NCBI GenBank assembly: GCA_028281765.1
Contig: JANQJF010000005.1
Location: 1 to 64,000 of the forward strand
Length of the DNA stretch: 64,000 nucleotides
Reading direction: 5' to 3'
DNA from: Planctomycetota bacterium
Lineage (GTDB): Bacteria; Planctomycetota; UBA1135; UBA2386
The position numbers were made by a program, and so were the translations under genes. Below the pieces are notes generated by a model. The model was not told the origin of the DNA, did not search any database, and saw only the letters and a list, made by a program, of their open reading frames with translations. Positions 1 to 64,000 of the stretch are shown here, one piece after another. Every line of letters starts with the position of its first letter. Within the stretch, counting starts at the first letter, position 1.

Positions 1-47
1 CCCCTTGACCCCCTCCCTCAGACGGGACCAGCAGAGCTGGTCAGAAG

Positions 48-92
48 TGTTACCCATGTGACCGGGTCCTTCTGTTACCCATGTGCCGGGTT
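48..92. repeat. Two direct copies of a 20-bp motif, possible insertion-sequence end
   Basis: Two near-identical copies begin at 48 and 73: TGTTACCCATGTGACCGGGT and TGTTACCCATGTGCCGGGTT, 25 bp apart. Closely spaced copies of a motif of this kind resemble transposase-binding repeats at the tip of an insertion sequence. No transposase lies inside the window, so the body of the element, if there is one, would be to the left of base 1. The link to an IS is inference; the repeats themselves are plain in the sequence. From 93 to 191 nothing else is recognisable. Confidence 0.4.
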
Positions 93-191
93 GCAAGGGG
101 GCGGGCGGGAGCGGTCTGGGCGCCGTACGCCCACGCCCGGTCCGCATCTCGCGGACGGTCCCGCCGGTCGCGGCTCGCGCCCGGCGGGGCG

Positions 192-743
192 CTACCGCGC
201 CCCGCGCGCCGATACGTCCCTTCGCTCCACTTCGACCAGCCGCCCCTTCTTGATGACGAAGCTCACGACCCGCTCCACGTCGTGTCGCCCCTGCCGCATC
301 TTCGCCCGCACGACGTCCAACCCCATGCCCTCGACGATCGGCATCAGCGCGATCGCGCGGAAGCCCTCGTCGCGGCCGGGCATCGAGCGCTTCTCTTCGC
401 GGATCAGATCCGAGTTCTCCCAAACCCACGTGTCGTCGGCCGAGACGAACTGGCAGCGATGGTTCGCGCGGTTCTTGCCGACGAGGCCGCCGGGGCACAC
501 CACGAATGGGGACTCGATCCACGGCAGCAAACCGAGGCCGTCGCGGGCGAAGCCCGACTCGAAAGCGGCCTCGATGACGGCGTCCTGGTCGCCGTTCGCG
601 CGGGCTCGGTGCGAGACCTCGTCGCGGATCGCCGCGCCGAGCTCGACCAGCGCCTCGTCCGGCAGCTTCTCGGCGAGCTCCCGGGCGGTGTCGGGGTCCT
701 CGCGCAGGTGTCGGATCAGGGTGCCGTAGCGTCGGGTGGCCAT
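192..743 (-). CDS. Hypothetical protein, 183 aa
   Basis: I do not recognise this protein. It is a soluble, charged protein with no signal peptide or membrane segment. Its N-terminal half (about residues 10-60) reads as helical, and a mid region has Cys and Trp residues (PWIESPFVVCPGG, then ANHRCQF). The start at 743 (MATRRYGT) is preferred; the frame stays open to 806 but the extra 21 residues look non-coding. There is no clear Shine-Dalgarno sequence. It is transcribed away from the secreted-protein gene that starts at 827. Codon use matches the neighbours, so it is probably a real gene. Confidence 0.6.
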   Translation of the reverse strand: MATRRYGTLIRHLREDPDTARELAEKLPDEALVELGAAIRDEVSHRARANGDQDAVIEAAFESGFARDGLGLLPWIESPFVVCPGGLVGKNRANHRCQFVSADDTWVWENSDLIREEKRSMPGRDEGFRAIALMPIVEGMGLDVVRAKMRQGRHDVERVVSFVIKKGRLVEVERRDVSARGAR

Positions 744-826
744 GCGCGGAGGATGATCGGCGAGCGTCCGGGCGCTTTCCGTAGGATTTCCGGCAACTCC
801 TGACAATCGGCCACGTCGAGCGCGCG

Positions 827-1852
827 ATGCTTCGAATGCGAACCGGAATCCTGCCTCTACTGCTCTCGCCTCTCGCGGCGACGTCGTCTCCCGAGATCTT
901 GCCGTCGTTCGATGCGGCGCATTGCGCCTGGCGCGCGACGCACGTCGTGATCGCGCACGAGGGCAAGACGATCGACGGCACGGTGCGGGTCGAACGCTCG
1001 CTGATGGGAGATCTGCGAGCGGGGAGGCAGATCGAGCTGCCGGACCTCGCGCGCTTCGCGAAGGACGAGGAGCGGCGCGTGCACGATTGGACCGGCAAGC
1101 CGCCGCGCGCGATCGACGGTCGCAAATTGCTGCTGTTCTTGCGCAAGGGAGCGGCCGGCTGGACGGGAGCCGGATGGGGGGACCGGCTCGACATCTCGCT
1201 CGTCTGGCTCGAGGGCGACGGCGGCTACTGCCGATCGCAGGTCATCAACCCGGGCCCGCTCGTGGTGACGAGGCTGCACCGATCCGTGGCCGATCTGATC
1301 GCGGACTCCCTGCACATCGGCAGCGACCGCGTGGAGCTCGATCGGGCTCTGGAGAACGCGTCGCCGCTCGCGCGCGCCCGCACGATTCGCTCCCTCCTCG
1401 AGGCGAGCGCCGAGGCGAGTCGTGAGCATCTCGTGCGCGCGCTGATGACCGAGTGCAACGGTCGGGGGCATCGGGTCTTGGAGGGGATGCTCGCGGCGGA
1501 GCAGCACCTCCATCTGCACCCGCTGTTGATCCTTGCGCTCGGGCGCCATCACGCCGAAGGTGCTGCGCGCCTCGTGCCAGACCTGCTGCGGCGCGAACTC
1601 GCGTTCTGGAAGACCGCGAAGTTCACGCGGCACGAGCTCGGACGGGCGGCGCCCCGACACGACGAGCGCACGTATCACTACCAGCGGCTGCACGCCGTGC
1701 TCCGCGTCGTCGGGCGCAGCGGGCACGGAATCGACGAGCCGGCGCTGCGCGAGGTGCTGCGACACTGGGACGAGCGCCCCGACATCGACGAGTGGCTTCG
1801 CTACACGGTCGGGCGGACTCTGGCGGTGGAGTCGGCCAAGCTCGCGCGCTGA
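827..1852 (+). CDS. Hypothetical exported protein, 341 aa
   Basis: Family not recognised. The N-terminus has a short signal-peptide-like stretch (residues 5-20, MRTGILPLLLSPLAATSS), suggesting export. Residues 35-130 look like a compact beta-rich domain with a conserved-looking GRKLLLFLRKG strand, while residues 170-330 are helical and rich in Arg, His and Leu. A second in-frame ATG at 836 would give a better-shaped signal peptide and is an alternative start. The gene ends 61 bp before the membrane-tethered sigma factor on the same strand, so the two may be transcribed together, but no functional link can be read from the sequence. Confidence 0.6.
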   Translation: MLRMRTGILPLLLSPLAATSSPEILPSFDAAHCAWRATHVVIAHEGKTIDGTVRVERSLMGDLRAGRQIELPDLARFAKDEERRVHDWTGKPPRAIDGRKLLLFLRKGAAGWTGAGWGDRLDISLVWLEGDGGYCRSQVINPGPLVVTRLHRSVADLIADSLHIGSDRVELDRALENASPLARARTIRSLLEASAEASREHLVRALMTECNGRGHRVLEGMLAAEQHLHLHPLLILALGRHHAEGAARLVPDLLRRELAFWKTAKFTRHELGRAAPRHDERTYHYQRLHAVLRVVGRSGHGIDEPALREVLRHWDERPDIDEWLRYTVGRTLAVESAKLAR

Positions 1853-1913
1853 CGACCCGAGTTTTCTCGAATTCGTCCGGACAACCCGACGATCGGCGAC
1901 ACTGGAACGGCAC

Positions 1914-4433
1914 ATGTCCGTCCCTCCGGTCGCTATCGAAACCGACGCGCTCCTCGCCGAGCTCGACTGGGTGCGCTCGCTCGCGCGCCACATCGCGCGG
2001 GATGCGCACAGTGCCGAGGACCTCGCGCAGGACACGATGCTCGTGGCGTTGCGCGACGACACGCATGCGTGGTCGCGTGAGGAACCCGGCGCGCTGCGGC
2101 GGTGGCTGGCTGCGATCGCGCGAAACCTCGGTCGCACGCGGGCCCGCAGCGAGCAGCGCCGCGCGCGGCGCGAAGCCGATGCGGCGCGGCCTCCGTCGGT
2201 TCCCGCGACCGATGCGTTGGTCGAGCGTGCGTCGACCTTGCGGGAAGTCGTCGACGCGTTGGTCGGGTTGCGTGAGCCGTATCGAACGACGCTGTTGCTG
2301 AGATTCTTCGAGGACTGCTCACAGCGCGAGATCGCCGAGCGCATGCAGGTGCCGATGTCGACCGTGGGCTCCCGGATCGCCGATGGGCTCGCGCTGCTGC
2401 GGCGCAAGGTGGGGCGGCGGGATCGATCGTTCGCGGGACTGCTGGCGTCGATGGCGGCGCCGCGCCGCGTCGGCGTGGGGACCGCGTTGCAGGGAGCTCT
2501 ACTCGTGAGTGTGCAAGTGAAGTTGTTGGCGGCCGTGCTCGTGGTCGCAGTCGCGTGGCTCGTGTTTCAAGTCGCGGGCGGAGACGAGCCCGTCACCGTC
2601 GATTCTGCCGCTGGAGCCGGGCCGGAGTCCGCAAGCGCCGCGGTGCCGCAGAACGCGACGAACGTGCGCGATGCGGTCGATGAAGAGGAATCGAAGTCCG
2701 AAGCCGACGGGTTCCATTCGATTCCGGCGCACGCGGGGATCGAGTTCGCCGCGGTGCGCGGCCGCGTCGTGGACTTGGCCGGCACGCCGGTCGCGAACGT
2801 CGACGTCGGCCGTGGCCGACCACTAGGCCGGTGGGCAGAGACTGGCGAGCTGATGCCGTCTCGCGTGCTCGATACCGTTCGTGCAGATGCGCAGGGCGAG
2901 TTCGAGATCGAAGCGGTGGTGCCGTTCACGCTCGGCGTCGTCGACGAGCGCTATGCGACCGTGTTCGAACGCGTGGTGCGGAATGCGGACGACACCGATG
3001 TCCTCGTGATCGTTGCGGAGAAGATGCCGCTCGGCGGTGTCGTGGTGGACGAACAGGGCGTCCCGATCGCGGGGGCGCGTGTCGTCGTGCAGGCGAACGT
3101 GTCCCGTCCCGGGCTGGACGTCACGGCGTCCCGGCTCGTCGTTCCGGAAGCGCGGACGGACGCGGGGGGTGCCTTCTCGCTCGCGGCGACTGTCGCGCTC
3201 GAAGGCGCGACGATGGTGTTCCGCGCGCCGGGGTTCGCCGACCTCACGCGCGCGATTCCCAAGGGGGGCGATCCGGCGATGGCGATCGTGATGGAGCAGA
3301 GCGACACGAGCCCCTACACGATTCGGGGGCGGGTCGAGATGCTGGACGGTCGGCCAGCGGTCGACGCCCACGTGTCGACCGGCGTGATGGCCGTGCCGAC
3401 GGATGCCGAAGGGCGCTTCCTCATCGACTTCGAGCCGTGGCTGGATGCCCGCGTCGACGAATCGGCGCCGACCGAGCTGACCGCGATCGTGGCGGGGTAT
3501 CTCCCCGTGACTCGAGTACTCCCGTCCGTGGACGAGGTGCGCGAGTCCGGGTGGCCGGAAGACATCGTGCTGCGCGTCGATGGCGAACCGTTGACGATGC
3601 GGGGCATCGTCGTGGACGGCGATGGCGAACCCGTAGCGGGAGTGCTGGTCGAGCCGACCGAGACCACGATGTTCGGGTGGGTGCCGGCGGCGCGTGGTCC
3701 CGGGGGCACGTATCAGACCCAGGAGCAGGCCGCGGGCGGTGGGGTCGCACGGACCGGGCGTGACGGGCGCTTCGAGTTGGGTGGGCTGCTCGATCGCGAC
3801 TATGTCGTGGGCGCGTTGCAGCGGCCATCGCTGTTGTTCCAGGAGTCCGAGCCGGTGCATGCGAGTGCGCAAGACGTGCGGATCGTGCTCGACGCGGCGG
3901 CGCTCGGCACAGTAGCAGGGCGCATCGTCGACGCCCAGGGACGCGGGCTCGAACGGGTGCGGGTGTCCGTGTCGCGCAAGCGCGTCGGCGAGCTCGTGAT
4001 CGGGAGCTTCGCGATGACGGATGCGGACGGGCGATTCGCTCTGACGCGTGTGACGACGACGCCGGCGTTCCTGCGCATCGAAGGGGACGCGATCGTGCCG
4101 GAGCTGTTCCGTGAACTGGGGCCGGACGCCGACCACGCTGACCTCGAGCTGGTGGTCGGACTGCGACGACGTCTCCAGTTCGAGTGGAGCAGTGATGCGG
4201 AGGAAGGCGAGCGCGTGGTCGTCGTCGACGCGTCGGGCGAGCGGCTGGACATGATGCGACTGTCCGGCAACAGCATCGGGGTGTCCCGCTCCGCGCCCTA
4301 TCGCGAGGGCGTGAGTCGCGTGTTCGTCGTCAGCGACCAGTCCGCGGCCGCCGTGGTCTACCGCGGCGAACGCGAGATCCGCCGCGTGCGGCTTTCGTTG
4401 CGCGACGACGGCGTGACCGTCGTGCGTCTCTGA
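1914..4433 (+). CDS. ECF-type sigma factor fused to a membrane helix and CarboxypepD-reg-like repeats
   Basis: An 839-aa protein combining a transcription factor and an exported region. Residues 15-80 match sigma-70 region 2 (HIARDAHSAEDLAQDTMLVA) and residues 108-165 region 4 with its helix-turn-helix (CSQREIAERMQVPMSTVGSR). One hydrophobic helix follows at about 200-222 (KLLAAVLVVAVAWLVFQV). The remaining ~600 residues carry about five copies of the G-x-V-x-D-x-x-G-x-P-V/I-x-x-A/V motif of carboxypeptidase regulatory-like domains, e.g. GVVVDEQGVPIAGARV. Predicted topology is sigma domains in the cytoplasm and repeats outside. The start at 1914 is the ATG directly before region 2; the open frame continues upstream to 1533 but lies inside the previous gene. 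No anti-sigma gene is adjacent. A paralogue with the same architecture is at 49417-52641. Its stop codon directly abuts that of typA. Confidence 0.85.
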   Translation: MSVPPVAIETDALLAELDWVRSLARHIARDAHSAEDLAQDTMLVALRDDTHAWSREEPGALRRWLAAIARNLGRTRARSEQRRARREADAARPPSVPATDALVERASTLREVVDALVGLREPYRTTLLLRFFEDCSQREIAERMQVPMSTVGSRIADGLALLRRKVGRRDRSFAGLLASMAAPRRVGVGTALQGALLVSVQVKLLAAVLVVAVAWLVFQVAGGDEPVTVDSAAGAGPESASAAVPQNATNVRDAVDEEESKSEADGFHSIPAHAGIEFAAVRGRVVDLAGTPVANVDVGRGRPLGRWAETGELMPSRVLDTVRADAQGEFEIEAVVPFTLGVVDERYATVFERVVRNADDTDVLVIVAEKMPLGGVVVDEQGVPIAGARVVVQANVSRPGLDVTASRLVVPEARTDAGGAFSLAATVALEGATMVFRAPGFADLTRAIPKGGDPAMAIVMEQSDTSPYTIRGRVEMLDGRPAVDAHVSTGVMAVPTDAEGRFLIDFEPWLDARVDESAPTELTAIVAGYLPVTRVLPSVDEVRESGWPEDIVLRVDGEPLTMRGIVVDGDGEPVAGVLVEPTETTMFGWVPAARGPGGTYQTQEQAAGGGVARTGRDGRFELGGLLDRDYVVGALQRPSLLFQESEPVHASAQDVRIVLDAAALGTVAGRIVDAQGRGLERVRVSVSRKRVGELVIGSFAMTDADGRFALTRVTTTPAFLRIEGDAIVPELFRELGPDADHADLELVVGLRRRLQFEWSSDAEEGERVVVVDASGERLDMMRLSGNSIGVSRSAPYREGVSRVFVVSDQSAAAVVYRGEREIRRVRLSLRDDGVTVVRL

Positions 4434-6254
4434 TCAGACCGAAGCGCGCTCGCGCTCGGTCTTCTTGCGGTCGGTCTCGCGCAGCTGGATCTTGCGCAGG
4501 CGCACGTGCTGCGGCGTGATCTCGACGTACTCGTCGTCGCCGACATATTCGAGCGCTTCTTCGACTCCGAACTTGCGCGGCGGGAGAAGCTTGACGAAGG
4601 CTTCCTTCGTCGCCGAGCGAATGTTGTTGAGCTTCTTTTCGCGCGCGAGGTTCACGACGAGGTCGTTCTCCTTGCAGTGCTCGCCGACGATCATGCCTTC
4701 GTAGATGTCGGTTTGCGGGTCGATGAAGAAGATGCCGCGGTCGCGCAGGTTGTCGAGCGAGTAGAAGGTCGCCTTGCCGGCGGCCATCGACACCAACACG
4801 CCGGCGGTGCGCTCTTGAATCGTGCCGCGGTGGGGGCCGTAGCTGTCGAACACATGGTGCAGTTGCGCCTGGCCCTGGGTCGCGTTGAGGACCCGGTTGC
4901 GCACGCCGATCAGTCCGCGCGCGGGCACGGTGAACTGGATGCGCTGGAACGAGCCCTTCGGCTCCATGTTGACCAGCTCCGCGCGGCGCTCACCGAGGAT
5001 CTCGATGACCTTGCCGCCGGACGTGTCCGGGCAGTCGACGGTGAGGCGTTCGATCGGCTCGAGCGTCTCGCCGTTCTCCTCGTGGAAGATGACCTCCGGC
5101 TTGCCGACCGAGACCTCGTAGCCCTCGCGACGCATCGTCTCGAGCAGGAAGCCGAGGTGCATGACGCCACGGCCCGAGACCTTGAAGGCGTCGGGGCTGT
5201 TCGTCGGGTCGACGCGCAGCGCGACGTTCGTGCGGAGCTCGCGATCGAGGCGCTCGCGGAGGTGGCGGCTCGTCAGATACTTGCCGTCCCGGCCCGCGAA
5301 CGGCGAGTCGTTGATGCGGAGCAGGATGCTCATCGTCGGCTCGTCGACCGCGACCGGCTCGAGCGGCTCGATGACTTCCGGATCGGTCAGGGACTCGCCG
5401 ATGTGCAGCTCGTCGATGCCGTAGATGCCGCAGATGTCGCCGGCCGATACGCCTTCGACTTCCGTGCGCTCCAGGCCGTTGAACGTGTAGATCCCGCGCA
5501 CGATCGCCGGGTGCTCCTTGCCGTCCCGATCGACGCGGCAGACCTGGTCCTTGACCTGGATCTTGCCGCGGTGCACGCGCCCGATCGCGATCCGGCCGAC
5601 GTAGTCCGACCATTCCAGCGTCGTGACGCGGAACTGCAGCGGGTCTTCCGCGGAGTCCGTGGGCGCGGGGATGTGGCCGAGGATCTGATCGAACAGCGGC
5701 TTCAGGTCGGTGCCGCGCTCGTTCTGATCGAGCGAGACCCAGCCGTCGCGACCCGAGCCGAACAGCACGGGGAACTCGAGCTGCGACTCGTTCGCATCGA
5801 GGTCGATGAACAGGTCGAAGACTTCGTTGACGACCTCCTGGCAGCGCGCGTCCGGCTTGTCGACCTTGTTGACGAGCACCATCGGCTCGAGGCCGTGCGA
5901 GAACGCCTTGCCGAGTACGAAGCGCGTCTGCGGCATCGGGCCCTCGGCTGCGTCGACGAGCAGCAGCACGCCGTCGGCCATCGAGAGAACGCGCTCGACC
6001 TCACCGCCGAAGTCGGCGTGTCCGGGCGTGTCGATGATGTTGATCTTGACGCCGCCGTATTCGACGACCGTGTTCTTCGCGAGGATCGTGATCCCGCGTT
6101 CGCGCTCCAGCTCGTTGGAGTCGAGGACACAGTCGACGACCTCTTGGTTGTCGCGGAAGATGCCACACTGCTTCAGCATCGCGTCGACCAACGTGGTCTT
6201 GCCATGATCGACGTGTGCGATGATCGCCAGGTTGCGGATGGAAGGAGTGGACAT
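4434..6254 (-). CDS. typA: Ribosome-associated translational GTPase TypA/BipA
   Basis: A 606-aa protein, the usual length for TypA/BipA, a ribosome-binding GTPase of the EF-G class that acts in ribosome assembly and stress adaptation. Visible motifs are the G1 loop AHVDHGKTT, G2 in ERERGITILAK, G3 DTPGH and G4 NKVDKPDA, followed by the EF-G-like domains III/V and the TypA-specific C-terminus (PRKFGVEEALEYVGDDEYVE). The start at 6254 (MSTPSIRNLAIIAHVD) fits the family; an upstream in-frame ATG at 6344 would add 30 unrelated residues. It converges on the sigma-factor gene with no intervening base. A candidate small RNA is encoded divergently upstream. Confidence 0.96.
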   Translation of the reverse strand: MSTPSIRNLAIIAHVDHGKTTLVDAMLKQCGIFRDNQEVVDCVLDSNELERERGITILAKNTVVEYGGVKINIIDTPGHADFGGEVERVLSMADGVLLLVDAAEGPMPQTRFVLGKAFSHGLEPMVLVNKVDKPDARCQEVVNEVFDLFIDLDANESQLEFPVLFGSGRDGWVSLDQNERGTDLKPLFDQILGHIPAPTDSAEDPLQFRVTTLEWSDYVGRIAIGRVHRGKIQVKDQVCRVDRDGKEHPAIVRGIYTFNGLERTEVEGVSAGDICGIYGIDELHIGESLTDPEVIEPLEPVAVDEPTMSILLRINDSPFAGRDGKYLTSRHLRERLDRELRTNVALRVDPTNSPDAFKVSGRGVMHLGFLLETMRREGYEVSVGKPEVIFHEENGETLEPIERLTVDCPDTSGGKVIEILGERRAELVNMEPKGSFQRIQFTVPARGLIGVRNRVLNATQGQAQLHHVFDSYGPHRGTIQERTAGVLVSMAAGKATFYSLDNLRDRGIFFIDPQTDIYEGMIVGEHCKENDLVVNLAREKKLNNIRSATKEAFVKLLPPRKFGVEEALEYVGDDEYVEITPQHVRLRKIQLRETDRKKTERERASV

Positions 6255-6449
6255 GCTCGCTCTTGTCGACTCGGTCGCCGTGGGGAGTTGTGCTTGGGGG
6301 TCGAAAAAGGCGGCGCATTGTCGCGAAGTGCGTTGCGCCGTCAATCGGTCGCGCGGGACGGCGTCCGCAACTCCGGTCGCGGTTGTCGATTTCTTCGACG
6401 TCTCTTCAGAAAAACGGAAACCTTTTGGGGTCTCGAGCCTTTAACAGGG

Positions 6450-6595
6450 TGTCGTGAGCGCGCGGCCTCGGCTGCGATGCCACGACGAGGTGTGTGAGCT
6501 CGACGCGCTTCCGCGCAAGAAGCGACGTCGAGATGAGCAAGAGAAGAGAGCGAGCAGGAGATCGAGGATCCCCGTATCCTCGATCTCCTTTTTTT
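6450..6595 (+). ncRNA. Candidate structured small RNA ending in an intrinsic terminator
   Basis: About 145 nt that do not look coding but fold into three successive hairpins. Hairpin 1 (6451-6486) pairs GTCGTG with CACGAC and has an inner stem CGCGGC/GCTGCG closed by CTCG. Hairpin 2 (6499-6532) is CTCGACG-CGCTTC, a seven-base loop, then GAAGCG and CGTCGAG with one bulged A. Hairpin 3 (6556-6589) is a perfect 14-bp stem followed by seven T (6589-6595), an intrinsic terminator that works only on the plus strand. A possible -10 box TTTAAC lies at 6440-6445. No plus-strand gene ends upstream that would need this terminator: typA runs the other way. I could not match it to 6S, SRP, tmRNA or a riboswitch. 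Confidence 0.5.
6556..6595 (+). terminator. Strong intrinsic terminator (14-bp perfect stem plus seven T)
   Basis: The arm at 6556-6569 (AGGAGATCGAGGAT) is perfectly complementary to 6576-6589 around a six-base loop and is followed by TTTTTTT. This is the only textbook intrinsic terminator seen in the window; most gene ends here carry GC-rich hairpins without a T tract. It is oriented for plus-strand transcripts and defines the 3' end of the candidate small RNA. Confidence 0.85.
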
Positions 6596-6902
6596 AACGG
6601 TGTTTACGACGAGGTCGGCGCGACCGTCGCGCGCCACCCCCGCGTTGGGGTCGAACACCCACGGCATCAGGCCTCGCGCCAATAAATTTGATCCTGCCGC
6701 CCGTGGATCGGCGCGTGCGTGATCCCTCGGTGCCATGGGCAGTTCCGAGAAGGGACGGACGATAGGGCCCGGGCGGTGCTTCCCAATGTGGCGGTCTGCC
6801 GCCTCGTCGCTTCCATTGGCAAGTGATACAACCCCAGCCATCCGATGTGACGGCCTGGAGAGTCATGCCTGGCCGTCGTGTCTCCAATCCACCTTAGGCA
6901 CC
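6596..6902. other. Intergenic stretch, no gene recognised
   Basis: About 300 bp between the terminator and the secreted-protein gene. Short ORFs on both strands here have no protein-like character. A hairpin GACGGCC/GGCCGTC at 6849-6877 lies in the presumed 5' untranslated region of the downstream gene. No clear promoter, ribosome-binding site or known riboswitch was found. Confidence 0.4.
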
Positions 6903-8378
6903 ATGAAGCACCTCGCATTCGCATCTCTGGCAGCTGCCTCGCTTGCGCTCGTTTCACCGGCTCAGCAGGTTCTCGCGACGTTCGACTTCGACGACGAGAC
7001 CCTGACGGCCGCGACCTCGGCAGCCGTCACGGCTACCGACCTCTCCATCTCCAACACCTTTCTTTACGGTGGACCGTCAAGCGACCGATGGCTCTGCCTC
7101 ACGACCGACTGGAACGACGTCGGCGGGTCGATCTCGTTCACGCTGACGCCCAACGCCGGTCGGATCGTCGACTTCTCTCGCCTGTCGTGGGAAACGGTGA
7201 CGGGCAGCCCGACCTCCAGCGACTCGGTGCTGTCCGCGGACGTCTACGTCGGTGGCCAACTCGTCGCGACCGTCGGGCCGCTGAGCGATCCGTCCGACGC
7301 GCTCCCGGGCAACAACGTCGTCGACCTCAGTGGTGTCCCGGAGCTCCAGGGCGTCACGACGCCGACGGACTTCGTCATCGAGTTCACGGGCAACCCGACC
7401 GGTGAGTCGTCCTACGAGATCGGCCAGCTGATCGTCGAGTCCGGCGCCTGCGTTCTCAACCTCGCGGACAGCGATCGCATCGTCTGGCTGCCGATCCCGG
7501 GCTGCGCCAACCACTGGCGTGCTCTCGATGGCGCCGCGTTCACCGAGAACGGTGACGGCACGGCGACGCTGACCGGCGCGATCGTCAACGTCGACGACCC
7601 GTGCAAGCGCCTGAGCATGGACGTGATCTTCAGCGACCGCGTCGATCCGGGTGATGCGAACTACCCACCCGCCGGCAGCCCCAAGACCAACGCGATCGTC
7701 GATGGTAGCGGTGCCGACACGAACACCTGGCGCTACTACGAGACGTTCTCCGGCACCTTCACCGGTGCGCTCTGCTGGCAAGGCGCGGTCCTGACGATCG
7801 ATCGCATGGGTGAGGCCGCCCAGATCGGTGAGGCCGCGAACCTCAAGGACACGTCGTTCGGCGCGTCGGCTTGGTTCAACGTGGTCATCACGTCGCAGCC
7901 GACCACCGGCGAGACGATCGCCGACTTCGATCGCGGCGACTTCAACCTGACGCTCGGCGACGACTGCATCTGCCTCGGCGGCGTCGTCGCGACCTCGTCG
8001 AACTACGGCGAAGGCATCGCCGGCTGCGATGGCGTCCCGGAACTCCGGATGCTCAACCGTCCGCTGACCGGCTCCGAGCCGGAGATCTTCGTCGGCAACG
8101 AGGGCACCGAGCCCCGCGTCGGCGCGATCTTCTGGAGCATGAGCCCGGCCGAGATCTTCGTGCCGATCGTCGGTGGCAACCTGCTCGTCAGCCTGCCGCC
8201 GCTCGCGGTGCAGCCGATCGACTTGCAGCCGGGTGGCTTCGTGTTCTCGTGTGAGATCCTCGACGACGCCTGCCAGGCCGACGCCCGCGTCTACCTGCAG
8301 GCTCTCTGCATCGACCCGTGCGCGCCGCAGATGATCGCGACCTCGCGTGGTCTCGAGATCATCATCGGTGACCTCTAG
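6903..8378 (+). CDS. Secreted surface protein, 491 aa, function unknown
   Basis: An exported protein with a clean Sec signal peptide (residues 1-21, AFASLAAASLALVSPAQQ). The mature part is acidic, rich in Asp, Thr and Gly, and beta-strand-like. Residues 20-180 resemble a secreted jelly-roll type domain (FDFDDETL at its start, TDFVIEFTGN near its end). The C-terminal 120 residues contain Cys pairs and resemble the repeated C-terminal modules of planctomycete exported proteins (GGNLLVSLPP, VYLQALCIDPCAP, ending in GLEIIIGDL). No catalytic motif is seen. The start at 6903 is fixed by the signal peptide. Two GC-rich hairpins follow the stop codon. Function cannot be assigned. Confidence 0.75.
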   Translation: MKHLAFASLAAASLALVSPAQQVLATFDFDDETLTAATSAAVTATDLSISNTFLYGGPSSDRWLCLTTDWNDVGGSISFTLTPNAGRIVDFSRLSWETVTGSPTSSDSVLSADVYVGGQLVATVGPLSDPSDALPGNNVVDLSGVPELQGVTTPTDFVIEFTGNPTGESSYEIGQLIVESGACVLNLADSDRIVWLPIPGCANHWRALDGAAFTENGDGTATLTGAIVNVDDPCKRLSMDVIFSDRVDPGDANYPPAGSPKTNAIVDGSGADTNTWRYYETFSGTFTGALCWQGAVLTIDRMGEAAQIGEAANLKDTSFGASAWFNVVITSQPTTGETIADFDRGDFNLTLGDDCICLGGVVATSSNYGEGIAGCDGVPELRMLNRPLTGSEPEIFVGNEGTEPRVGAIFWSMSPAEIFVPIVGGNLLVSLPPLAVQPIDLQPGGFVFSCEILDDACQADARVYLQALCIDPCAPQMIATSRGLEIIIGDL

Positions 8379-8403
8379 GACGGTCGCGCTGCGCGCGACC
8401 GTC
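8379..8403 (+). terminator. GC-rich hairpin right after the stop codon
   Basis: A perfect 11-bp stem, GACGGTCGCGC (8379-8389) with GCGCGACCGTC (8393-8403), begins at the base after the stop codon of the secreted-protein gene. There is no T tract, so it could end transcription with help from Rho, or protect the mRNA 3' end. Confidence 0.5.
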
Positions 8404-8419
8404 GGGTCACGCGCAGGCG

Positions 8420-8456
8420 CAGGCGCACGTGTCCGCGAGGCGGGCACGTGCGCCTG
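8420..8456 (+). terminator. Second GC-rich hairpin before nth
   Basis: A perfect 12-bp stem CAGGCGCACGTG (8420-8431) with CACGTGCGCCTG (8445-8456). It occupies the region that a longer reading of nth (from 8448) would translate, which supports the later GTG start at 8499. No T tract follows. Confidence 0.5.
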
Positions 8457-8498
8457 TTCGTGTACGGTGGGAGAGGGGGTTGGGGGTATGGTCTCGGC

Positions 8499-9149
8499 GT
8501 GAAGCGAGCCGAGAAAGCCGAGCGGATCCTCGGGATCCTCGAAGAGTTGTATCCCCGGCCACCGGTGCCGCTGGATCACGCGGATTCGTTCCAGCTGTTG
8601 ATCGCGGTGTTGTTGTCGGCGCAGACGACGGATGCGCGCGTGAACTTGGTGACGCCGGCGCTGTTCGAGGCGGCGCCGGGTCCGCGGGAGATGGCCGAGC
8701 TCGCGGTCGACGAGATCCACGACTTCATTCGCACGTGCGGGCTCGCGCCCGCGAAGGCGAAGAACATCTCGAAGCTCGCGAAGATCGTGTGCGCCGAGCA
8801 CGGTGGCGACGTGCCACGCACGTTCGAGGAACTGGAGGCGTTGCCGGGTGTCGGGCACAAGACGGCGAGCGTCGTCATGGCGCAGGCGTTCGGTGTGCCG
8901 GCGTTCCCCGTCGACACACACATCCATCGCCTCGCTGCGCGTTGGGGGCTGTCCAACGGCACGACCGTCGAGAAGACCGAGCGCGATCTCAAGGCGCTGT
9001 TCCCGCGGGAGAAGTGGAACAACCTGCACCTGCAGATCATCTTCTTCGGACGTGAGTACTGCCCGGCGCGCGGCCACGATCTCGCGACGTGTCGGATCTG
9101 CGGGTGGGCCGCGACCAAGAAGCGAATGCGCGAAGAGGCCCGGTCCTAG
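8499..9149 (+). CDS. nth: Endonuclease III, DNA glycosylase/AP lyase
   Basis: A 216-aa base-excision-repair enzyme that removes oxidised pyrimidines and cleaves at the abasic site. The helix-hairpin-helix is LPGVGHKTASVV with the catalytic Lys, and the catalytic Asp sits in PVDTHIHRLA. The C-terminus has Cys residues in REYCPARGHDLATCRICGW, but only three of the four 4Fe-4S ligands of the classic C-x6-C-x2-C-x5-C pattern are visible, with nine residues in the first gap. The start is taken as GTG 8499 because a hairpin fills the region upstream; TATGGT ends six bases before it, so the mRNA may be leaderless. It converges on the ABC exporter operon across an inverted-repeat element. Confidence 0.92.
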   Translation: MKRAEKAERILGILEELYPRPPVPLDHADSFQLLIAVLLSAQTTDARVNLVTPALFEAAPGPREMAELAVDEIHDFIRTCGLAPAKAKNISKLAKIVCAEHGGDVPRTFEELEALPGVGHKTASVVMAQAFGVPAFPVDTHIHRLAARWGLSNGTTVEKTERDLKALFPREKWNNLHLQIIFFGREYCPARGHDLATCRICGWAATKKRMREEARS

Positions 9150-9155
9150 TCTCGG

Positions 9156-9324
9156 CTAGTGCTCCTCGTCTGAAATCCGTAGTAGAAGTAGCCGTGGCAG
9201 TCGATTCGCACGCAAGGCGCTGGGACGACACGGCTTGTCGGTGGACAAGTTGAGGAGCAGCAACGCAGCGAGCGGGTCGAATGGCCGGTTACTTCTGATG
9301 CGGACTTCGGACGCGGAGTACTAG
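9156..9324. mobile_element. MITE-like 169-bp element with 39-bp imperfect terminal inverted repeats
   Basis: The arm at 9156-9194, starting CTAGTGCTCCTCGTC, and the reverse complement of 9286-9324, starting CTAGTACTCCGCGTC, match over about 30 of 39 positions. Both ends carry CTAGT/ACTAG. The 91-bp centre is non-coding and has further short inverted repeats. Size, long terminal repeats and lack of coding capacity fit a degenerate miniature inverted-repeat transposable element. It lies between convergent genes, and its right tip supplies the TAG stop codon of the ABC exporter subunit at 9321-9323. No related transposase is in the window. Confidence 0.55.
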
Positions 9325-11045
9325 CTGCGCACCTGCACGCGTCCGCCGTCGACGACGATGACCTGGTCGGCGGACCGCACCGTCGACAGTCGGTGCGCCA
9401 CGACCAAGACCGTGCGGTCCTCGAACAGGACGTCCAGCGCGCGCTGGATGCGCGCTTCGCTTTCGCTGTCGATGTTCGCGGTCGCCTCGTCGAGGATCAG
9501 CAGATCCGGATCGTGGCACAGCGCGCGCGCCATCGCGAGTAGCTGGCGTTCGCCCTGCGAGAACGTTGCGCCGCGCTCTTCGACCTGGGCGTGCAGTCCA
9601 CCGTCCAGCGCGTTGACGAAGTCGGCGGCGCCGATCGCGTCGATGGCTTCCCGCACGCGCAATTCGGGGATCGACTCGTCGGAGAGCCGAAGGTTTTCCA
9701 GGATGGTCCCCGTGAACAAGAACACGTCCTGCGGCACGACCGCGATGCGGCGGCGCAGCGACTCGAGTTCGAGGTCGCGCAGGTCGTCGCCATCGAGCGT
9801 GATGCGACCCTCGGTCGGATCGTGGAGGCGCGACACGAGAGACAGGATCGTGCTCTTGCCCGCGCCGGTCGGCCCGATGAACGCGCAGGTCGTGCCGGCG
9901 GGCACGTCGAGGTCGACGCCGTCGAGCACCGGCACGTCCGGCAGGTAGCGGAACGCGACGTCGCGGAAGCGCAGCGTGGCGGGGCCGGGTCGGGATTCCA
10001 CCGGATCCTTGGCGCGCGGCGGCGACTCCGCCTCTCCGAGAATGCCGAAGATGCGCTCGCTGCTCGAGAACGCGGACTGCAGCACGTTGTACTTCTCGCC
10101 GAGTTCGCGGATCGGTTCGCTGAGCTTCGTGAAGTACATCCAGAACTGCACGAACAGACCGGCCGTGACGGTGCCCTCGAAGATGCCGCGCCCGCCGACG
10201 TAGAGCAGGCCCGCCTGGCTGAAGCGCAGCGCCAGCTCGACGAGGGCGAAGAACATCGCGAAGTAGAGGATCGTCTCGCGCCAACCGTCCCGGGTGCCCT
10301 CGTTGAGTTCGTCGAAGTGCTGCTGCACGGCGGCTTCGCGACCGTAGCCGCGAATGGCGCGCACGCCGCCGACCGTCTCGGCCGTGAACGCGTTCTGTTT
10401 CGCGAGTCGACTCCGCACCTTGCGGTACGCATCGCGCGCGTAACGGCGGAACATCAGACTGACCCCGACCAGCAGCGGGATCACGACGAGGCCGAACAAC
10501 GCGAGATCGAAGTCGAGCAGGAACAGCACCGCGACGATGCCGACGATCTTCAGCAGGTCGAACACCGTCTGGAGCACGCCCGTCGCGATCAGCTCGTTGA
10601 GGTTCTCGACGTCGCTCGTGATGCGGGTCACGAGCTTGCCGGCCGGGTTCTTGTCGAAGAACGGGGGGCCGAGCAGGAACATGTGCCGAAACAGGTGCAG
10701 GCGCAGATCGCGCACCACGCGCTGACCGTTCTTCGCGGTCAGCATACCGTAGGAAAACGACAAGAAGGTGCCGACCAGCGAGGTCGCGAGGTATGCCCCG
10801 CCGAGCCACGCGATTGCGGATACGTCCATCGGCCGCCCGTCGGCCGCGTCCGCGATCGGCCCGTCGATCGCCCAGCGCACGAGGAACGGGCCGAGGATCT
10901 CGATCCCGAACGACAGCAGCAGGATCAGCAGGCACGCCGCGAACGCGCCGCGGTAGGGGCGGACGAACGGCCAAATGTCGCGCAGGTGCGCGAAGTCGAG
11001 CCGAGCTTCGACCTGATCGTCGGAGTAGCCGCGGAATTGCACCAT
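9321..11045 (-). CDS. ABC exporter subunit, canonical ATPase half of a heterodimer
   Basis: A 574-aa fused membrane/ATPase half-transporter of the MdlB/YheH/TM288 type. Six membrane helices occupy about residues 20-300 and the ATPase domain 335-570. Motifs: Walker A GPTGAGKST, Q-loop VPQDVF, an altered signature FSQGERQL in place of LSGGQ, and Walker B LLILDEATANID with the catalytic Glu present. The companion gene upstream has the opposite pattern (normal LSGGQ, Asp for Glu), as expected for heterodimeric exporters with one degenerate ATP site. The start at 11045 (MVQFRGYSDDQ) lies two bases after the upstream stop. The substrate is unknown; drugs, lipids and peptides are all possible. Confidence 0.9.
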   Translation of the reverse strand: MVQFRGYSDDQVEARLDFAHLRDIWPFVRPYRGAFAACLLILLLSFGIEILGPFLVRWAIDGPIADAADGRPMDVSAIAWLGGAYLATSLVGTFLSFSYGMLTAKNGQRVVRDLRLHLFRHMFLLGPPFFDKNPAGKLVTRITSDVENLNELIATGVLQTVFDLLKIVGIVAVLFLLDFDLALFGLVVIPLLVGVSLMFRRYARDAYRKVRSRLAKQNAFTAETVGGVRAIRGYGREAAVQQHFDELNEGTRDGWRETILYFAMFFALVELALRFSQAGLLYVGGRGIFEGTVTAGLFVQFWMYFTKLSEPIRELGEKYNVLQSAFSSSERIFGILGEAESPPRAKDPVESRPGPATLRFRDVAFRYLPDVPVLDGVDLDVPAGTTCAFIGPTGAGKSTILSLVSRLHDPTEGRITLDGDDLRDLELESLRRRIAVVPQDVFLFTGTILENLRLSDESIPELRVREAIDAIGAADFVNALDGGLHAQVEERGATFSQGERQLLAMARALCHDPDLLILDEATANIDSESEARIQRALDVLFEDRTVLVVAHRLSTVRSADQVIVVDGGRVQVRS

Positions 11046-11047
11046 CG

Positions 11048-12799
11048 CTACTCCGGTAGCCCCCGTTCGAGCATGGTTTCCTCCGACTGGCGGCGCCACG
11101 TGTCGGCGTAGTACCCGGGCTGTCGGACCAGCTCGGCGTGCTTGCCGCGCGCGGTGACCCGGCCGTCTTCGAGGACGAGGATCAGGTCGGACTCCTGCAC
11201 GATCGAGAGTCGGTGGGCGATCGCGACGAGCGTGCGGTTGCCGCGCGCGGAGCGCAGGTTGTCGAGGATGCGTCGTTCGGTCGCGAGGTCGACCGCAGAC
11301 AGCGTGTCGTCGAGAACGAGCGCGGGGCGATCGGCCGCGAGTGCGCGTGCGAGCGAGGTCCGCTGCTTCTGCCCACCGGATAGAGTCACACCGCGCTCGC
11401 CGACGATCGTCTCCCAGCCTTCTGGGAACGCATCGAGGTCTGTGTCGAGGCTGGCGGCCGCGGCGAACCCCTCGACGTCGACGTCCTCGTGCCCGAACGA
11501 GATGTTGCCGCCGAGCGTGTCCGAGAACAGGAACGGGTCCTGCGGCGCGACGGCGAAGACCTTCCGCACGGACTTCGGCGAGATGTCGAGGATGTCGATC
11601 CCGTCGACGAGCACGGTGCCGCGCGGCGGATCGTAGAAGCGCAGGAGGATCGCGAGCAGCGTCGACTTGCCGGAGCCGATCGGGCCGACGACGCCGATGC
11701 GCTGTCCCGGTTCGATCGTGAGGTCGATGTCGATGAGCGCGGGCTGACTCTGCTCGGGATAGGTGAACGTCAAGCCGCGGATCTCGATCCGACCGTGCAG
11801 CTCGACATCACGACCCGTTTGCGCTTCCGGTTCGGCGGAGAAGACCTCTTCGATCCGGTCGGCGGCGGCTACGGCGCGGTGCCAAGACGCGACGATCCAT
11901 CCGATCGCGATCAGCGGCCAGACCATCGCGCCGAGCAGAGCCAAGAACGTCAGTAGCTGTCCGATCGTCAGCGTGCCGTTGCCGACTTCGATCGCGCCGA
12001 GGACGACGACGGCGATGATCACGATCTCGCGGCACGCGTGGATCAACACGTTGAACCACGCGCGCAGCTTGGCCAGCTCGATGTTGCAGTCGACATAGCG
12101 ATTGCTGAGCTGCGACATCGCCTCGACTTCGCCCCGCCCGCGCGCGAACGCGAGGAGTACGCGGATGCCGTTGAAGCTCTCCGCAGCGCGCTGGGAGATT
12201 TCGGCGATCGCTTCCTGCACGGCCTTGCTGTGTTTGTGCAGGCGCGGCATCAAGAGCGCGATGCCCGCGAGCATGATCACGAACGACACCAGCGCCGCGC
12301 CCGCGACGAGCGGGGAGAACTCGAGCATCAAGTACACTCCGCCGGGCACGAGCACGATGGCGGACGTGCCGTAGAGCAACGTCGGACCGGTTACGAAGCG
12401 GACGAGCTCGACGTCCTGCGTGATCCGACTCAGCAGATCGCCCGTGCGCGCGCGATCGAACCAGCTGATGCTCAGCTTCGCGAGGTGGGCGTTGAGTTCG
12501 GACTTGAGTCGCGCCTCCATGTGTCGGGATGCGTTGATCAGCTGATGGCGTCCGCCGAAGCGCAGCACGGCGTCGACCGCGGCGATGGCCGCGAGCAGCA
12601 GGCAGTCCTCGAGCAGAGCGCTCTCGTCGTAGCCGCCGTCCGAGTGCGTGCGCAGTCGGTCGACGACGCGGCCGAGCAGCTGCGCCATCCACAGCACGAG
12701 GAGCGCGGAGATGGGCATGCACGCGAGACCGCGCAGCACCTGCCATTTGCGCTCCCACAGGAGGGAGAACCCGCGGCGGAATCGCGTCAGGATGCGCAT
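11048..12799 (-). CDS. ABC exporter subunit, degenerate ATPase half of a heterodimer
   Basis: A 583-aa fused membrane/ATPase half-transporter of the MdlA/YheI/TM287 type. The membrane domain spans about residues 1-300 (e.g. IVLVPGGVYLMLEF) and the ATPase domain 330-575. Motifs: Walker A GPIGSGKST, Q-loop APQDPFLF, signature LSGGQKQR, and Walker B ALVLDDTLSAVD, where Asp replaces the catalytic Glu. This marks the degenerate ATP site of a heterodimeric exporter. The ATG at 12799 starts just before the first helix; the longer open frame to 13060 lies inside the peptidase gene. It sits eight bases after the peptidase stop and two before its partner, so the three genes form one operon. Confidence 0.9.
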   Translation of the reverse strand: MRILTRFRRGFSLLWERKWQVLRGLACMPISALLVLWMAQLLGRVVDRLRTHSDGGYDESALLEDCLLLAAIAAVDAVLRFGGRHQLINASRHMEARLKSELNAHLAKLSISWFDRARTGDLLSRITQDVELVRFVTGPTLLYGTSAIVLVPGGVYLMLEFSPLVAGAALVSFVIMLAGIALLMPRLHKHSKAVQEAIAEISQRAAESFNGIRVLLAFARGRGEVEAMSQLSNRYVDCNIELAKLRAWFNVLIHACREIVIIAVVVLGAIEVGNGTLTIGQLLTFLALLGAMVWPLIAIGWIVASWHRAVAAADRIEEVFSAEPEAQTGRDVELHGRIEIRGLTFTYPEQSQPALIDIDLTIEPGQRIGVVGPIGSGKSTLLAILLRFYDPPRGTVLVDGIDILDISPKSVRKVFAVAPQDPFLFSDTLGGNISFGHEDVDVEGFAAAASLDTDLDAFPEGWETIVGERGVTLSGGQKQRTSLARALAADRPALVLDDTLSAVDLATERRILDNLRSARGNRTLVAIAHRLSIVQESDLILVLEDGRVTARGKHAELVRQPGYYADTWRRQSEETMLERGLPE

Positions 12800-12807
12800 G
12801 CGGCGAA

Positions 12808-14781
12808 CTACTCGGACCGCAGCACGAACGCCATCGCGTCGAGCACGCCGGAGAGCTTCTTCGCGGCCGCTTCGATGCGGGCTTCGTCCCCGGATTCCAG
12901 CGCCTCGTCGAGGTCCGGAAGCGTCGCGGCGCCGTAGCCGAGGTCGATACCGGGTGCGACGAGGAGGTTGCGGAACCACGGACGGCTCTGGATGCCCTGC
13001 TCGTCGAGTAGCGCGCGGTGGAGCCCGATCAGCTGCTCCTCGTCGGCCTCGTCCTTGCACGCTTCGCGGAGCGCCGCGACCTGGCCGAGCAGCTTCTCGC
13101 GCAGGTCGTCATCGAGCGAGTTGAGCTTCGCGATCGCGCTCTCGAGCCACGGGGCCCAGGCGGACTCGTCGAGCGGCGGGCGGCTGGACTTCGCGAAGCG
13201 ATAGGCCGCGGTCGCGAGGAAGCGCGCCATCGACTCGTGGATCGCGAACCCCGGATCGAGGTAGGTCTCCATCGTGAAGAGCGTGTCGTGCAGGCTGTGA
13301 TAGACGCCGTGCCCGCCGCGGGAGCCGAAGTCGAGGGCCGGAATCCCGAGTCGGCACACGAACGCGGTGTAGTCCGAGCCGGAGCCGAGTTCGCCGACGG
13401 GGGGCCGCGAGCCGCCGTGCGCCCATCGCGTGAGCAGGCGGCCCTGATTGTCGTGGGGAGTGGTGCGGGCGGCGACTTCACCGAGGAAGCGGACGAGGTC
13501 CGGTGTGGACGACGCGCCGAAACGCGTGCCGCTGACCGCGCCGTCGCAGTTGAAGTAGGCCAGGCACTCTCGTTGGATCGCGTCCGCGTGGTCCTCGCAC
13601 CATTCCGTGCTGCCGACGAGCCCGAATTCTTCGGCGTCCCAGGACGCGAAACGGATCTCGTAGTGCGGCTCCCAGCCGTCCGCGACGAGCCGCCCGAGGA
13701 TGCGCATCGCCTCGAGCGCGAGCGCTTGTCCAGACGTCGGGTCGTTGGCGCCGTGCACCCAGGCGTCGCGGTGCCCGCCGATCAGCACGTAGCGCTTCGA
13801 CGTCGACGGGGCGCGCAGGCGACCGAGAACGTTCCACAGCGGCCGGATCTCGTTGTCGCATCGCACGGTCATTTCGACGCGCACGGGGCCGGGGCCGGTG
13901 TGGTAGGTCACGGGACAGCCGCCCTGCCACGCACCCGAGACGTTCGGCCCCTTCATCGCCGCCAGGATCTTGCCCGCATTCGCGGAAGAGATCGGGATGC
14001 ACGGGATCGTCGGGAGCCACGAGCACTCCGCCGGCGCGAGGCGCTCGGCCTCCTTCGTCGACGCCCACCCCGGCGTCAGCGGATCGCCGCACATCTCGCT
14101 GAGGTAGAGGATCGAGCCGCGCTGCACCGCGTGCTCGGGTCGCCACGGCCCGTCCGGATGCACGTCGCCCTTGCGGTAGCCGTCGTCGTCCGGATCCGAG
14201 TAGAGCAGCACGCCGGCGGCGCCGTGCTCCGCGGCTTCGCGTACCTTCAGCCCGCGGAAGACCCCGCCGTAGCGGATCAGGCAGATCTTGCCGCGGACGT
14301 TGACGCCCTTCTCCTCGAGCCAGTCGAAGTCCTCGGCTCGCCCCTTGAACGCGTAGACGACCGGCGCCTCGACGACACCCGACGCCGAGTAGGCGTTGTA
14401 GGTCGCGATCACATCATCGTAGCTGTCCTTGTCTCGGGGATTCGGGTGCTCGCGCAGATCGAGTTCGATCTCGTTCGGCGCCGTGATGCGAAGGCCGATC
14501 TCTTCGGGATACGGCAGATAGGCGTGATACGTCTCGATCTCGGTCTCGAATCCGAACGACTCGAGTGTCGACTTTACGTACAGCGCGCTCTCGTAGTCCG
14601 CTTGGGATCCGGCGACGTGCGGGTCCTCACTGAGCCGTCGCAGGTGCTTGCGGATCTCGGCCCCGGAGGCCCGCTCCCGGATGAACTTCTCGGCCCCGTC
14701 GAGCTTTGGATGCGGGCTACGGGCCGGTTCGGGCGGGGTCTGGGGGGCGGCGACGAGCGTCGCCAGCACGAGGCTGAGCAT
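12808..14781 (-). CDS. Exported M28 zinc peptidase, glutamate carboxypeptidase II-like
   Basis: A 657-aa protein of the M28B family (relatives: PSMA/FOLH1 and plasma glutamate carboxypeptidase). A signal peptide (MLSLVLATLVAAPQ) directs export. A protease-associated domain lies around residues 130-290 (VNVRGKICLIRYGG). The zinc peptidase domain shows HRDAWVHGANDPTSG (His and bridging Asp), WDAEEFG (catalytic Glu and Glu ligand), YFNCDGA (Asp) and VYHSLHDT (last His). The C-terminal helical domain resembles the dimerisation domain. It probably trims peptides outside the cytoplasm. It is the first gene of an operon with the heterodimeric ABC exporter, which hints at a peptide-processing and transport role, but this is inference. 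Confidence 0.88.
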   Translation of the reverse strand: MLSLVLATLVAAPQTPPEPARSPHPKLDGAEKFIRERASGAEIRKHLRRLSEDPHVAGSQADYESALYVKSTLESFGFETEIETYHAYLPYPEEIGLRITAPNEIELDLREHPNPRDKDSYDDVIATYNAYSASGVVEAPVVYAFKGRAEDFDWLEEKGVNVRGKICLIRYGGVFRGLKVREAAEHGAAGVLLYSDPDDDGYRKGDVHPDGPWRPEHAVQRGSILYLSEMCGDPLTPGWASTKEAERLAPAECSWLPTIPCIPISSANAGKILAAMKGPNVSGAWQGGCPVTYHTGPGPVRVEMTVRCDNEIRPLWNVLGRLRAPSTSKRYVLIGGHRDAWVHGANDPTSGQALALEAMRILGRLVADGWEPHYEIRFASWDAEEFGLVGSTEWCEDHADAIQRECLAYFNCDGAVSGTRFGASSTPDLVRFLGEVAARTTPHDNQGRLLTRWAHGGSRPPVGELGSGSDYTAFVCRLGIPALDFGSRGGHGVYHSLHDTLFTMETYLDPGFAIHESMARFLATAAYRFAKSSRPPLDESAWAPWLESAIAKLNSLDDDLREKLLGQVAALREACKDEADEEQLIGLHRALLDEQGIQSRPWFRNLLVAPGIDLGYGAATLPDLDEALESGDEARIEAAAKKLSGVLDAMAFVLRSE

Positions 14782-14975
14782 GCGCGTACTTTGGGCCGGG
14801 GGACAGGGGAGCGCAAGAACGTGCGGGCGTCCGCACGGCGGGTTCCGCCGCCTCCGTCTCGTTCGTGGACCGTCCGGCGCCGAGTCGTCTCTATTACCCG
14901 GACCGCACGGCCGATAGGGAAACAACGGTGCTCCGTGCGCGGATCCGCGTGCGGCGACAGACCGGGGAGGTTGCG

Positions 14976-17900
14976 ATGCGCGAACGAGTCCGAACAACCG
15001 AGGCGGGTTTTTCTCTGGCCGAACTGATGATGGGGATCGTCATCTTCGTCATCTCGGTCATCGTCCTCGGCAGTCATGTGACGTCGAACTACAACTCGAC
15101 GCAGAGCCAGCGAGACCTGGTGTTCGCCTACACCAAGGCGCAGGCCATCCTCTCCGAGATTCACTCGTTCGTCGATCGTGGTGAGATCGAGGCGGCCGTC
15201 GATCTCGACGTGCTCGACGACGGCGTCGTCAACCGTCCTGTGCTGACGGTATCCGATGACGCCGCCGGCAACCCGTTGACCGCGGATCATCCGCTGTCCG
15301 GCAACTTCCAGCGGGACAGCGAATGGGTTTGGTCGCGCCGCATCAGCGTTCGTCCGTTCACCGGGCTCAACAACCGGAACGTGCGCTATGTCACGGTGCG
15401 AATCTACAAGCGCAACCGCGACGGCGCCGAGCGCGAGCTCGCGACTCTTTCTTCTGTGGTCAACTCCGTGGCTTCGGCCTTCCCGACGACCCAGGTCTTC
15501 GACGTCTATCTGCTGGCCGTCGCGACGATCCCGGGTTGGTGGGTGCACATGGAATCGATCATCCCGTTCGTCGAGTCCGCGATCACCGACCTCGAGAACC
15601 GCAACCCCGGCCTGTCCGTGCGCACGCACTGGATCACCAAGGCCGGCTACGGTCGCAACCAAGTCTACCGTCCGTTCACCAACGACTCGAACGACAGTCA
15701 CACCCAGGTCGACAGCGTCTACTACTACCCCGGCAAGATGCCGAGTGGCAACGCGTCGTCCTACTACTACGTGCCCGACCTGATCCAGGCGCGCATCTCG
15801 GTCGACGGCACCGAGCGGCACGGCTTCGACCCGGACACGAACCCGTACCCGTACGCGGTGAGTGACTTCTACAACCACACGATGCGCTATCCGCGCGCGA
15901 AGGCGTTCCACGACGAGCGCGTGCAGTTCATCAAGGACCGCAAGGCCGCGATCCGCGCCGCGGAACTCGCGGGCACGACGCCGGATCCCGAGCTCGAGGA
16001 CATGTCCGAGGAGCCGACGCTGCAGATCCTCCTCGAGGAGATGTGCACGAACCCCGACGCCTACCGCCACGCGCTGATCGTCAACCTGCACGGCGAGCTG
16101 CTGCCGGTGCCGTCGCTGCGGAACTACTCGAACCCGGCGAAGGCGCCCGGGCTGATGCCAGGCGTTCGCGTGGTCACGCACCCCGAAGAGCTCCGGACGG
16201 CACGACCTGGGACGCCAGGTGACAACGACGTGCGCCTCCGCGTCTACGCGTACAACACGGATGCCGATAGCGTCAGCCACGATCGGCTGTCGGTGTCGAA
16301 TCCGATTCTTCTCCAGATCATGGACGTCGACCTCACCGATGGAGCGATCAATACGCTCGCCTCGGGAGTTCAGATCGAGAAGCTCGATGGCGGGCTTGCC
16401 GGGCGGGTCTATGACTCGGACTTCGTTGCCTCGGCTCCATGGACCGGCACTTCGGACGAGATGCTGTACTACATCTGGTTCAACAACCCGCCGGGCGAGC
16501 GCAAGTCGACGATGATCTACTTGATCAACACGCCGACGGTGGCCACCCGCGTCGGTGACAAGGGGCTCTACGACAACGAGCGTTCGCGCCTCTACGACCT
16601 CGAGTATGTCCCGTCCTGCACCGACAGCGATGCGGTCGCCGACTTCGACAACAACCTCGGGGACGACGGGGACGGTCCGAAGAACACGGCGCGCTGGCGC
16701 ATCACGCTGCCTGCGAGTCTGTGGACCGACGAGAGGTTCTACTACCCGACGGAGCCGGCGCCACCCGCCAGCCCGAACTACAACCCGAACGCCACCGCGG
16801 AGCCGGATCACACACTCGTGGTTCGGACGCGAATTACGAACTGGGCGAATCCGGAGTGGGCCACGACCGGGGAGTGGTTCACGCCGACTACCGATCCGAA
16901 TCAGCCCGAGAACTTCTCCGAGACCTACACCTGGTGGGCCGACTCGCCGGACGACGTTCCGATCACGGAGCGGTCCCAGTTTCAGGGTGACCCGCGGCAC
17001 AACCCGTACCTCGACCTGCTGGCCGGGGATCCCGACTTCGGGGACGGCTACAACTGGTTCTTCGATTCGCTGACGAATGACGGTGACAACGCGAAAGACG
17101 ACTTCTTCGGGATCGTCCGCAGCTGGAACCGCTGGAACGGCTCGATCCGTCAGGACGTGCCGCGGATGTTCGAGCTCTTCCGCACGGCGATCTCGAGCAC
17201 GCGTTCGATCTACACGACGCTGACCGGCTACTCCTACTACTACATGGGAGTCGGCAACGAGATCGGCTACGACGGCGCGAACGGCTACCCGAACTCGATC
17301 CCGACGGATCGGACGCCCTGGGGCGCCGCGGCCGACTCGGACGGCTTCGTCAACAACATCACCGGCAACCGCTGCTACGTCCGCGACGGTGGTTCGAACT
17401 ACTGGTGGGGGATGCCGTGGCTCGGCGAGCTCTACCCGGACGCTGCCGTCGGCGACTTCTACGCGATCGACGGCGGAGGCAATCTCGTCGGCAACCTGCC
17501 GGCCGGCAGCTCGTCCGGTTCGTTCTACCGACAGAGCGAGTACGACGCGTACCAGGGTTCCGACTTCACGGCCCACGGCACGCGGATGTACTCCTCGCGG
17601 CAGCGCACCTCGACGCGCGGCTGCGTGAGCTTCTTCAACGTCGGCACGACGAGTCAGCACTTCAACCACCACTTCAGTGGTGGTGCAGGCAACCTCGTCG
17701 GGTCGGGTCTCGAGATCGCGGACAACTACGGCTTCCCGATGGCGACGTCGGTCGAAGTGTCGCGACCGTTCTCGATCGACACCTCGGGGAACGAGCCGGA
17801 GGAGTACAGCTACGCGCCGTACTCGACGAACCGCTTCACCGCGTCGATCGCACAGACGTTCTTCAATCACCCGACCTCCGGCCACACCGGTTCGGGGCTC

Positions 17901-18485
17901 GTCGAGCTCGAGAACCCGGCAGGCACAGACGCGGGCTACGTGGTCGTGAACGGCATCGCGCAGACCGGGACGATCGGCACGGACTTCATCGCGAAGTACT
18001 GTCTGCTGTCGATGTACCAGTCGTTCTTCGAGTCGGGTGCGGCGTCGATGACCTACCGCATCAAGCAGCCGGCGCGCGTCGAGATCATGACGCCGACGGA
18101 GATCACGGAGATCAACGATCCGGCGACGGTCGACATCCAGTTCGCGACGAGCTGGAACCGCTGGGACGGCAAGCCCTACACGGACTCGACGCCGGGGTCG
18201 TTCGCCGAATCCGAGGCCGAACTCGAGTTCGTCATCATGTATTCGCGGGACGGCGGCCGCACCTGGCTGTACATCCAGGACGACACGCCCGCGGTCTTCG
18301 GCGTCAAGCCGACCGACAGCACCTACATCGTCGATGACCAGGGGACGGGTGACGAAACGTACACCTGGCCGACTCCGTCGGGCTCGTACCCCGAGGGTTC
18401 GTACCTGATTCGCGTCGAATGCTACCGACAGAACCAGGCGCTGCACTACTCGCAGCACATGGTCAAGATCTACATCGCCCGCTAG
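14976..18485 (+). CDS. Giant type IV pilin-like protein, 1169 aa
   Basis: The N-terminus is a class III prepilin signal: a short basic leader (MRERVRTTEA) then GFSLAELMMGIVIFVISVIV, with Gly at the cleavage site and Glu at mature position 5. Prepilin peptidase would cut after Gly and the hydrophobic helix would enter a pilus-like fibre or pseudopilus. The rest is over 1,100 residues of Tyr/Asn/Asp/Gly/Trp-rich extracellular sequence, far beyond the 100-250 aa of ordinary pilins. Near the C-terminus is an Ig/sialidase-like segment with an Asp-box-like YSRDGGRTW. The start is ATG 14976 with GGGGAGG five bases upstream. A second prepilin-like gene follows after nine bases. No pilus motor or peptidase genes are present here. 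Confidence 0.85.
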   Translation: MRERVRTTEAGFSLAELMMGIVIFVISVIVLGSHVTSNYNSTQSQRDLVFAYTKAQAILSEIHSFVDRGEIEAAVDLDVLDDGVVNRPVLTVSDDAAGNPLTADHPLSGNFQRDSEWVWSRRISVRPFTGLNNRNVRYVTVRIYKRNRDGAERELATLSSVVNSVASAFPTTQVFDVYLLAVATIPGWWVHMESIIPFVESAITDLENRNPGLSVRTHWITKAGYGRNQVYRPFTNDSNDSHTQVDSVYYYPGKMPSGNASSYYYVPDLIQARISVDGTERHGFDPDTNPYPYAVSDFYNHTMRYPRAKAFHDERVQFIKDRKAAIRAAELAGTTPDPELEDMSEEPTLQILLEEMCTNPDAYRHALIVNLHGELLPVPSLRNYSNPAKAPGLMPGVRVVTHPEELRTARPGTPGDNDVRLRVYAYNTDADSVSHDRLSVSNPILLQIMDVDLTDGAINTLASGVQIEKLDGGLAGRVYDSDFVASAPWTGTSDEMLYYIWFNNPPGERKSTMIYLINTPTVATRVGDKGLYDNERSRLYDLEYVPSCTDSDAVADFDNNLGDDGDGPKNTARWRITLPASLWTDERFYYPTEPAPPASPNYNPNATAEPDHTLVVRTRITNWANPEWATTGEWFTPTTDPNQPENFSETYTWWADSPDDVPITERSQFQGDPRHNPYLDLLAGDPDFGDGYNWFFDSLTNDGDNAKDDFFGIVRSWNRWNGSIRQDVPRMFELFRTAISSTRSIYTTLTGYSYYYMGVGNEIGYDGANGYPNSIPTDRTPWGAAADSDGFVNNITGNRCYVRDGGSNYWWGMPWLGELYPDAAVGDFYAIDGGGNLVGNLPAGSSSGSFYRQSEYDAYQGSDFTAHGTRMYSSRQRTSTRGCVSFFNVGTTSQHFNHHFSGGAGNLVGSGLEIADNYGFPMATSVEVSRPFSIDTSGNEPEEYSYAPYSTNRFTASIAQTFFNHPTSGHTGSGLVELENPAGTDAGYVVVNGIAQTGTIGTDFIAKYCLLSMYQSFFESGAASMTYRIKQPARVEIMTPTEITEINDPATVDIQFATSWNRWDGKPYTDSTPGSFAESEAELEFVIMYSRDGGRTWLYIQDDTPAVFGVKPTDSTYIVDDQGTGDETYTWPTPSGSYPEGSYLIRVECYRQNQALHYSQHMVKIYIAR

Positions 18486-18494
18486 GAGAGCAAC

Positions 18495-19532
18495 GTGTTC
18501 ACAGCACTCGATCATCATCGCCAGCGCGGCTTCACGTTCATCGAGGCGCTCATCGCGTCGATGCTCGTCTTGGTTCTCGCGTATCTCGTGATGACGCTCA
18601 GCCGCTCCGGCATGGAGGCGCAGAGCTACTCGCAGCGGATGAACCGCGTCACCGAGATCTCGCAAGAGCTCGTCGAGACGATGCGTGAAGACGCGCAGTC
18701 TTCGGTGCGGCTCTTCGGCAACGACGCGACCGGCGCGGCCTACCTCAACCTGTTCGACTACACGAGCATGCCGGCGGTCGCCCCGTCGTCGCGGCTGCCG
18801 CAGATCGACGAGAGCGCGGTGTTCGAGCCCGAAGGCGCGCTCGGCACGCGCACGGGCAACTCGCTCCTCCTCGCGCGGCATGCGTGGTCGGACGAGTTCA
18901 CGGTTACGTCGGGCAACACTTACCGCGTCGGCGTCTACCGCCTCGTCTACTACTACATGACCGAGGTCGACGGCGGTCCTGCGGAGGGTTCGTCGGCCGG
19001 ACTCAACCTCGCGCAGTGGGTCAGCGAACCGCTCGTCGACGGCAACGAAATCGACAACATTGCCGATGCCACGGACCGCGCGAACTTCCTCGAGCACCTG
19101 CGCGCCGGCACGGCGGACGACTCGGGCAACATCCACACGGCTGTCCAGGTCGTCTGGAAGCTCGGCGAGGATCTGGCCGTCAGCGACACGCTGCGCCAGA
19201 TCACGAGCGGCGGCGGATTGTCAGCGTCTCAGGTCTCGCCCCGGCCGGCTGGCGGCTGGCGGATCTACGGTGACGAGGAGCGCAGCCGGCCCGGGATGCT
19301 CTACTACCGCTACCACTCGGTCGCGACGAACCACGCGCCCCGCGTCGTCGGGGCGGCCAAGTTCGGGTTCAAGACCTCGACGAACGGCGGATTCCCGCAC
19401 GGTTTCGAGACCCAGATCATCGGTCCGGCCTCGGCCCGGCAGATTCTGCTGCACTTGAGCGTCGTGTCGACGCACACAGGGCGGCTGGCCTGGCACGAGA
19501 GCCAGGTGGTGACGGACGCGCGGGATTTGTAG
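18495..19532 (+). CDS. Type IV pilin-like (minor pilin/pseudopilin) protein, 345 aa
   Basis: Starts with GTG at 18495; the stop codon of the previous gene is embedded in its ribosome-binding site (TAGGAGAG). The leader MFTALDHHRQRG precedes the prepilin helix FTFIEALIASMLVLVLAYLV, with Glu at mature position 5. The remaining ~310 residues form a predicted extracellular beta-rich domain (GNTYRVGVYRLVYYYMTEVD). It is translationally close-coupled with the giant pilin-like protein, so the two probably assemble together. A minor pilin or priming pseudopilin role is an inference from size and position. Confidence 0.82.
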   Translation: MFTALDHHRQRGFTFIEALIASMLVLVLAYLVMTLSRSGMEAQSYSQRMNRVTEISQELVETMREDAQSSVRLFGNDATGAAYLNLFDYTSMPAVAPSSRLPQIDESAVFEPEGALGTRTGNSLLLARHAWSDEFTVTSGNTYRVGVYRLVYYYMTEVDGGPAEGSSAGLNLAQWVSEPLVDGNEIDNIADATDRANFLEHLRAGTADDSGNIHTAVQVVWKLGEDLAVSDTLRQITSGGGLSASQVSPRPAGGWRIYGDEERSRPGMLYYRYHSVATNHAPRVVGAAKFGFKTSTNGGFPHGFETQIIGPASARQILLHLSVVSTHTGRLAWHESQVVTDARDL

Positions 19533-19575
19533 CGGCGGCGGAGCACGGGCACGGGGCAAGTGGGCTGGATTGGGG

Positions 19576-19604
19576 TTGTGGTCGGGGCGGGGCGTCGCTA
19601 GCCT
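19576..19604 (+). promoter_or_regulatory. Possible sigma-70-type promoter of rpoZ
   Basis: TTGTGG (19576-19581), a 17-bp spacer, then TAGCCT (19599-19604), 19 bp before the rpoZ start codon. A GC-rich stem (19585-19592 with 19605-19612) overlaps the spacer and could act as a terminator for the pilin operon. The -10 box is far from consensus, so this is only a candidate. Confidence 0.3.
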
Positions 19605-19623
19605 CCCCGCCCGGAATTCCGTT

Positions 19624-19842
19624 ATGGCAGATACCCTTCCTCAGAAGCTCGTGCGGCAGGTGGGCGGTTCGTTCCGTCTGACGGCCTTGCTGCAAAAGCG
19701 CGTTCGGGAGCTCGTGCGTGGCCAGAAGCCGCTGTTCGAGACCCGGGATCGCAACTACGTCCGGATCGCGTCCGAGGAGCTCGAGCGCGGTCTCATCGAA
19801 CTCGTCCCCGATGAGGACGCGACGGCGCCCGAGGGTCTGTGA
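19624..19842 (+). CDS. rpoZ: DNA-directed RNA polymerase omega subunit
   Basis: A 72-aa protein of the RpoZ/Rpb6 family, which helps fold the beta' subunit and assemble RNA polymerase. Family features are the FRLTALLQKRVRELV helix and the basic-acidic run after it (RDRNYVRIASEELERGLIEL). Its length is near the family norm. The start is ATG 19624; a longer frame from 19570 covers the promoter region and is rejected. It stands alone between the pilin-like genes and a receptor-like Ser/Thr kinase. Confidence 0.85.
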   Translation: MADTLPQKLVRQVGGSFRLTALLQKRVRELVRGQKPLFETRDRNYVRIASEELERGLIELVPDEDATAPEGL

Positions 19843-19872
19843 AACCCGAAGGCCCGTGACCGGCGGGCGCGG

Positions 19873-19891
19873 CCGTCGAGGAATTCGACGG
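19873..19891. terminator. Small hairpin after rpoZ
   Basis: CCGTCGA (19873-19879) pairs with TCGACGG (19885-19891) around five bases, 31 bp after the rpoZ stop. There is no T tract; a weak terminator or 3'-end stabiliser is possible. Confidence 0.3.
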
Positions 19892-19933
19892 TAGCGCGCT
19901 CGAGGCGGACCACACCCGAGCCTCGAATGGCTC

Positions 19934-22900
19934 GTGCCGGGACCCACGGCGGTCCGAAAAAGGAGTGTGGTTCTAGAAGGCAGAAACCCGAGCGTCGCGG
20001 GTCGACGGCTCGGTGACTTCACGATCGAGGGTGAGCTCGGTCGTGGTGGTATGGGCGTGGTCTACCGCGCCCGGCAGGAGTCGATGGGACGCACCGTCGC
20101 GCTCAAGACCCTGCCGTCGTTCATCGGGATGGATCAGGACTCCGTCGCGCGTTTCCGCCGTGAGGCGGAAGCGGCAGGCCGACTGTCTCATCCCGGGATC
20201 GTGCCAGTGTTCGCGGTCGGCGAAGCCGAGGGTGTGCACTACTACGCGATGGAGCTGCTCGACGGCTTGTCGCTGTCTTCGGTTCTGGACTCGTTGGCGG
20301 ATCGCGCACCCGAGCGGTTGCTAGGCACGCTTGCGGAAGAGTGCGACGGGATCGGCGAGGTTTCCGCGTCGATGGTCGGTTCGAACTCGCGTTATGCCAA
20401 CTCCTGTGCGGCGATCGCTGCGGATCTCGCGGCCGCGCTGACGGCGGCGCACCGCGGCAAGGTCATCCACCGAGACATCAAACCGAGCAACGTTCAGATT
20501 CGTGAATCGGGTCGTCCGGTGCTCGTCGACTTCGGCCTCGCCCGCGACGAGATGACGGTCGGTCTGACGCAGAGCGGGGACGCGCTCGGCACGCCGGCGT
20601 ACATGGCGCCGGAGCAAGCGCGTGGCGAGAGCGACCTCGACGCGCGCGCGGACATCTACGGTCTTGGTGCGACGCTCTACGAAATGCTGACTCTGCGGCC
20701 GCCGTTCGAAGGCGCGCACCCCGCGGAGATCATGCGCAAGATCGTGGAGCTCGACCCCACGCCGGTTCGTCAGCTCAACCCGCGCTGCCCACCCGACCTC
20801 GAGAAGATCGTCCACACCTGCCTGTCGAAGAACCCGGACGATCGATACGCGGCGGCCGAAGCGCTCGAAATGGATCTTCGCGCGTTCCTCGAAGGGCGCG
20901 AGGTCTTCGCGCGCCGGCCTCGCCTGGTCGATCGCATGATGCGCGTCATGCGGCGTGACAAGCGCGCGATGATGGTCGGCGCAGCGGCGCTGCTCGTCAG
21001 TGCGATGGCGTTCGCGTTCATGGGGGTGATCGCATCGAATCGTGCGAGCGAAGAGGGGCAAGCCGCGCTCCAAGACGCATTCGAAGCCGTTCAGTCTCGG
21101 CGCCTCGATGACGCGATGGCCGCCTACGGGCGTGCGCAGGCGCTGCTTGGCGAAGAGGTCGTCACGGCGGCTCGGCGGGAGCACCTCGTGCAGTCATTCG
21201 AAGGCCTCTACGCCGGAGGGCACTTCGAACACCTCGAGCAGTACCTCGGCGGTTGGGGCGAGGACGAGCGCGATACGCGCTGGCACGAGTTCTCGGCGCG
21301 GTTGCACGGCCGCGGTCAGTTCGCGCTTCCGGAGATGAACGGTGCGACGGTCGAAACGCGCCGCCTCGACGGCGACCTCGGCGCTTGGCGCGCGTGGCGC
21401 CCGGGGGAGCGATTGCCGCTCGGTGAGCTGCTGGTGCGAGTGTCGCGACCGGGTTTCGCGACGACTGTGCAGCGCGTCGCGATCGAGCGTGACGTCGAGA
21501 CTCAGGTGCGACCGTTCGCGCTGGCCTCGAGCGCACTGACGGACGACCTCGTGCTGGTCTCCGATCCGAGCGGTTCGCTCGGCTCTCTCGTGCAGCGATG
21601 CGAGTTCACGTGTGGCGAGTACGAGAAGGTCCTCGACGGCGTCACCGACCCCGCCTTGCGTGCGGAGTTGCTCCCCGACGATTGGGACCGGCAGCGGACG
21701 CGTCCCGACCTCCCCGTCACCGGTGTGTCGTTCGCGCAGGTGCGGACGGTCGCCGCGATGCTGGGCATGCATCCGATCTCCGAAGAGGAGTACGAGCTCG
21801 CCGCGACGGCCGGCCTGCACGGCTTGCGATACCCGTGGGGGAATTCGTACGTCGCGTCGCACGTGGCGGCTGACCCGAACGTCCTGTCCGAACCGAAGCC
21901 CGCGATGTCGAGCCTCGACGGCGCGTCGCCGCACGGGGTGCTGAACCTCGTCGGCAACGTCGCCGAGCTGGTCGCGCCGCCGGTCGACTCGTGGGAGGTT
22001 CAGGTCGCGGGTGGATACTTCGGTTCGCTGCCGACGCGAATCGCATGCGAGCTGCGTGAGCCGCTCGGGGGTCCGTTCGACAGCAGTCGACGCGCGGGGT
22101 TCCGGCTGGCCCGATTCGTCGCGCCGCCGGAGTCGTCCGAGATCGCCGCCGACGTCGAGCGTCGCTTGAAGAAGATGTTCGAGGCGAGCTTCACCTCGCT
22201 GCTGCACGACTGGACGGTTCGTCTCGACGGTTCCGCGCGGCTCGACGTCCAGCTCGTCGGCCGGCATCGCGAGGACCGGGACCGCATCGTCTGGCCGTTC
22301 CGCACCGAAGGGTTCGCGCAGGTCGGAGAGATCGAGGTGCAGGACGGCTACGGCCGTCCGCTCCGCGCGACTCGCGGGCTCAATCGATACCGTGAGCTTG
22401 CCGAGCTGACCGTCGAGCTCGATCGACCCGTGCGTCGCGGGCAGCAGTACCAGATGAAGATCGGCACCGACCTCGAACCGCGCTCGTTCTTGGTCGGCCG
22501 CGGCGATTCGTACTCGCTGCACGTGCCGCTCCAGACGGTCGCGCTGCTGCGCACGATGGTGCGGGTCAACCTGCCGCCGCGCACGCGCGTCGAGTCCGTC
22601 GACCCGAAGGCCAGCGCGATCCACTACGTCGGTGGTGCGCCCGTTCTCGTCTGGCAGTTCGAGGACGACCTCGGTGGCAAGCTCGCGATGCCCGCGGTCG
22701 TGCGTTTCCGCCACGATGGTGCGATGACCGAGGCGTGGCCTGTGCGGCAGGAAGTCCAGAAGACGGTCGACGACTTCATGCACGCGCTGCGCGACGGCGA
22801 CACCAAGTCCCTCGAGCGGCTCCTGGGTCACGAATTCCGGCAGCTGCCGCACGGCCGTGGTCGAGAGGAGACGATCCGCGTCCACAGCGCGACTGAGGAT

Positions 22901-23656
22901 CGCATCGAGTCGTTCCGGTCGCACAAGCTGATCGACGCCACGCCGGTCGGTGACGTCGTCACGGCGTGGCTTCACGTCGATCAGGAGACGCGGGGTCGCG
23001 ACGGCGAGATCACGAAGCTCGAGAACTGGCCGCTTCGGATGCTCCTGCGTCGGAACGAGGCGCAGGGTCGCTTCGAGGTTCTCGAACTCGCCCCCGCGGG
23101 CCGCGCGGACGGCGGGCGCATGATCGGCGCGTCGTATCGCCACGACTCGCTCTGGATCGAGATCACGCCGCCTGAGGACACGGCGGTGCAGCTGCGTCGT
23201 ATCGATGGCCACATGGCCGACATGCAGGTGGTGTGCGTGCCCCAGGGCGGTCGCGACGTTTCCGGCATCAGCTACGCGCTGTTCGGGTTGACGGCGCCGG
23301 TCGACGACGACCGGGAGTCGATCATGCACCGTCTGACCGACGGCGCGTGGTCGATGCGCCGCGGGCAGGGCCTCGAGGGACCGAAGGTCGGCGTTCTGGG
23401 CTCGCTCGAGTTCGCCGCGAAGACCGAGCAGCAGCACTGGCTCTTCGACCTCGGCGGTGGTCAGGGATTCCACCGAGAGGAATGGACGTACATGCAGCGC
23501 GGACAGCGCTGGTTCCTGAGTCGTGCGCGCGCGGTCGGAGACACGGCGGAGGAGGCCCAGGCCAAATTCCGCAAGCACCGACACTTCTTCGACGAGATGG
23601 CGCTCTCGGTCTCGATTCGGGACGAGCCGTTCTCCGATGCGAGCGACGCGAAATAG
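19934..23656 (+). CDS. Transmembrane Ser/Thr protein kinase with FGE-like and NTF2-like domains
   Basis: A 1240-aa receptor-like kinase. Kinase domain, residues 25-320: glycine loop GRGGMGVVYRAR, ATP Lys in VALKTL, catalytic HRDIKPSN, DFG in LVDFGLAR, and MAPEQ; about 50 extra residues lie before HRD. One membrane helix at 342-366. Around 550-735 is a formylglycine-generating-enzyme/sulfatase-modifying-factor fold (YPWGNSY, NLVGNVAELV, SSRRAGFRLARF). Residues 940-1060 resemble an SnoaL/NTF2-like cone (DDFMHALRDGDTKSLERLL). The outer part probably senses a ligand; no catalytic Cys pair of a true FGE is evident. The start is uncertain: GTG 19934, or GTG 19967, which lies too close behind an AGGAG. 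Confidence 0.88.
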   Translation: MPGPTAVRKRSVVLEGRNPSVAGRRLGDFTIEGELGRGGMGVVYRARQESMGRTVALKTLPSFIGMDQDSVARFRREAEAAGRLSHPGIVPVFAVGEAEGVHYYAMELLDGLSLSSVLDSLADRAPERLLGTLAEECDGIGEVSASMVGSNSRYANSCAAIAADLAAALTAAHRGKVIHRDIKPSNVQIRESGRPVLVDFGLARDEMTVGLTQSGDALGTPAYMAPEQARGESDLDARADIYGLGATLYEMLTLRPPFEGAHPAEIMRKIVELDPTPVRQLNPRCPPDLEKIVHTCLSKNPDDRYAAAEALEMDLRAFLEGREVFARRPRLVDRMMRVMRRDKRAMMVGAAALLVSAMAFAFMGVIASNRASEEGQAALQDAFEAVQSRRLDDAMAAYGRAQALLGEEVVTAARREHLVQSFEGLYAGGHFEHLEQYLGGWGEDERDTRWHEFSARLHGRGQFALPEMNGATVETRRLDGDLGAWRAWRPGERLPLGELLVRVSRPGFATTVQRVAIERDVETQVRPFALASSALTDDLVLVSDPSGSLGSLVQRCEFTCGEYEKVLDGVTDPALRAELLPDDWDRQRTRPDLPVTGVSFAQVRTVAAMLGMHPISEEEYELAATAGLHGLRYPWGNSYVASHVAADPNVLSEPKPAMSSLDGASPHGVLNLVGNVAELVAPPVDSWEVQVAGGYFGSLPTRIACELREPLGGPFDSSRRAGFRLARFVAPPESSEIAADVERRLKKMFEASFTSLLHDWTVRLDGSARLDVQLVGRHREDRDRIVWPFRTEGFAQVGEIEVQDGYGRPLRATRGLNRYRELAELTVELDRPVRRGQQYQMKIGTDLEPRSFLVGRGDSYSLHVPLQTVALLRTMVRVNLPPRTRVESVDPKASAIHYVGGAPVLVWQFEDDLGGKLAMPAVVRFRHDGAMTEAWPVRQEVQKTVDDFMHALRDGDTKSLERLLGHEFRQLPHGRGREETIRVHSATEDRIESFRSHKLIDATPVGDVVTAWLHVDQETRGRDGEITKLENWPLRMLLRRNEAQGRFEVLELAPAGRADGGRMIGASYRHDSLWIEITPPEDTAVQLRRIDGHMADMQVVCVPQGGRDVSGISYALFGLTAPVDDDRESIMHRLTDGAWSMRRGQGLEGPKVGVLGSLEFAAKTEQQHWLFDLGGGQGFHREEWTYMQRGQRWFLSRARAVGDTAEEAQAKFRKHRHFFDEMALSVSIRDEPFSDASDAK

Positions 23657-23738
23657 ATCAGCGTCCACTTTTGCTGCGGTCGGCGCGCGGAAACGCCGAT
23701 ACAGAGGCGGAGGCGGAATCACGCCGCCGGGGCCCAAC

Positions 23739-24602
23739 ATGAAACGATTCGTCACCACCGCGATCGCCGTCCTGCTCACCGCGACCGCGCTCGATGCACA
23801 GAGCACCGAGCGTCGCGAGCGCATCAAGCAGGAGATCCTCGAGAAGCAGCGCCTGATGCGTGAAGGCAAGCTGGTCCGCGCCAACGTGCGCGTGACGGTG
23901 CGCCTGAACAACGGCAGCCGCCTGCGCGGCGTCGTCAAGGACGGTCGCTTCATCGAGCGCCTCGACGAGCGCGAGTTCGTCGAAGCACGCAAGCCCGGTC
24001 CGAACTCGGGTCTGCGGCTGTGGTACTACGACGACACCAACTCCTACATCTTCTTGCCGTATCGCTCGGTCAAGAAGTACCGCATCGGTGAGCGCCTGAC
24101 CGACGCGGAAGTGCAGGCCATCGCGAAGCGCATCGACGAGCAGCGCAAGAAGGCCGAGTCGAAGCGCGACAACTACCTCGCGAAGAAGGCCGCGGCGGAA
24201 GAAGCCCGCCGTCGCGCCCGCGAGGGCAACGGTGCCGAAACGCCGGCGAAGCCCGAGGTCGAGCAGGAGAGCCAGCTGACCGCAGACCAGCGGGCGCTGC
24301 TCGCCGAGTTCCCGCCCGAGCAGGGGTGGGGTCTCGATCGCCTGCAGTCGATCGAAAAGCGCAAGGTGACGGTCGGGGTGTTCCCGTCGAAGTCGGAGCA
24401 GCGATTCATCGACAACTTCTCGATGTGGAACCAGGCGTACGAGCTCCAGCAGGCGGAGAAGGAAGCGGTCACACCGAAGCCGACGCCGAAGCCGACGGAC
24501 AAGCCGACGGACAAGCCCGCCCCGAAGCCGGCCCAGCCGATCACCCCGGTGCCGGTGCCCACGGGTTCGCCGCTGCCGATGCCGGGCGGCACGGGCAAGT
24601 AG
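23739..24602 (+). CDS. Exported protein with charged coil and Lys/Pro-rich tail
   Basis: A 287-aa protein of unrecognised family. It has a signal peptide (MKRFVTTAIAVLLTATALDAQ). Residues 25-60 are highly charged and helical. A small beta domain follows (RVTVRLNNGSRLRGVVKDGR), which reads like an Sm-like or SH3-like barrel. Residues 125-170 form a Lys/Arg/Glu/Ala coiled coil. The C-terminus is a repetitive Pro/Lys linker (TPKPTPKPTDKPTDKPAPKP) that may cross or bind the cell envelope. The start is set by the signal peptide. The gene follows the Ser/Thr kinase by 82 bp on the same strand; a functional link is possible but unproven. Confidence 0.65.
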   Translation: MKRFVTTAIAVLLTATALDAQSTERRERIKQEILEKQRLMREGKLVRANVRVTVRLNNGSRLRGVVKDGRFIERLDEREFVEARKPGPNSGLRLWYYDDTNSYIFLPYRSVKKYRIGERLTDAEVQAIAKRIDEQRKKAESKRDNYLAKKAAAEEARRRAREGNGAETPAKPEVEQESQLTADQRALLAEFPPEQGWGLDRLQSIEKRKVTVGVFPSKSEQRFIDNFSMWNQAYELQQAEKEAVTPKPTPKPTDKPTDKPAPKPAQPITPVPVPTGSPLPMPGGTGK

Positions 24603-24617
24603 CGACCGCGAGTCGCC

Positions 24618-24637
24618 GCGACACGAGGTGTCGCTTT
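24618..24637 (+). terminator. Short hairpin with TTT after the exported-protein gene
   Basis: GCGACAC (24618-24624), loop GAG, GTGTCGC (24628-24634), then TTT. A weak intrinsic terminator separating this gene from fabD. A possible fabD promoter -35 box TTGACC lies just downstream at 24652-24657, but no convincing -10 box follows it. Confidence 0.4.
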
Positions 24638-24688
24638 ACCCCTGCTCGAACTTGACCTGAGCGGGTCGCGGTCGTTCCTTGGGCGCCC

Positions 24689-25603
24689 ATGTCCACCGCG
24701 TTCCTGTTCACCGGCCAAGGGTCCCAGTTCACCGGGATGGGCCGGGATCTCGCCGAGCGATTCCCCGCCGCCAAGGCCGTCTTCGACGAAGCCGACTCCG
24801 TGCTCGGGGAGAGCATCTCGCAGCTCTGTTTCGAGGGCCCCGACGAGAAGCTCGCGCTGACCGAGAACACGCAGCCGGCGACGCTGACGGTGTCGATCGC
24901 CGCGTTCCGCGCCGCGGGTGCCACCCCGGCCGCCGCCGCCGGCCACTCGCTGGGGGAATACAGTGCCCTCACGGCGGCGGGCGCGTTCCAGTTTGCAGAT
25001 GCCGTGCGGCTCGTGCGGGAGCGCGCGCGTCGCATGCAGGAGGCCGTGCCCGTCGGCACCGGCGGCATGGTCGTGCTGCGCAAGATGGACGAGGCGGAGG
25101 CGCGCGAGATCGCGGCCAAGGTCCAGAGCGGAGTTTGTGACGTCGCGAACATCAACGCGCCGGGTCAGGTCGTCCTCTCGGGCGAGTCGGTCGCGATGGA
25201 CGAAGTCGTCGAGATGGTCGGCGAGCGGAAGGCGATGAAGCTCGCTGTGTCGGTGCCGTTCCACAGCTCGCTCCTCAAGGACGCTTCGACGGGCTTTGCC
25301 GGTGTACTCGCGGATATTCCGATCGAAGCGCCGTCGTTCCCGATCTACTGCAACGTCGATGCGGCACCGGTGAACTCGGTCGTCGACGTGCGTTCGGCGC
25401 TGCAGCGACAGTTCGCGGGTTCGGTGCTGTGGCAGAAGAGCATCGAGCGCATGCTCGACGACGGCTTCCGCAAGTTCGTCGAGTTCGGCCCGAAGCCGAC
25501 GCTCGTCCGGATGGTCTCGCAGATCGCGCGACAGATGGACGTGGACGGAGTCGAGACGGTCGGCGTCACGACAGCGGACGAACTCGACGCCTTCCTTTCG
25601 TGA
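24689..25603 (+). CDS. fabD: Malonyl-CoA:acyl carrier protein transacylase
   Basis: A 304-aa enzyme that loads malonyl groups onto ACP for fatty acid synthesis. The oxyanion/Gln segment LFTGQGSQ, nucleophile motif GHSLGEYSAL (active Ser) and catalytic His in VPFHSSLL are all present, and the length fits FabD. It heads a run of genes for lipid A and LPS core: its stop overlaps the GTG start of lpxK (GTGA), suggesting translational coupling. No fabF, fabG or acpP lies beside it, so its placement with lpxK ties acyl supply to lipid A assembly here. Confidence 0.95.
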   Translation: MSTAFLFTGQGSQFTGMGRDLAERFPAAKAVFDEADSVLGESISQLCFEGPDEKLALTENTQPATLTVSIAAFRAAGATPAAAAGHSLGEYSALTAAGAFQFADAVRLVRERARRMQEAVPVGTGGMVVLRKMDEAEAREIAAKVQSGVCDVANINAPGQVVLSGESVAMDEVVEMVGERKAMKLAVSVPFHSSLLKDASTGFAGVLADIPIEAPSFPIYCNVDAAPVNSVVDVRSALQRQFAGSVLWQKSIERMLDDGFRKFVEFGPKPTLVRMVSQIARQMDVDGVETVGVTTADELDAFLS

Positions 25604-26607
25604 GTTCCGGCGGCGCGTCCCCGCTTCGACGCAGCCTCTGGCCGCTGTCGTTCTGCTATCGGCTCGCGACCGAATGGCGCAACTGGTGCTATCGCGCGGG
25701 CTGGAAGCGGATCGAGAAGCTCGACGTGCCCGTCGTCTCCGTCGGCAACCTGACCGTCGGCGGGACGGGCAAGACGCCGCTCGTCGTGTGGCTCGTCGCC
25801 GAGGCGCGCCGGCTCGGGCGTCGCCCGGGGGTGTTGGCGCGTGGCTACGGGCGCGCGGCCGGCGCGGCACTCAACGACGAGGGCGAGCTGCTCGCCGGGC
25901 GATTCCCCGACCTGCCACAGGTGCAGGATCCCGACCGGGTGGCCGGGGGAAGGCGCCTGCTCGCGGAGCATGACGTCGACCTCGTGATCCTCGACGACGG
26001 GTTCCAGCATCGCCGGCTGCACCGGGATACGGACATCGTCTGCCTGGATGCCGCCGAGCCGTTCGCGCAGGGCAACGTGCTCCCCGCCGGAGATCTGCGC
26101 GAGGGACCGCGGACCGCGCTGCAACGCGCCGACTGCCTCGTGCTGACGCGGACGTCGCGGCTCGGCGGCACCGCCGAAGCCGCCGCGCGCGCGAAGCAGC
26201 TGCGCGAGTACGCGGGCCGTGAGCTCCCCGTATTTGCGACAAACCACGCGCCCTCCGGGCTCGTCGGTTTGCACGGTGGTGGTGCCGCGCGCAACGTCGG
26301 CGAGCTCGCGGGCCGCCGCGTCGTGCTGCTGTCCGCGATCGCGAAACCGAGCGCGTTCCGAGCGACGTGCGACGGTCTCGGGGCCGATGTCGTCGCCGAG
26401 CAAATCCATCGCGACCATCATCGCTTCACCGCCGCGGATGCCGCGTCGGCGACCGCGCTCGCGCGTGAGCACGACGCGGCGCTCCTCACGACCGAGAAGG
26501 ACGCGGTCAAGCTGCGCGCGTTCGAGCTCGAGGCCGACGTGTTGACGATCGACCTCGAGTGGCTCGGTGAGCCGCCGCGCGCCGAGGAGGTGGGAATCGA
26601 TGGCTGA
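25600..26607 (+). CDS. lpxK: Tetraacyldisaccharide 4'-kinase
   Basis: A 335-aa inner-membrane-associated kinase that phosphorylates the 4' position of the lipid A precursor, giving lipid IVA. The family signature is the modified P-loop GNLTVGGTGKTPLV, followed by ARGYGR and the acidic LVILDDGFQHRRL. Near the C-terminus is LLTTEKDAVK. The start is GTG 25600, overlapping the fabD stop by four bases; the upstream open frame lies inside fabD. The next gene, a lipid A acyltransferase, overlaps it by eight bases. Presence of lpxK is good evidence that this bacterium makes lipid A. Confidence 0.94.
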   Translation: MSSGGASPLRRSLWPLSFCYRLATEWRNWCYRAGWKRIEKLDVPVVSVGNLTVGGTGKTPLVVWLVAEARRLGRRPGVLARGYGRAAGAALNDEGELLAGRFPDLPQVQDPDRVAGGRRLLAEHDVDLVILDDGFQHRRLHRDTDIVCLDAAEPFAQGNVLPAGDLREGPRTALQRADCLVLTRTSRLGGTAEAAARAKQLREYAGRELPVFATNHAPSGLVGLHGGGAARNVGELAGRRVVLLSAIAKPSAFRATCDGLGADVVAEQIHRDHHRFTAADAASATALAREHDAALLTTEKDAVKLRAFELEADVLTIDLEWLGEPPRAEEVGIDG

Positions 26608-27505
26608 TCGGCGACCACGCTTCAAGCACCGCGTCGAGTACGCGGCCCTACGCAGCGCGATCTTCGTCGCCAACGCGATGCCGGAATGGTTGGCGTATCG
26701 AGGCGTGGCCGCGCTCGGTCGGCTGTTCTTCCGGTGCAGCAAGCGCCGGCAGCAGGTCGCGCTACGGATGCTGCGCAACGCCTACCCCGGCCGGCCCGAC
26801 GGCGAGCTGTTGCCCATCGCGCGACGCGCGACGGGCAACGTGTTCAAGGTCGTGCTCGACATGCTCAGGCTCGGTCGCTGCCTGGAGGGGGACAGGTACC
26901 GCGACCGCGTGGACCTCGAACCGCTCCGCCGCAACCTGCCGGAGCCGCCGTTCCTCGGCCTGACACTGCACCTGGGCTCGTGGGAGGTCGGCGCGACCGG
27001 AATCTCGCTGTGCGTCGGCGGCGCGGACGTCGTGGTGCAGACGTTCAAGAACCCGCTCGTCCAGTCGTTCCTCGAACGGACGCGCGGTCGAGCGGGTCTC
27101 GTGCTCCACCCGCGGCGCGGCGGTATCCGTGGCCTTGCGCGCGCTCTGGCCGCGGGGCGGGTCGGGCTCCAGGCCGTCGACCAGAACCAGCGGCTGCGCG
27201 GCGTGTTCGTGCCGTTCTTCGGCGAGCTGGCGAGCACGGAGCGCGCGGCGGCGACGCTCGCGATCCGTAAGGGCTACCCCGTGATCGTCGGCTGCGCGGT
27301 CCGGACCGGCGTCGGTTTTCGCTTTCGTGTCGAGGCCAACCCGGCGATCCGTATCGAGCCGTCGGGCGACCGCGATCGTGACGTCGAGAAGCTGATCCTT
27401 GCGATCAACGCGCAATTGGAAGAGCTTGTCCTGAGGTATCCCGAGCAGTACCTCTGGATCCACGATCGTTACCGCACCCGGCCCGAGACGCCGGAGCCCA
27501 CGTAG
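26600..27505 (+). CDS. Lipid A biosynthesis acyltransferase (LpxL/HtrB family)
   Basis: A 301-aa membrane-associated acyltransferase of the family that adds secondary acyl chains to lipid A. The HX4E catalytic motif is HLGSWE in LTLHLGSWEVG. Other family features are VQTFKNPL, the VDQNQRLRGVFVPFFG segment and the C-terminal YPEQYLWIHDRYRTRP. An N-terminal amphipathic or membrane stretch lies near residues 15-40. The start is ATG 26600 with GAGGAGG nine bases upstream, overlapping lpxK. Which acyl position it modifies cannot be told. Confidence 0.92.
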   Translation: MADRRPRFKHRVEYAALRSAIFVANAMPEWLAYRGVAALGRLFFRCSKRRQQVALRMLRNAYPGRPDGELLPIARRATGNVFKVVLDMLRLGRCLEGDRYRDRVDLEPLRRNLPEPPFLGLTLHLGSWEVGATGISLCVGGADVVVQTFKNPLVQSFLERTRGRAGLVLHPRRGGIRGLARALAAGRVGLQAVDQNQRLRGVFVPFFGELASTERAAATLAIRKGYPVIVGCAVRTGVGFRFRVEANPAIRIEPSGDRDRDVEKLILAINAQLEELVLRYPEQYLWIHDRYRTRPETPEPT

Positions 27506-27517
27506 AAGACCCACCGC

Positions 27518-28975
27518 ATGCAGCGCCTCGGCCGCATCGTTCGCGAGCTCTCCTCACCGTCGATCCTCGTGGTCGGCGACCTGATCCTCGATCGCTACAT
27601 CGAGGGCAGCGCGTCTCGCGTCAGCCCCGAAGCCCCGGTGTTGGTGTTCGAGAGCCAGCGCGAACGTCTCCTGCTCGGCGGCGCCTGCAACGTCGCGGCC
27701 AACCTCGTCGGACTCGGCGCGCGCGCGGCGGTGCTCGGCGTGATCGGCAACGACCTGATGGGGGAGAAGCTGCGCGAGCTGCTGGCCGAGCGCGACATCG
27801 ACACCAACCCGGTCGTCGCGGACGACTCGCGACCGACGACTCTCAAGACCCGCTACGTCAGCAAGACGGCGCAGGTCTTGCGCGTCGACACCGAGCGGCG
27901 CCACTCGCCGGATGGCTCGGTCAAGGCGAAGATGCTCGAGTATCTGCAGCAGCGGCCCTTCCCGCACGACGCGGTGCTGCTGAGCGACTACGCCAAGGGC
28001 GTGCTCGACCGCGACATCATCGAGGCCGCGATCGACGCCGCGCACAGCAACGGCGGCATCGTCGTCGTCGACCCGAAGGGCACGGACTACGCGAAGTACC
28101 AGGGTGTCGACGTCCTCACTCCGAACCGCGAAGAAGCGATCGGGGCGACCGGACTGCCGATCCGCGGGCTCGAGGACCTGCACACGGTCGCGAAGAAGCT
28201 GCGCGAGATCACCGGCGTGCGCGCCGCGACGATCACCCTCGGTAAGGAGGGCATCTTCTTCGAGAACGAAGAGAACCAGGGCGAGTCGCGGATCATCCCG
28301 ACGGAGGCCAAAGCGGTGTTCGACGTCACGGGCGCCGGTGACACCGTGGTCGCGGCCCTGACGCTTGCGCGCGCGTGTGGGGTGACTCTGCAGGACAGCG
28401 TCGCCTTCGCGAACATCGCCGCGGGGATCGTCGTCGGCCGCTTCGGCACGTGGGCAGTGTCCCGCGAGGAGATCCTGACACGACTGGGTCAGCAGAGCTC
28501 GGGCAAGATCCTCAGCTGGTCGGAGGCGATCTCGGTCGCCGGCAACCTGCGCACCGAGGGACGCCGGCTGGTCTTCACGAACGGCTGCTTCGACCTCCTG
28601 CACGCCGGCCACACCGACTATCTGTCTCGCGCCCGCACCTACGGCGACGCGCTGATGGTTGGCATCAACACCGACCAGAGCGTGCGGCGGCTCGAGAAGG
28701 GCAAGGGCCGTCCGATCAACGGTCTCGACGACCGCGCGACGGTGCTGTCCGCGCTGCAGGCCGTGAGCTACGTCGTCCCGTTCGACGACGACACCCCGCT
28801 CGAGCTGATCCAGGCCGTGACCCCGCACGTCCTCGTCAAGGGCGAGGACTGGCGCGACAAGGGCGTCGTCGGCGAGGAGTGGGTCGAGGAGCACGGCGGA
28901 ACGGTCGTGCTACTGCCGCTGCGGAAGGGTTGCTCGACGACCTCGACGATCGAGAAGGTCCTCGAGAACGGTTGA
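27518..28975 (+). CDS. hldE: Bifunctional heptose-7-phosphate kinase/heptose-1-phosphate adenylyltransferase
   Basis: A 485-aa two-domain enzyme for ADP-heptose, the LPS inner-core precursor. Residues 1-320 are the PfkB-type kinase (VVGDLILDRYIEG, LLGGACNVAANL, and FDVTGAGDTVVAAL with the catalytic Asp). Residues 345-485 are the nucleotidyltransferase (TNGCFDLLHAGH with its HxGH motif, and a C-terminal TTSTIEKVL). The length is typical of HldE. It follows the lipid A acyltransferase by 12 bases, probably in one operon. A second, free-standing nucleotidyltransferase of the same family comes next. Confidence 0.94.
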   Translation: MQRLGRIVRELSSPSILVVGDLILDRYIEGSASRVSPEAPVLVFESQRERLLLGGACNVAANLVGLGARAAVLGVIGNDLMGEKLRELLAERDIDTNPVVADDSRPTTLKTRYVSKTAQVLRVDTERRHSPDGSVKAKMLEYLQQRPFPHDAVLLSDYAKGVLDRDIIEAAIDAAHSNGGIVVVDPKGTDYAKYQGVDVLTPNREEAIGATGLPIRGLEDLHTVAKKLREITGVRAATITLGKEGIFFENEENQGESRIIPTEAKAVFDVTGAGDTVVAALTLARACGVTLQDSVAFANIAAGIVVGRFGTWAVSREEILTRLGQQSSGKILSWSEAISVAGNLRTEGRRLVFTNGCFDLLHAGHTDYLSRARTYGDALMVGINTDQSVRRLEKGKGRPINGLDDRATVLSALQAVSYVVPFDDDTPLELIQAVTPHVLVKGEDWRDKGVVGEEWVEEHGGTVVLLPLRKGCSTTSTIEKVLENG

Positions 28976-29069
28976 GTTCCGGCCTCCGCTGCGCCGAATT
29001 CCGCTACCGGACCTATCCCAACCGCGTTACTTTGGGGTTCGCAATTCATAGGTCTCCAGGAGGGCAAGT

Positions 29070-29582
29070 TTGGTAGTCGTTCCGCGCAAAGTTCGTTCCA
29101 AGGACAAGGTGATCCCCAGCGTCAACACGCTGAAGCCGATCCTTCAGGGTTTGCAGTCGCAGGGGAAGCAAGTCGTGTTGACGAACGGTTGCTACGACCT
29201 CCTGCACGTTGGCCACATGCGGTGTCTCGAAGACGCGCGCGCCCGTGGTGACTTCCTCGTCGTCGCGGTCAACGACGACAAGTCGGTCGAGGCCAACAAG
29301 GGCAAGGGCTATCCGATCATCCCGCTCGAGGAGCGCATGGAGCTGTTGTCCGGCCTGTGGTTCGTCGACTACGTAACGTCGTTCAAGGACGAGACCGCGG
29401 ACGGACTGATCCAAAAGCTGCAGCCGGATGTGTATGCGAAGGGCACGGACTACACGGCGCGGACGCTGCCGGAGCGGGATGTGCTCAAGGAGCTCGGGAT
29501 CAAACCGGTGTTCGTCGGGGACAAGAAGGCGCACTCGACGAGCAAGATCGTGGCGCGGATTCGGAAGAAGAAGTTCGGCTAG
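29070..29582 (+). CDS. RfaE2-like cytidylyltransferase-family protein
   Basis: A 170-aa stand-alone nucleotidyltransferase related to the C-terminal domain of HldE. It has TNGCYDLLHVGHMRCL with the HxGH motif, VVAVNDDKSVE, AKGTDYT and the C-terminal STSKIVARI. An N-terminal basic extension of about 30 residues (VPRKVRSKDKVIPS) is not found in the HldE domain. It begins with TTG, supported by a strong CCAGGAGGG ribosome-binding site at 29056-29064. It may be a heptose-1-phosphate adenylyltransferase or act on another sugar phosphate. The long leader (28976-29069) suggests its own promoter. Confidence 0.87.
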   Translation: MVVVPRKVRSKDKVIPSVNTLKPILQGLQSQGKQVVLTNGCYDLLHVGHMRCLEDARARGDFLVVAVNDDKSVEANKGKGYPIIPLEERMELLSGLWFVDYVTSFKDETADGLIQKLQPDVYAKGTDYTARTLPERDVLKELGIKPVFVGDKKAHSTSKIVARIRKKKFG

Positions 29583-29618
29583 CGAGGCAAGGCGCGAAGC
29601 GCCGCAGCCTCGCTTCCT

Positions 29619-29721
29619 TGCCTAGCGCAGCGGTTGCCTTTGCCTAAGGGAGCGCCGCGACCAGCTGCCTAAGCGAGCGGAGCGAGCGGTTGCCTAACTC
29701 TGGGCGCCGCGAAGCGGCGCC
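29619..29721. repeat. Degenerate ~25-bp tandem repeat and hairpin between convergent genes
   Basis: TGCCTA recurs at 29619, 29641, 29666 and 29691, a spacing of 22, 25 and 25 bp; units look like TGCCTAAG followed by GC-rich sequence. Just after them is a hairpin GGCGCCGC-GAA-GCGGCGCC at 29703-29721. The array lies between the convergent rfaE2-like and gdhA genes, where it may act as a transcription end or a nucleoid-protein site. The rest of 29583-29823 contains only short inverted repeats. Confidence 0.5.
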
Positions 29722-29823
29722 TCGGTGCGCATGTGCCCGGTGGAGAACCTCGGTGAGAGCCTCGCTCGGGCTTCGCGACTACCTACGCCGTACGGCAGTG
29801 GGAGTCGTTGGCAAGCCGGCGCG

Positions 29824-31089
29824 CTACGCGTAGACGCCTCGCATCCGCGTGATCGTCGCCACCCGGTCCACACCCAACATGTACGCCGCAATCCGGTTCG
29901 AAACCTCGAACCGCCGGGCCATGTCGACCACGTCCCCAAACGCCTTGACCATCATGGTCTCGAGTCGCTCCTGGACCTCTTCCTCGGTCCAGAACATCCC
30001 GACGCGGTCCTGCACCCATTCGAAGTAGGACACGCTCACACCACCCGCGTTCGCGAGGATGTCGGGAACGACGAAGACGCCGAGCTCGTCGAGCATCTTG
30101 TCGGCCTTCGCGGTGACGGGGCCGTTCGCGCCCTCGACGAGGAGCTTGGCTTTGATGTTCGCGGCGTTGCGGCTCGTGATGACGTTCTCGGTCGCGGCCG
30201 GTACGAGGATGTCGACCGGGAGCTCGAGCAGGTCGGCGTTCGAGATGCGGTCACCCGCGTCGTAGCCGTCGAGCGTGCGGAACTTCTGCAGGTGCGCGCA
30301 GATCTCGTCGATCTGCAAGCCGTCCTCGTTGACGACTGCGCCGGTGATGTCCGAGATCGCGACGATCTTGCAGCCCATGCGCGACAGGTACGTCGCCGTG
30401 ACTTGGCCGACGTTGCCCGCGCCCTGCACGGCCGCGGTGCACTGCTCCGGCTTCATCTTCAGCTGCTCGAGCGCTTCACGCGCGCAGATCTGCAGGCCGC
30501 GGCCGGTCGCTTCGATGCGACCGAGCGAGCCGCCGAGGCCGACCGGCTTGCCGGTGACGACCGACGTGCAGGCGGCGCGCGCGTGCATCGAGTAGGTGTC
30601 CATGATCCACGCCATGACCTGGCCGTTCGTGCCCATGTCAGGCGCGGGTACGTCGCGGTCGGGACCGAGAATGTCGGCGATGTTCGCGGTGTAGCGGCGC
30701 GTGATCCGCTCGAGTTCGCCGGGCGACAGCTTGCTTGGGTCGCACACGACGCCGCCTTTGCCGCCGCCGAACGGCACGTTCACGACCGCGCACTTCCACG
30801 TCATCCACGCGGCCAGCGCGCGGACTTCGTCGAGGGTGACGTTGAGGTCGTAGCGGATGCCACCTTTTGCGGGGCCGCGCGCGGTCGAGTGCTGGACCCG
30901 GTGACCGGCGAACACGCTGATCGAGCCGTCGTCCATCAGGATCGGGATCGAGACGGTCAGTTCCCGGTCGGGCTGACGCAGGATCTCGTAGAGGCCGGGG
31001 TCGAGACCCAGCTTCTTCGCCGCCAGGTCGAAGCGAGCGTGCATCGCTTCGAACGGATTCTCTTCTCCGAGGACCTGATTTGGGTTCAT
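29824..31089 (-). CDS. gdhA: Glutamate dehydrogenase (Glu/Leu/Phe/Val family)
   Basis: A 421-aa enzyme for oxidative deamination of glutamate or the reverse, of the hexameric ~420-aa class. Substrate and catalytic residues are in GPAKGGIRYD and MTWKCAVVNVPFGGGKGGV; PAPDMGTN carries the catalytic Asp. The dinucleotide fold is VQGAGNVGQVTATYL. The coenzyme preference cannot be fixed from sequence alone. The start ATG at 31089 fits family alignments. It is a single-gene unit, convergent with the rfaE2-like gene and divergent from the LPS-kinase-like gene, with a candidate promoter at 31148-31177. Confidence 0.94.
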   Translation of the reverse strand: MNPNQVLGEENPFEAMHARFDLAAKKLGLDPGLYEILRQPDRELTVSIPILMDDGSISVFAGHRVQHSTARGPAKGGIRYDLNVTLDEVRALAAWMTWKCAVVNVPFGGGKGGVVCDPSKLSPGELERITRRYTANIADILGPDRDVPAPDMGTNGQVMAWIMDTYSMHARAACTSVVTGKPVGLGGSLGRIEATGRGLQICAREALEQLKMKPEQCTAAVQGAGNVGQVTATYLSRMGCKIVAISDITGAVVNEDGLQIDEICAHLQKFRTLDGYDAGDRISNADLLELPVDILVPAATENVITSRNAANIKAKLLVEGANGPVTAKADKMLDELGVFVVPDILANAGGVSVSYFEWVQDRVGMFWTEEEVQERLETMMVKAFGDVVDMARRFEVSNRIAAYMLGVDRVATITRMRGVYA

Positions 31090-31147
31090 CTAACGATGCG
31101 GCCGGGACGGCGCGCGCTCGCGTATGCGGGATCGGGCGTATCTCGGG

Positions 31148-31177
31148 ACTCTAGCAGTGATTGCCACGGCAGGACAA
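31148..31177 (-). promoter_or_regulatory. Candidate sigma-70 promoter of gdhA
   Basis: On the minus strand, TTGTCC (31172-31177), an 18-bp spacer and TAGAGT (31148-31153) precede gdhA, giving a leader of about 50 bases. The site overlaps the first possible start codon (TTG 31161) of the divergent kinase-like gene, which either shares this control region or starts further in. Confidence 0.4.
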
Positions 31178-31901
31178 GTATTGGAACGAGCGGCGCGGAA
31201 TCGTGGGCCCCAGGGCTGAACTGATCTGGTCGGCCGAGGATCGGTGGCGGGATCGGCTCGGCTACGGTCGACCCGAGGACGTCTTCGACGATCCGCGGGG
31301 ACGCACCGTCCGATGCACGCCATGGCGGCGGACCGTGATGGTCGAGCTGCGGCCAGCGGGCGACGCGGTGTTCGTCAAGCAACGCGAGCGTCGACCTCGC
31401 GATGCCGAGGCCGAATGGAACGCCTTCGAGACCCTCGCATCGCTCGACCAGCGCGCGCCGGAGCGCATCTTCCGCGCGCGCCTCGGCGCACGCTCGGCCG
31501 TCGGCATGGCCGCCGTCCCGGGCCGCCCGCTCGACGCGTGGATCCACGACGGGGCCGACGTCGAAGAATTCGCGACGCGCCAGCTCGCGCCGGCCGTGCG
31601 GCGACTGCACGACGCGGGCTGGGTCTACCGCGACCTCTACTGGAACCACGTGTTCGCCGACGACCTCGACGCGCCGCCGATCTGGATCGACGTCGAACGC
31701 CTGTTCCGACCGGCGGGTCGATTCCAGCGCTGGGTCGTGAAGGACCTCGCGGGCTTGGCGTCGTCCTGGCCGATCGGGAGCCCGCACGGCGAACGCGTGG
31801 TGGGGGCGTTGCTCGAGACGTACGGCGTCACGAGCGACGTGCGCCGCGCCGTGCTCGCGAAGGCCACCCGCATCCGCAGTCACACCCCGAAGTACGGCTG
31901 A
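31161..31901 (+). CDS. LPS-core kinase-like protein (WaaP/InaA type)
   Basis: A 246-aa small kinase-fold protein resembling lipopolysaccharide kinases of the WaaP/InaA/Kdo-kinase group, which phosphorylate LPS core sugars on the cytoplasmic side. The invariant Lys is likely in AVFVKQRE, the catalytic loop is LHDAGWVYRDLYWNHVFA (RD and Asn), and the metal Asp is in IWIDVERLF. The start is uncertain: TTG 31161 lies in the gdhA promoter region and has no ribosome-binding site; GTG 31203 would remove 14 residues. It fits with the lipid A/heptose genes upstream. Its precise substrate is not known. Confidence 0.8.
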   Translation: MPRQDKYWNERRGIVGPRAELIWSAEDRWRDRLGYGRPEDVFDDPRGRTVRCTPWRRTVMVELRPAGDAVFVKQRERRPRDAEAEWNAFETLASLDQRAPERIFRARLGARSAVGMAAVPGRPLDAWIHDGADVEEFATRQLAPAVRRLHDAGWVYRDLYWNHVFADDLDAPPIWIDVERLFRPAGRFQRWVVKDLAGLASSWPIGSPHGERVVGALLETYGVTSDVRRAVLAKATRIRSHTPKYG

Positions 31902-31928
31902 CGGACCTCGCCCGTCCCGTGAAGGTGC

Positions 31929-31962
31929 CCGCGCGCGCGGGCGGGCGCGGGCGCGGGCGCGG
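31929..31962. repeat. Alternating G/C-only tract downstream of rnpB
   Basis: Thirty-odd bases of only G and C, built from GCGCGG and GCGGGC units (CGCGCGCGGGCGGGCGCGGG and onwards). It separates the kinase-like gene from the 3' end of the RNase P RNA. Such sequence can adopt Z-DNA or stall polymerase; no coding role. Confidence 0.5.
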
Positions 31963-31963
31963 A

Positions 31964-31986
31964 ATTTTCGCGCTGAGCGCGAAAAT
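31964..31986 (-). terminator. Hairpin at the 3' end of RNase P RNA
   Basis: ATTTTCGCGC and GCGCGAAAAT form a perfect 10-bp stem with a three-base loop, starting one base past the closing P1 helix of rnpB. The A/T run is inside the stem rather than after it, so it is an unusual terminator. Position and symmetry make a terminator or processing hairpin likely. Confidence 0.5.
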
Positions 31987-32370
31987 ACCGATCCCCCGTA
32001 AGCCGGGTTCTGGTGCCGCCGAAGCGGTGGCGACCATTTCTCTAGGGACGTCCTTGCGGGCGTCCTCGAACGACCTTCTCGGAACGCTGAGCGCGGGCCA
32101 CGCAGCGCCCCTGGCAGTCTTTCTCCGGGTGGGGTTTGCCTGCGCGGTGCCGGTCGCCCGGCACCGGGTGAGCTCTTACCTCACCATTTCACCCTTACCG
32201 TCGCCCGCCCGAAGGCGAGCCGGCCGGCGGTGTCATTTCTGTGGCACTTTCCCTATTCGGATCGACGTATGTCGGCGAACGGTGGGCGTTACCCACCACC
32301 CTGCCCTGTGGAGCCCGGACTTTCCTCCTACGCGCGTTGGATGGCGCAGGCGGCCGCCCGGAGGATCGGT
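31987..32370 (-). ncRNA. rnpB: RNase P RNA, bacterial class A
   Basis: The catalytic RNA of ribonuclease P, which matures tRNA 5' ends. Conserved elements read on the minus strand: GAGGAAAGTCCGGGCTCC near 32308-32325, the CAGGGTGGTGGGTAACGCC region after it, AGGGTGAAATGGTGAGGTAA around 32175-32195, and the ACCCGGCTTA 3' motif near 31998-32007. The ends are set by helix P1: ACCGATCC (32370 down to 32363) pairs with GGATCGGT (31994 down to 31987). This gives about 384 nt, normal for class A. No protein gene overlaps it. Confidence 0.95.
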
Positions 32371-32613
32371 GGGGGCAGGCTAGGTGGGAGCGTCGCCCGA
32401 AACAAGTCGGGCGGAGTTGCCGGTCGCACCGAGCGGACGCGCGGGGCGCCGATCCTGGTGGCCTTGTGGTCTCGGCCGAGCGTGATAGAGTTCAGGTCCC
32501 GCCACTGGCTCTGCTCGTTGTCGGTGTGTCCCCCCACCACCACCACTACCGACAACCCCCTTCACCTCTTGCTCTGACACCTCTTGGGCTCATTTTCTGA
32601 GCCACTAGCACCC
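32371..32613. other. Divergent upstream region of rnpB and the PEP-CTERM gene
   Basis: About 240 bp with no credible gene. It must hold the rnpB promoter on the minus strand and the promoter of the small PEP-CTERM gene on the plus strand, but no box could be picked out with confidence. A hairpin GGCTCA/TGAGCC at 32587-32603 lies just before the PEP-CTERM start, and a CCACCACCACCACT tract at 32536-32549. Confidence 0.4.
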
Positions 32614-32928
32614 GTGATCCACCTCCTCGCCTGTGCACTCTCGTGCGTCCTGGTTTGCGCGCCCCCCGCGCAACAGGCGACGCAAAACGGCACGCCCGCG
32701 ACGTCGGATCCGGCAGCATCCAGCCCTGCGGATCCTGCGGAAACCACGACGCCCGGCACCGAAGAACCGGAAGCGAAAGCGGCCACCGACGAAACCGGAG
32801 ACGGAGACGAGCCCGCGCCGGCTGAGCCCGTCCCCGAGCCGGCGTCGCTGCTGCTCGTCGGCACCGGACTCATCGCGCTCGCGCTCTCGTCGCGACGCTG
32901 GCGCCGCACGCTCGGCGCGAGCACCTGA
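32614..32928 (+). CDS. Small PEP-CTERM sorting-signal protein, 104 aa
   Basis: A signal peptide (VIHLLACALSCVLVCAPPAQQ) is followed by about 55 low-complexity residues rich in Ala, Pro, Glu, Asp and Thr. It ends in a PEP-CTERM module: VPEPASLLLVGTGLIALAL, then a basic SSRRWRR. In other bacteria this tag is cut by an exosortase and the protein is anchored or secreted, often glycosylated and linked with exopolysaccharide. The start is GTG 32614; an upstream TTG would put residues before the signal peptide. No exosortase gene is in the window. With so little between the two signals, the mature protein would be a short acidic spacer peptide. Confidence 0.75.
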   Translation: MIHLLACALSCVLVCAPPAQQATQNGTPATSDPAASSPADPAETTTPGTEEPEAKAATDETGDGDEPAPAEPVPEPASLLLVGTGLIALALSSRRWRRTLGAST

Positions 32929-32943
32929 GCCAGTTGTGGGGGC

Positions 32944-33348
32944 TCAGCCTCGATAGCGCTCGAGGATGATCATCGCGGCTACGCTGTCCGCGACCTTCTT
33001 GCGCTGCGACGCCTTCAGGCCGAATTGCTTGAGTCGCTCGTGCGCCTCGTCGGTGGTCGAGGTTTCGTCGACGGTCACGACGGGGCACTCGGTCCGCGCC
33101 TCGACGAGTTTGACGAACTCGAGCGTTCGCTTCGCGCGCGGGCCGGCCTGGCCGCGCTTGTCCAGCGGCAGGCCGATGACGATGACCTCCGACTCTCGGT
33201 CCTTCGCGAGAGCCGCGATCTCCGCGGCGCAGTCCGCATCCTTCATGCCCTTGAGCGCGTCGAGCGGCACGATGATCGAGCCGGTGTAGTCGGTGCCGGC
33301 GAGCCCGGTGCGGCGATCGCCGAAGTCGACCGCGAGAATGCGCTTCAT
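32944..33348 (-). CDS. ruvX: RuvX/YqgF family putative pre-16S rRNA nuclease
   Basis: A 134-aa RNase H-fold nuclease, typical length for YqgF/RuvX, proposed to mature 16S rRNA 5' ends or resolve Holliday junctions. Motifs: AVDFGDRRTGLA with the first catalytic Asp, IVIGLPL, VVTVDETSTTDEA with the catalytic Glu, and the last Asp in VADSVAAMIIL. It overlaps the manC stop by four bases (ATGA) and is the last gene of the asmA-manC-ruvX operon. Its stop lies 15 bp from the end of the convergent PEP-CTERM gene. Confidence 0.92.
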   Translation of the reverse strand: MKRILAVDFGDRRTGLAGTDYTGSIIVPLDALKGMKDADCAAEIAALAKDRESEVIVIGLPLDKRGQAGPRAKRTLEFVKLVEARTECPVVTVDETSTTDEAHERLKQFGLKASQRKKVADSVAAMIILERYRG

Positions 33349-34436
33349 AGCAGGTCGTCGCGACCCTCGTCGCGCAGCTGCTGCACGAGCGACTTCATGT
33401 CGTCGATGCGGTGCTTGGGGCACACCAGCACGGCGTCGCCGACCGCGACGCAGACGAGATCGTGCGTGCCGAGCATCGCGATCATCCGTTCGCCCTCGCC
33501 GTACACGACGCAGTCGCGCGCGTCGAGCAGCGTCGCCTTCGCGCCATCCATCAGCGCCTCGACGTTGCCGCTCGAGTCTTCGGGGAACACCGTGCCGAGG
33601 GCGCGGAACGACCCGAGGTCGCTCCATTTGAGGTCGGCCTCGATCACGGCGGCGCTCGGCGCGTTCTCCATGACGGCGTAGTCGACGCTGACTTTGGGCG
33701 CGCGTCGGAACGCGTCCTCGACGCCCGCGTGATCTTCGCCGCGCGCGGCGTCGATCATCTCTCGCGTCGCGGAGGCCAGCTCCGGATTGCCGACGTCCAT
33801 GGCCGCGAGGATCGCCTCTGCGGTCCAGACGAAGATCCCGCTGTTCCAGAGGAAGCGACCCGACGAGACGAACTCGCGCGCGGTATCGAGGTTCGGCTTC
33901 TCGCGGAAGCGGCGGATCTTGTGCGCGCCGTCGACGCCGCTGTCGAGCGGGTCGCCGGGTTCGATGTAGCCGAACCCGGTCGCGGGCCGCGTCGGTCGAA
34001 TGCCGAACGTCACGAGCGTGCGCTTGTCGCTCGCGATCTCCGCGCCGCGCTCGAGCAGGTCGACGAACACGTCGGTCGGCTCGATCACGTGGTCGGAGGG
34101 GAGCATCGCGATCACGGCACCCGGGTCGATGGCTTCGAGGCGTGCGATCGATAGCGCGATGCACGCCGCGGTGTCGCGCGGTTCGGGCTCGACGATGATC
34201 TGGCGCTCGTCGAAGCTCGTCATGATCTCGCGCAGCAGCTCGACCTGACTCGGGTTGGTCACGATCCACAGGTGTTCGGGCGCGACGAGGGACCGCAGTC
34301 GGTCTACCGTCGCTTCGATCAGAGTTTGGCCGCCCTTGGCGAGTGGGAGGAGCTGCTTCGGTCGGTTGAGCCGACTCGCGGGCCAGAACCGCGTTCCCGA
34401 GCCCCCGGCCATGATGACCGCGTGGATGTTTGGCAT
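33345..34436 (-). CDS. manC: Mannose-1-phosphate guanylyltransferase
   Basis: A 363-aa GDP-mannose pyrophosphorylase that makes GDP-mannose for LPS O-antigen, exopolysaccharide or glycoproteins. The signature is VIMAGGSGTRFWPASR with LNRPKQLLPL; metal/nucleotide motifs follow in MLPSDHVIEP and TGFGYIEPGD, then RFREKPNLDTA and WNSGIFVW. It lacks the C-terminal phosphomannose isomerase domain found in longer ManC proteins. Transcribed after the large AsmA-like gene (44-bp gap) and coupled to ruvX. Confidence 0.94.
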   Translation of the reverse strand: MPNIHAVIMAGGSGTRFWPASRLNRPKQLLPLAKGGQTLIEATVDRLRSLVAPEHLWIVTNPSQVELLREIMTSFDERQIIVEPEPRDTAACIALSIARLEAIDPGAVIAMLPSDHVIEPTDVFVDLLERGAEIASDKRTLVTFGIRPTRPATGFGYIEPGDPLDSGVDGAHKIRRFREKPNLDTAREFVSSGRFLWNSGIFVWTAEAILAAMDVGNPELASATREMIDAARGEDHAGVEDAFRRAPKVSVDYAVMENAPSAAVIEADLKWSDLGSFRALGTVFPEDSSGNVEALMDGAKATLLDARDCVVYGEGERMIAMLGTHDLVCVAVGDAVLVCPKHRIDDMKSLVQQLRDEGRDDLL

Positions 34437-34480
34437 GCGCCTGTGTTGATTACGGGGAATCGACGATCAGGGCAAGCTCG

Positions 34481-37400
34481 TCACCGGTCACGCGCCGGGA
34501 TCGGCCCGAGTCGCACGCGCGGCGGTTTCGATTCCCACAGCCACTGTGGTCGCGCCTCCGGGGCGCGCAGAAAACCGAATACCTGGAACCGCACGACACC
34601 GGTCGTGAGGATCCGCGCGATCGACGGCAGCACGAGCCAGTCGGCTTCGTTGCCGAAGAGGTCGGCGAAGTCGACCACGAGGTCGAGGTAGCCGTCCATC
34701 GAGACCGATCCGCGCCCCTGCACGGAGAGCAGAGGGGACTCCACCGCGAGGTCGTCGATCTGACAGCGCTGGTCGCCGAACGCGAAGTTCATCGACACGC
34801 CGCTGAAGCGCGGGCGGCGCTTCGGCGACAGATGGCTGTAGATCGCGGTGAAGAGGGGGACTTCGCCGAGGCGACCCTGCGCGATGCTGACCGTGCCGCG
34901 ACCGCGCGAGTTCACGATGTCGACGCCACGCAGCTCGTCCAGTCGGAGTTCGCCGGACACGTTGCCGCGATACTCGGACGTCGGCGCGCCCATCGCGCGT
35001 AGCGCCTGCGACAGGCTCACGTCGTCGAGGCCGAGTGCGAGCTCCAGCCGTCCGTCGTCCGCGAACTCGTAGCGGAGGTCCGGTTCGTCGCCGGTTGCGA
35101 GACCGAACAGTTCGCCGGTGTGCAGGCGGCCGCGCATGTCGAAGAGCTCGATGTGGTCGGCGTCCGCGCGGAAGCGCATCTGCGCGCCGTTGATGCGGTG
35201 GCCGACGGTCGTCATGCCGCCGCTCTCGATCTTGCCTTCGACGAACCCGCCGACGCCGTCGACATGGCTCGCGTCGATGCGCCATACGCCGGCGATCTCC
35301 TCGAAGCGCGCGCCGAGCGTCAGCGCGAGATCACGCACCGTGAAGCGACCGTCCGCGTCGAGCTCGAACGCGTCGCTTTCGTCCGGGAACCGGAAGTGCA
35401 GCGCGAGTCGATTGATGTTGAGTCGGCCGGTGAGGTCGCGATCGAGGTAGGTCTGCCGCAGCGGGCCGGACAGCAGGTTCGCGATGCGACGATCGACCGG
35501 GAAGTCGTTGCACGTCACGGTCGCGTCGAACAGCGCTTGCGTGCCGTCGTGCATCGCGCGACCTTCCGAGCAGAACACCTCGGTGCCCGCCATGGTGCAG
35601 CGGATGTCGTTGAAGTAGGCGACCTGCTTGTCGACGACGACTTCGCCGAACATGCGTTCGGCCGGAGCCGGCAGCATCTCCGCGGACGACTTCACGCCCG
35701 CGAGCTCGATGCCGAGCGAGTGTTGGATGTCGTCGCTGTCGTGTTCGCGCGTCTGGCGTGCGACGACGTCGACGAAGCCGGAGGGGCGGAGCACGTTCCA
35801 GGTCGCCTGGTTGAACGAGCCGTTCTCGTGCAGCGCGTCACGTAGCGTGTCGGTCAGCTGTAACGAGCGCACGGTCGAGACGACGTCGATCTTGGGTCCC
35901 TGCGTCGCGTGGGTGTGGACGGTGCCCTGCACCGTGAGTCGCGCGGGGTCGACGCCGGGCTCGTTCGCGAGCTCGCCGGACACGATGCCGATGTCGATTC
36001 GGCTCACGGGCCCGTCGCCGTGCACGAAGATCGGGCCGCGCACGTTGCGCAGCGGCATCGGGAGGGTCTCGAGTTCGAGATCGGCCTGCTTGGCGTCCAC
36101 GCGCACGTCGTAGCTGAGGTCGTTGGCGTCGGCCTCCGCCCACAGCGTCAGTTCGCAGTCACCGGTCCCGCCCGGCGCGAGGTAGTCCCACGTGCGCACG
36201 AAGTCGTCGCCCAGCGTCGCGATCGCCTCGCCGAGCGCGGTATCGATCTTGACGTCGTCGACGTTGATCCACAGCTCGGTGCGCAAGGGCGCGCCCTCGG
36301 CCGTCTGTGCGTCGTTGCGGAAGCGCCCGTGCAGGCTCGCGCGGGCGTCACCACGGCCGCCGACCAGGTCGAACGACACGCCGGCGGGCTCGATCTCGAC
36401 GAGTCCTCGCAGCTCGTCGAGGCGGTACGGGAAGGACGCGTAGCGCGCCGATGCACCGAGCGGGCGAATCTTGACCCGGGTCTCCGTCGGCGTGCCCGCG
36501 CGATCGAGCACCGAGACCTGCAGCCCCGCGCGGCCGGTGGGGGAGTACTCGTCGTAGAAGCTGACGGCGTTCGGCAGGATCGATTCGAGCGCCGCGCGCA
36601 CGCGATCGGAGAACTCGAGCTCGTCGCAACGGTACTCGATCACGGTCGGGTCGCCGCTCCGGAGGCCGACGTTGCCATCGAGGCGCGCGTGGCCTCCGCA
36701 CACGTCGAACTGCACGTCCGAGATGATCAGTTCCCGGTTGCGGATGTGGAGCTTGCCGCGCACGTCGCGGGCGGATTCGGGGAAGTCGATCGGTATGAGT
36801 CGATTCCCGCTCGCCGGGAGACCGCGCCAGTTCGCGTCCACGCCTTGGAACTCGACGTCGAGGTCGACGCGGGGCGGCTGCCCGTCCGGCGCGGAGCGCA
36901 GTTGCGCGGTCGCGCTGACTCGCCCCGACAGCGGCTCGAATGCGTCGAGCGCGAGGCGCACGTCGCGCTGCCCGCGCAGTGCGCCGACGAGCCGAGGGCC
37001 GACCAACATGTCTTCGGCGACCACTTCGACGTCGAAGATGGGGCGGTCGGCGAAGCACTGCTGCAGCGTGCCCTTCGCCCGGATGTCGCCGTCGGCGCTC
37101 TCGTCGGCGAGCGAGAACCGAACGGTGCCGTTGTCACGGGTCGTCGCGGAGATCCGAGCCGAGCCGTTGTAGAACGGATAGCCGACGACGGGCGGGATGC
37201 CCGCGAGGCCTTCGATGTCGATCGTCGTCCCAGCGACGAGCTCCTCGTCCTCCTTGCCGGGCTGGCCGTCGTACTCGATCCACAGCTTGACCTTCTTCGC
37301 GGTGCCCCCGAGCTCGGCGTCGCGGAGCATGCTGCCGATCGCGGGCGCGAAACGCGTCGCGAGCGCCGGGTCGAGCGGGAACTCGACGATCTCGACGAGG

Positions 37401-38029
37401 GCGCGGAACTGGTTGGTCGCAAAGTCGCCGTTGCCGTGGACGGTCGTCTCGAGGCCAGCGGGCGAGGTCATCGTGCCGGTCAGCACCATGTGGCTGCCGC
37501 CAGGCTCCTCCGGAAGGAGTTCGAGAGACACGTCCGTGAACTCGACGGGCTCGGCTTCGCTCGTGAATCGCAGCGTCACGCGCGAGTCCGATACGAAGAT
37601 TGCCGGCGGGGCGTCCGCCGACGCTTCGCCAACGTCGTCCTGCTCGAGCAGCATCGCCGCGAGATCCGGCGCTTCGCCGTTGCTGAGGTCGAGATCGAGG
37701 TGGAGACCTTCGAACCGGACCTGCCGGATCCGTCCGACCGAGCCGAGGGGGTTCGTGTCGACGTCCACCTCGATGCGGTCGACGGCGAGCAGCGGGTTGT
37801 CCTCCGGGCCGTCCGCGGTGCCGAGCTGGAACTGGTCGAGGGTCAGCGTGCCTTCACCCAGGTGCAGGTTGGCGTCGCCGAGTCGGAACCGATCCCGCAC
37901 GATCACCTTCGCGAGCAGGTTCTCGACGAACGTTCGGGAAACGCCGACCTTCTGCAGGACGACGAACGTGACGACCAGAAGGGTGGCCGCCACGCCGAGA
38001 TACAGGAGTGCGATGCGCTTGCGTGTCAC
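34481..38029 (-). CDS. Large AsmA/TamB-like envelope protein, 1182 aa
   Basis: One N-terminal signal anchor (residues 6-26, IALLYLGVAATLLVVTFVVL) followed by more than 1,100 residues of repeating beta strands, the pattern of AsmA/YhdP/TamB proteins. Those form long hydrophobic grooves that move phospholipid between the inner and outer membrane. The start of the exported part (LGDANLHLGEGTLTLDQFQL) and the C-terminal LSVQGRGSVSMDGYLDLVVD and IARILTTGVVRFQVFGFL match AsmA-family C-terminal segments. It begins with GTG at 38029. It is the first gene of an operon with manC and ruvX. An outer-membrane lipid-transport role is inferred. Confidence 0.8.
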   Translation of the reverse strand: MTRKRIALLYLGVAATLLVVTFVVLQKVGVSRTFVENLLAKVIVRDRFRLGDANLHLGEGTLTLDQFQLGTADGPEDNPLLAVDRIEVDVDTNPLGSVGRIRQVRFEGLHLDLDLSNGEAPDLAAMLLEQDDVGEASADAPPAIFVSDSRVTLRFTSEAEPVEFTDVSLELLPEEPGGSHMVLTGTMTSPAGLETTVHGNGDFATNQFRALVEIVEFPLDPALATRFAPAIGSMLRDAELGGTAKKVKLWIEYDGQPGKEDEELVAGTTIDIEGLAGIPPVVGYPFYNGSARISATTRDNGTVRFSLADESADGDIRAKGTLQQCFADRPIFDVEVVAEDMLVGPRLVGALRGQRDVRLALDAFEPLSGRVSATAQLRSAPDGQPPRVDLDVEFQGVDANWRGLPASGNRLIPIDFPESARDVRGKLHIRNRELIISDVQFDVCGGHARLDGNVGLRSGDPTVIEYRCDELEFSDRVRAALESILPNAVSFYDEYSPTGRAGLQVSVLDRAGTPTETRVKIRPLGASARYASFPYRLDELRGLVEIEPAGVSFDLVGGRGDARASLHGRFRNDAQTAEGAPLRTELWINVDDVKIDTALGEAIATLGDDFVRTWDYLAPGGTGDCELTLWAEADANDLSYDVRVDAKQADLELETLPMPLRNVRGPIFVHGDGPVSRIDIGIVSGELANEPGVDPARLTVQGTVHTHATQGPKIDVVSTVRSLQLTDTLRDALHENGSFNQATWNVLRPSGFVDVVARQTREHDSDDIQHSLGIELAGVKSSAEMLPAPAERMFGEVVVDKQVAYFNDIRCTMAGTEVFCSEGRAMHDGTQALFDATVTCNDFPVDRRIANLLSGPLRQTYLDRDLTGRLNINRLALHFRFPDESDAFELDADGRFTVRDLALTLGARFEEIAGVWRIDASHVDGVGGFVEGKIESGGMTTVGHRINGAQMRFRADADHIELFDMRGRLHTGELFGLATGDEPDLRYEFADDGRLELALGLDDVSLSQALRAMGAPTSEYRGNVSGELRLDELRGVDIVNSRGRGTVSIAQGRLGEVPLFTAIYSHLSPKRRPRFSGVSMNFAFGDQRCQIDDLAVESPLLSVQGRGSVSMDGYLDLVVDFADLFGNEADWLVLPSIARILTTGVVRFQVFGFLRAPEARPQWLWESKPPRVRLGPIPARDR

Positions 38030-38106
38030 GAGGGGTGGCGACAGCGTAGCGTCGGTCTTCGGTCGACTCGACGTCGTACTCAGGTCGCGATTTGGCCGGA
38101 AAGGGT

Positions 38107-38146
38107 CGAAATCGGCACGAAAACGGCGATTTCGGCGCGAAAACGG
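38107..38146. promoter_or_regulatory. Repeat block upstream of the histone-like gene
   Basis: Inverted repeat CGAAATCG (38107-38114) and CGATTTCG (38127-38134), interleaved with direct repeats GCACGAAAACGG (38115-38126) and GCGCGAAAACGG (38135-38146), then GACGTTTTTGC. A/T runs are rare in this GC-rich window. The block lies 125-160 bp before the histone-like start codon and is a plausible operator or nucleoid-protein binding site. Confidence 0.35.
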
Positions 38147-38269
38147 ACGTTTTTGCTTTGCTTGGCGTGTTGAGCGAGCGCAAACTGCCGAGCGTCAAAA
38201 ACGCGCTAGAGACCGCCGAGGGGGCGTTCCAGCGCATTTCGGTGTTCTGACCCTGACAAGGAATCACAC

Positions 38270-38470
38270 ATGGCAGCACGTAAGAAGAAGAAGGCGACCC
38301 CCGCCGAACTCATCATCTCGAAGGCTCGCACGAAGGCCGCGACCCGCAAGTGCAACGTCTCGTCCGAGTTCTATGGTGCCCTGGACAAGAAGGTCCGCGA
38401 CATCATCAAGGAAGCGGAAGGCCGCGCCGTCGACAACAAGCGCAAGACGCTGAAGCCCTGCGACCTGTAA
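38270..38470 (+). CDS. Small bacterial histone-fold protein, 66 aa
   Basis: A 66-aa basic protein. The first ten residues are a Lys-rich tail (AARKKKKATP). Then comes a short helix (AELIISKARTKAAT), the loop NVSS, a long helix (EFYGALDKKVRDIIKEAEGRAVDN), and the histone loop KRKTLKPCDL, which matches the R-K-T loop of histone folds and then stops. This is the layout of the short bacterial histones such as Bdellovibrio HBb, where helix 3 is truncated. Expected role: an abundant DNA-binding nucleoid protein working as a dimer. It has an AAGGAA ribosome-binding site, stands alone, and is followed by a strong hairpin, which fits high expression. Confidence 0.75.
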   Translation: MAARKKKKATPAELIISKARTKAATRKCNVSSEFYGALDKKVRDIIKEAEGRAVDNKRKTLKPCDL

Positions 38471-38486
38471 GGCCGTAGAGCGGAAA

Positions 38487-38520
38487 GCAAACGGGCGAGC
38501 CGGGTGGCTCGCCCGTTTGC
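38487..38520 (+). terminator. Strong hairpin terminator of the histone-like gene
   Basis: GCAAACGGGCGAGC (38487-38500) pairs perfectly with GCTCGCCCGTTTGC (38507-38520) around six bases, then ATTTAA. It sits 16 bp after the histone stop and 14 bp before the end of the convergent acetyltransferase gene, so it may serve both directions. Confidence 0.7.
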
Positions 38521-38534
38521 ATTTAAGCGCGGAG

Positions 38535-39059
38535 TTAGACTTCCGCGTCTCGCTCGCGCTCCCAGCGCCACACCGCGCCGTCGTCCGGGTCCTGCACTTC
38601 GCCTGTACAGCGGAACCCGTTCTTCTGCAGCACGCGTGTCGAGGCGTTGTTCTCGGGCAGGGTGTGCGCGCGCACGAGCTGCACCGCGTCGAGACCGAAC
38701 GCGTGCGCGACCAGCCCCGCCGCGACCTCGGTGGCGAATCCGCGCCCCTCGAAAGCCGGGACGATGCCGTAGGCGATCTCGACGGTGCCGTCTTCGGTCG
38801 GCGGGCCCTTGAACCCGGCGCTACCGATCACCAGCGGCTCGTGCACGACGGCGCAGCCGTGCGTCCACGCGTCGGGGCCGGCAGCGCGACGGAGCGCGTC
38901 GACCCACTCCGGCGACACGTCGTCTGAGGCGAAGAAATCGCGCAGCCCAGGCCCAGGGCGGTGCGGGGATACGCGCGCGAACTCTTCTGCGCTCTCCAAC
39001 AGCGCGACGAGATGCGCCGGGTCCCACGGGCGCAGCGAAAGCCGTGGGGTGTCGATCAT
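38535..39059 (-). CDS. GNAT family N-acetyltransferase (RimJ/RimL-like)
   Basis: A 174-aa acetyltransferase. It has the RimJ/RimL-type opening (IDTPRLSLRPWDPAHL), the acetyl-CoA site IAYGIVPAFEGRGFATEVA (a Q/RxxGxG/A variant), and the C-terminal strand RAHTLPENNASTRVLQKNGF. It overlaps tsaB by four bases (ATGA), where other bacteria often have rimI. It resembles the RimJ/RimL branch more than RimI, so the target may be a ribosomal protein N-terminus, an amino sugar or an antibiotic. It is the last gene of the long minus-strand run. Confidence 0.87.
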   Translation of the reverse strand: MIDTPRLSLRPWDPAHLVALLESAEEFARVSPHRPGPGLRDFFASDDVSPEWVDALRRAAGPDAWTHGCAVVHEPLVIGSAGFKGPPTEDGTVEIAYGIVPAFEGRGFATEVAAGLVAHAFGLDAVQLVRAHTLPENNASTRVLQKNGFRCTGEVQDPDDGAVWRWERERDAEV

Positions 39060-39715
39060 GACTCGCCCGCGTACGAACCCATCAGATAGAGCGGTTCGAG
39101 TTCCTCTGCCGTCTGCGTTCGCAGCTCGAGCGCCTCGTCGAAGAGATCGGTCGCGGTGTACTCCGGTGTCTCGGAGAGCTCGAGACCGCGCTGCGTGCAG
39201 AGTTCTGGAAGCCAGTCCAAGCTTCGGTCGCCGACGACGCGCTCGCCGTCTCGGAGGGTCGCGCCGAATTCTTCGACGAGCACGGCACGCGGATCTTCGA
39301 CGAGGCGCACTGCGTCCTCCTCGCAGCGCAGCGCGCCGACGTGCACCCGACCACGGCGGGCGTCGAGAGCGACCCGCACGGAGCCCTGGTGACTGTGGGC
39401 GCGGAGCCGTGCGCCGATGAGTTCGAAGCTCGTCGCGCACGACACGGTGGCACCTGCGAAGCGTAGCGCGAAGCGTGCGAAGGTCACCGCCACCCGGAGG
39501 CCCGTGTACGAACCGGGTCCGAGATCGAGGCGGATCGAACCGAGGTCGTTCGGCGTGAAGCCGTGTGCCTCGAACAGCGTCGCGAGTTCGGCGTTGAGGT
39601 TCGAGCCGCGCTGGGCAGCCGCGGCGCCGGCGTGCAGTTCGCCGGAGGGCAGGCGGAGCGCGCAGGTCATCGTGCTGCGGCTCGCGCAGATCGCGGCGCT
39701 GATGTGGCGGCTCAT
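39056..39715 (-). CDS. tsaB: tRNA threonylcarbamoyladenosine biosynthesis protein TsaB
   Basis: A 219-aa ASKHA-fold protein that forms a complex with TsaD and TsaE for the t6A37 modification of ANN-decoding tRNAs. The family motif is DLGPGSYTGLRVAVTFARFA. The N-terminal phosphate-binding segment (AICASRSTMTCAL) is weakly kept, as usual in TsaB, which is catalytically inactive. The start is ATG 39715, five bases after the glmM stop; the longer frame to 39886 lies in glmM. TsaD and TsaE are not in the window. Confidence 0.9.
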   Translation of the reverse strand: MSRHISAAICASRSTMTCALRLPSGELHAGAAAAQRGSNLNAELATLFEAHGFTPNDLGSIRLDLGPGSYTGLRVAVTFARFALRFAGATVSCATSFELIGARLRAHSHQGSVRVALDARRGRVHVGALRCEEDAVRLVEDPRAVLVEEFGATLRDGERVVGDRSLDWLPELCTQRGLELSETPEYTATDLFDEALELRTQTAEELEPLYLMGSYAGES

Positions 39716-39720
39716 CGGCC

Positions 39721-41070
39721 TCAGCGTAGCGAGTCGCGGACGACCGTCGCGAGCTTCTCGGCGTGCGCTTCGACCGTTTCGAGCACCGGACCTTCGACCA
39801 TGACGCGGCACAGGTTCTCGGTGCCGGAGTAGCGCAGCACGACTCGGCCGTCCTCGCCGAGGTCGGCCTCGATCGCGCGCTGGCACTCCATGACGGCCTC
39901 GACGTCTTCGAGCGGGGGTTTGGCCTCGACCGGGACGTTCAGGAGCAGCTGCGGGAAGCGCTGGAAGTCGACGAACGAGCCGGCGGAGCCGTTCTCCACG
40001 ACGCCCGGCAGCGACAGCAGGTGCAGGGCGGTCAGCAGCCCGTCGCCGATCAGCAGCCCGTCGTCGCCGAAGACGACGTGGCCCGAGGTCTCGGCGCCGA
40101 GGACGTAGCCGTGCTCCTTCATGCGCTTGGTCACGTGGCGGTCGCCGACCGGCGTGATCGCGATCTCGATGCCGTTTTCGCGGAGCTTCTTGTGCATCCC
40201 GAGATTGCTCATCACGGTCGTGACGACCGTGGACTCGGGCAGCCGGTCCTCGGTCCGCAGGCGCGTCCCGAGCGTCAGCAGCACGTCGTCGCCGTCACGC
40301 ACCTGGCCCGCGCTGTCGACGAAGATGCCGCGGTCGCCGTCACCGTCGAGGCAGATGCCGAGCGCGGCGCCGTGCTCTTTCACGGCGGCGGCCGCCTTGT
40401 CGGGGTGCAGCGCGCCGCAGCCGTCGTTGATGTTGTGGCCGTCCGGTTCACAGCAGAGCGCCACGACGTCGGCGCCGAACGCCGTCAGGGTTGAGAGCGC
40501 GAGTGCGGACCCGCCGCCGTTCGCCGCGTCGAGGACGACCTTCACGCCGTCGAGGGACAGGTCGGCGAACTTGTTCGCGAGGTATTCCTGGTAGCGCACC
40601 GCGAGCTCGGCCTGCTCGCGCGGGCGCGGCCGAATGCCATCGCCGATGTCGAGCTGAGGCGCGAGCGTCGCGATCTCGTCCTGCGCGTCGTCGGAGAGCT
40701 TCGAGCCGTCACCGGCGAAGATCTTGATGCCGTTGTCGACCGCCGGGTTGTGCGACGCGCTGATCATGATGCCGGCGTCGAACGCGCCGTCCTGCGTCAG
40801 CCAGGCGAGTGCCGGTGTCGTCGTCAGGCCGAGGTCGGAGCTCGACGCATCGACGCTGGCGAGACCCTGCGCGAGGCTCTCCAGAATCCAGTACGACGAC
40901 GCACGGCCGTCGTTGCCGATCAGCACGCGCTTGTTCTCGGGGCCCTGGCGCTGCAGCCAGAGGCCGAGGGAGGCGCCGATGCGGACCAAGGTGTCGGGGT
41001 CGAGGGGCGGGTCTCCGGCCCGGCCGCGAAGGCCATCGGTGCCGAATTCCGGGCGCGCGATGCGAGTCAT
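39721..41070 (-). CDS. glmM: Phosphoglucosamine mutase
   Basis: A 449-aa enzyme converting glucosamine-6-phosphate to glucosamine-1-phosphate for UDP-GlcNAc, hence peptidoglycan and lipid A. The catalytic phosphoserine is in GIMISASHNPAVDNGIKIF, the metal loop is CLDGDGDRGIFVD, the sugar loop GAETSGHVVF, and the phosphate-binding loop RYSGTENLCRVM. The length fits. It follows cdaA and cdaR with four-base overlap, the same order as the cdaA-cdaR-glmM operon of Bacillota, where CdaA and GlmM interact physically and GlmM lowers c-di-AMP production. Confidence 0.95.
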   Translation of the reverse strand: MTRIARPEFGTDGLRGRAGDPPLDPDTLVRIGASLGLWLQRQGPENKRVLIGNDGRASSYWILESLAQGLASVDASSSDLGLTTTPALAWLTQDGAFDAGIMISASHNPAVDNGIKIFAGDGSKLSDDAQDEIATLAPQLDIGDGIRPRPREQAELAVRYQEYLANKFADLSLDGVKVVLDAANGGGSALALSTLTAFGADVVALCCEPDGHNINDGCGALHPDKAAAAVKEHGAALGICLDGDGDRGIFVDSAGQVRDGDDVLLTLGTRLRTEDRLPESTVVTTVMSNLGMHKKLRENGIEIAITPVGDRHVTKRMKEHGYVLGAETSGHVVFGDDGLLIGDGLLTALHLLSLPGVVENGSAGSFVDFQRFPQLLLNVPVEAKPPLEDVEAVMECQRAIEADLGEDGRVVLRYSGTENLCRVMVEGPVLETVEAHAEKLATVVRDSLR

Positions 41071-42197
41071 TGGAAGCGTTCGACCCGCACCGGCTTCGGT
41101 GCGAGCACTTTGTAGTCGACGCCGTCCTCGTACACCGGCACGGCGATCTCGAAGTGAGGATAGTAGAGCGGCTTGTCCCCGACTTTCAGGTGCTCGGCCT
41201 CGGGGGGGAGCAGCACCCACAGGCGCGCGTACTCGCGAATCCAGGCTTGCCGCTCCTCGGTGGTCATCCCCGACAGCGCGATCTCGAGGTCGTTCGCGAC
41301 CTGGATCTCGATGCGGACCTCTCGCTCCATGGCGCGGAAGTTTTCGCGGATCGTCGGGTCGAGAGCGAGCGTGTCGAGGAGATACGGCACCTGCAGCACA
41401 TACTTCTCGAACTCCGCGGTGACCGGGATCGTGACGATGATGTCGCCTTCGCCCGCGGCGAAGCGCACCCGGTCGAATGCGGGGTTGTTCTGATAGAGCT
41501 GCAGCGTGCCCTTCACCTCGCGCGCCGTCGGGTTCTCGGCGATCCGCACGGTGAAGAGCGGACTCGCCGACTGGATGGCATCGATCTGATTCGATGGTCC
41601 GACGAGGTTGACCGAGGGTTCGGAGAACGAGGCGCTCTCGGTCAGGAGTCGCGCCCGGATGCTCGCGGGGGCGTCGATCTCGACCTTCTCGATCGCGAGC
41701 GCCATCGGAGTGCGCTCGTTCTCGGCGAGGTCGATACGCACGGACGCTGGCTCCATGCGCGTCATCAGCTGGCGGAACTTCTGCTCGCTCGGTCGCACGT
41801 CGTCGATCGTGAACTCGATGCTCGCGGTCTCACCCTCGATCGCGTCGAGCGACGCCGTGAACAGGTAGCTCTGGTTCTCGTTGGCGTCGGCGATCAGGTG
41901 CTTCTGGCCGTGCAGGTGGATCTTGACCTCCGAGATCGGATCCCCGGTCACCCGGTCGAAGTAGCCCGTCACGAAGAACCGCGCGCTGTCGACCGCGACG
42001 CGCAGCGAGTTCGACTGCGTGAACTCGTCGGCGGAGTCGACGGTCTGGATCGCGAGGCGGTGTGCGACGGAGTCCGCGATCTGCGAGTCCAGGATGAACC
42101 AGAGGCCGATCGCGAGGCCGATCGATGCGAGCTTCCGCCAGGGGTCGGCGATCAGCAGGCGCAACGAGCCCAGTGACTTCTCGGATGCGGCGGTCAT
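41067..42197 (-). CDS. cdaR: YbbR/CdaR-like regulator of the diadenylate cyclase
   Basis: A 376-aa protein with one N-terminal membrane helix (residues 20-40, WRKLASIGLAIGLWFILDSQ) and an external part with repeated YbbR-type beta domains (VDAPASIRARLLTES-like strands around residues 165-260). YbbR repeats are sequence-poor, so the call rests on the WRKLASIGLAIGLW membrane motif and on position: it overlaps cdaA and glmM by four bases each. In Bacillota CdaR modulates CdaA through the membrane. The C-terminal half, residues 270-376, has no match I recognise. Confidence 0.82.
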   Translation of the reverse strand: MTAASEKSLGSLRLLIADPWRKLASIGLAIGLWFILDSQIADSVAHRLAIQTVDSADEFTQSNSLRVAVDSARFFVTGYFDRVTGDPISEVKIHLHGQKHLIADANENQSYLFTASLDAIEGETASIEFTIDDVRPSEQKFRQLMTRMEPASVRIDLAENERTPMALAIEKVEIDAPASIRARLLTESASFSEPSVNLVGPSNQIDAIQSASPLFTVRIAENPTAREVKGTLQLYQNNPAFDRVRFAAGEGDIIVTIPVTAEFEKYVLQVPYLLDTLALDPTIRENFRAMEREVRIEIQVANDLEIALSGMTTEERQAWIREYARLWVLLPPEAEHLKVGDKPLYYPHFEIAVPVYEDGVDYKVLAPKPVRVERFQ

Positions 42198-42955
42198 GGC
42201 TCGTTCCTCGCGATACCGAGCGCGAGCTCGATCGTCTCCTCGAGTTTTTCGAGAGTGATGTTGTGCTCGAGCCGGCCACCGAGGGCCGCGGAAATACGGC
42301 CGGTTTCCTCGGAGACCACGATCGCGAGCGCGTCGGTTTCTTCCGACAGGCCGACAGCCGCGCGGTGACGCGTGCCCAGGCGCTTGTCGATCGACGGGTT
42401 CTGCGACAGCGGCAGCAGGCACGACGCCGCGACGATGCGGTCCCCGCGGATCACCAACGCGCCATCGTGCAGCGCGCCGCCGGGGTAGAAGATCGACTCG
42501 ATCAGATACGAGTTCAGCTCGGCGTCGATCTGAATGCCGGTCTCGGCGAGGTTGGCGAGCGAGCCTTCGCGCTCGATCGCGATCAGTGCGCCGATTCGTT
42601 CCTTGCTCAGACGGGCCACCGAGCGCAGCAGGCGCTGCAGCGTCTTGACCTCGCGCTTGAACAGGCGGCCGAAGATCGGAGAGTCGCCGACGTGGACGAT
42701 CGCGCGGCGGATCTCGGGCTGGAAGACGATGATCAGGCCGACGAACGCGAGGTTGGTCAGCTCGTTGAACACGAGGCCGAGGCGTTCGAGTTTGAACGTG
42801 TCGATCAACACCGACGCGGTGATCACGACGAACAGCACGATGATGATCAGGCCGCGGATGACACCGGCACCGCGGGTCTGCCGCAGGAAGCGCAGCACGA
42901 CGTAGATGCCGATCGCAAAGATGAGGACTTCGGTGATCATCGTCGCATTGATCAT
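42194..42955 (-). CDS. cdaA: Membrane diadenylate cyclase CdaA
   Basis: A 253-aa enzyme that joins two ATP into cyclic di-AMP. Three membrane helices fill residues 5-85 (EVLIFAIGIYVVLRFL; VIRGLIIIVLFVVITASVL; TNLAFVGLIIVFQPE), then the DAC domain with the catalytic DGA motif in GALHDGALVI and the RHR motif in LGTRHRAAVGLSE. Length and layout match CdaA (DacA). It overlaps folP and cdaR by four bases, so expression is tightly coupled to folate synthesis and GlmM. This means the organism very likely uses c-di-AMP, probably in envelope or osmotic control. Confidence 0.95.
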   Translation of the reverse strand: MINATMITEVLIFAIGIYVVLRFLRQTRGAGVIRGLIIIVLFVVITASVLIDTFKLERLGLVFNELTNLAFVGLIIVFQPEIRRAIVHVGDSPIFGRLFKREVKTLQRLLRSVARLSKERIGALIAIEREGSLANLAETGIQIDAELNSYLIESIFYPGGALHDGALVIRGDRIVAASCLLPLSQNPSIDKRLGTRHRAAVGLSEETDALAIVVSEETGRISAALGGRLEHNITLEKLEETIELALGIARNEP

Positions 42956-43824
42956 CGGTCTCGCACCTCGTCGAGTCTGGCGCCGGCTTCACGGAACGCG
43001 TCGACCACACGGACGACATCGCGCATCGCGGCGACGTCGTGCACGCGCAAGATCTCGACGCCGCCGAGCGCCAGCGTAGCGACCGAGGCCGCCGTAGCGC
43101 ACAGTCTGTCGGCAGGATCTTTGCCGGTGATCGCGCCGAGGAACGACTTCCGCGACGAGCCGACGAGTAGCGGGCGGCCGAGACGTCGCAGCACGTCGAG
43201 ATGGGCGTGGATCGCGTGGTTGTCCTCGTGCCGGGTCCCGAAGCCGATTCCGGGATCCAGTAGGATCGAGTTCTCGGCGATCCCGCAGGCGACCGCGGCT
43301 TCGACGCGTCGGATCAGCGTGGCGGCGATCTGCTCCACGACCGCGCGACCGCCTGCGTCGTCGTTGGCCCCGCGCGGCGGATCGAAGCGGTGCATCAGCA
43401 CGATCGGGCAGCCGGCGGCGGCGACGACCGCTCCCAGCTCCGGATCACCCTGCAGCGCCAGCGTGTCGTTGACCCAGTCCGCGCCGGCTTCGAGCGAGGT
43501 GGCCGCGACCTTGGCTCGGGTGGTGTCGACCGAGATCAGGACGTCGGGGAGGCGCTCCCGGACCCGCGTGAGCACCGGCATGAGGCGGCGCAGCTGCTCG
43601 TCGTCGTCGACGATGTCGTGACCGGGGCGGGTGCTCTCCGCGCCGAGGTCGAGGATGTCCGCCCCTTCGTCGACCAGCTGGAGTGCATGGTCGACCGCGA
43701 CTTCCGGATCGAGAAAGAGACCACCGTCGGAGAAGGAGTCCGGCGTCACGTTGACGATGCCCATCAACCGCGCCGATCCCTCCCCGATCGTCAGCTCGCG
43801 TCCTCCCGATCCCGCGATGCGCAT
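42952..43824 (-). CDS. folP: Dihydropteroate synthase
   Basis: A 290-aa TIM-barrel enzyme that condenses p-aminobenzoate with dihydropterin pyrophosphate in folate synthesis, the sulfonamide target. Motifs: MGIVNVTPDSFSDGG, DLGAESTRPG, ISVDTTRA, LLDPGIGFG and GSSRKSFLG. The start at 43824 gives the usual length. It follows ftsH by 21 bp and overlaps cdaA. The ftsH-folP-cdaA-cdaR-glmM order resembles that of several bacterial phyla and supports a single operon. Confidence 0.95.
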   Translation of the reverse strand: MRIAGSGGRELTIGEGSARLMGIVNVTPDSFSDGGLFLDPEVAVDHALQLVDEGADILDLGAESTRPGHDIVDDDEQLRRLMPVLTRVRERLPDVLISVDTTRAKVAATSLEAGADWVNDTLALQGDPELGAVVAAAGCPIVLMHRFDPPRGANDDAGGRAVVEQIAATLIRRVEAAVACGIAENSILLDPGIGFGTRHEDNHAIHAHLDVLRRLGRPLLVGSSRKSFLGAITGKDPADRLCATAASVATLALGGVEILRVHDVAAMRDVVRVVDAFREAGARLDEVRDR

Positions 43825-43845
43825 GGTCTTGGGGCGGCTCCTTCG

Positions 43846-46188
<2,343 letters not shown>

Positions 46189-46259
46189 GAGACGCTATGG
46201 GTCAAAGACGGTGGGGTGCGCAAGGGCGGCGTCGAACACGCCTCCCTATGGGTAATTCG

Positions 46260-46754
46260 TCAGAACTCACCCTCCAGGGCAAGCACGATCTTACGACCCA
46301 GATCGGAAAGGGCCTCCGCGGTCGCAGAATCTTCGGATTCGCCGATCGCCGTGCGGAATTCGGCTTGGTCCCGGACCTTGCGTTCGCGCAGGACCTCGCC
46401 CTGGCGGTCGACGAGCTGCACCGTGAGCTGGAAGTCGAGGAGGCCTTCGCGAACCGGCGGGTTGAACCCGCGGACGTGGACGTTGCCTTGGATGTCGTCG
46501 AGGCTTACGCGCAGGACGGCGTCTGCGTGCTGCGGCGACGAAGTCGGCCGCACGTCGGTGTGCCGGGCGATCGAGCGCTGGATCGCTCGCGTGAGCGGCA
46601 CCTCGAAGCCCTGCCGCAGCGTACGATTCTGCACCACTTCGATCGCGACGGAACGCACGCCGGAGCCGAACTGCTCGACGCCGAACGAGTAGCCGCACGC
46701 GCCGACGAGCGGGAGGAGCGCGAGGATCGGGACGACGCGGACGCGAGCGCTCAC
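46260..46754 (-). CDS. lptE: LptE-like LPS-assembly lipoprotein
   Basis: A 164-aa lipoprotein: signal peptide with lipobox LPLVGAC, then GYSFG, a typical LptE opening. The region around residues 30-130 (VAIEVVQNRTLRQGFEVPLT, later VREGLLDFQLTVQLVD) follows the LptE pattern of a two-helix, four-strand fold. LptE plugs the LptD barrel that places LPS in the outer membrane. It starts with GTG 46754, overlapping the bamD stop by four bases. LptE sequences vary widely, so the call is good but not certain. Confidence 0.8.
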   Translation of the reverse strand: MSARVRVVPILALLPLVGACGYSFGVEQFGSGVRSVAIEVVQNRTLRQGFEVPLTRAIQRSIARHTDVRPTSSPQHADAVLRVSLDDIQGNVHVRGFNPPVREGLLDFQLTVQLVDRQGEVLRERKVRDQAEFRTAIGESEDSATAEALSDLGRKIVLALEGEF

Positions 46755-47638
46755 TTCGGCGCCTCCGCGTGTTGGGTCGTCGGGCCGAGTCGATCGCGTG
46801 CGCGCTGGCCCGCGTCGGTCGTCGGGAAGTCGCGCATCGCGATCCCGAGGTGGATGCGTTCTCCGGTCGTGTTGCCGACGCGGCGGTAGAAGTCCGCGAT
46901 GATCACGTGTCGCTCGGCGATCCATCGTTCGAGAATCGCGAGCCCTTCTCGGGCGTCTCTGCGGAACTCGGGACGCTCCGGCTCGAGCGAGAGGTAGTGC
47001 GCGAGTTCGTTGCGGGCGAAGATCATCTGGTCGAGGTCGTACTGCGGCCCGCGCACGCGTCGGAAGGCCGACATCGCGAGGCGGTAGCGCGCGAACGCCG
47101 CCCACTCGCTGCTCGGGTGGGACTCCAACAGCTGCGTGAAACGCACCTCGGCCAGCGGGAAGTTGTCGATCCCGAACGCGAAGTCGCCGAGCAGCTTGAG
47201 CGCCTCCGGGGCGAACGGGCTCGCCTCGAAGCGCTCGACGAAGTGCTGCAGCACGAGTTCGCCGTCGTCGTCGTCCGCGAGCAGGAGGGCCTTGCCGGCG
47301 CGGAAATGCAGCTCCTCGATCGCGGCCGAGCGCGGGCTGAACCGGTGCTCGTCGATGAAGTCGCGGGACACTTCGAACGCGTCGTAGTATTCCTCGCTCT
47401 CGACGAGCGCTCGCATGCGCAGCGTGTCGAATCGCGCGCGGTCGTCCTCGATGTAGGAGTCGCGATCGACGTCGTCGAGGAAGGCCAGCGCGTCGTCGAT
47501 GCGGCCCCGGTCGAGCATGGACTCGGCGAGGTCGAGTGCGGTCGTCGGATCCTCGGGGATCGGGATCGGCGAACTCGAGCAGGCCGCGAAGGCCGGGAGC
47601 ACCGTCACGAGGATCGACCGAGTCAGGAAACCACCCAT
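46751..47638 (-). CDS. bamD: BamD-like outer-membrane assembly lipoprotein
   Basis: A 295-aa lipoprotein with lipobox FAAC at residues 16-19, followed by TPR-like helical repeats (ALDLAESMLDRGRIDDALAF; LEELHFRAGKALLL-like; FPLAEVRFTQLLESHPSSEW), as in BamD/ComL/YfiO, the essential TPR lipoprotein of the outer-membrane protein assembly complex. The C-terminal repeat pattern (AHYLSLEPERPEFRRDAREG) also fits BamD. It is slightly longer than E. coli BamD (245 aa). It begins the minus-strand run with lptE and ftsH. The start at 47638 precedes the signal peptide; a long upstream frame is antisense to the channel gene. Confidence 0.82.
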   Translation of the reverse strand: MGGFLTRSILVTVLPAFAACSSSPIPIPEDPTTALDLAESMLDRGRIDDALAFLDDVDRDSYIEDDRARFDTLRMRALVESEEYYDAFEVSRDFIDEHRFSPRSAAIEELHFRAGKALLLADDDDGELVLQHFVERFEASPFAPEALKLLGDFAFGIDNFPLAEVRFTQLLESHPSSEWAAFARYRLAMSAFRRVRGPQYDLDQMIFARNELAHYLSLEPERPEFRRDAREGLAILERWIAERHVIIADFYRRVGNTTGERIHLGIAMRDFPTTDAGQRARDRLGPTTQHAEAPK

Positions 47639-47711
47639 GCCGGGTATTGAACCCGGTTTGGCACGGCAATTCGAGCTAGCGGCGCGCCCGGCGACATGCG
47701 GCAATGGGGGC

Positions 47712-49364
47712 ATGTTCGCTGCCGCATTCCGCTGTTGGGTCGTGCTCATCGTCTTCGGCGCCTCCGCCACGTGGTCGTCTGCCCAGGACACCCAGGATCC
47801 GTCCGGTTCGCCGCTCCGGTCGCTGTTGGACTCGATCCGAGTGAAACAGTCCCAGCTGGCCGACAAGAAGACCGCCCTGCGGAACGCGACCGGAGACGAC
47901 CGGCCCGACCTCGAGGCCGAGATCCGCCAGCGCGAGGCCGACCTCGACGCGTTGGAGAAGCGCTTCGCGATGATCGCGACGGGCGTCGACCGGGAGCAGT
48001 TCGAGGCGTCGGACGCGAAGTTCGATCTGCAGGGGGAGCTGCAGACGCTGCTCGAACCGCTGATCCAGCAGCTCAAGTCGGCCACCGAGGGGCCGCGGGA
48101 GATCGAACGCCTGCGGCAGGAACTCGCGGCGGCGACCGCGCAGCGCAAGCTAGCGGCCGACGCGATCTTCTCGCTGGATCGGCGACTCGCGGAGATCCCG
48201 GGAGCGGCAGGGGAGAAAGGTGCACTGGGAACCAAGCTCGAGGGGCTACGTGAGGAGTGGCGCGAGATTCGGAAAGAAAACGATGCCGCGGTGCGGGTGA
48301 CCCGGCACGAGCTCGACACGCGGCTCTCGAACCAGAAGTCCTTCTTCGAGTCGACCGGCGAGATCGCCGGTGACTTCTTCAAGCAGCGCGGCGTCAGCAT
48401 CCTGCTCGCGTTGGGCGCGTTCCTCGGGGTGTTCGTCGTGTTCCGTCTCGTGCCGCGCAGCGTCGCCAACGTCGGCTCGCTGCGCGACCGCAAGCGACGG
48501 TCGTTTTACTCACGACTGCTGGATGTGCTGTGGAGCGCATTCACCGTGGTCGCCGCGATCGGGGCGACCCTGTTGGTGCTCTACCTCGAAAACGACTGGG
48601 TGTTGCTGCTGATCGTCCTGATCTTCGTCCTCGGGATCGGTTGGGCGAGCGTCCGGATCCTGCCGAGCCTCGTCGAGCAGGTGCGCCTCGTCCTCAATCT
48701 CGGCGGTGTGCGGGAGGGCGACCGGATCCTGTGGGACGACGTGCCCTACCAGGTCGCGCGGCTCGGGCTCTACACGGTCCTCGAGAATCCGGACCTGTCG
48801 GGCGGCGTGTTCCGCGTTCCGGTGCGCGACTTGATCGGGCACAACTCGCGGCCGACCGCGATCGGCGAGCGCTGGTTCCCGACCCGCGAGGGCGACTGGG
48901 TGATCCTCGCGAACGGCATCCGCGCACGGGTCGAGATGCAGACCCCGGAGTTCGTGCGGTTGCAGCTGCCGGGCGGGGGACCGCAGACCATCTCGACCGC
49001 CGAGTTTCTCGCGAACGCTCCGCGGAATCTGTCCGAGGGATTCCGGATCGAGGTCGTGTTCGGCGTGGACTACCAGCACCAAGCCATCTGCACGACGGAC
49101 GTCCCGGCGCGCATGCTCGCCGGCCTGCAGCAGCGACTGTCCGGCATCGTGCCAGCGGAGACGATCCAGGCGATCGAGGTCGCGTTCATGAACGCCGGTG
49201 CCTCGTCGCTCGACTACGAGATCCAGGCGGACTTCGCCGGCTCCGCTGCCCGGGAATATGAGAAGATCCAGTTCGGGATCGCGCGGATCCTCGTCGACAT
49301 CTGCAACGACGAGGGCTGGGTGATTCCGTTCACGCAGGTCACCCTGCACCAGGCCGCCTCCTGA
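47712..49364 (+). CDS. MscS-like small-conductance mechanosensitive channel
   Basis: A 550-aa channel protein. A signal peptide (FRCWVVLIVFGASATWSSAQ) and an exported coiled coil (residues 40-190, charged helices such as EAEIRQREADLDALEKR) precede the membrane part at residues 225-325, with about four helices (ILLALGAFLGVFVVFRLV; LLVLYLENDWVLLLIVLIFV). The MscS beta domain follows (LVLNLGGVREGDRILWDDVP), but with a less canonical pore helix. MscS channels open under membrane tension and release solutes. Large N-terminal extracellular extensions occur in the MscK/YbdG types. It is transcribed divergently from bamD. Confidence 0.8.
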   Translation: MFAAAFRCWVVLIVFGASATWSSAQDTQDPSGSPLRSLLDSIRVKQSQLADKKTALRNATGDDRPDLEAEIRQREADLDALEKRFAMIATGVDREQFEASDAKFDLQGELQTLLEPLIQQLKSATEGPREIERLRQELAAATAQRKLAADAIFSLDRRLAEIPGAAGEKGALGTKLEGLREEWREIRKENDAAVRVTRHELDTRLSNQKSFFESTGEIAGDFFKQRGVSILLALGAFLGVFVVFRLVPRSVANVGSLRDRKRRSFYSRLLDVLWSAFTVVAAIGATLLVLYLENDWVLLLIVLIFVLGIGWASVRILPSLVEQVRLVLNLGGVREGDRILWDDVPYQVARLGLYTVLENPDLSGGVFRVPVRDLIGHNSRPTAIGERWFPTREGDWVILANGIRARVEMQTPEFVRLQLPGGGPQTISTAEFLANAPRNLSEGFRIEVVFGVDYQHQAICTTDVPARMLAGLQQRLSGIVPAETIQAIEVAFMNAGASSLDYEIQADFAGSAAREYEKIQFGIARILVDICNDEGWVIPFTQVTLHQAAS

Positions 49365-49416
49365 GGCGCCGCGGATTTCTTGCACCGCTCGCGTCGTCTC
49401 GGGCATAGCCCACACG

Positions 49417-52400
49417 ATGACGACGCGCACCGTCGACAAGCTGTTCGTTCGCTACGTTCGCACCGGCGATCCGCGCGCGTTGGCCACGGTGTTCGACGAG
49501 TCGGCGCCTGAGATCCTGCGCGTCGCGCGGCACCTCGCGCACGACGAGGCCGAGGCCGAAGACCTGCTGCAGGAGGCGTTCCTGCGCGCGATCGAGCGCG
49601 CGGATTCGTTCCGGCCCGGCGAACGCGTCGTGCCGTGGCTGATCGGGATCCTCGCGAACGGTGCGCGCACGCGGCAGCGCAAGCGCGCCCGCCACGCGGA
49701 GGCACCGCTGCCGGACCTCCGCGCCACGGACGATCCTGTCCGCGCCGCGCACGGCCACGACGTCGAACGCCGGATCCGGGACTCGCTCGCGGGTATCCCC
49801 GAGCCGTACCGCGACGTGCTCGAACGGCACCTCGCGCACGGGCAGTCCGGCGAGCAGATCGGCCGTGACCTCGGCTGTTCGCCGAACACAGTGCGCAGCC
49901 GATTGCGACGCGGGCTCCGTTTGCTGCGTCGGTCGCTGCCGGCCGGGTTCGCCGTCGCCTGCGATCGTGCGCGCGGGCTCGAGGCGGTGCGTCACGTCGT
50001 CATCACCCGAGCCGCGGCGAATCCCGCCGCGGCCGTGACCGCTTGGAATGCGTCGTTGCTCGGAGCGTGGGTGATGTGGAAGAAAGTCGGTGTCGTCGTC
50101 GGGGCGATCGTGGTGTTGGCAGCCGGTTGGTGGGCACTCGACCCCTGGGGTGCGGATTCGGACGGTGGGACTCTCGAGGTCGAGTCGCATGCGGAGACCG
50201 TGCGGCTCGACGAGCGAGTCGAGTCGACAGACGAGGGCGCGGTCGCGCGCACCGCGGTGCGCGGCGAAGCCGCTGCGGCAGGACCCGACGAGACGTATCG
50301 CACGGCGCTGACGCGCTATCACGGCAGGGTGCTCGACAGCGAGCGTGCGCCGGTGGGAGGGGCGACCGTCGAGCTGTATCGCATCGATCCGTTCGAGCTG
50401 TTCGTGCCCGGCGAGGCGCCGGCGGAGCTGCTGGCCGGGTCGGCGGTGACCGCAGCCGACGGCACGTTCCGATTCGCGGAGGTCGAGCCACGTGCGGTCG
50501 CGGTGCTGCGCGCCGAGCACGACGGCCTGAGTCGGCTGCGCATCGTCGAGACGATGCCCGGTCCCGGCGAGGAGGTGGATCTCGGGGACATCGAACTGCC
50601 CGCATGGACCGCGGTCGAGGGTCTGGTCGTCGACGCGGATGGCGAGCCGGTGGTCGGCGCGAACGTGCGCTCGATCGACGTGCCGCCGATGCTGCTGGGT
50701 TTGTTCCACGTGCAGCATCTCGACGTCGACGCGGGACAGGTGATTCTGCGTCGCGATCGCCCGCGCGTGGTCCCGCTGCCCGGCTGGGCCCGCGACGTCG
50801 TCGGGCGGTTCGCCTTCTGCCGTGCGAAGACCGGGGCCGACGGTCGCTTCCATCTCCGCGGCGTGCCGCCCGGCAGCAACGCGGTCATCGTGCAGAAGGA
50901 CGGTTTCACGACGGAGCTGCGATCCGCGGTGCGGGCGCGGCCTCACAAGACGGCGGACCTCGGTCGGATCCGCTTGCGTGAGGGAGAGCAGGCGGTCGTG
51001 CGCGTCGTGGACGACGCGGGAGTCGCGGTGCCGGACGCCGAAGTGTGGATCGCGCCGACCAACAGCGCGCAGCCGATCGACTTCGCGACGCAGGCGTCGC
51101 GGACGGACGAGCACGGGATCAGTCGGCGCGAGGGGGTGCCGTCGGGGCGGATCACAGTCGCCGTGCGGCGCAGTCGGGCGCACGCGTGGGTCGTCGCGGA
51201 TCCTGCGTTGGTCACCGCGGACGTCGTCGTTCGTCTGCCCGTTGCGCACGAGCTGACCGTGTTCGCGCGGGACCCGCACGGCGCGCCGATCGACGGGGCC
51301 GGGATGCGCATTGCGGCGGGCACGCTCGGGGACCTCGCCGATCAGTTTCCCGAAGTCGAACCCTGGCTCGATCGCGACGTGCGGGCCGAGTCGCCGGGAC
51401 GCCTCGTCGTCGACGATCTCGAAACCGGTCCCTACGTCGTGGAGCTGACAGCGCCCGGATTCGTTCCGCGCCGTGTCGCGGTGGACGTCGCGGCCCGGAC
51501 GCAAGAGTCCGTCGAGTTGCACCCCGGAGCCGAGGTCGTGGTCTACGTCACAGATGCACGCGGCGCGCCAGTTCGACATGCGGACGTGTCCTTCGAGCCG
51601 ATGGACGGGCTGTTGCCACCGCGGCGCTCCGGTCGGACCGATGCTGCAGGGCGGTGCGTGATCGCCGACGCGCCCCGCGGCGAGGTCAAGGTGGGGGCGC
51701 GCCACCCCGCGTTCGGGCTCGGCGCCGTCCAGGTGACCTGGCCGGTCGACACCGAAGTCGTGCTGCCGGATCCGGGCTCGATCGCAGGCATCGTCGAACC
51801 CGTCCCCGCACCGGGCACGGTCCTGCCGCGGTTGCTCGTCAACGGCGCCGATGCGACGACCAACGACGAGCCGTCGCGCATGGTGCTCGTCGACGAGGCT
51901 GGACGGTTCGAGGTGCACGGCCTGACGCCCGGGGAGTACCGCGTCAGCACGATGCCGAGCCTCGAGAACGTCCGCTCGGTCGGGTCGGGGCTTCAGCACT
52001 TCATGGTCGCGTCCGCGATGCACCGCGATCCGCCGAAGCACGTCGTTCGTCCCGGCGAGGTGACCCGCGTCGTCGTCCCGCGTAGCGGTCGCGAGCTCGA
52101 CTCGCACCACGGTACGGTGACGATTCGCGGCTCGGTGTTGGTCGACGGCGCTCCGCCGCGCGACTGCCAGGTCATGGTGTTCCACCACACGCTCGACGTG
52201 GTCCCGTTGGAGGTGGACGGGACGTTCGAGCTCACCGACGTCGCGGGCGGCTCCGCGCAGCTCGCCGTCGTCCGTGGCCGCACGGGCTCGGACGGAACCG
52301 AACACACGTTCTGGCGCCGAACGCTGGAGCTGCGCGGTGTCGACCAGATCGTCGAGGTGCGACTGCAGACCGGAGTCATCTCGGGGACGGTCGTTGCGCC

Positions 52401-52641
52401 CGAAGGCAGGTCGCCGGCAGGCGTCGTGGTGCGCGCCGCGGGTTCGCTGCGTGACACTGACGGTGCGCGCGCTTCGTTCGAGGCACAGACCGACGCGCAG
52501 GGGCGATTCGAGTTCGCCGGGTTGCCAGCGGGGATCTACCGCATCGGTCCGCGAAGGGGGGATGAGGACGGCGTCCCGTCAGAGCCGATCGAGCTGGTGG
52601 CCGGTGGGCGAAGGGATGGTGTCGAGGTGCAGCTGCGGTAG
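49417..52641 (+). CDS. Second ECF sigma factor fused to a membrane helix and CarboxypepD-reg-like repeats
   Basis: A 1074-aa paralogue in architecture of the gene at 1914-4433. Sigma region 2 spans residues 9-93 (LAHDEAEAEDLLQEAFLRAI), region 4 residues 120-176 (SGEQIGRDLGCSPNTVRSRL). A single membrane helix lies at 222-241 (VGVVVGAIVVLAAGWWAL). Residues 290-1074 hold seven or more carboxypeptidase regulatory-like repeats, recognisable by D-x-x-G-x-P-V-x-x-A and T-D-A-x-G-R-F (EGLVVDADGEPVVGANV, then TGADGRFHLRGVPPG; ISGTVVAPEGRSPAGVVV). Predicted: sigma domain inside, repeats outside. The sequences of the two paralogues differ much, so they are probably old duplicates or separate fusions. 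Possible leaderless start: CATAGC seven bases before ATG. Confidence 0.86.
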   Translation: MTTRTVDKLFVRYVRTGDPRALATVFDESAPEILRVARHLAHDEAEAEDLLQEAFLRAIERADSFRPGERVVPWLIGILANGARTRQRKRARHAEAPLPDLRATDDPVRAAHGHDVERRIRDSLAGIPEPYRDVLERHLAHGQSGEQIGRDLGCSPNTVRSRLRRGLRLLRRSLPAGFAVACDRARGLEAVRHVVITRAAANPAAAVTAWNASLLGAWVMWKKVGVVVGAIVVLAAGWWALDPWGADSDGGTLEVESHAETVRLDERVESTDEGAVARTAVRGEAAAAGPDETYRTALTRYHGRVLDSERAPVGGATVELYRIDPFELFVPGEAPAELLAGSAVTAADGTFRFAEVEPRAVAVLRAEHDGLSRLRIVETMPGPGEEVDLGDIELPAWTAVEGLVVDADGEPVVGANVRSIDVPPMLLGLFHVQHLDVDAGQVILRRDRPRVVPLPGWARDVVGRFAFCRAKTGADGRFHLRGVPPGSNAVIVQKDGFTTELRSAVRARPHKTADLGRIRLREGEQAVVRVVDDAGVAVPDAEVWIAPTNSAQPIDFATQASRTDEHGISRREGVPSGRITVAVRRSRAHAWVVADPALVTADVVVRLPVAHELTVFARDPHGAPIDGAGMRIAAGTLGDLADQFPEVEPWLDRDVRAESPGRLVVDDLETGPYVVELTAPGFVPRRVAVDVAARTQESVELHPGAEVVVYVTDARGAPVRHADVSFEPMDGLLPPRRSGRTDAAGRCVIADAPRGEVKVGARHPAFGLGAVQVTWPVDTEVVLPDPGSIAGIVEPVPAPGTVLPRLLVNGADATTNDEPSRMVLVDEAGRFEVHGLTPGEYRVSTMPSLENVRSVGSGLQHFMVASAMHRDPPKHVVRPGEVTRVVVPRSGRELDSHHGTVTIRGSVLVDGAPPRDCQVMVFHHTLDVVPLEVDGTFELTDVAGGSAQLAVVRGRTGSDGTEHTFWRRTLELRGVDQIVEVRLQTGVISGTVVAPEGRSPAGVVVRAAGSLRDTDGARASFEAQTDAQGRFEFAGLPAGIYRIGPRRGDEDGVPSEPIELVAGGRRDGVEVQLR

Positions 52642-52777
52642 GGGCACGGGAACGGGAACGGTGCCTTAAGACGAGGGCGGAGCGGCGACGTCCGCAGTCG
52701 GACGGGCTCCGTAGGCCAAGTTCGTCCGCCCACGTCGCCGCTCCGCCCCCCGGTCTTAGGACTCCGTGCCCGTGCCC
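52642..52777. repeat. Long nested inverted repeat between convergent genes
   Basis: Three nested stems. The main arms are TAAGACGAGGGCGGAGCGGC (52667 on) and its inverted copy ending GTCTTA at 52758, about 25 bp each with few mismatches. An inner stem CGGACG/CGTCCG lies at 52699-52704 and 52723-52728. An outer stem GGGCACGG/CCGTGCCC spans 52642-52649 and 52764-52777. The right arm covers the recO stop codon. It probably ends transcription for both genes or extrudes as a cruciform. Confidence 0.65.
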
Positions 52778-53517
52778 GCCCCCGCCCCAATCCGCCGCGC
52801 ACAAGCCCGCAAGGCCGCCCGACGCGCCCGCGGCAAGTCCTGGACCGCGACCGCCAGCCACCGTGCCAGCACCCCGAGCGCGGACGATGCGCCCGCCGGC
52901 GGCGTGAGCCCCGGCCACTCGCGACCCGGCGCATGCGACAGCTGCCGCAACCACTCCATCGTCTCCGCCGGAACCCGAACCGCACCGCGCGGCGCGTGCC
53001 GCGGACAGTACACCCCCGCCTCCCGCGGTGGGATCGCGGCTTCGGCGAGTTCGATCCCGCAGCCCGCGCAGTGCGACAGCGCCGGCAGTTGCCCGAGAAC
53101 GTGGAGCAGGCGAAGCTCGATACCGGTGACGATCTGCAAGAGCGCGTCATCCGGAACCCGTTCCACCAACGTCAGTCCGCCGTCCAGCAGATCGAACAGC
53201 TCGTGGTCGGCGCGACCTTCGACGAGCGTGCGATCGAACAGCTCGACGAGATACGTCGCCGTCAGAAAGCGCGCGGGCTCACGCAGCGCGCGTGGCTCGT
53301 GCAGCAATCGAGTGCGCCCGAGAATCGGCATGCCTCGTCCGGAGAGCGTGACCTCGAGGCGATTCAGGAAGTCGATCCGACCGAGTAGGACGCTGTTCGC
53401 GCGATGCGCGCCCTTCGCGAGTGCGTAGACGCGGCCACGTTCGCGCGTCAGCAGTGTGATCACGCGGCTGCTCTCGCGGAAGTCGACGCGTTTCCAGACG
53501 AGCGCGCGCAGTCGCAT
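52756..53517 (-). CDS. recO: DNA repair protein RecO
   Basis: A 253-aa RecFOR recombination mediator that loads RecA on gaps. The N-terminal OB fold is visible (RALVWKRVDFRESSRVITLLTRERGRVYALAKGAHR), then the helical core (LFDRTLVEGRADHELFDLL) and the zinc-binding segment CAGCG with a later YCPRH. The C-terminal 12 residues are low complexity (GAGAGTGTES), encoded by a CCCGTG-type repeat that is also the arm of the palindrome beyond. It follows corC by four bases. Confidence 0.9.
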   Translation of the reverse strand: MRLRALVWKRVDFRESSRVITLLTRERGRVYALAKGAHRANSVLLGRIDFLNRLEVTLSGRGMPILGRTRLLHEPRALREPARFLTATYLVELFDRTLVEGRADHELFDLLDGGLTLVERVPDDALLQIVTGIELRLLHVLGQLPALSHCAGCGIELAEAAIPPREAGVYCPRHAPRGAVRVPAETMEWLRQLSHAPGREWPGLTPPAGASSALGVLARWLAVAVQDLPRARRAALRACARRIGAGAGTGTES

Positions 53518-53521
53518 CGTG

Positions 53522-54865
53522 TCAGACCTGCGGGCTGGCGGCGGTCACGGTCAAGCGCAGTCGATGGATGCGCCGCTCGTCGCCTTCGAGCACCTGGAAT
53601 TCGACGCCCTCGATTTCCGCGCTCTCCCCGACCGCGGGGATGCGATCGAGAGACGTGAAGACGAAGCCCGCGACCGTGTCGTAGTCCTCGGCCTCGGGGA
53701 TCTCGATCGGCAGGACCTCGTTGATTTCCTCGATCCGCACGCGTCCCGACGTCTCGACGACGCGGCCTTCTTCGATGACCTTGATCGGTTGCTCCGCCTT
53801 GGCGTCGTACTCGTCGTCGATCTCGCCGACGATCTCCTCGAGCACGTCTTCGATCGACACCAGCCCGGCCGTGCCGCCGTACTCGTCGAGCACGATCGCC
53901 ATCTGCACGCGCGACGTGCGGAACTGCTGCAGCAGATCGACGACGTCGATCGTCTCCGGAACGAACAGCGGCTTCCGCATGTAGTCGCCGACGACCTTGT
54001 CGCTCGCGCTCGTGCCGTTTTGGCCGACCAGGGGCAGCACGTCCTTCGCGTAGAAGACGCCGATGACGTGGTCGACCTTGCCCTCGTAGACCGGGAAGCG
54101 TGAGTAGCCGGCTTCGGTTGCGCGTTCGATCGCTTCGAGGAGAGGGAGCTCCCGGTCGAACGCGATCGCGTCGGTGCGCGGCGTCATGACTTCGCTCGCC
54201 TGCGTGTCGCCGAGGTCGACGATGTTCTCGATCCAGCCGCGCTCGTCCTCGTCGAGGCCGGCTTCGGCGTGGTCCTCGACGGCGGCGAGAATGTCGTCCG
54301 CGATGTCGTCATCGCAGTCCTCCGATTCGGGCACGCGGAACATACGCAGCAGCAGGTTGCCGATCGTGAGCATCGGCAACAGCACCGGGTAGTGGAGTGC
54401 GGCACGCAGGAACTCGAGCGCGCGCTGCGCGATCGCCACGACGCGCTCGGCACGGTTCTCGGCGAAACCCCCGGGCAGCACGCCGCAGCCGATGAACGCG
54501 AGCACCGCGAACGCGCCGAACGTGACCGAGCGGATCATCGCGTCGTCGCTCGCCTCCCAGCAGAGGATGCCCGCGGAGGTCAGGCCGAGGATCGACAGCA
54601 GCCGAGCGAGTGCGCGATAACTCGCGCGGTGCTCCGTCAGCTGCTCGAGCAGGCGTTTGCTCTGGCCGTTGAGCGCGCGTGCGAGCTTCGTCGGCGAATA
54701 GAGCAGAAGCGACGAGGATGCGACCGACGCGAGGATGGCGAGCACCAGACAGACGCCGGCGATGGCCAACAGACCGGTAGCAGGTCCAGGCTCCTCGGAG
54801 GCGAGATCGGGTGGATCACTGGCGAGGGTGATCGCGGTGGTCAGGGCAGCGGAGGCGGATGGCAT
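53522..54865 (-). CDS. CorC/HlyC-type transporter-associated protein with CBS domains
   Basis: A 447-aa membrane protein of the CNNM/CorC (TlyC) family, linked to Mg2+ and Co2+ efflux. Residues 30-190 hold four membrane helices of a DUF21-like domain (LLAIAGVCLVLAILASVASSSL). Two CBS domains follow (VMTPRTDAIAFDRELPLL; YAKDVLPLV to DEYGGTAGLVSIEDVLEEI). The C-terminal CorC_HlyC domain starts near VRIEEINEVLPIEIPEAEDYDTVAGFV. The start is MPSASAALTT at 54865. It is followed directly by recO; in other bacteria these genes are neighbours with ybeY and era, which are absent here. Confidence 0.9.
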   Translation of the reverse strand: MPSASAALTTAITLASDPPDLASEEPGPATGLLAIAGVCLVLAILASVASSSLLLYSPTKLARALNGQSKRLLEQLTEHRASYRALARLLSILGLTSAGILCWEASDDAMIRSVTFGAFAVLAFIGCGVLPGGFAENRAERVVAIAQRALEFLRAALHYPVLLPMLTIGNLLLRMFRVPESEDCDDDIADDILAAVEDHAEAGLDEDERGWIENIVDLGDTQASEVMTPRTDAIAFDRELPLLEAIERATEAGYSRFPVYEGKVDHVIGVFYAKDVLPLVGQNGTSASDKVVGDYMRKPLFVPETIDVVDLLQQFRTSRVQMAIVLDEYGGTAGLVSIEDVLEEIVGEIDDEYDAKAEQPIKVIEEGRVVETSGRVRIEEINEVLPIEIPEAEDYDTVAGFVFTSLDRIPAVGESAEIEGVEFQVLEGDERRIHRLRLTVTAASPQV

Positions 54866-55104
54866 CACCGGGCCACCGTTCCGTGCGCAGAGCAATCGCT
54901 GTCGTCCAATGCCCGGGCGATCCTAAGGAATGTCCGTGTGATCCGTCCAGCGGCAGCCGAGAACGCTCCGTCGCGAAGAACGGGTGTGACTGAAGTGGCG
55001 GAAGAACAGGCGCTTAGGTCGTCTTCAGAATCGGGCATCGCGCTTCGAGATGCGGCTTTGCCGCATCGAGCCATCGTATCCGGATTCGCGGTCGCCGTGG
55101 GGTC
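54866..55104. other. Intergenic region with a small hairpin
   Basis: About 240 bp between corC and the GGDEF gene, both on the minus strand. A hairpin GATGCGGC-TTT-GCCGCATC (55049-55067), 37 bp past the GGDEF stop, may end that transcript. TAGGAT near 54930 on the minus strand could be the -10 box for corC, without a clear -35. No gene is recognised. Confidence 0.35.
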
Positions 55105-56940
55105 TCACGGCGTGTTCACGGAGAACCGGTTGCGGCCTCGGCTCTTGCTCGCGTAGAGCGCCTGGTCGGCGCGCTGGACGAGGTCGTCGGTCGTCTCGTC
55201 GGTGTCGCGGAGGCTCGACAGTCCGATCGAGACGGTCAACGGCAGGCGGTACTCCTGGCCGGAGCGCTCGACCTCGGTGAACAGTCGCGCCGCGAGCACC
55301 GAGGCTTCCTCGGCGGACGTCGCCGGCAGCACGACGAGGAACTCTTCGCCACCGTAGCGGCAGACGACGTCGGATCGACGCACCGTGCGACGCAGCACGT
55401 TCGCGGTCACGCGAAGCGCCTGGTCCCCGACGAGGTGGCCGTGCGTGTCGTTGAGGTCCTTGAACTCGTCGAGGTCGAGCATCAGCACGGCGAGCGGCAG
55501 GTGCTCGCGTTGTGCGCGCACCATCTCGCGTTCGAGCGAGACCAGGCCGACGGCGCGGTTGTTCAGGCGCGTCAGCGGGTCCGTGACCGCCATCTGCTGG
55601 GCGCGGATGCGCTGCAGGCGCAGGCGGAGGTTGTCGATCAGGATCGCCACGGTGCTGCCGAGCACCGTCGCCGGCGTCGCGTCGAGGTGGAGATCGAGAG
55701 CGCGTCGCGAGAGCGTGCGGTCGAAGACCAAGAACGTCGGGGTTTCGAACTCGCGGCTCGCGACGACGAGCATCGCGTCGTCGGCGCCGAGGTGCTCGAG
55801 AAGCCCGCCGTCGTCGCCCATGCGAGTGAGCAGCTGCGGCCGTTCGCTCGCGAGCGCCTCACGGAACATCTCCTGTTCGTCGTCGGACAGCGGGCAGCGA
55901 GTCGGCGCGAGGCGCCGGATCGAGAAGTCCGCCTTCGCCTTGATGAACACCGACTTGGTCTCGCGGCTCCAGGACACGAACGTCGCGCGGTCGAAGTCGA
56001 GGTAGCGCAGGGCCGCGGCGGTCGCAACGGTCACGATGCTGCGGTAGCTCGAGGACTGGCGGCACAGCAGCAGTCCCGCGATGAAGTCGGTGTTGCTGCC
56101 GCGCTGTTCGTGCCAGAACAGGCGCGACGGCGGCGCGGCGCTCGAGCTGGTGTCGCTCGGGAAGCTGGAGTCGAGGCCGAGCTCCGCGAGCGTCGCGTGG
56201 ACTTCACGTCGTAGGTCGCGCGCCTCGACGAGCGTCTCCTTGCTGATCGCGCTGATGTCGTCGTCATCGCACGCGATCTCCTCTCCTCGGCCCGGCGGCG
56301 GGAACTCCGCGAGTGTCGCGAGCAGCTCGGCTTCGTCGAGAAGCTTGGCGACGTCGCGATTCTCGGGAGAGAGGAAGTCGTCGGGAAGGTTCCACTGCTC
56401 GAGCCGGGTGAGCGGGTCGCTGCCCCAAGCGGAGCCGAGCAGCTTGCACCAGCGTGCGGCGTGGAGGAGCAGACCGCGGAGATACGCCTCGTCACCGCTG
56501 ATCAGGTCGCCTTTTGCCGCGAGGTTCCGGGCGGCGTGTGCCGTTGCGAGCGAATGCAGCCAGAGCGCGTGCACCTCACGGTCGTCGAACGTCGGCACCT
56601 CGGCGACTCGGAGTGCGCGCAGCACGAAACTGCGACCGAGATGGTCGAACAGCGCGGGAATCGTGCGGGCGGATTCCGGCCCGGCGAGCGGGCAACCCGC
56701 GATGCGCATGCAGCGCAGAATCGTCAGCGGGTCGAGGGTGAGGACCTGCTCGAGTTCGTCCGTGCCGCGGGTATCGATCCCGCTTTCGACGACGCGACGA
56801 CGGATCGCGCGGATCGCGAAGATCGACGGCAGCGTCGAAATGGTCAGGCAGTTGTCGAGGATTGCGGGCGTGGCTGGACTCCAGGTCCGGAGCAGGTGCT
56901 CTTCCACTCTCCAATCGGGTGTTCGCGGCTTTGCGCTCAA
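55105..56940 (-). CDS. HDOD/GAF-like GGDEF protein, probable diguanylate cyclase
   Basis: A 611-aa signalling protein. Residues 20-215 look like an HDOD output domain (LPSIFAIRAIRRRVVESG, later LRGLLLHAARWCKLLGSAW). Residues 280-430 look like a GAF-type sensor region. Residues 440-605 are the GGDEF domain: LTRLNNRAVGL, DLDEFKDLNDTHGH, active site GGEEF and, five residues before it, RRSD, the RxxD inhibitory site. It likely makes cyclic di-GMP with feedback inhibition. The start is uncertain (TTG 56940; GTG 56907 is an option). It is divergent from the ECF-like sigma gene, with a 159-bp shared upstream region. Confidence 0.87.
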   Translation of the reverse strand: MSAKPRTPDWRVEEHLLRTWSPATPAILDNCLTISTLPSIFAIRAIRRRVVESGIDTRGTDELEQVLTLDPLTILRCMRIAGCPLAGPESARTIPALFDHLGRSFVLRALRVAEVPTFDDREVHALWLHSLATAHAARNLAAKGDLISGDEAYLRGLLLHAARWCKLLGSAWGSDPLTRLEQWNLPDDFLSPENRDVAKLLDEAELLATLAEFPPPGRGEEIACDDDDISAISKETLVEARDLRREVHATLAELGLDSSFPSDTSSSAAPPSRLFWHEQRGSNTDFIAGLLLCRQSSSYRSIVTVATAAALRYLDFDRATFVSWSRETKSVFIKAKADFSIRRLAPTRCPLSDDEQEMFREALASERPQLLTRMGDDGGLLEHLGADDAMLVVASREFETPTFLVFDRTLSRRALDLHLDATPATVLGSTVAILIDNLRLRLQRIRAQQMAVTDPLTRLNNRAVGLVSLEREMVRAQREHLPLAVLMLDLDEFKDLNDTHGHLVGDQALRVTANVLRRTVRRSDVVCRYGGEEFLVVLPATSAEEASVLAARLFTEVERSGQEYRLPLTVSIGLSSLRDTDETTDDLVQRADQALYASKSRGRNRFSVNTP

Positions 56941-57023
56941 GGCGTGTTCGTTTTGTCACACCCGAAGGGATGTGCGCTTCCGCACGCCGGCTCCCGCGAC
57001 CTGGGTATCGATCTCCGAAGATC

Positions 57024-57052
57024 TTGTGAATAAGCAACTTACGGCGTTACGT
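57024..57052 (+). promoter_or_regulatory. Weak candidate promoter for the sigma factor at 57100
   Basis: TTGTGA (57024-57029), a 17-bp spacer, then TTACGT (57047-57052). The region between the divergent GGDEF and sigma genes is relatively A/T-rich (AATAAGCAACTTACGG). No operator repeat was found. Confidence 0.25.
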
Positions 57053-57099
57053 CGGAAAGTGTCGCAGAATTGTCCGTTTGGCCCGGCTTTCGCATTCCC

Positions 57100-57867
57100 A
57101 TGGGCATGATCGCAACGACCCCAGCGAAGCCGATCGCGACCTCCGAGTCACCCCTCGACGCGGGCCGCGGCATGTTGGCTCGCCACGGCGACCAGGATCC
57201 TGTCGAACGCTACGCGACCCCAGCCAACGATCGCACCCGGCTGACGGACGCAACGGCGACAGCGCTGATGGATCTCTACCGCCGCACCCGTGCCGACGAA
57301 GTGTTCGAGAGTCTTGTCGAAGTCGCGCGTTCGTTCCTGACCGCCCGCGTCCGCGGTCGCCTACGGACACTTGGTTCGAATCTGGACCCCGCCGAAGTGC
57401 TGCAAGACGTGTTCATCAACGTCTACCGATACCCGGACCGTTTCGACGGTTCGCGCGCCGGTGCCTTCCGCGCCTGGTCCTCGACGATCGTCGACAACAC
57501 GATCCGTCGCCAGCTGCGCCAGACCCGTCGCGGTCCGGACATCCAGCTGCGGCCGATCGAGCTGCTGACGCACGAACCGGACTCGAGCAATCGCAACCCG
57601 TATGAACGCGCGCAGACGACGGAGGCCTGCGAGCGTGCGCTCGGAGCGATGCGCTACTTCCTGAGCTTCTACATGGCGGCCTATCTCGATCTCAGCGATC
57701 GCGAGCGGTTCGTCCTGCAGATGGTCGAAGTGCGCGGCATGCGCTACGCCCAGCTCGCCGAGGTCCTCGGCATTCGTCCGGAGGCGCTCAAGATGGTCGT
57801 CTTCCGCGCGCGCCGCAGGATCGCGGATCGGGTCGGGGGCTTCTTCGATCAGGTTCTGGCAGCCTAG
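57100..57867 (+). CDS. ECF-like RNA polymerase sigma factor
   Basis: A 255-aa sigma-70 family protein without membrane segments. Region 2 is at residues 65-125 (LDPAEVLQDVFINVYRYPDRF; FRAWSSTIVDNTIRRQ). Region 4 is at 195-250 (LSDRERFVLQMVEVRGMRYAQLAEVLGI, then ALKMVVFRARRRI). The linker between them is long, and an N-terminal extension of 50 residues precedes region 2, similar to sigma factors specific to planctomycetes. ATG 57100 or 57106 could start it. No anti-sigma gene is next to it; regulation may come through the divergent GGDEF protein, but this is inference. Confidence 0.83.
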   Translation: MGMIATTPAKPIATSESPLDAGRGMLARHGDQDPVERYATPANDRTRLTDATATALMDLYRRTRADEVFESLVEVARSFLTARVRGRLRTLGSNLDPAEVLQDVFINVYRYPDRFDGSRAGAFRAWSSTIVDNTIRRQLRQTRRGPDIQLRPIELLTHEPDSSNRNPYERAQTTEACERALGAMRYFLSFYMAAYLDLSDRERFVLQMVEVRGMRYAQLAEVLGIRPEALKMVVFRARRRIADRVGGFFDQVLAA

Positions 57868-57886
57868 GCGCCCCAGCGCCTAGGCT
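57861..57886 (+). terminator. Hairpin overlapping the sigma-factor stop codon
   Basis: AGCCTAGGCGC (57861-57871) pairs perfectly with GCGCCTAGGCT (57876-57886). The TAG stop codon is part of the stem. No T tract; CCCGNN-type repeats follow to about 57930. Confidence 0.5.
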
Positions 57887-57887
57887 C

Positions 57888-57930
57888 CGCGCCCGTGCCC
57901 CGCTCCCGAACCCGCGCCCGAACCCACCCC
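57888..57930. repeat. CCCGNN hexanucleotide-like tract
   Basis: A run of six-base units CCCGTG, CCCGCT, CCCGAA, CCCGCG and CCCGAA, partly out of register. Similar tracts occur at 52642-52660 and 52764-52790, and a short one at 19543-19558, all at gene 3' ends. Confidence 0.45.
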
Positions 57931-57960
57931 CACATTCCGGTTCGCGCCGCTCCCGGCCCC

Positions 57961-57978
57961 TGGTGTAGGTTCACACCA
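57961..57978. promoter_or_regulatory. Palindrome at the hutI start codon
   Basis: TGGTGT-AGGTTC-ACACCA is a perfect 6-bp inverted repeat whose last base is the A of the hutI ATG. It also contains TAGGTT, a -10-like box six bases before the start. It may be an operator placed on the promoter of a leaderless transcript. Confidence 0.4.
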
Positions 57979-59252
57979 TGCCCGAGCCCGCCGACCGTCT
58001 GTTCGTCCACTGCAAAGAGCTGGTCTCCCTGACCGACGGCGCTCCGACCGGACTACGTCGGAAAGCCGCCATGGCGCGCCTCGGCGTGATCGAGGACGGC
58101 GCCGTCGCGGTCCGAGACGGTCGCATCGCAGCGGTGGGCACGACGGCCGAACTCCTCGAACGGTTCGACTGTCCCGATCGAGTCGACCTCAGCGACTTCG
58201 TCGTCATGCCGGGGTTCGTCGACTGCCACACGCACCCGGTGTTCGCGGCGACGCGCGAGAACGAGTTCCACATGCGATGCGCCGGTGCGGACTACATGGA
58301 GATCGCGCAGGCGGGCGGCGGCATCCTCAGTTCGGTGCGCGCGGTGCGCGAGGCCACGCCGGAGCACCTGCGGTGGATGACCCGCAAGCATTACGACCGT
58401 TTCCTCGAGCTCGGCACGACGACGATCGAAGCGAAGAGCGGCTACGGCTTGACGACCGAGTCGGAAGTCGCGAGCCTCGAAGCGCTCGGTACGGTCGCGG
58501 CTGACCATCCGCTCCAGATCACCCGCACCTTCCTCGGCGCGCACGAGGTGCCGCCCGAATACCGCGACAAGCGGGACGCCTATGTCGAGCTCGTGATCGA
58601 CGAGATGATGCCGGCGGTCGACGACCTGTGTGAGGCGTGCGACGTGTTCGCCGAACCCAAGGTTTTCGATCGCAACCAGAGCGAGCGCATCCTCCGGGCA
58701 GCGCTCGAACGCGGCAAGCGGCTGCGCATCCACGCCGACGAGATCGAGCCGATGGGGGGGACCGAGCTCGCGGTGTCACTCGGCGCCGACTCGGCGGACC
58801 ACCTGCCGCGCATCTCCCTCGCCGGTCAGGAAGTGCTCGCGGACTCGGACACGACCGGCGTGCTGCTACCCGGCACGAGCTTTTACCTCGGCAAGACCGC
58901 CCACGCGCCGGCGCGCGCGATGATCGACCGCGGCTGCGCGGTCGCGATCGCGACCGACTTCAATCCGGGGTCGTGCTACACCCAGTCGATGCCGCTGATC
59001 ATCACGCTGTCGTGCGTGCTGCTGCACATGACCGTCGAAGAGTGCATCGTCGCCGCGACGATCAACCCGGCGGCGTCGCTCAACCTCGACGAGGAAGTCG
59101 GCTCGCTCCACGTCGGCAAGCGCGCCGACCTGGCTGTCCTCGACTTGCCGTCACACCAGGCGCTCGGCTACGCGTTCGGGGGCAATCCCGTCGTGATGAC
59201 GGTCAAGAATGGCGAACCCGTCGTGACGAACGTCAGCGACCGCAGCTACTGA
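57978..59252 (+). CDS. hutI: Imidazolonepropionase
   Basis: A 424-aa metal-dependent hydrolase that opens imidazolone-propionate to formimino-glutamate in histidine breakdown. Metal and substrate residues: PGFVDCHTHPVF, AKSGYGLTTE, GAHEVPPEYR, HADEIEPMGG and ATDFNPGSCYTQ. The full family length is present. No hutH, hutU or hutG gene is nearby; the glutamate product would feed the glutamate dehydrogenase at 29824. It is a single gene that ends three bases before the convergent htrA. Confidence 0.94.
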   Translation: MPEPADRLFVHCKELVSLTDGAPTGLRRKAAMARLGVIEDGAVAVRDGRIAAVGTTAELLERFDCPDRVDLSDFVVMPGFVDCHTHPVFAATRENEFHMRCAGADYMEIAQAGGGILSSVRAVREATPEHLRWMTRKHYDRFLELGTTTIEAKSGYGLTTESEVASLEALGTVAADHPLQITRTFLGAHEVPPEYRDKRDAYVELVIDEMMPAVDDLCEACDVFAEPKVFDRNQSERILRAALERGKRLRIHADEIEPMGGTELAVSLGADSADHLPRISLAGQEVLADSDTTGVLLPGTSFYLGKTAHAPARAMIDRGCAVAIATDFNPGSCYTQSMPLIITLSCVLLHMTVEECIVAATINPAASLNLDEEVGSLHVGKRADLAVLDLPSHQALGYAFGGNPVVMTVKNGEPVVTNVSDRSY

Positions 59253-59255
59253 CCG

Positions 59256-60392
59256 TCAGCGGCGCACGCTCGTCGCGAGCTTGATGCGGACGGTCATCTC
59301 GCGTGGCTGCGGCGAGGCAGGCTGGCGGAGGATGCGCACCGAGACGATGTCGCCGACGTCGTGGTTGTCGAGCACGGCGCTGATGTCGTCGCGCGTACGG
59401 ATCGTCTCGCCTTCGATCTCGAGGATGACGTCGCCGCGGTAGCGCTCGGTCTGCTCGCTGCGGATGCCGGCTTGCGCGGCGCCGGACCCTTCGGCGACGC
59501 CGGTCACGATCACGTGCTTCGAGCCGTCGCGGAACGTCACCGACTCCGTGTAGATCCCGAGCACCGGCCGACGATTGGTCTCGCCGCTGATCAAGCGCGG
59601 CACGACGCGGTTGATCGTGTCGACCGGAACTGCGAAGCCGATCCCCGAGCTGCCGCCGCTCGGGCTCTTGATCGCCGTGTTCATGCCGATCAGCAGGCCC
59701 GCGGAATCGAGCAGGGGACCGCCGGAGTTGCCGGGGTTGATCGCCGCGTCGGTCTGGATCACGCCCGAGATCGGCGTGTCCGCGACCGACTGCATGACCC
59801 GGTCGAGCGCGCTGATGACGCCGGTCGTGAGCGTGTGGTTGAGGCCGAACGGGTTGCCGATCGCGAAGACCGACTGCCCGACCTTGAGGTCCTTCGACGT
59901 GCCGATCGCGATCGGGCTGAGATCCGATGGGGGCGTCCGAAGCTTGAGGACCGCGATGTCGAGCTCCGGTTCGAAGTCGACGACGTCGGCGACTTCCTCT
60001 TCGAGCCCGCGGAGCGCGACCTGCACCGAGTCGCGATTCCCGACTACGTGGAAGTTCGTGACGATGTAGCCGCGCGCGTCCCACACGAAACCGGTCCCCG
60101 TGCCCTCGGGGACGCGTTCGACGTAGCCGTAGCCGTTGCGGCGCACGCCGCCGGGGGATCGAATGTGGACGACCGAAGGCGCGCAGCGTTCGTTGATCTC
60201 GATCGCGACTTCCTCGAAGGCGGCGAGCTCGCCGCGCGGCACGATCGCGCGCGGCTGAGCGTCAGAGTGCAGCGGACCGGGGAAGAACCGGTCGTAGACC
60301 AGGTATCCCGTCATGACGAACGCCGCGCCGGCGAGCGCGAGAGTCAGGCCCGCGCCGGGCCTGTGGTTTTGATCGCCGAATCCGGTGGTCAT
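59256..60392 (-). CDS. Periplasmic trypsin-like serine protease, HtrA/DegP family
   Basis: A 378-aa protease with one N-terminal membrane anchor (residues 14-34, AGLTLALAGAAFVMTGYLVY). The catalytic triad is His in IVTNFHVVG, Asp in PELDIAVLKL and Ser in GNSGGPLL. One PDZ domain follows (residues 275-375; GVAEGSGAAQAGIRSEQ, ISAVLDNHDVGDIVSVRI). A single PDZ and an anchor resemble DegS/HhoA-type members, which sense or remove misfolded envelope proteins. A DegS-like role in releasing a membrane-bound sigma factor is conceivable in this genome but untested. The start is ATG 60392 with GAGGG four bases upstream. Confidence 0.92.
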   Translation of the reverse strand: MTTGFGDQNHRPGAGLTLALAGAAFVMTGYLVYDRFFPGPLHSDAQPRAIVPRGELAAFEEVAIEINERCAPSVVHIRSPGGVRRNGYGYVERVPEGTGTGFVWDARGYIVTNFHVVGNRDSVQVALRGLEEEVADVVDFEPELDIAVLKLRTPPSDLSPIAIGTSKDLKVGQSVFAIGNPFGLNHTLTTGVISALDRVMQSVADTPISGVIQTDAAINPGNSGGPLLDSAGLLIGMNTAIKSPSGGSSGIGFAVPVDTINRVVPRLISGETNRRPVLGIYTESVTFRDGSKHVIVTGVAEGSGAAQAGIRSEQTERYRGDVILEIEGETIRTRDDISAVLDNHDVGDIVSVRILRQPASPQPREMTVRIKLATSVRR

Positions 60393-60433
60393 CGATCCCT
60401 CGGGGGAGTCTGAAACTGCAGCGGATGGTGCAT

Positions 60434-60457
60434 GCCCGCCCCGCATGCGAGGCGGGC
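60434..60457 (-). terminator. GC-rich hairpin between aceE and htrA
   Basis: GCCCGCC (60434-60440) pairs with GGCGGGC (60451-60457); the loop contains CGCATGCG, itself a palindrome. A second small stem GGCGG/CCGCC lies next to it toward aceE. No T tract; likely terminator or attenuator between the two minus-strand genes. Confidence 0.5.
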
Positions 60458-60477
60458 CGGCGGATATTCTGCCGCCG

Positions 60478-63282
60478 TCACACCGGGTCCGGCCAGAGCT
60501 CCTTCCACTGCGGCGTCACGGCCGCCTGCTGGCCCTGGATCGCACGAAACGCCGCGCCGGTCAGGCGGACCGGCTCGAGCGCGGTTTCGGCGAGCACCTT
60601 GCCGCACGCTTCGACAATTCCGTCGGCGTGCAGGCCGTGGTAGCGGAAGACGTCCTCCGGGGTGCCGGACTTCGAGAACTTCCGCACCGCGAGGCCGACC
60701 TGACGGACGCCGGCGATCGAGCCGATGTTGTCGAGCAGGCCCTCTTCGCCGTCGTGGACGCTGACGACCGGCGTGCGGCGACCGGCGAGGTCGATCGCGT
60801 CCGCCGTGTCGATCGCCTGGCCGGGCACCGGCGTCAGGTGCAAGGCGCCGTCGACGCGGAGGTTCTTCGTGAGGTGCTCGTACTCGGTCTCGCGGGCGAG
60901 CAGCCCGGCGAGGAGCTCCGACGAGCTCGCCACGATGACGTTCGCGTAGATGCCGCGGTCGAGCAGCTGCTCGCTCGCCTTGATGGCTTCTTCGACGAGC
61001 GCGCCCATGACGACGATCGTGACGACATTCTCGCCCGGGTTGTAGCCGCGGTACCCGAGGTAGTCGATGAGGTAGTAGCCGCCGCGCAGCACGTCCTGAC
61101 GCGTAGCCTCCATGATCGACGCGTCGTCGGCCGCGGGCACTTCGCCCTCGAACAGCCCGCCGTCACTCGGCTTCGCGCTGAGCTCGGCGCCGGGCGGCAC
61201 GTCCTTCTTGAAGCGGACCTGCTTGCGCAGGTTCGTCAGCAACGCCTTCTGCTGGATCGCGCACGTTGACGCGCGGATCAGCACGGCGCTGCGGTTTTCG
61301 TTGTTGCCGGAGAAGTGGCGCTGGATCGCGTCGCACAGGATCCAGTCGAGTTCGATCGCGAAGGACGGTTCCCACGTGACCAGGTTGGGCATCTGGATGT
61401 CGGACTTCCAGCTGTGCTGGGCGCCTTCCGGCGCGAGCGCGACGCCCGACGGGGTGCCGACGAGGATGAAGCCCGCGCGCCAATAGACGTTGTAGTAGAG
61501 CTGGTCGAGCGCCCGTTTGATGAAGAAGTCGTAGATCGTCATCATCGGCAGGAACGGGACGCCGGCGAAGCGGCCCATCTTGCCGAGCGAACCGGCGGCC
61601 GACATCGAGTTCGCCTCGGCGATCTCGAAGCGGATGTGGCGGCTCCACGCTTCGTCGGTCGGCGAGAGCATCGGGCGCAGGCGTTCTTTGGCCTCGAGCT
61701 CGCGCTCCCAGTCGGTTTCGCTCTCGGGACCGAAGACCTTCTCGTCCATCGCCGGGTTGATGTTCGTGCTCGTGCCGACGTCCGGCGCGAGCGTCATGAT
61801 CATGTCCGCGACGGCGTTCCAACGCTGTTCGTCCTCGGCGAGGTCCTTGCCGGCCGGCTTTCCAGCCGCCTGGAGCTCGTCCCGCACGCCGATGCGCACG
61901 AGCTTGGCCGCGAGCTGGCCCCACATCCACTGCGTGTGGGCGAGCGGCACGAGCTTGAGGTTGATGTCGAGCGAGTTCGGCAGGCCGCCGACCCCTTCGA
62001 TGGCCTCGGCGACGGTCTGCAGGTTCTGGCGGCAGAGTTCGTCCTGGCGCTCGATGCCCTCACGCAGGAACGCGCCGCGCTCGGCCAAGAACTCGGCCTC
62101 CGTCGAGTCGGTTGCGAACTTCTCGTAGGGCCGGTCGTGCGAGCAGCCGACGTACTCGAGCAGCTCCTTGACTTCGTCTTCGTCGGGAATCGCCGAGTGG
62201 TTGCCGGTCGCGGCGACGCACTTCAGTCGATTCCCCTTGAGGGTGTGCGCGATGATCATGCACGGCGTCGACTTGTCCTTCTTGGACTCCTCGAGCGCTT
62301 CGATCAGTAGCTGCATGTCGTGGCCGCCGAGGTCGAAGAAGATGCGCACCATCTCGTCGTCGTCGAAGCTGTTGACGAGCGCCTTGCACTTCGCGTCGGC
62401 CTTGATCAGCGCCTCGCGGATCAGCTCCGCATCCTTCTTCCAGGCGAGCGTCTGGAAGTGGTAGTCGGTGAAGCCGTTCTCGAGCGCGTTGCGAAGCGCC
62501 GCGCCGCCGGACTTCTTGAAGACCTTCTGCCGCTCGGTGCCGTGCATCAGCTGGATGACGCGCCAGCCGTTGGCTTCGCAGGTGCGCTCGATGCGCGCTG
62601 CATCGGTGCCGTCGAGACCGCGCTTGTTCGGGATGCGCGTGCCGTCGAGGCTCTGGCGGTTGTAGTCGACGATCCACGTCACGTTGCCGAGTTCGCGCTC
62701 CGCCGCTTCGGGCAGTACTTCCATCAGCGAGCCTTCGCGGAACTCCGAGTCACCCATGAGCGACCAGAAGTGCGGCTCGTCGATCGACCAACCGTGCGTG
62801 TTCGCGTAGCGGTACGCGAGCGCGAGGTAGATCGAGTTGACCGGCGGAATGCCGACCGAGCCGGAGGGCAGGAAGTGGAACGAGTCCGGATCCGTGTCCG
62901 CGTGGTACGACTGGAACACCGCGTTGCCGTCGCGCGAGAACGCGCGCAGCTTGTCCATCACCGCTTCGCCTTCGGCGTCGTCGAACCAGCGGCCGTCGGG
63001 GTGGCGCTGCAGTCCGAGGAGATGTTGGAGGGCGTGGTCGACCGGGGAGGCGTGCGGCTTGCAGCAGATGTAGTCGTCCGCCTGCCGAACGACGAGGTGC
63101 AGCGCGGCGAGGATCTCCATGCAGGACGCGCACGCGGCCGGGTGGCCGCCGACCTTCGGATCGCCGGGAGCCTGGTCATCGCGGTGGTTGGCCCGGTAGA
63201 TCATCGCGACCATCTGTGCGAGGGCGCGCCGCGTGATGCTGGCCAGGACCTGAGAATCTTTGCTCATGAGGGTTTGCGGCAT
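60478..63282 (-). CDS. aceE: Pyruvate dehydrogenase E1 component, homodimeric (AceE) type
   Basis: A 934-aa thiamine-diphosphate enzyme of the 2-oxo-acid dehydrogenase E1 single-chain class, decarboxylating pyruvate for acetyl-CoA. The ThDP motif is LMGDSEFREGS to VDYNRQSLDG (GDS...N). AceE-like segments are HTLKGNRLKCVAATGNHSA and LAPEGAQHSWKSDIQMPNLV, followed by a transketolase C-terminal domain (ISIAGVRQVGLAVR-like). It differs from E. coli AceE at many positions, so a related 2-oxo-acid substrate cannot be excluded. No E2 or E3 gene is adjacent. Start 63282 or the second ATG 63267; neither has a clear ribosome-binding site. Confidence 0.83.
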   Translation of the reverse strand: MPQTLMSKDSQVLASITRRALAQMVAMIYRANHRDDQAPGDPKVGGHPAACASCMEILAALHLVVRQADDYICCKPHASPVDHALQHLLGLQRHPDGRWFDDAEGEAVMDKLRAFSRDGNAVFQSYHADTDPDSFHFLPSGSVGIPPVNSIYLALAYRYANTHGWSIDEPHFWSLMGDSEFREGSLMEVLPEAAERELGNVTWIVDYNRQSLDGTRIPNKRGLDGTDAARIERTCEANGWRVIQLMHGTERQKVFKKSGGAALRNALENGFTDYHFQTLAWKKDAELIREALIKADAKCKALVNSFDDDEMVRIFFDLGGHDMQLLIEALEESKKDKSTPCMIIAHTLKGNRLKCVAATGNHSAIPDEDEVKELLEYVGCSHDRPYEKFATDSTEAEFLAERGAFLREGIERQDELCRQNLQTVAEAIEGVGGLPNSLDINLKLVPLAHTQWMWGQLAAKLVRIGVRDELQAAGKPAGKDLAEDEQRWNAVADMIMTLAPDVGTSTNINPAMDEKVFGPESETDWERELEAKERLRPMLSPTDEAWSRHIRFEIAEANSMSAAGSLGKMGRFAGVPFLPMMTIYDFFIKRALDQLYYNVYWRAGFILVGTPSGVALAPEGAQHSWKSDIQMPNLVTWEPSFAIELDWILCDAIQRHFSGNNENRSAVLIRASTCAIQQKALLTNLRKQVRFKKDVPPGAELSAKPSDGGLFEGEVPAADDASIMEATRQDVLRGGYYLIDYLGYRGYNPGENVVTIVVMGALVEEAIKASEQLLDRGIYANVIVASSSELLAGLLARETEYEHLTKNLRVDGALHLTPVPGQAIDTADAIDLAGRRTPVVSVHDGEEGLLDNIGSIAGVRQVGLAVRKFSKSGTPEDVFRYHGLHADGIVEACGKVLAETALEPVRLTGAAFRAIQGQQAAVTPQWKELWPDPV

Positions 63283-63303
63283 TTCTGCTCTAGGGGGCGC
63301 AAG

Positions 63304-63332
63304 AGGTTACGTACTTTCGCGAGAGCGGTAAA
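63304..63332 (-). promoter_or_regulatory. Candidate aceE promoter
   Basis: On the minus strand, TTTACC (63327-63332), a 17-bp spacer and TAACCT (63304-63309), about 20 bp before the first aceE start codon. Confidence 0.35.
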
Positions 63333-63372
63333 GCCGGCGGCATCGGCATCTCGGGACCATGTGGGATGGCGG

Positions 63373-63400
63373 TTGACCGTGCACCTGGCGGGCCTACCCT
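63373..63400 (+). promoter_or_regulatory. Candidate der promoter
   Basis: TTGACC (63373-63378), a 16-bp spacer and TACCCT (63395-63400), 37 bp before the der start. A second -10-like TAGGCT at 63427-63432, five bases before the ATG, could instead give a leaderless mRNA. Confidence 0.4.
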
Positions 63401-63437
63401 TTGCCGCCCTTTCCGCGGATGCTCCGTAGGCTGTCCC

Positions 63438-64000
63438 ATGCCACTTCCCCAGGTCGCGATCGTCGGTAGGCCCAACGTGGGCAAGTCGAGCCTTCTCAAC
63501 AGGCTCGCGGGTCGGCGTGTGTCCATTGTCGAGCCGACGGCCGGCGTCACCCGGGATCGGGTCTCGGCCGAGGTCGAATGGGAGGGGCGGCGATTCCAGC
63601 TGGTCGACACCGGCGGCCTGGGCCTCGTCGACGAGAACAAACTCAAGGACCACATCGAGTCCCAGATTCAGGTCGCGATCGAAGGCGCGGATCTGATCGT
63701 CTTCGTCGTCGATTGCAAAGAGGGCTCGGTGCCGGGGGACCAGCTCGTCGCCCGCAAGCTGCGCCGTCTCGAGAAGGACATCCTGCTCGTCGTCAACAAG
63801 GTCGAGTCGCACTACGAGGAGCTGGAGATCCACGTGTGGGACCGGCTCGGCTTCGGCGAGCCGCTGGCGGTCAGCGCCAAGGAAGGCTTCGGGACCAGCG
63901 ACCTGAAGTCGGCGATCGTCGAGAGACTTCCGGAGGCCACCGAGGAAGAGCTCGGCGAGGAGCCGCTGAAGTTCGCGGTGGTCGGCAAGCGCAACTCGGG
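63438..64000 (+). CDS. der: Ribosome biogenesis GTPase Der (EngA), 5' part only
   Basis: The reading frame runs off the window after 187 codons. Der is a double-GTPase needed for 50S subunit assembly. First G domain: G1 GRPNVGKSS, G2 in AGVTRDR, G3 DTGG, G4 as NKVES (Glu where Asp is usual, a variant that also occurs in other Der first domains as far as I recall), G5 VSAKEG. The second G domain begins at FAVVGKRNSG, at the window edge. The ATG 63438 sits directly before the G1 region, as in the family. Confidence 0.93.
   Translation, partial: MPLPQVAIVGRPNVGKSSLLNRLAGRRVSIVEPTAGVTRDRVSAEVEWEGRRFQLVDTGGLGLVDENKLKDHIESQIQVAIEGADLIVFVVDCKEGSVPGDQLVARKLRRLEKDILLVVNKVESHYEELEIHVWDRLGFGEPLAVSAKEGFGTSDLKSAIVERLPEATEEELGEEPLKFAVVGKRNS

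Follow-up and report, generated by a model that had tools for sequence, protein, structure and literature searches.

Near the start of the window (the whole 64,000-nucleotide stretch of planctomycete DNA that was analysed), we identified an open reading frame at positions 1914-4433 on the forward strand that joins a sigma factor to a predicted membrane helix and a large outer region. The frame begins with ATG at 1914, ends with a stop codon at 4431-4433 and encodes a protein of 839 amino acids (~90 kDa). Its translation, Pfam matches and AlphaFold2 model give the order of parts as ECF sigma factor, linker, one transmembrane (TM) helix, acidic stalk and CarboxypepD_reg/CnaB-like beta domains. 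The initial annotation, which had described sigma regions 2 and 4, one helix and beta domains in a single frame, is thus borne out by the ORF, Pfam, hydropathy and the structural model. Sigma-70 region 2 lies at 1959-2162 (residues 16-83; Sigma70_r2, PF04542, E = 3.4e-8) and region 4 at 2241-2396 (residues 110-161; Sigma70_r4_2, PF08281, E = 3.6e-10), and the sigma70-ECF model TIGR02937 scores above its cut-off. The presence of sigma2 and sigma4 without sigma1.1 and sigma3 (Pfam, TIGR02937, AlphaFold2/Foldseek) identifies an ECF (group 4) sigma factor. Region 4 retains the helix-turn-helix residues that are conserved in the paralog alignment, which speaks against the possibility, raised earlier, that it is unable to bind DNA.

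The sigma module is followed by a predicted cytoplasmic linker (2409-2492, approximately residues 166-193), in which a W..AL.PLA pattern recurs in an alignment of 58 paralogs from the same genome. The membrane helix (2523-2579, residues 204-222) is the sole hydrophobic helix of the protein (best 19-residue Kyte-Doolittle mean 2.49), with R/K residues ahead of it and acidic residues behind. The charge before the helix is more positive than that after it in 57 of the 58 paralogs, which predicts an N-in helix and a sigma module in the cytoplasm, the topology expected from the start. Many of the helices are directly followed by aromatic residues, which suggests an anchor rather than a cleaved signal. 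Between the helix and the beta region is an acidic, poorly ordered stalk of ~55 residues.

The outer beta domains occupy 2745-4430 (residues 278-839) and include five stretches matching CarboxypepD_reg (PF13620, E = 1.3e-25). The initial annotation gave them as ~600 residues; their beta nature holds, and their length is closer to 560 residues behind the stalk. The AlphaFold2 model, built with 50 paralogs (mean pLDDT 79.9), has a confident sigma fold at residues 10-181, a low-confidence linker, TM and acidic stalk segment at 183-275, and beta domains at 278-839. Foldseek searches of the PDB matched the sigma part to M. tuberculosis SigE, E. coli sigma-E and SigW, and for the outer part the matches were shaft pilins of the CnaB type. 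As modelled, the outer domains are generic, extended prealbumin/CnaB-like beta sandwiches that point to no particular ligand. Thus, the proposal that the repeats bind cell wall or polysaccharide finds no support.

An anti-sigma domain hidden within the protein (ZAS, FecR or RskA) was considered and ruled out, as Pfam returned no zf-HC2, RskA or FecR match even at E <= 1. No anti-sigma gene adjoins the fusion gene within the window, as had been noted. The upstream ORF (827-1852) is without a Pfam match, and the downstream ORF (4434-6344, minus strand) resembles a BipA/TypA GTPase by eye. A second gene of the fusion family is present at 49417-52641 on the forward strand (sigma-TM-CarboxypepD_reg, 1074 amino acids), with an internal GGAG at 50062-50065 and an ATG at 50074. 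The window also carries a plain short ECF sigma factor with regions 2 and 4 only (57034-57864, forward strand).

In the genome from which the window derives (8.78 Mb, 88.8% complete), at least 143 genes of sigma type match the family profile. By a count of the profile-match listing, ~74 of these genes continue past the helix as long frames (roughly 600-1900 codons), so that such fusions account for about half of the sigma factors detected. In nearly all of the 58 paralogs inspected in detail, a linker of 30-50 residues joins the sigma module to a single helix, and an acidic stalk leads on to a long tail; the paralogs share 25-39% identity with the window gene over sigma, linker and TM. Pfam identified both sigma regions in 50 of 50 paralogs searched and CarboxypepD_reg in 46; WD40 is not among the 25 commonest families in this set. 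The repertoire for signalling is very large overall, with at least 97 Ser/Thr kinase matches alongside the at least 143 sigma-70-type matches.

Profile matches were obtained in each of the 41 searched genomes from the same family and order (E <= 1e-20) and in 166 of 246 genomes sampled across the phylum (E <= 1e-25), tallies that overstate the fusion because weak matches take in plain sigma factors; even so, long frames turn up in many families. Most of the named relatives are Planctomycetota MAGs; the isolate Pla86 is another, from the order to which the window genome also belongs. The architecture, whose spread the initial annotation had left to a profile search, is not unique, and related genes occur across Planctomycetota. 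A frame error in the assembly at the helix, or a chimera, is rejected because the identical junction recurs in the 58 paralogs and in genomes across the phylum.

Just ahead of the helix, the gene contains what resembles a second ribosome binding site. A Shine-Dalgarno (SD)-like AGGGAG is located at 2491-2496, with its GGAG at 2493-2496 using the GGA codon of Gly194. Eight nucleotides after the GGAG is a predicted in-frame GTG start (2505-2507), which is Val198 of the long form. Initiation here would yield a product without the sigma module, encoded at 2505-4433 (642 amino acids, ~68 kDa). The same arrangement, an in-frame GGAG, 8 nt and then ATG, GTG or TTG, occurs in many members of the family. 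In the junction alignment, many paralogs have Met just ahead of the helix and K-rich residues next, resembling the N-terminus of a membrane-anchored protein. In the genome's own paralogs, the pre-helix column holds Met in 26 cases. Another 7 have Val, always encoded by GTG, and 4 have Leu, for which TTG is used in three.

Codon choice at these sites is biased. Where Gly stands four codons ahead of the internal Met, its codon is GGA in 14 of 16 own paralogs (background 14.9%, p = 2e-10, a partly post hoc value since the motif was spotted in this set before it was tried elsewhere), and in 19 of 23 loci taken from elsewhere in the phylum (background 14.1%, p = 3e-13), where replication is cleaner. 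An SD plus start precedes the TM in 21/58, 25/56 and 12/28 genes of three sets, compared with 4.0, 6.6 and 3.5 by chance; the sequences within each set are related and not fully independent. The observed counts exceed every one of 1000 synonymous shuffles, which preserved each amino acid and the codon usage of each gene (maxima 10, 14 and 10). The combination is present in 41% of genes within the stretch of 20 codons that leads up to the helix, as against roughly 3-12% in windows elsewhere in those genes, and the spacer is exactly 8 nt at 39 of 88 sites. The internal SD and start are under selection at the synonymous level in the family, a result reproduced with further genomes of the phylum. 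Selection was computed for the family as a whole, and the site of the window gene is known from its own sequence. A recognisable SD plus start is present in ~35-65% of family genes, depending on the set and motif list; the remaining genes may use weaker signals or have no internal start.

An SD-like element need not signal initiation. It could instead pause elongation and so aid insertion of the helix, in which case the gene would make nothing but a tethered sigma factor, with proteolysis or a change in conformation activating it. The site does directly precede the membrane helix, and in E. coli SD-like elements pause elongation within genes for membrane proteins, among other places right ahead of TM2 (PMC4359368). 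However, pausing would not require a start codon, whereas ATG, GTG or TTG stands at codon +4 in 52 of the 69 genes with GGA-G. Val at this codon is GTG in 12 of 13 cases, with no such bias for Val at other offsets (p = 1e-4). In addition, early-codon enrichment of pauses was not seen for E. coli proteins whose N-terminal tail ahead of TM1 is long (PMC4359368). Moreover, membrane Ser/Thr kinases of related genomes, which have a similar plan of cytosolic domain, helix and outer domain, lack the signal (2/24 genes vs 1.5 expected; p = 0.001 for the difference from the sigma family, with a small kinase control). We consider a single product unlikely.

The genome also offers a possible starting point for the fusion. 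Several short sigma factors have a stop codon that overlaps the start (ATGA, offset -1) of a separate membrane-protein gene (L007, L008, L013, L017, L021, L027, L029), an overlap suggesting that sigma and a membrane anti-sigma are translationally coupled. Matches to zf-HC2 anti-sigma domains mostly adjoin short sigmas. Thus, the genome has textbook and fused arrangements alike. Joining of such an overlapping pair could have left the internal ribosome binding site and start as a fading relic, with only the fused protein mattering now, and the site is indeed missing from many family members. At 25-39% paralog identity, however, unselected synonymous sites should be erased, yet GGA and GTG are kept across the phylum. 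Pairs of a split sigma and an M-TM-beta gene were also not seen beside short sigmas at the loci inspected (one search covered a single strand). A relic is the least probable of the alternatives that we weighed.

We therefore favour two products from one gene, with sigma most likely released by proteolysis, and put the probability of this at roughly 55%. The same probability is given to a phylum-wide dual-product family in which each tethered sigma factor is accompanied by a sigma-less twin receptor made from a conserved internal ribosome binding site, with the dose of the twin tuning the response. The sigma2-sigma4 module would lie in the cytoplasm, connected by the short linker and N-in helix to an external stalk and CnaB-like repeats. 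The tether would restrain sigma, and an external event would be sensed through the same polypeptide. The 68-kDa short form, translated from its own ribosome binding site and start just ahead of the helix, would have an identical anchor and outer domain. It may determine the proportions of signalling and non-signalling receptors, either via mixed assembly or by competition for ligand or protease. The initial description of a one-piece transmembrane device is probably half right: there is a single tethered polypeptide, and the conserved internal start would supply a sigma-less receptor as well.

Production of two proteins from one frame has precedents in AerR, SpaO, MrcB and ClpB, in which the short protein is without an N-terminal part and sometimes opposes the long one (PMC6199135, PMC11005335). 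The two isoforms of AerR, for example, can act oppositely (PMC6199135). Among the cases identified, none involves the loss of a sigma factor from a membrane-spanning receptor, and none is repeated in dozens of paralogs within a single genome.

For the tethered long form, activation would most likely involve stepwise proteolysis, with trimming of the outer part followed by cleavage at the helix by a site-2 protease. The genome encodes an RseP-like M50 site-2 protease and seven S41 matches, none of them linked to the window gene. Proteases of both types are common across bacteria. We infer regulated release from these homologues and from IutY of Pseudomonas putida, an ECF243 sigma/anti-sigma hybrid that is activated by Prc and RseP (PMC5411451, PMC8999054). 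As in IutY, proteolysis would free a sigma fragment of roughly 20-22 kDa. The sigma factor could alternatively work while attached to the membrane, or via a conformational switch without proteolysis, with promoters coming to the membrane. ECF sigmas of Tuwongella were recovered in detergent-soluble and not Tris-soluble fractions (PMC8567305), and the missing linkage of the window gene to a protease gene is also consistent with this. However, the Tuwongella proteins mostly have WD40 domains and belong to a different family, whereas IutY, the only experimentally characterised sigma-TM protein of this kind, requires both proteases. Function in the attached state thus seems rather improbable, more so than a single product though less so than a relic, and release by proteolysis is preferred.

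Membrane-tethered sigma factors are already known (IutY, ECF52/SCO4117); what appears to be new here is a one-piece receptor without their anti-sigma or zinc-finger domain. IutY likewise has an N-terminal cytosolic ECF sigma, one TM and a C-terminal external (periplasmic) domain in one polypeptide (PMC5411451). It differs in being 374 amino acids long, in carrying a FecR-type anti-sigma domain in the periplasm and in lying next to the gene of an outer-membrane receptor. The window gene shows neither a FecR-type match (E <= 1) nor a neighbouring receptor gene; it has ~615 external residues with CnaB-like repeats, dozens of paralogs and the internal start motif. ECF52/SCO4117 of Streptomyces also fuses an ECF sigma to a TM and an external module, and proteolytic release has been proposed (PMC5826349, PMC8999054). 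In that group, which is found in Actinobacteria only, a ZAS-like zinc finger separates sigma from the TM, and the proteins also have a stalk rich in proline and a carbohydrate-binding module. In the window protein there is no zf-HC2 match at E <= 1 and no carbohydrate-binding module recognised by Pfam, and CarboxypepD_reg repeats are present instead. Planctomycete ECF57 (ECF01-Gob) and other WD40-tailed ECFs share a long C-terminal repeat extension and the lack of a known anti-sigma (PMC8999054, PMC8567305). Their repeats are WD40, for which Pfam gives no match in the window protein; CarboxypepD_reg takes their place, a separation that is based on the tail.

If about half of the detected sigma factors are indeed covalent transmembrane receptors, as they appear to be, these planctomycetes would use dozens of one-gene transcription receptors alongside textbook sigma/anti-sigma pairs. 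With an internal start selected at the junction, many of the long genes would be mis-annotated as encoding a single protein, and control of sigma signalling by receptor/decoy-type dosage would be indicated.

Sequences upstream of the family show no enrichment of the ECF promoter AAC-N15-17-CGT (5 vs 6.3 expected). A weak common element, approximately (C/G)GATTTCYYG(C/A)AA or GAATTC, was identified upstream of many fused sigma genes (~1870-1890 in the window; paralogs L031-L084). GAATTC occurs upstream of 16 of 58 such genes vs 1.2 expected under simple shuffling, which is a crude null model, and the element is possibly a common promoter. Among distant planctomycete sigma-TM fusions with other tails (L210, L214, L215, L226; some may be ECF57-like), a few cases have GGA/GGG-rich codons shortly before a helix-side ATG or TTG. 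The internal start may extend beyond the CarboxypepD_reg family.
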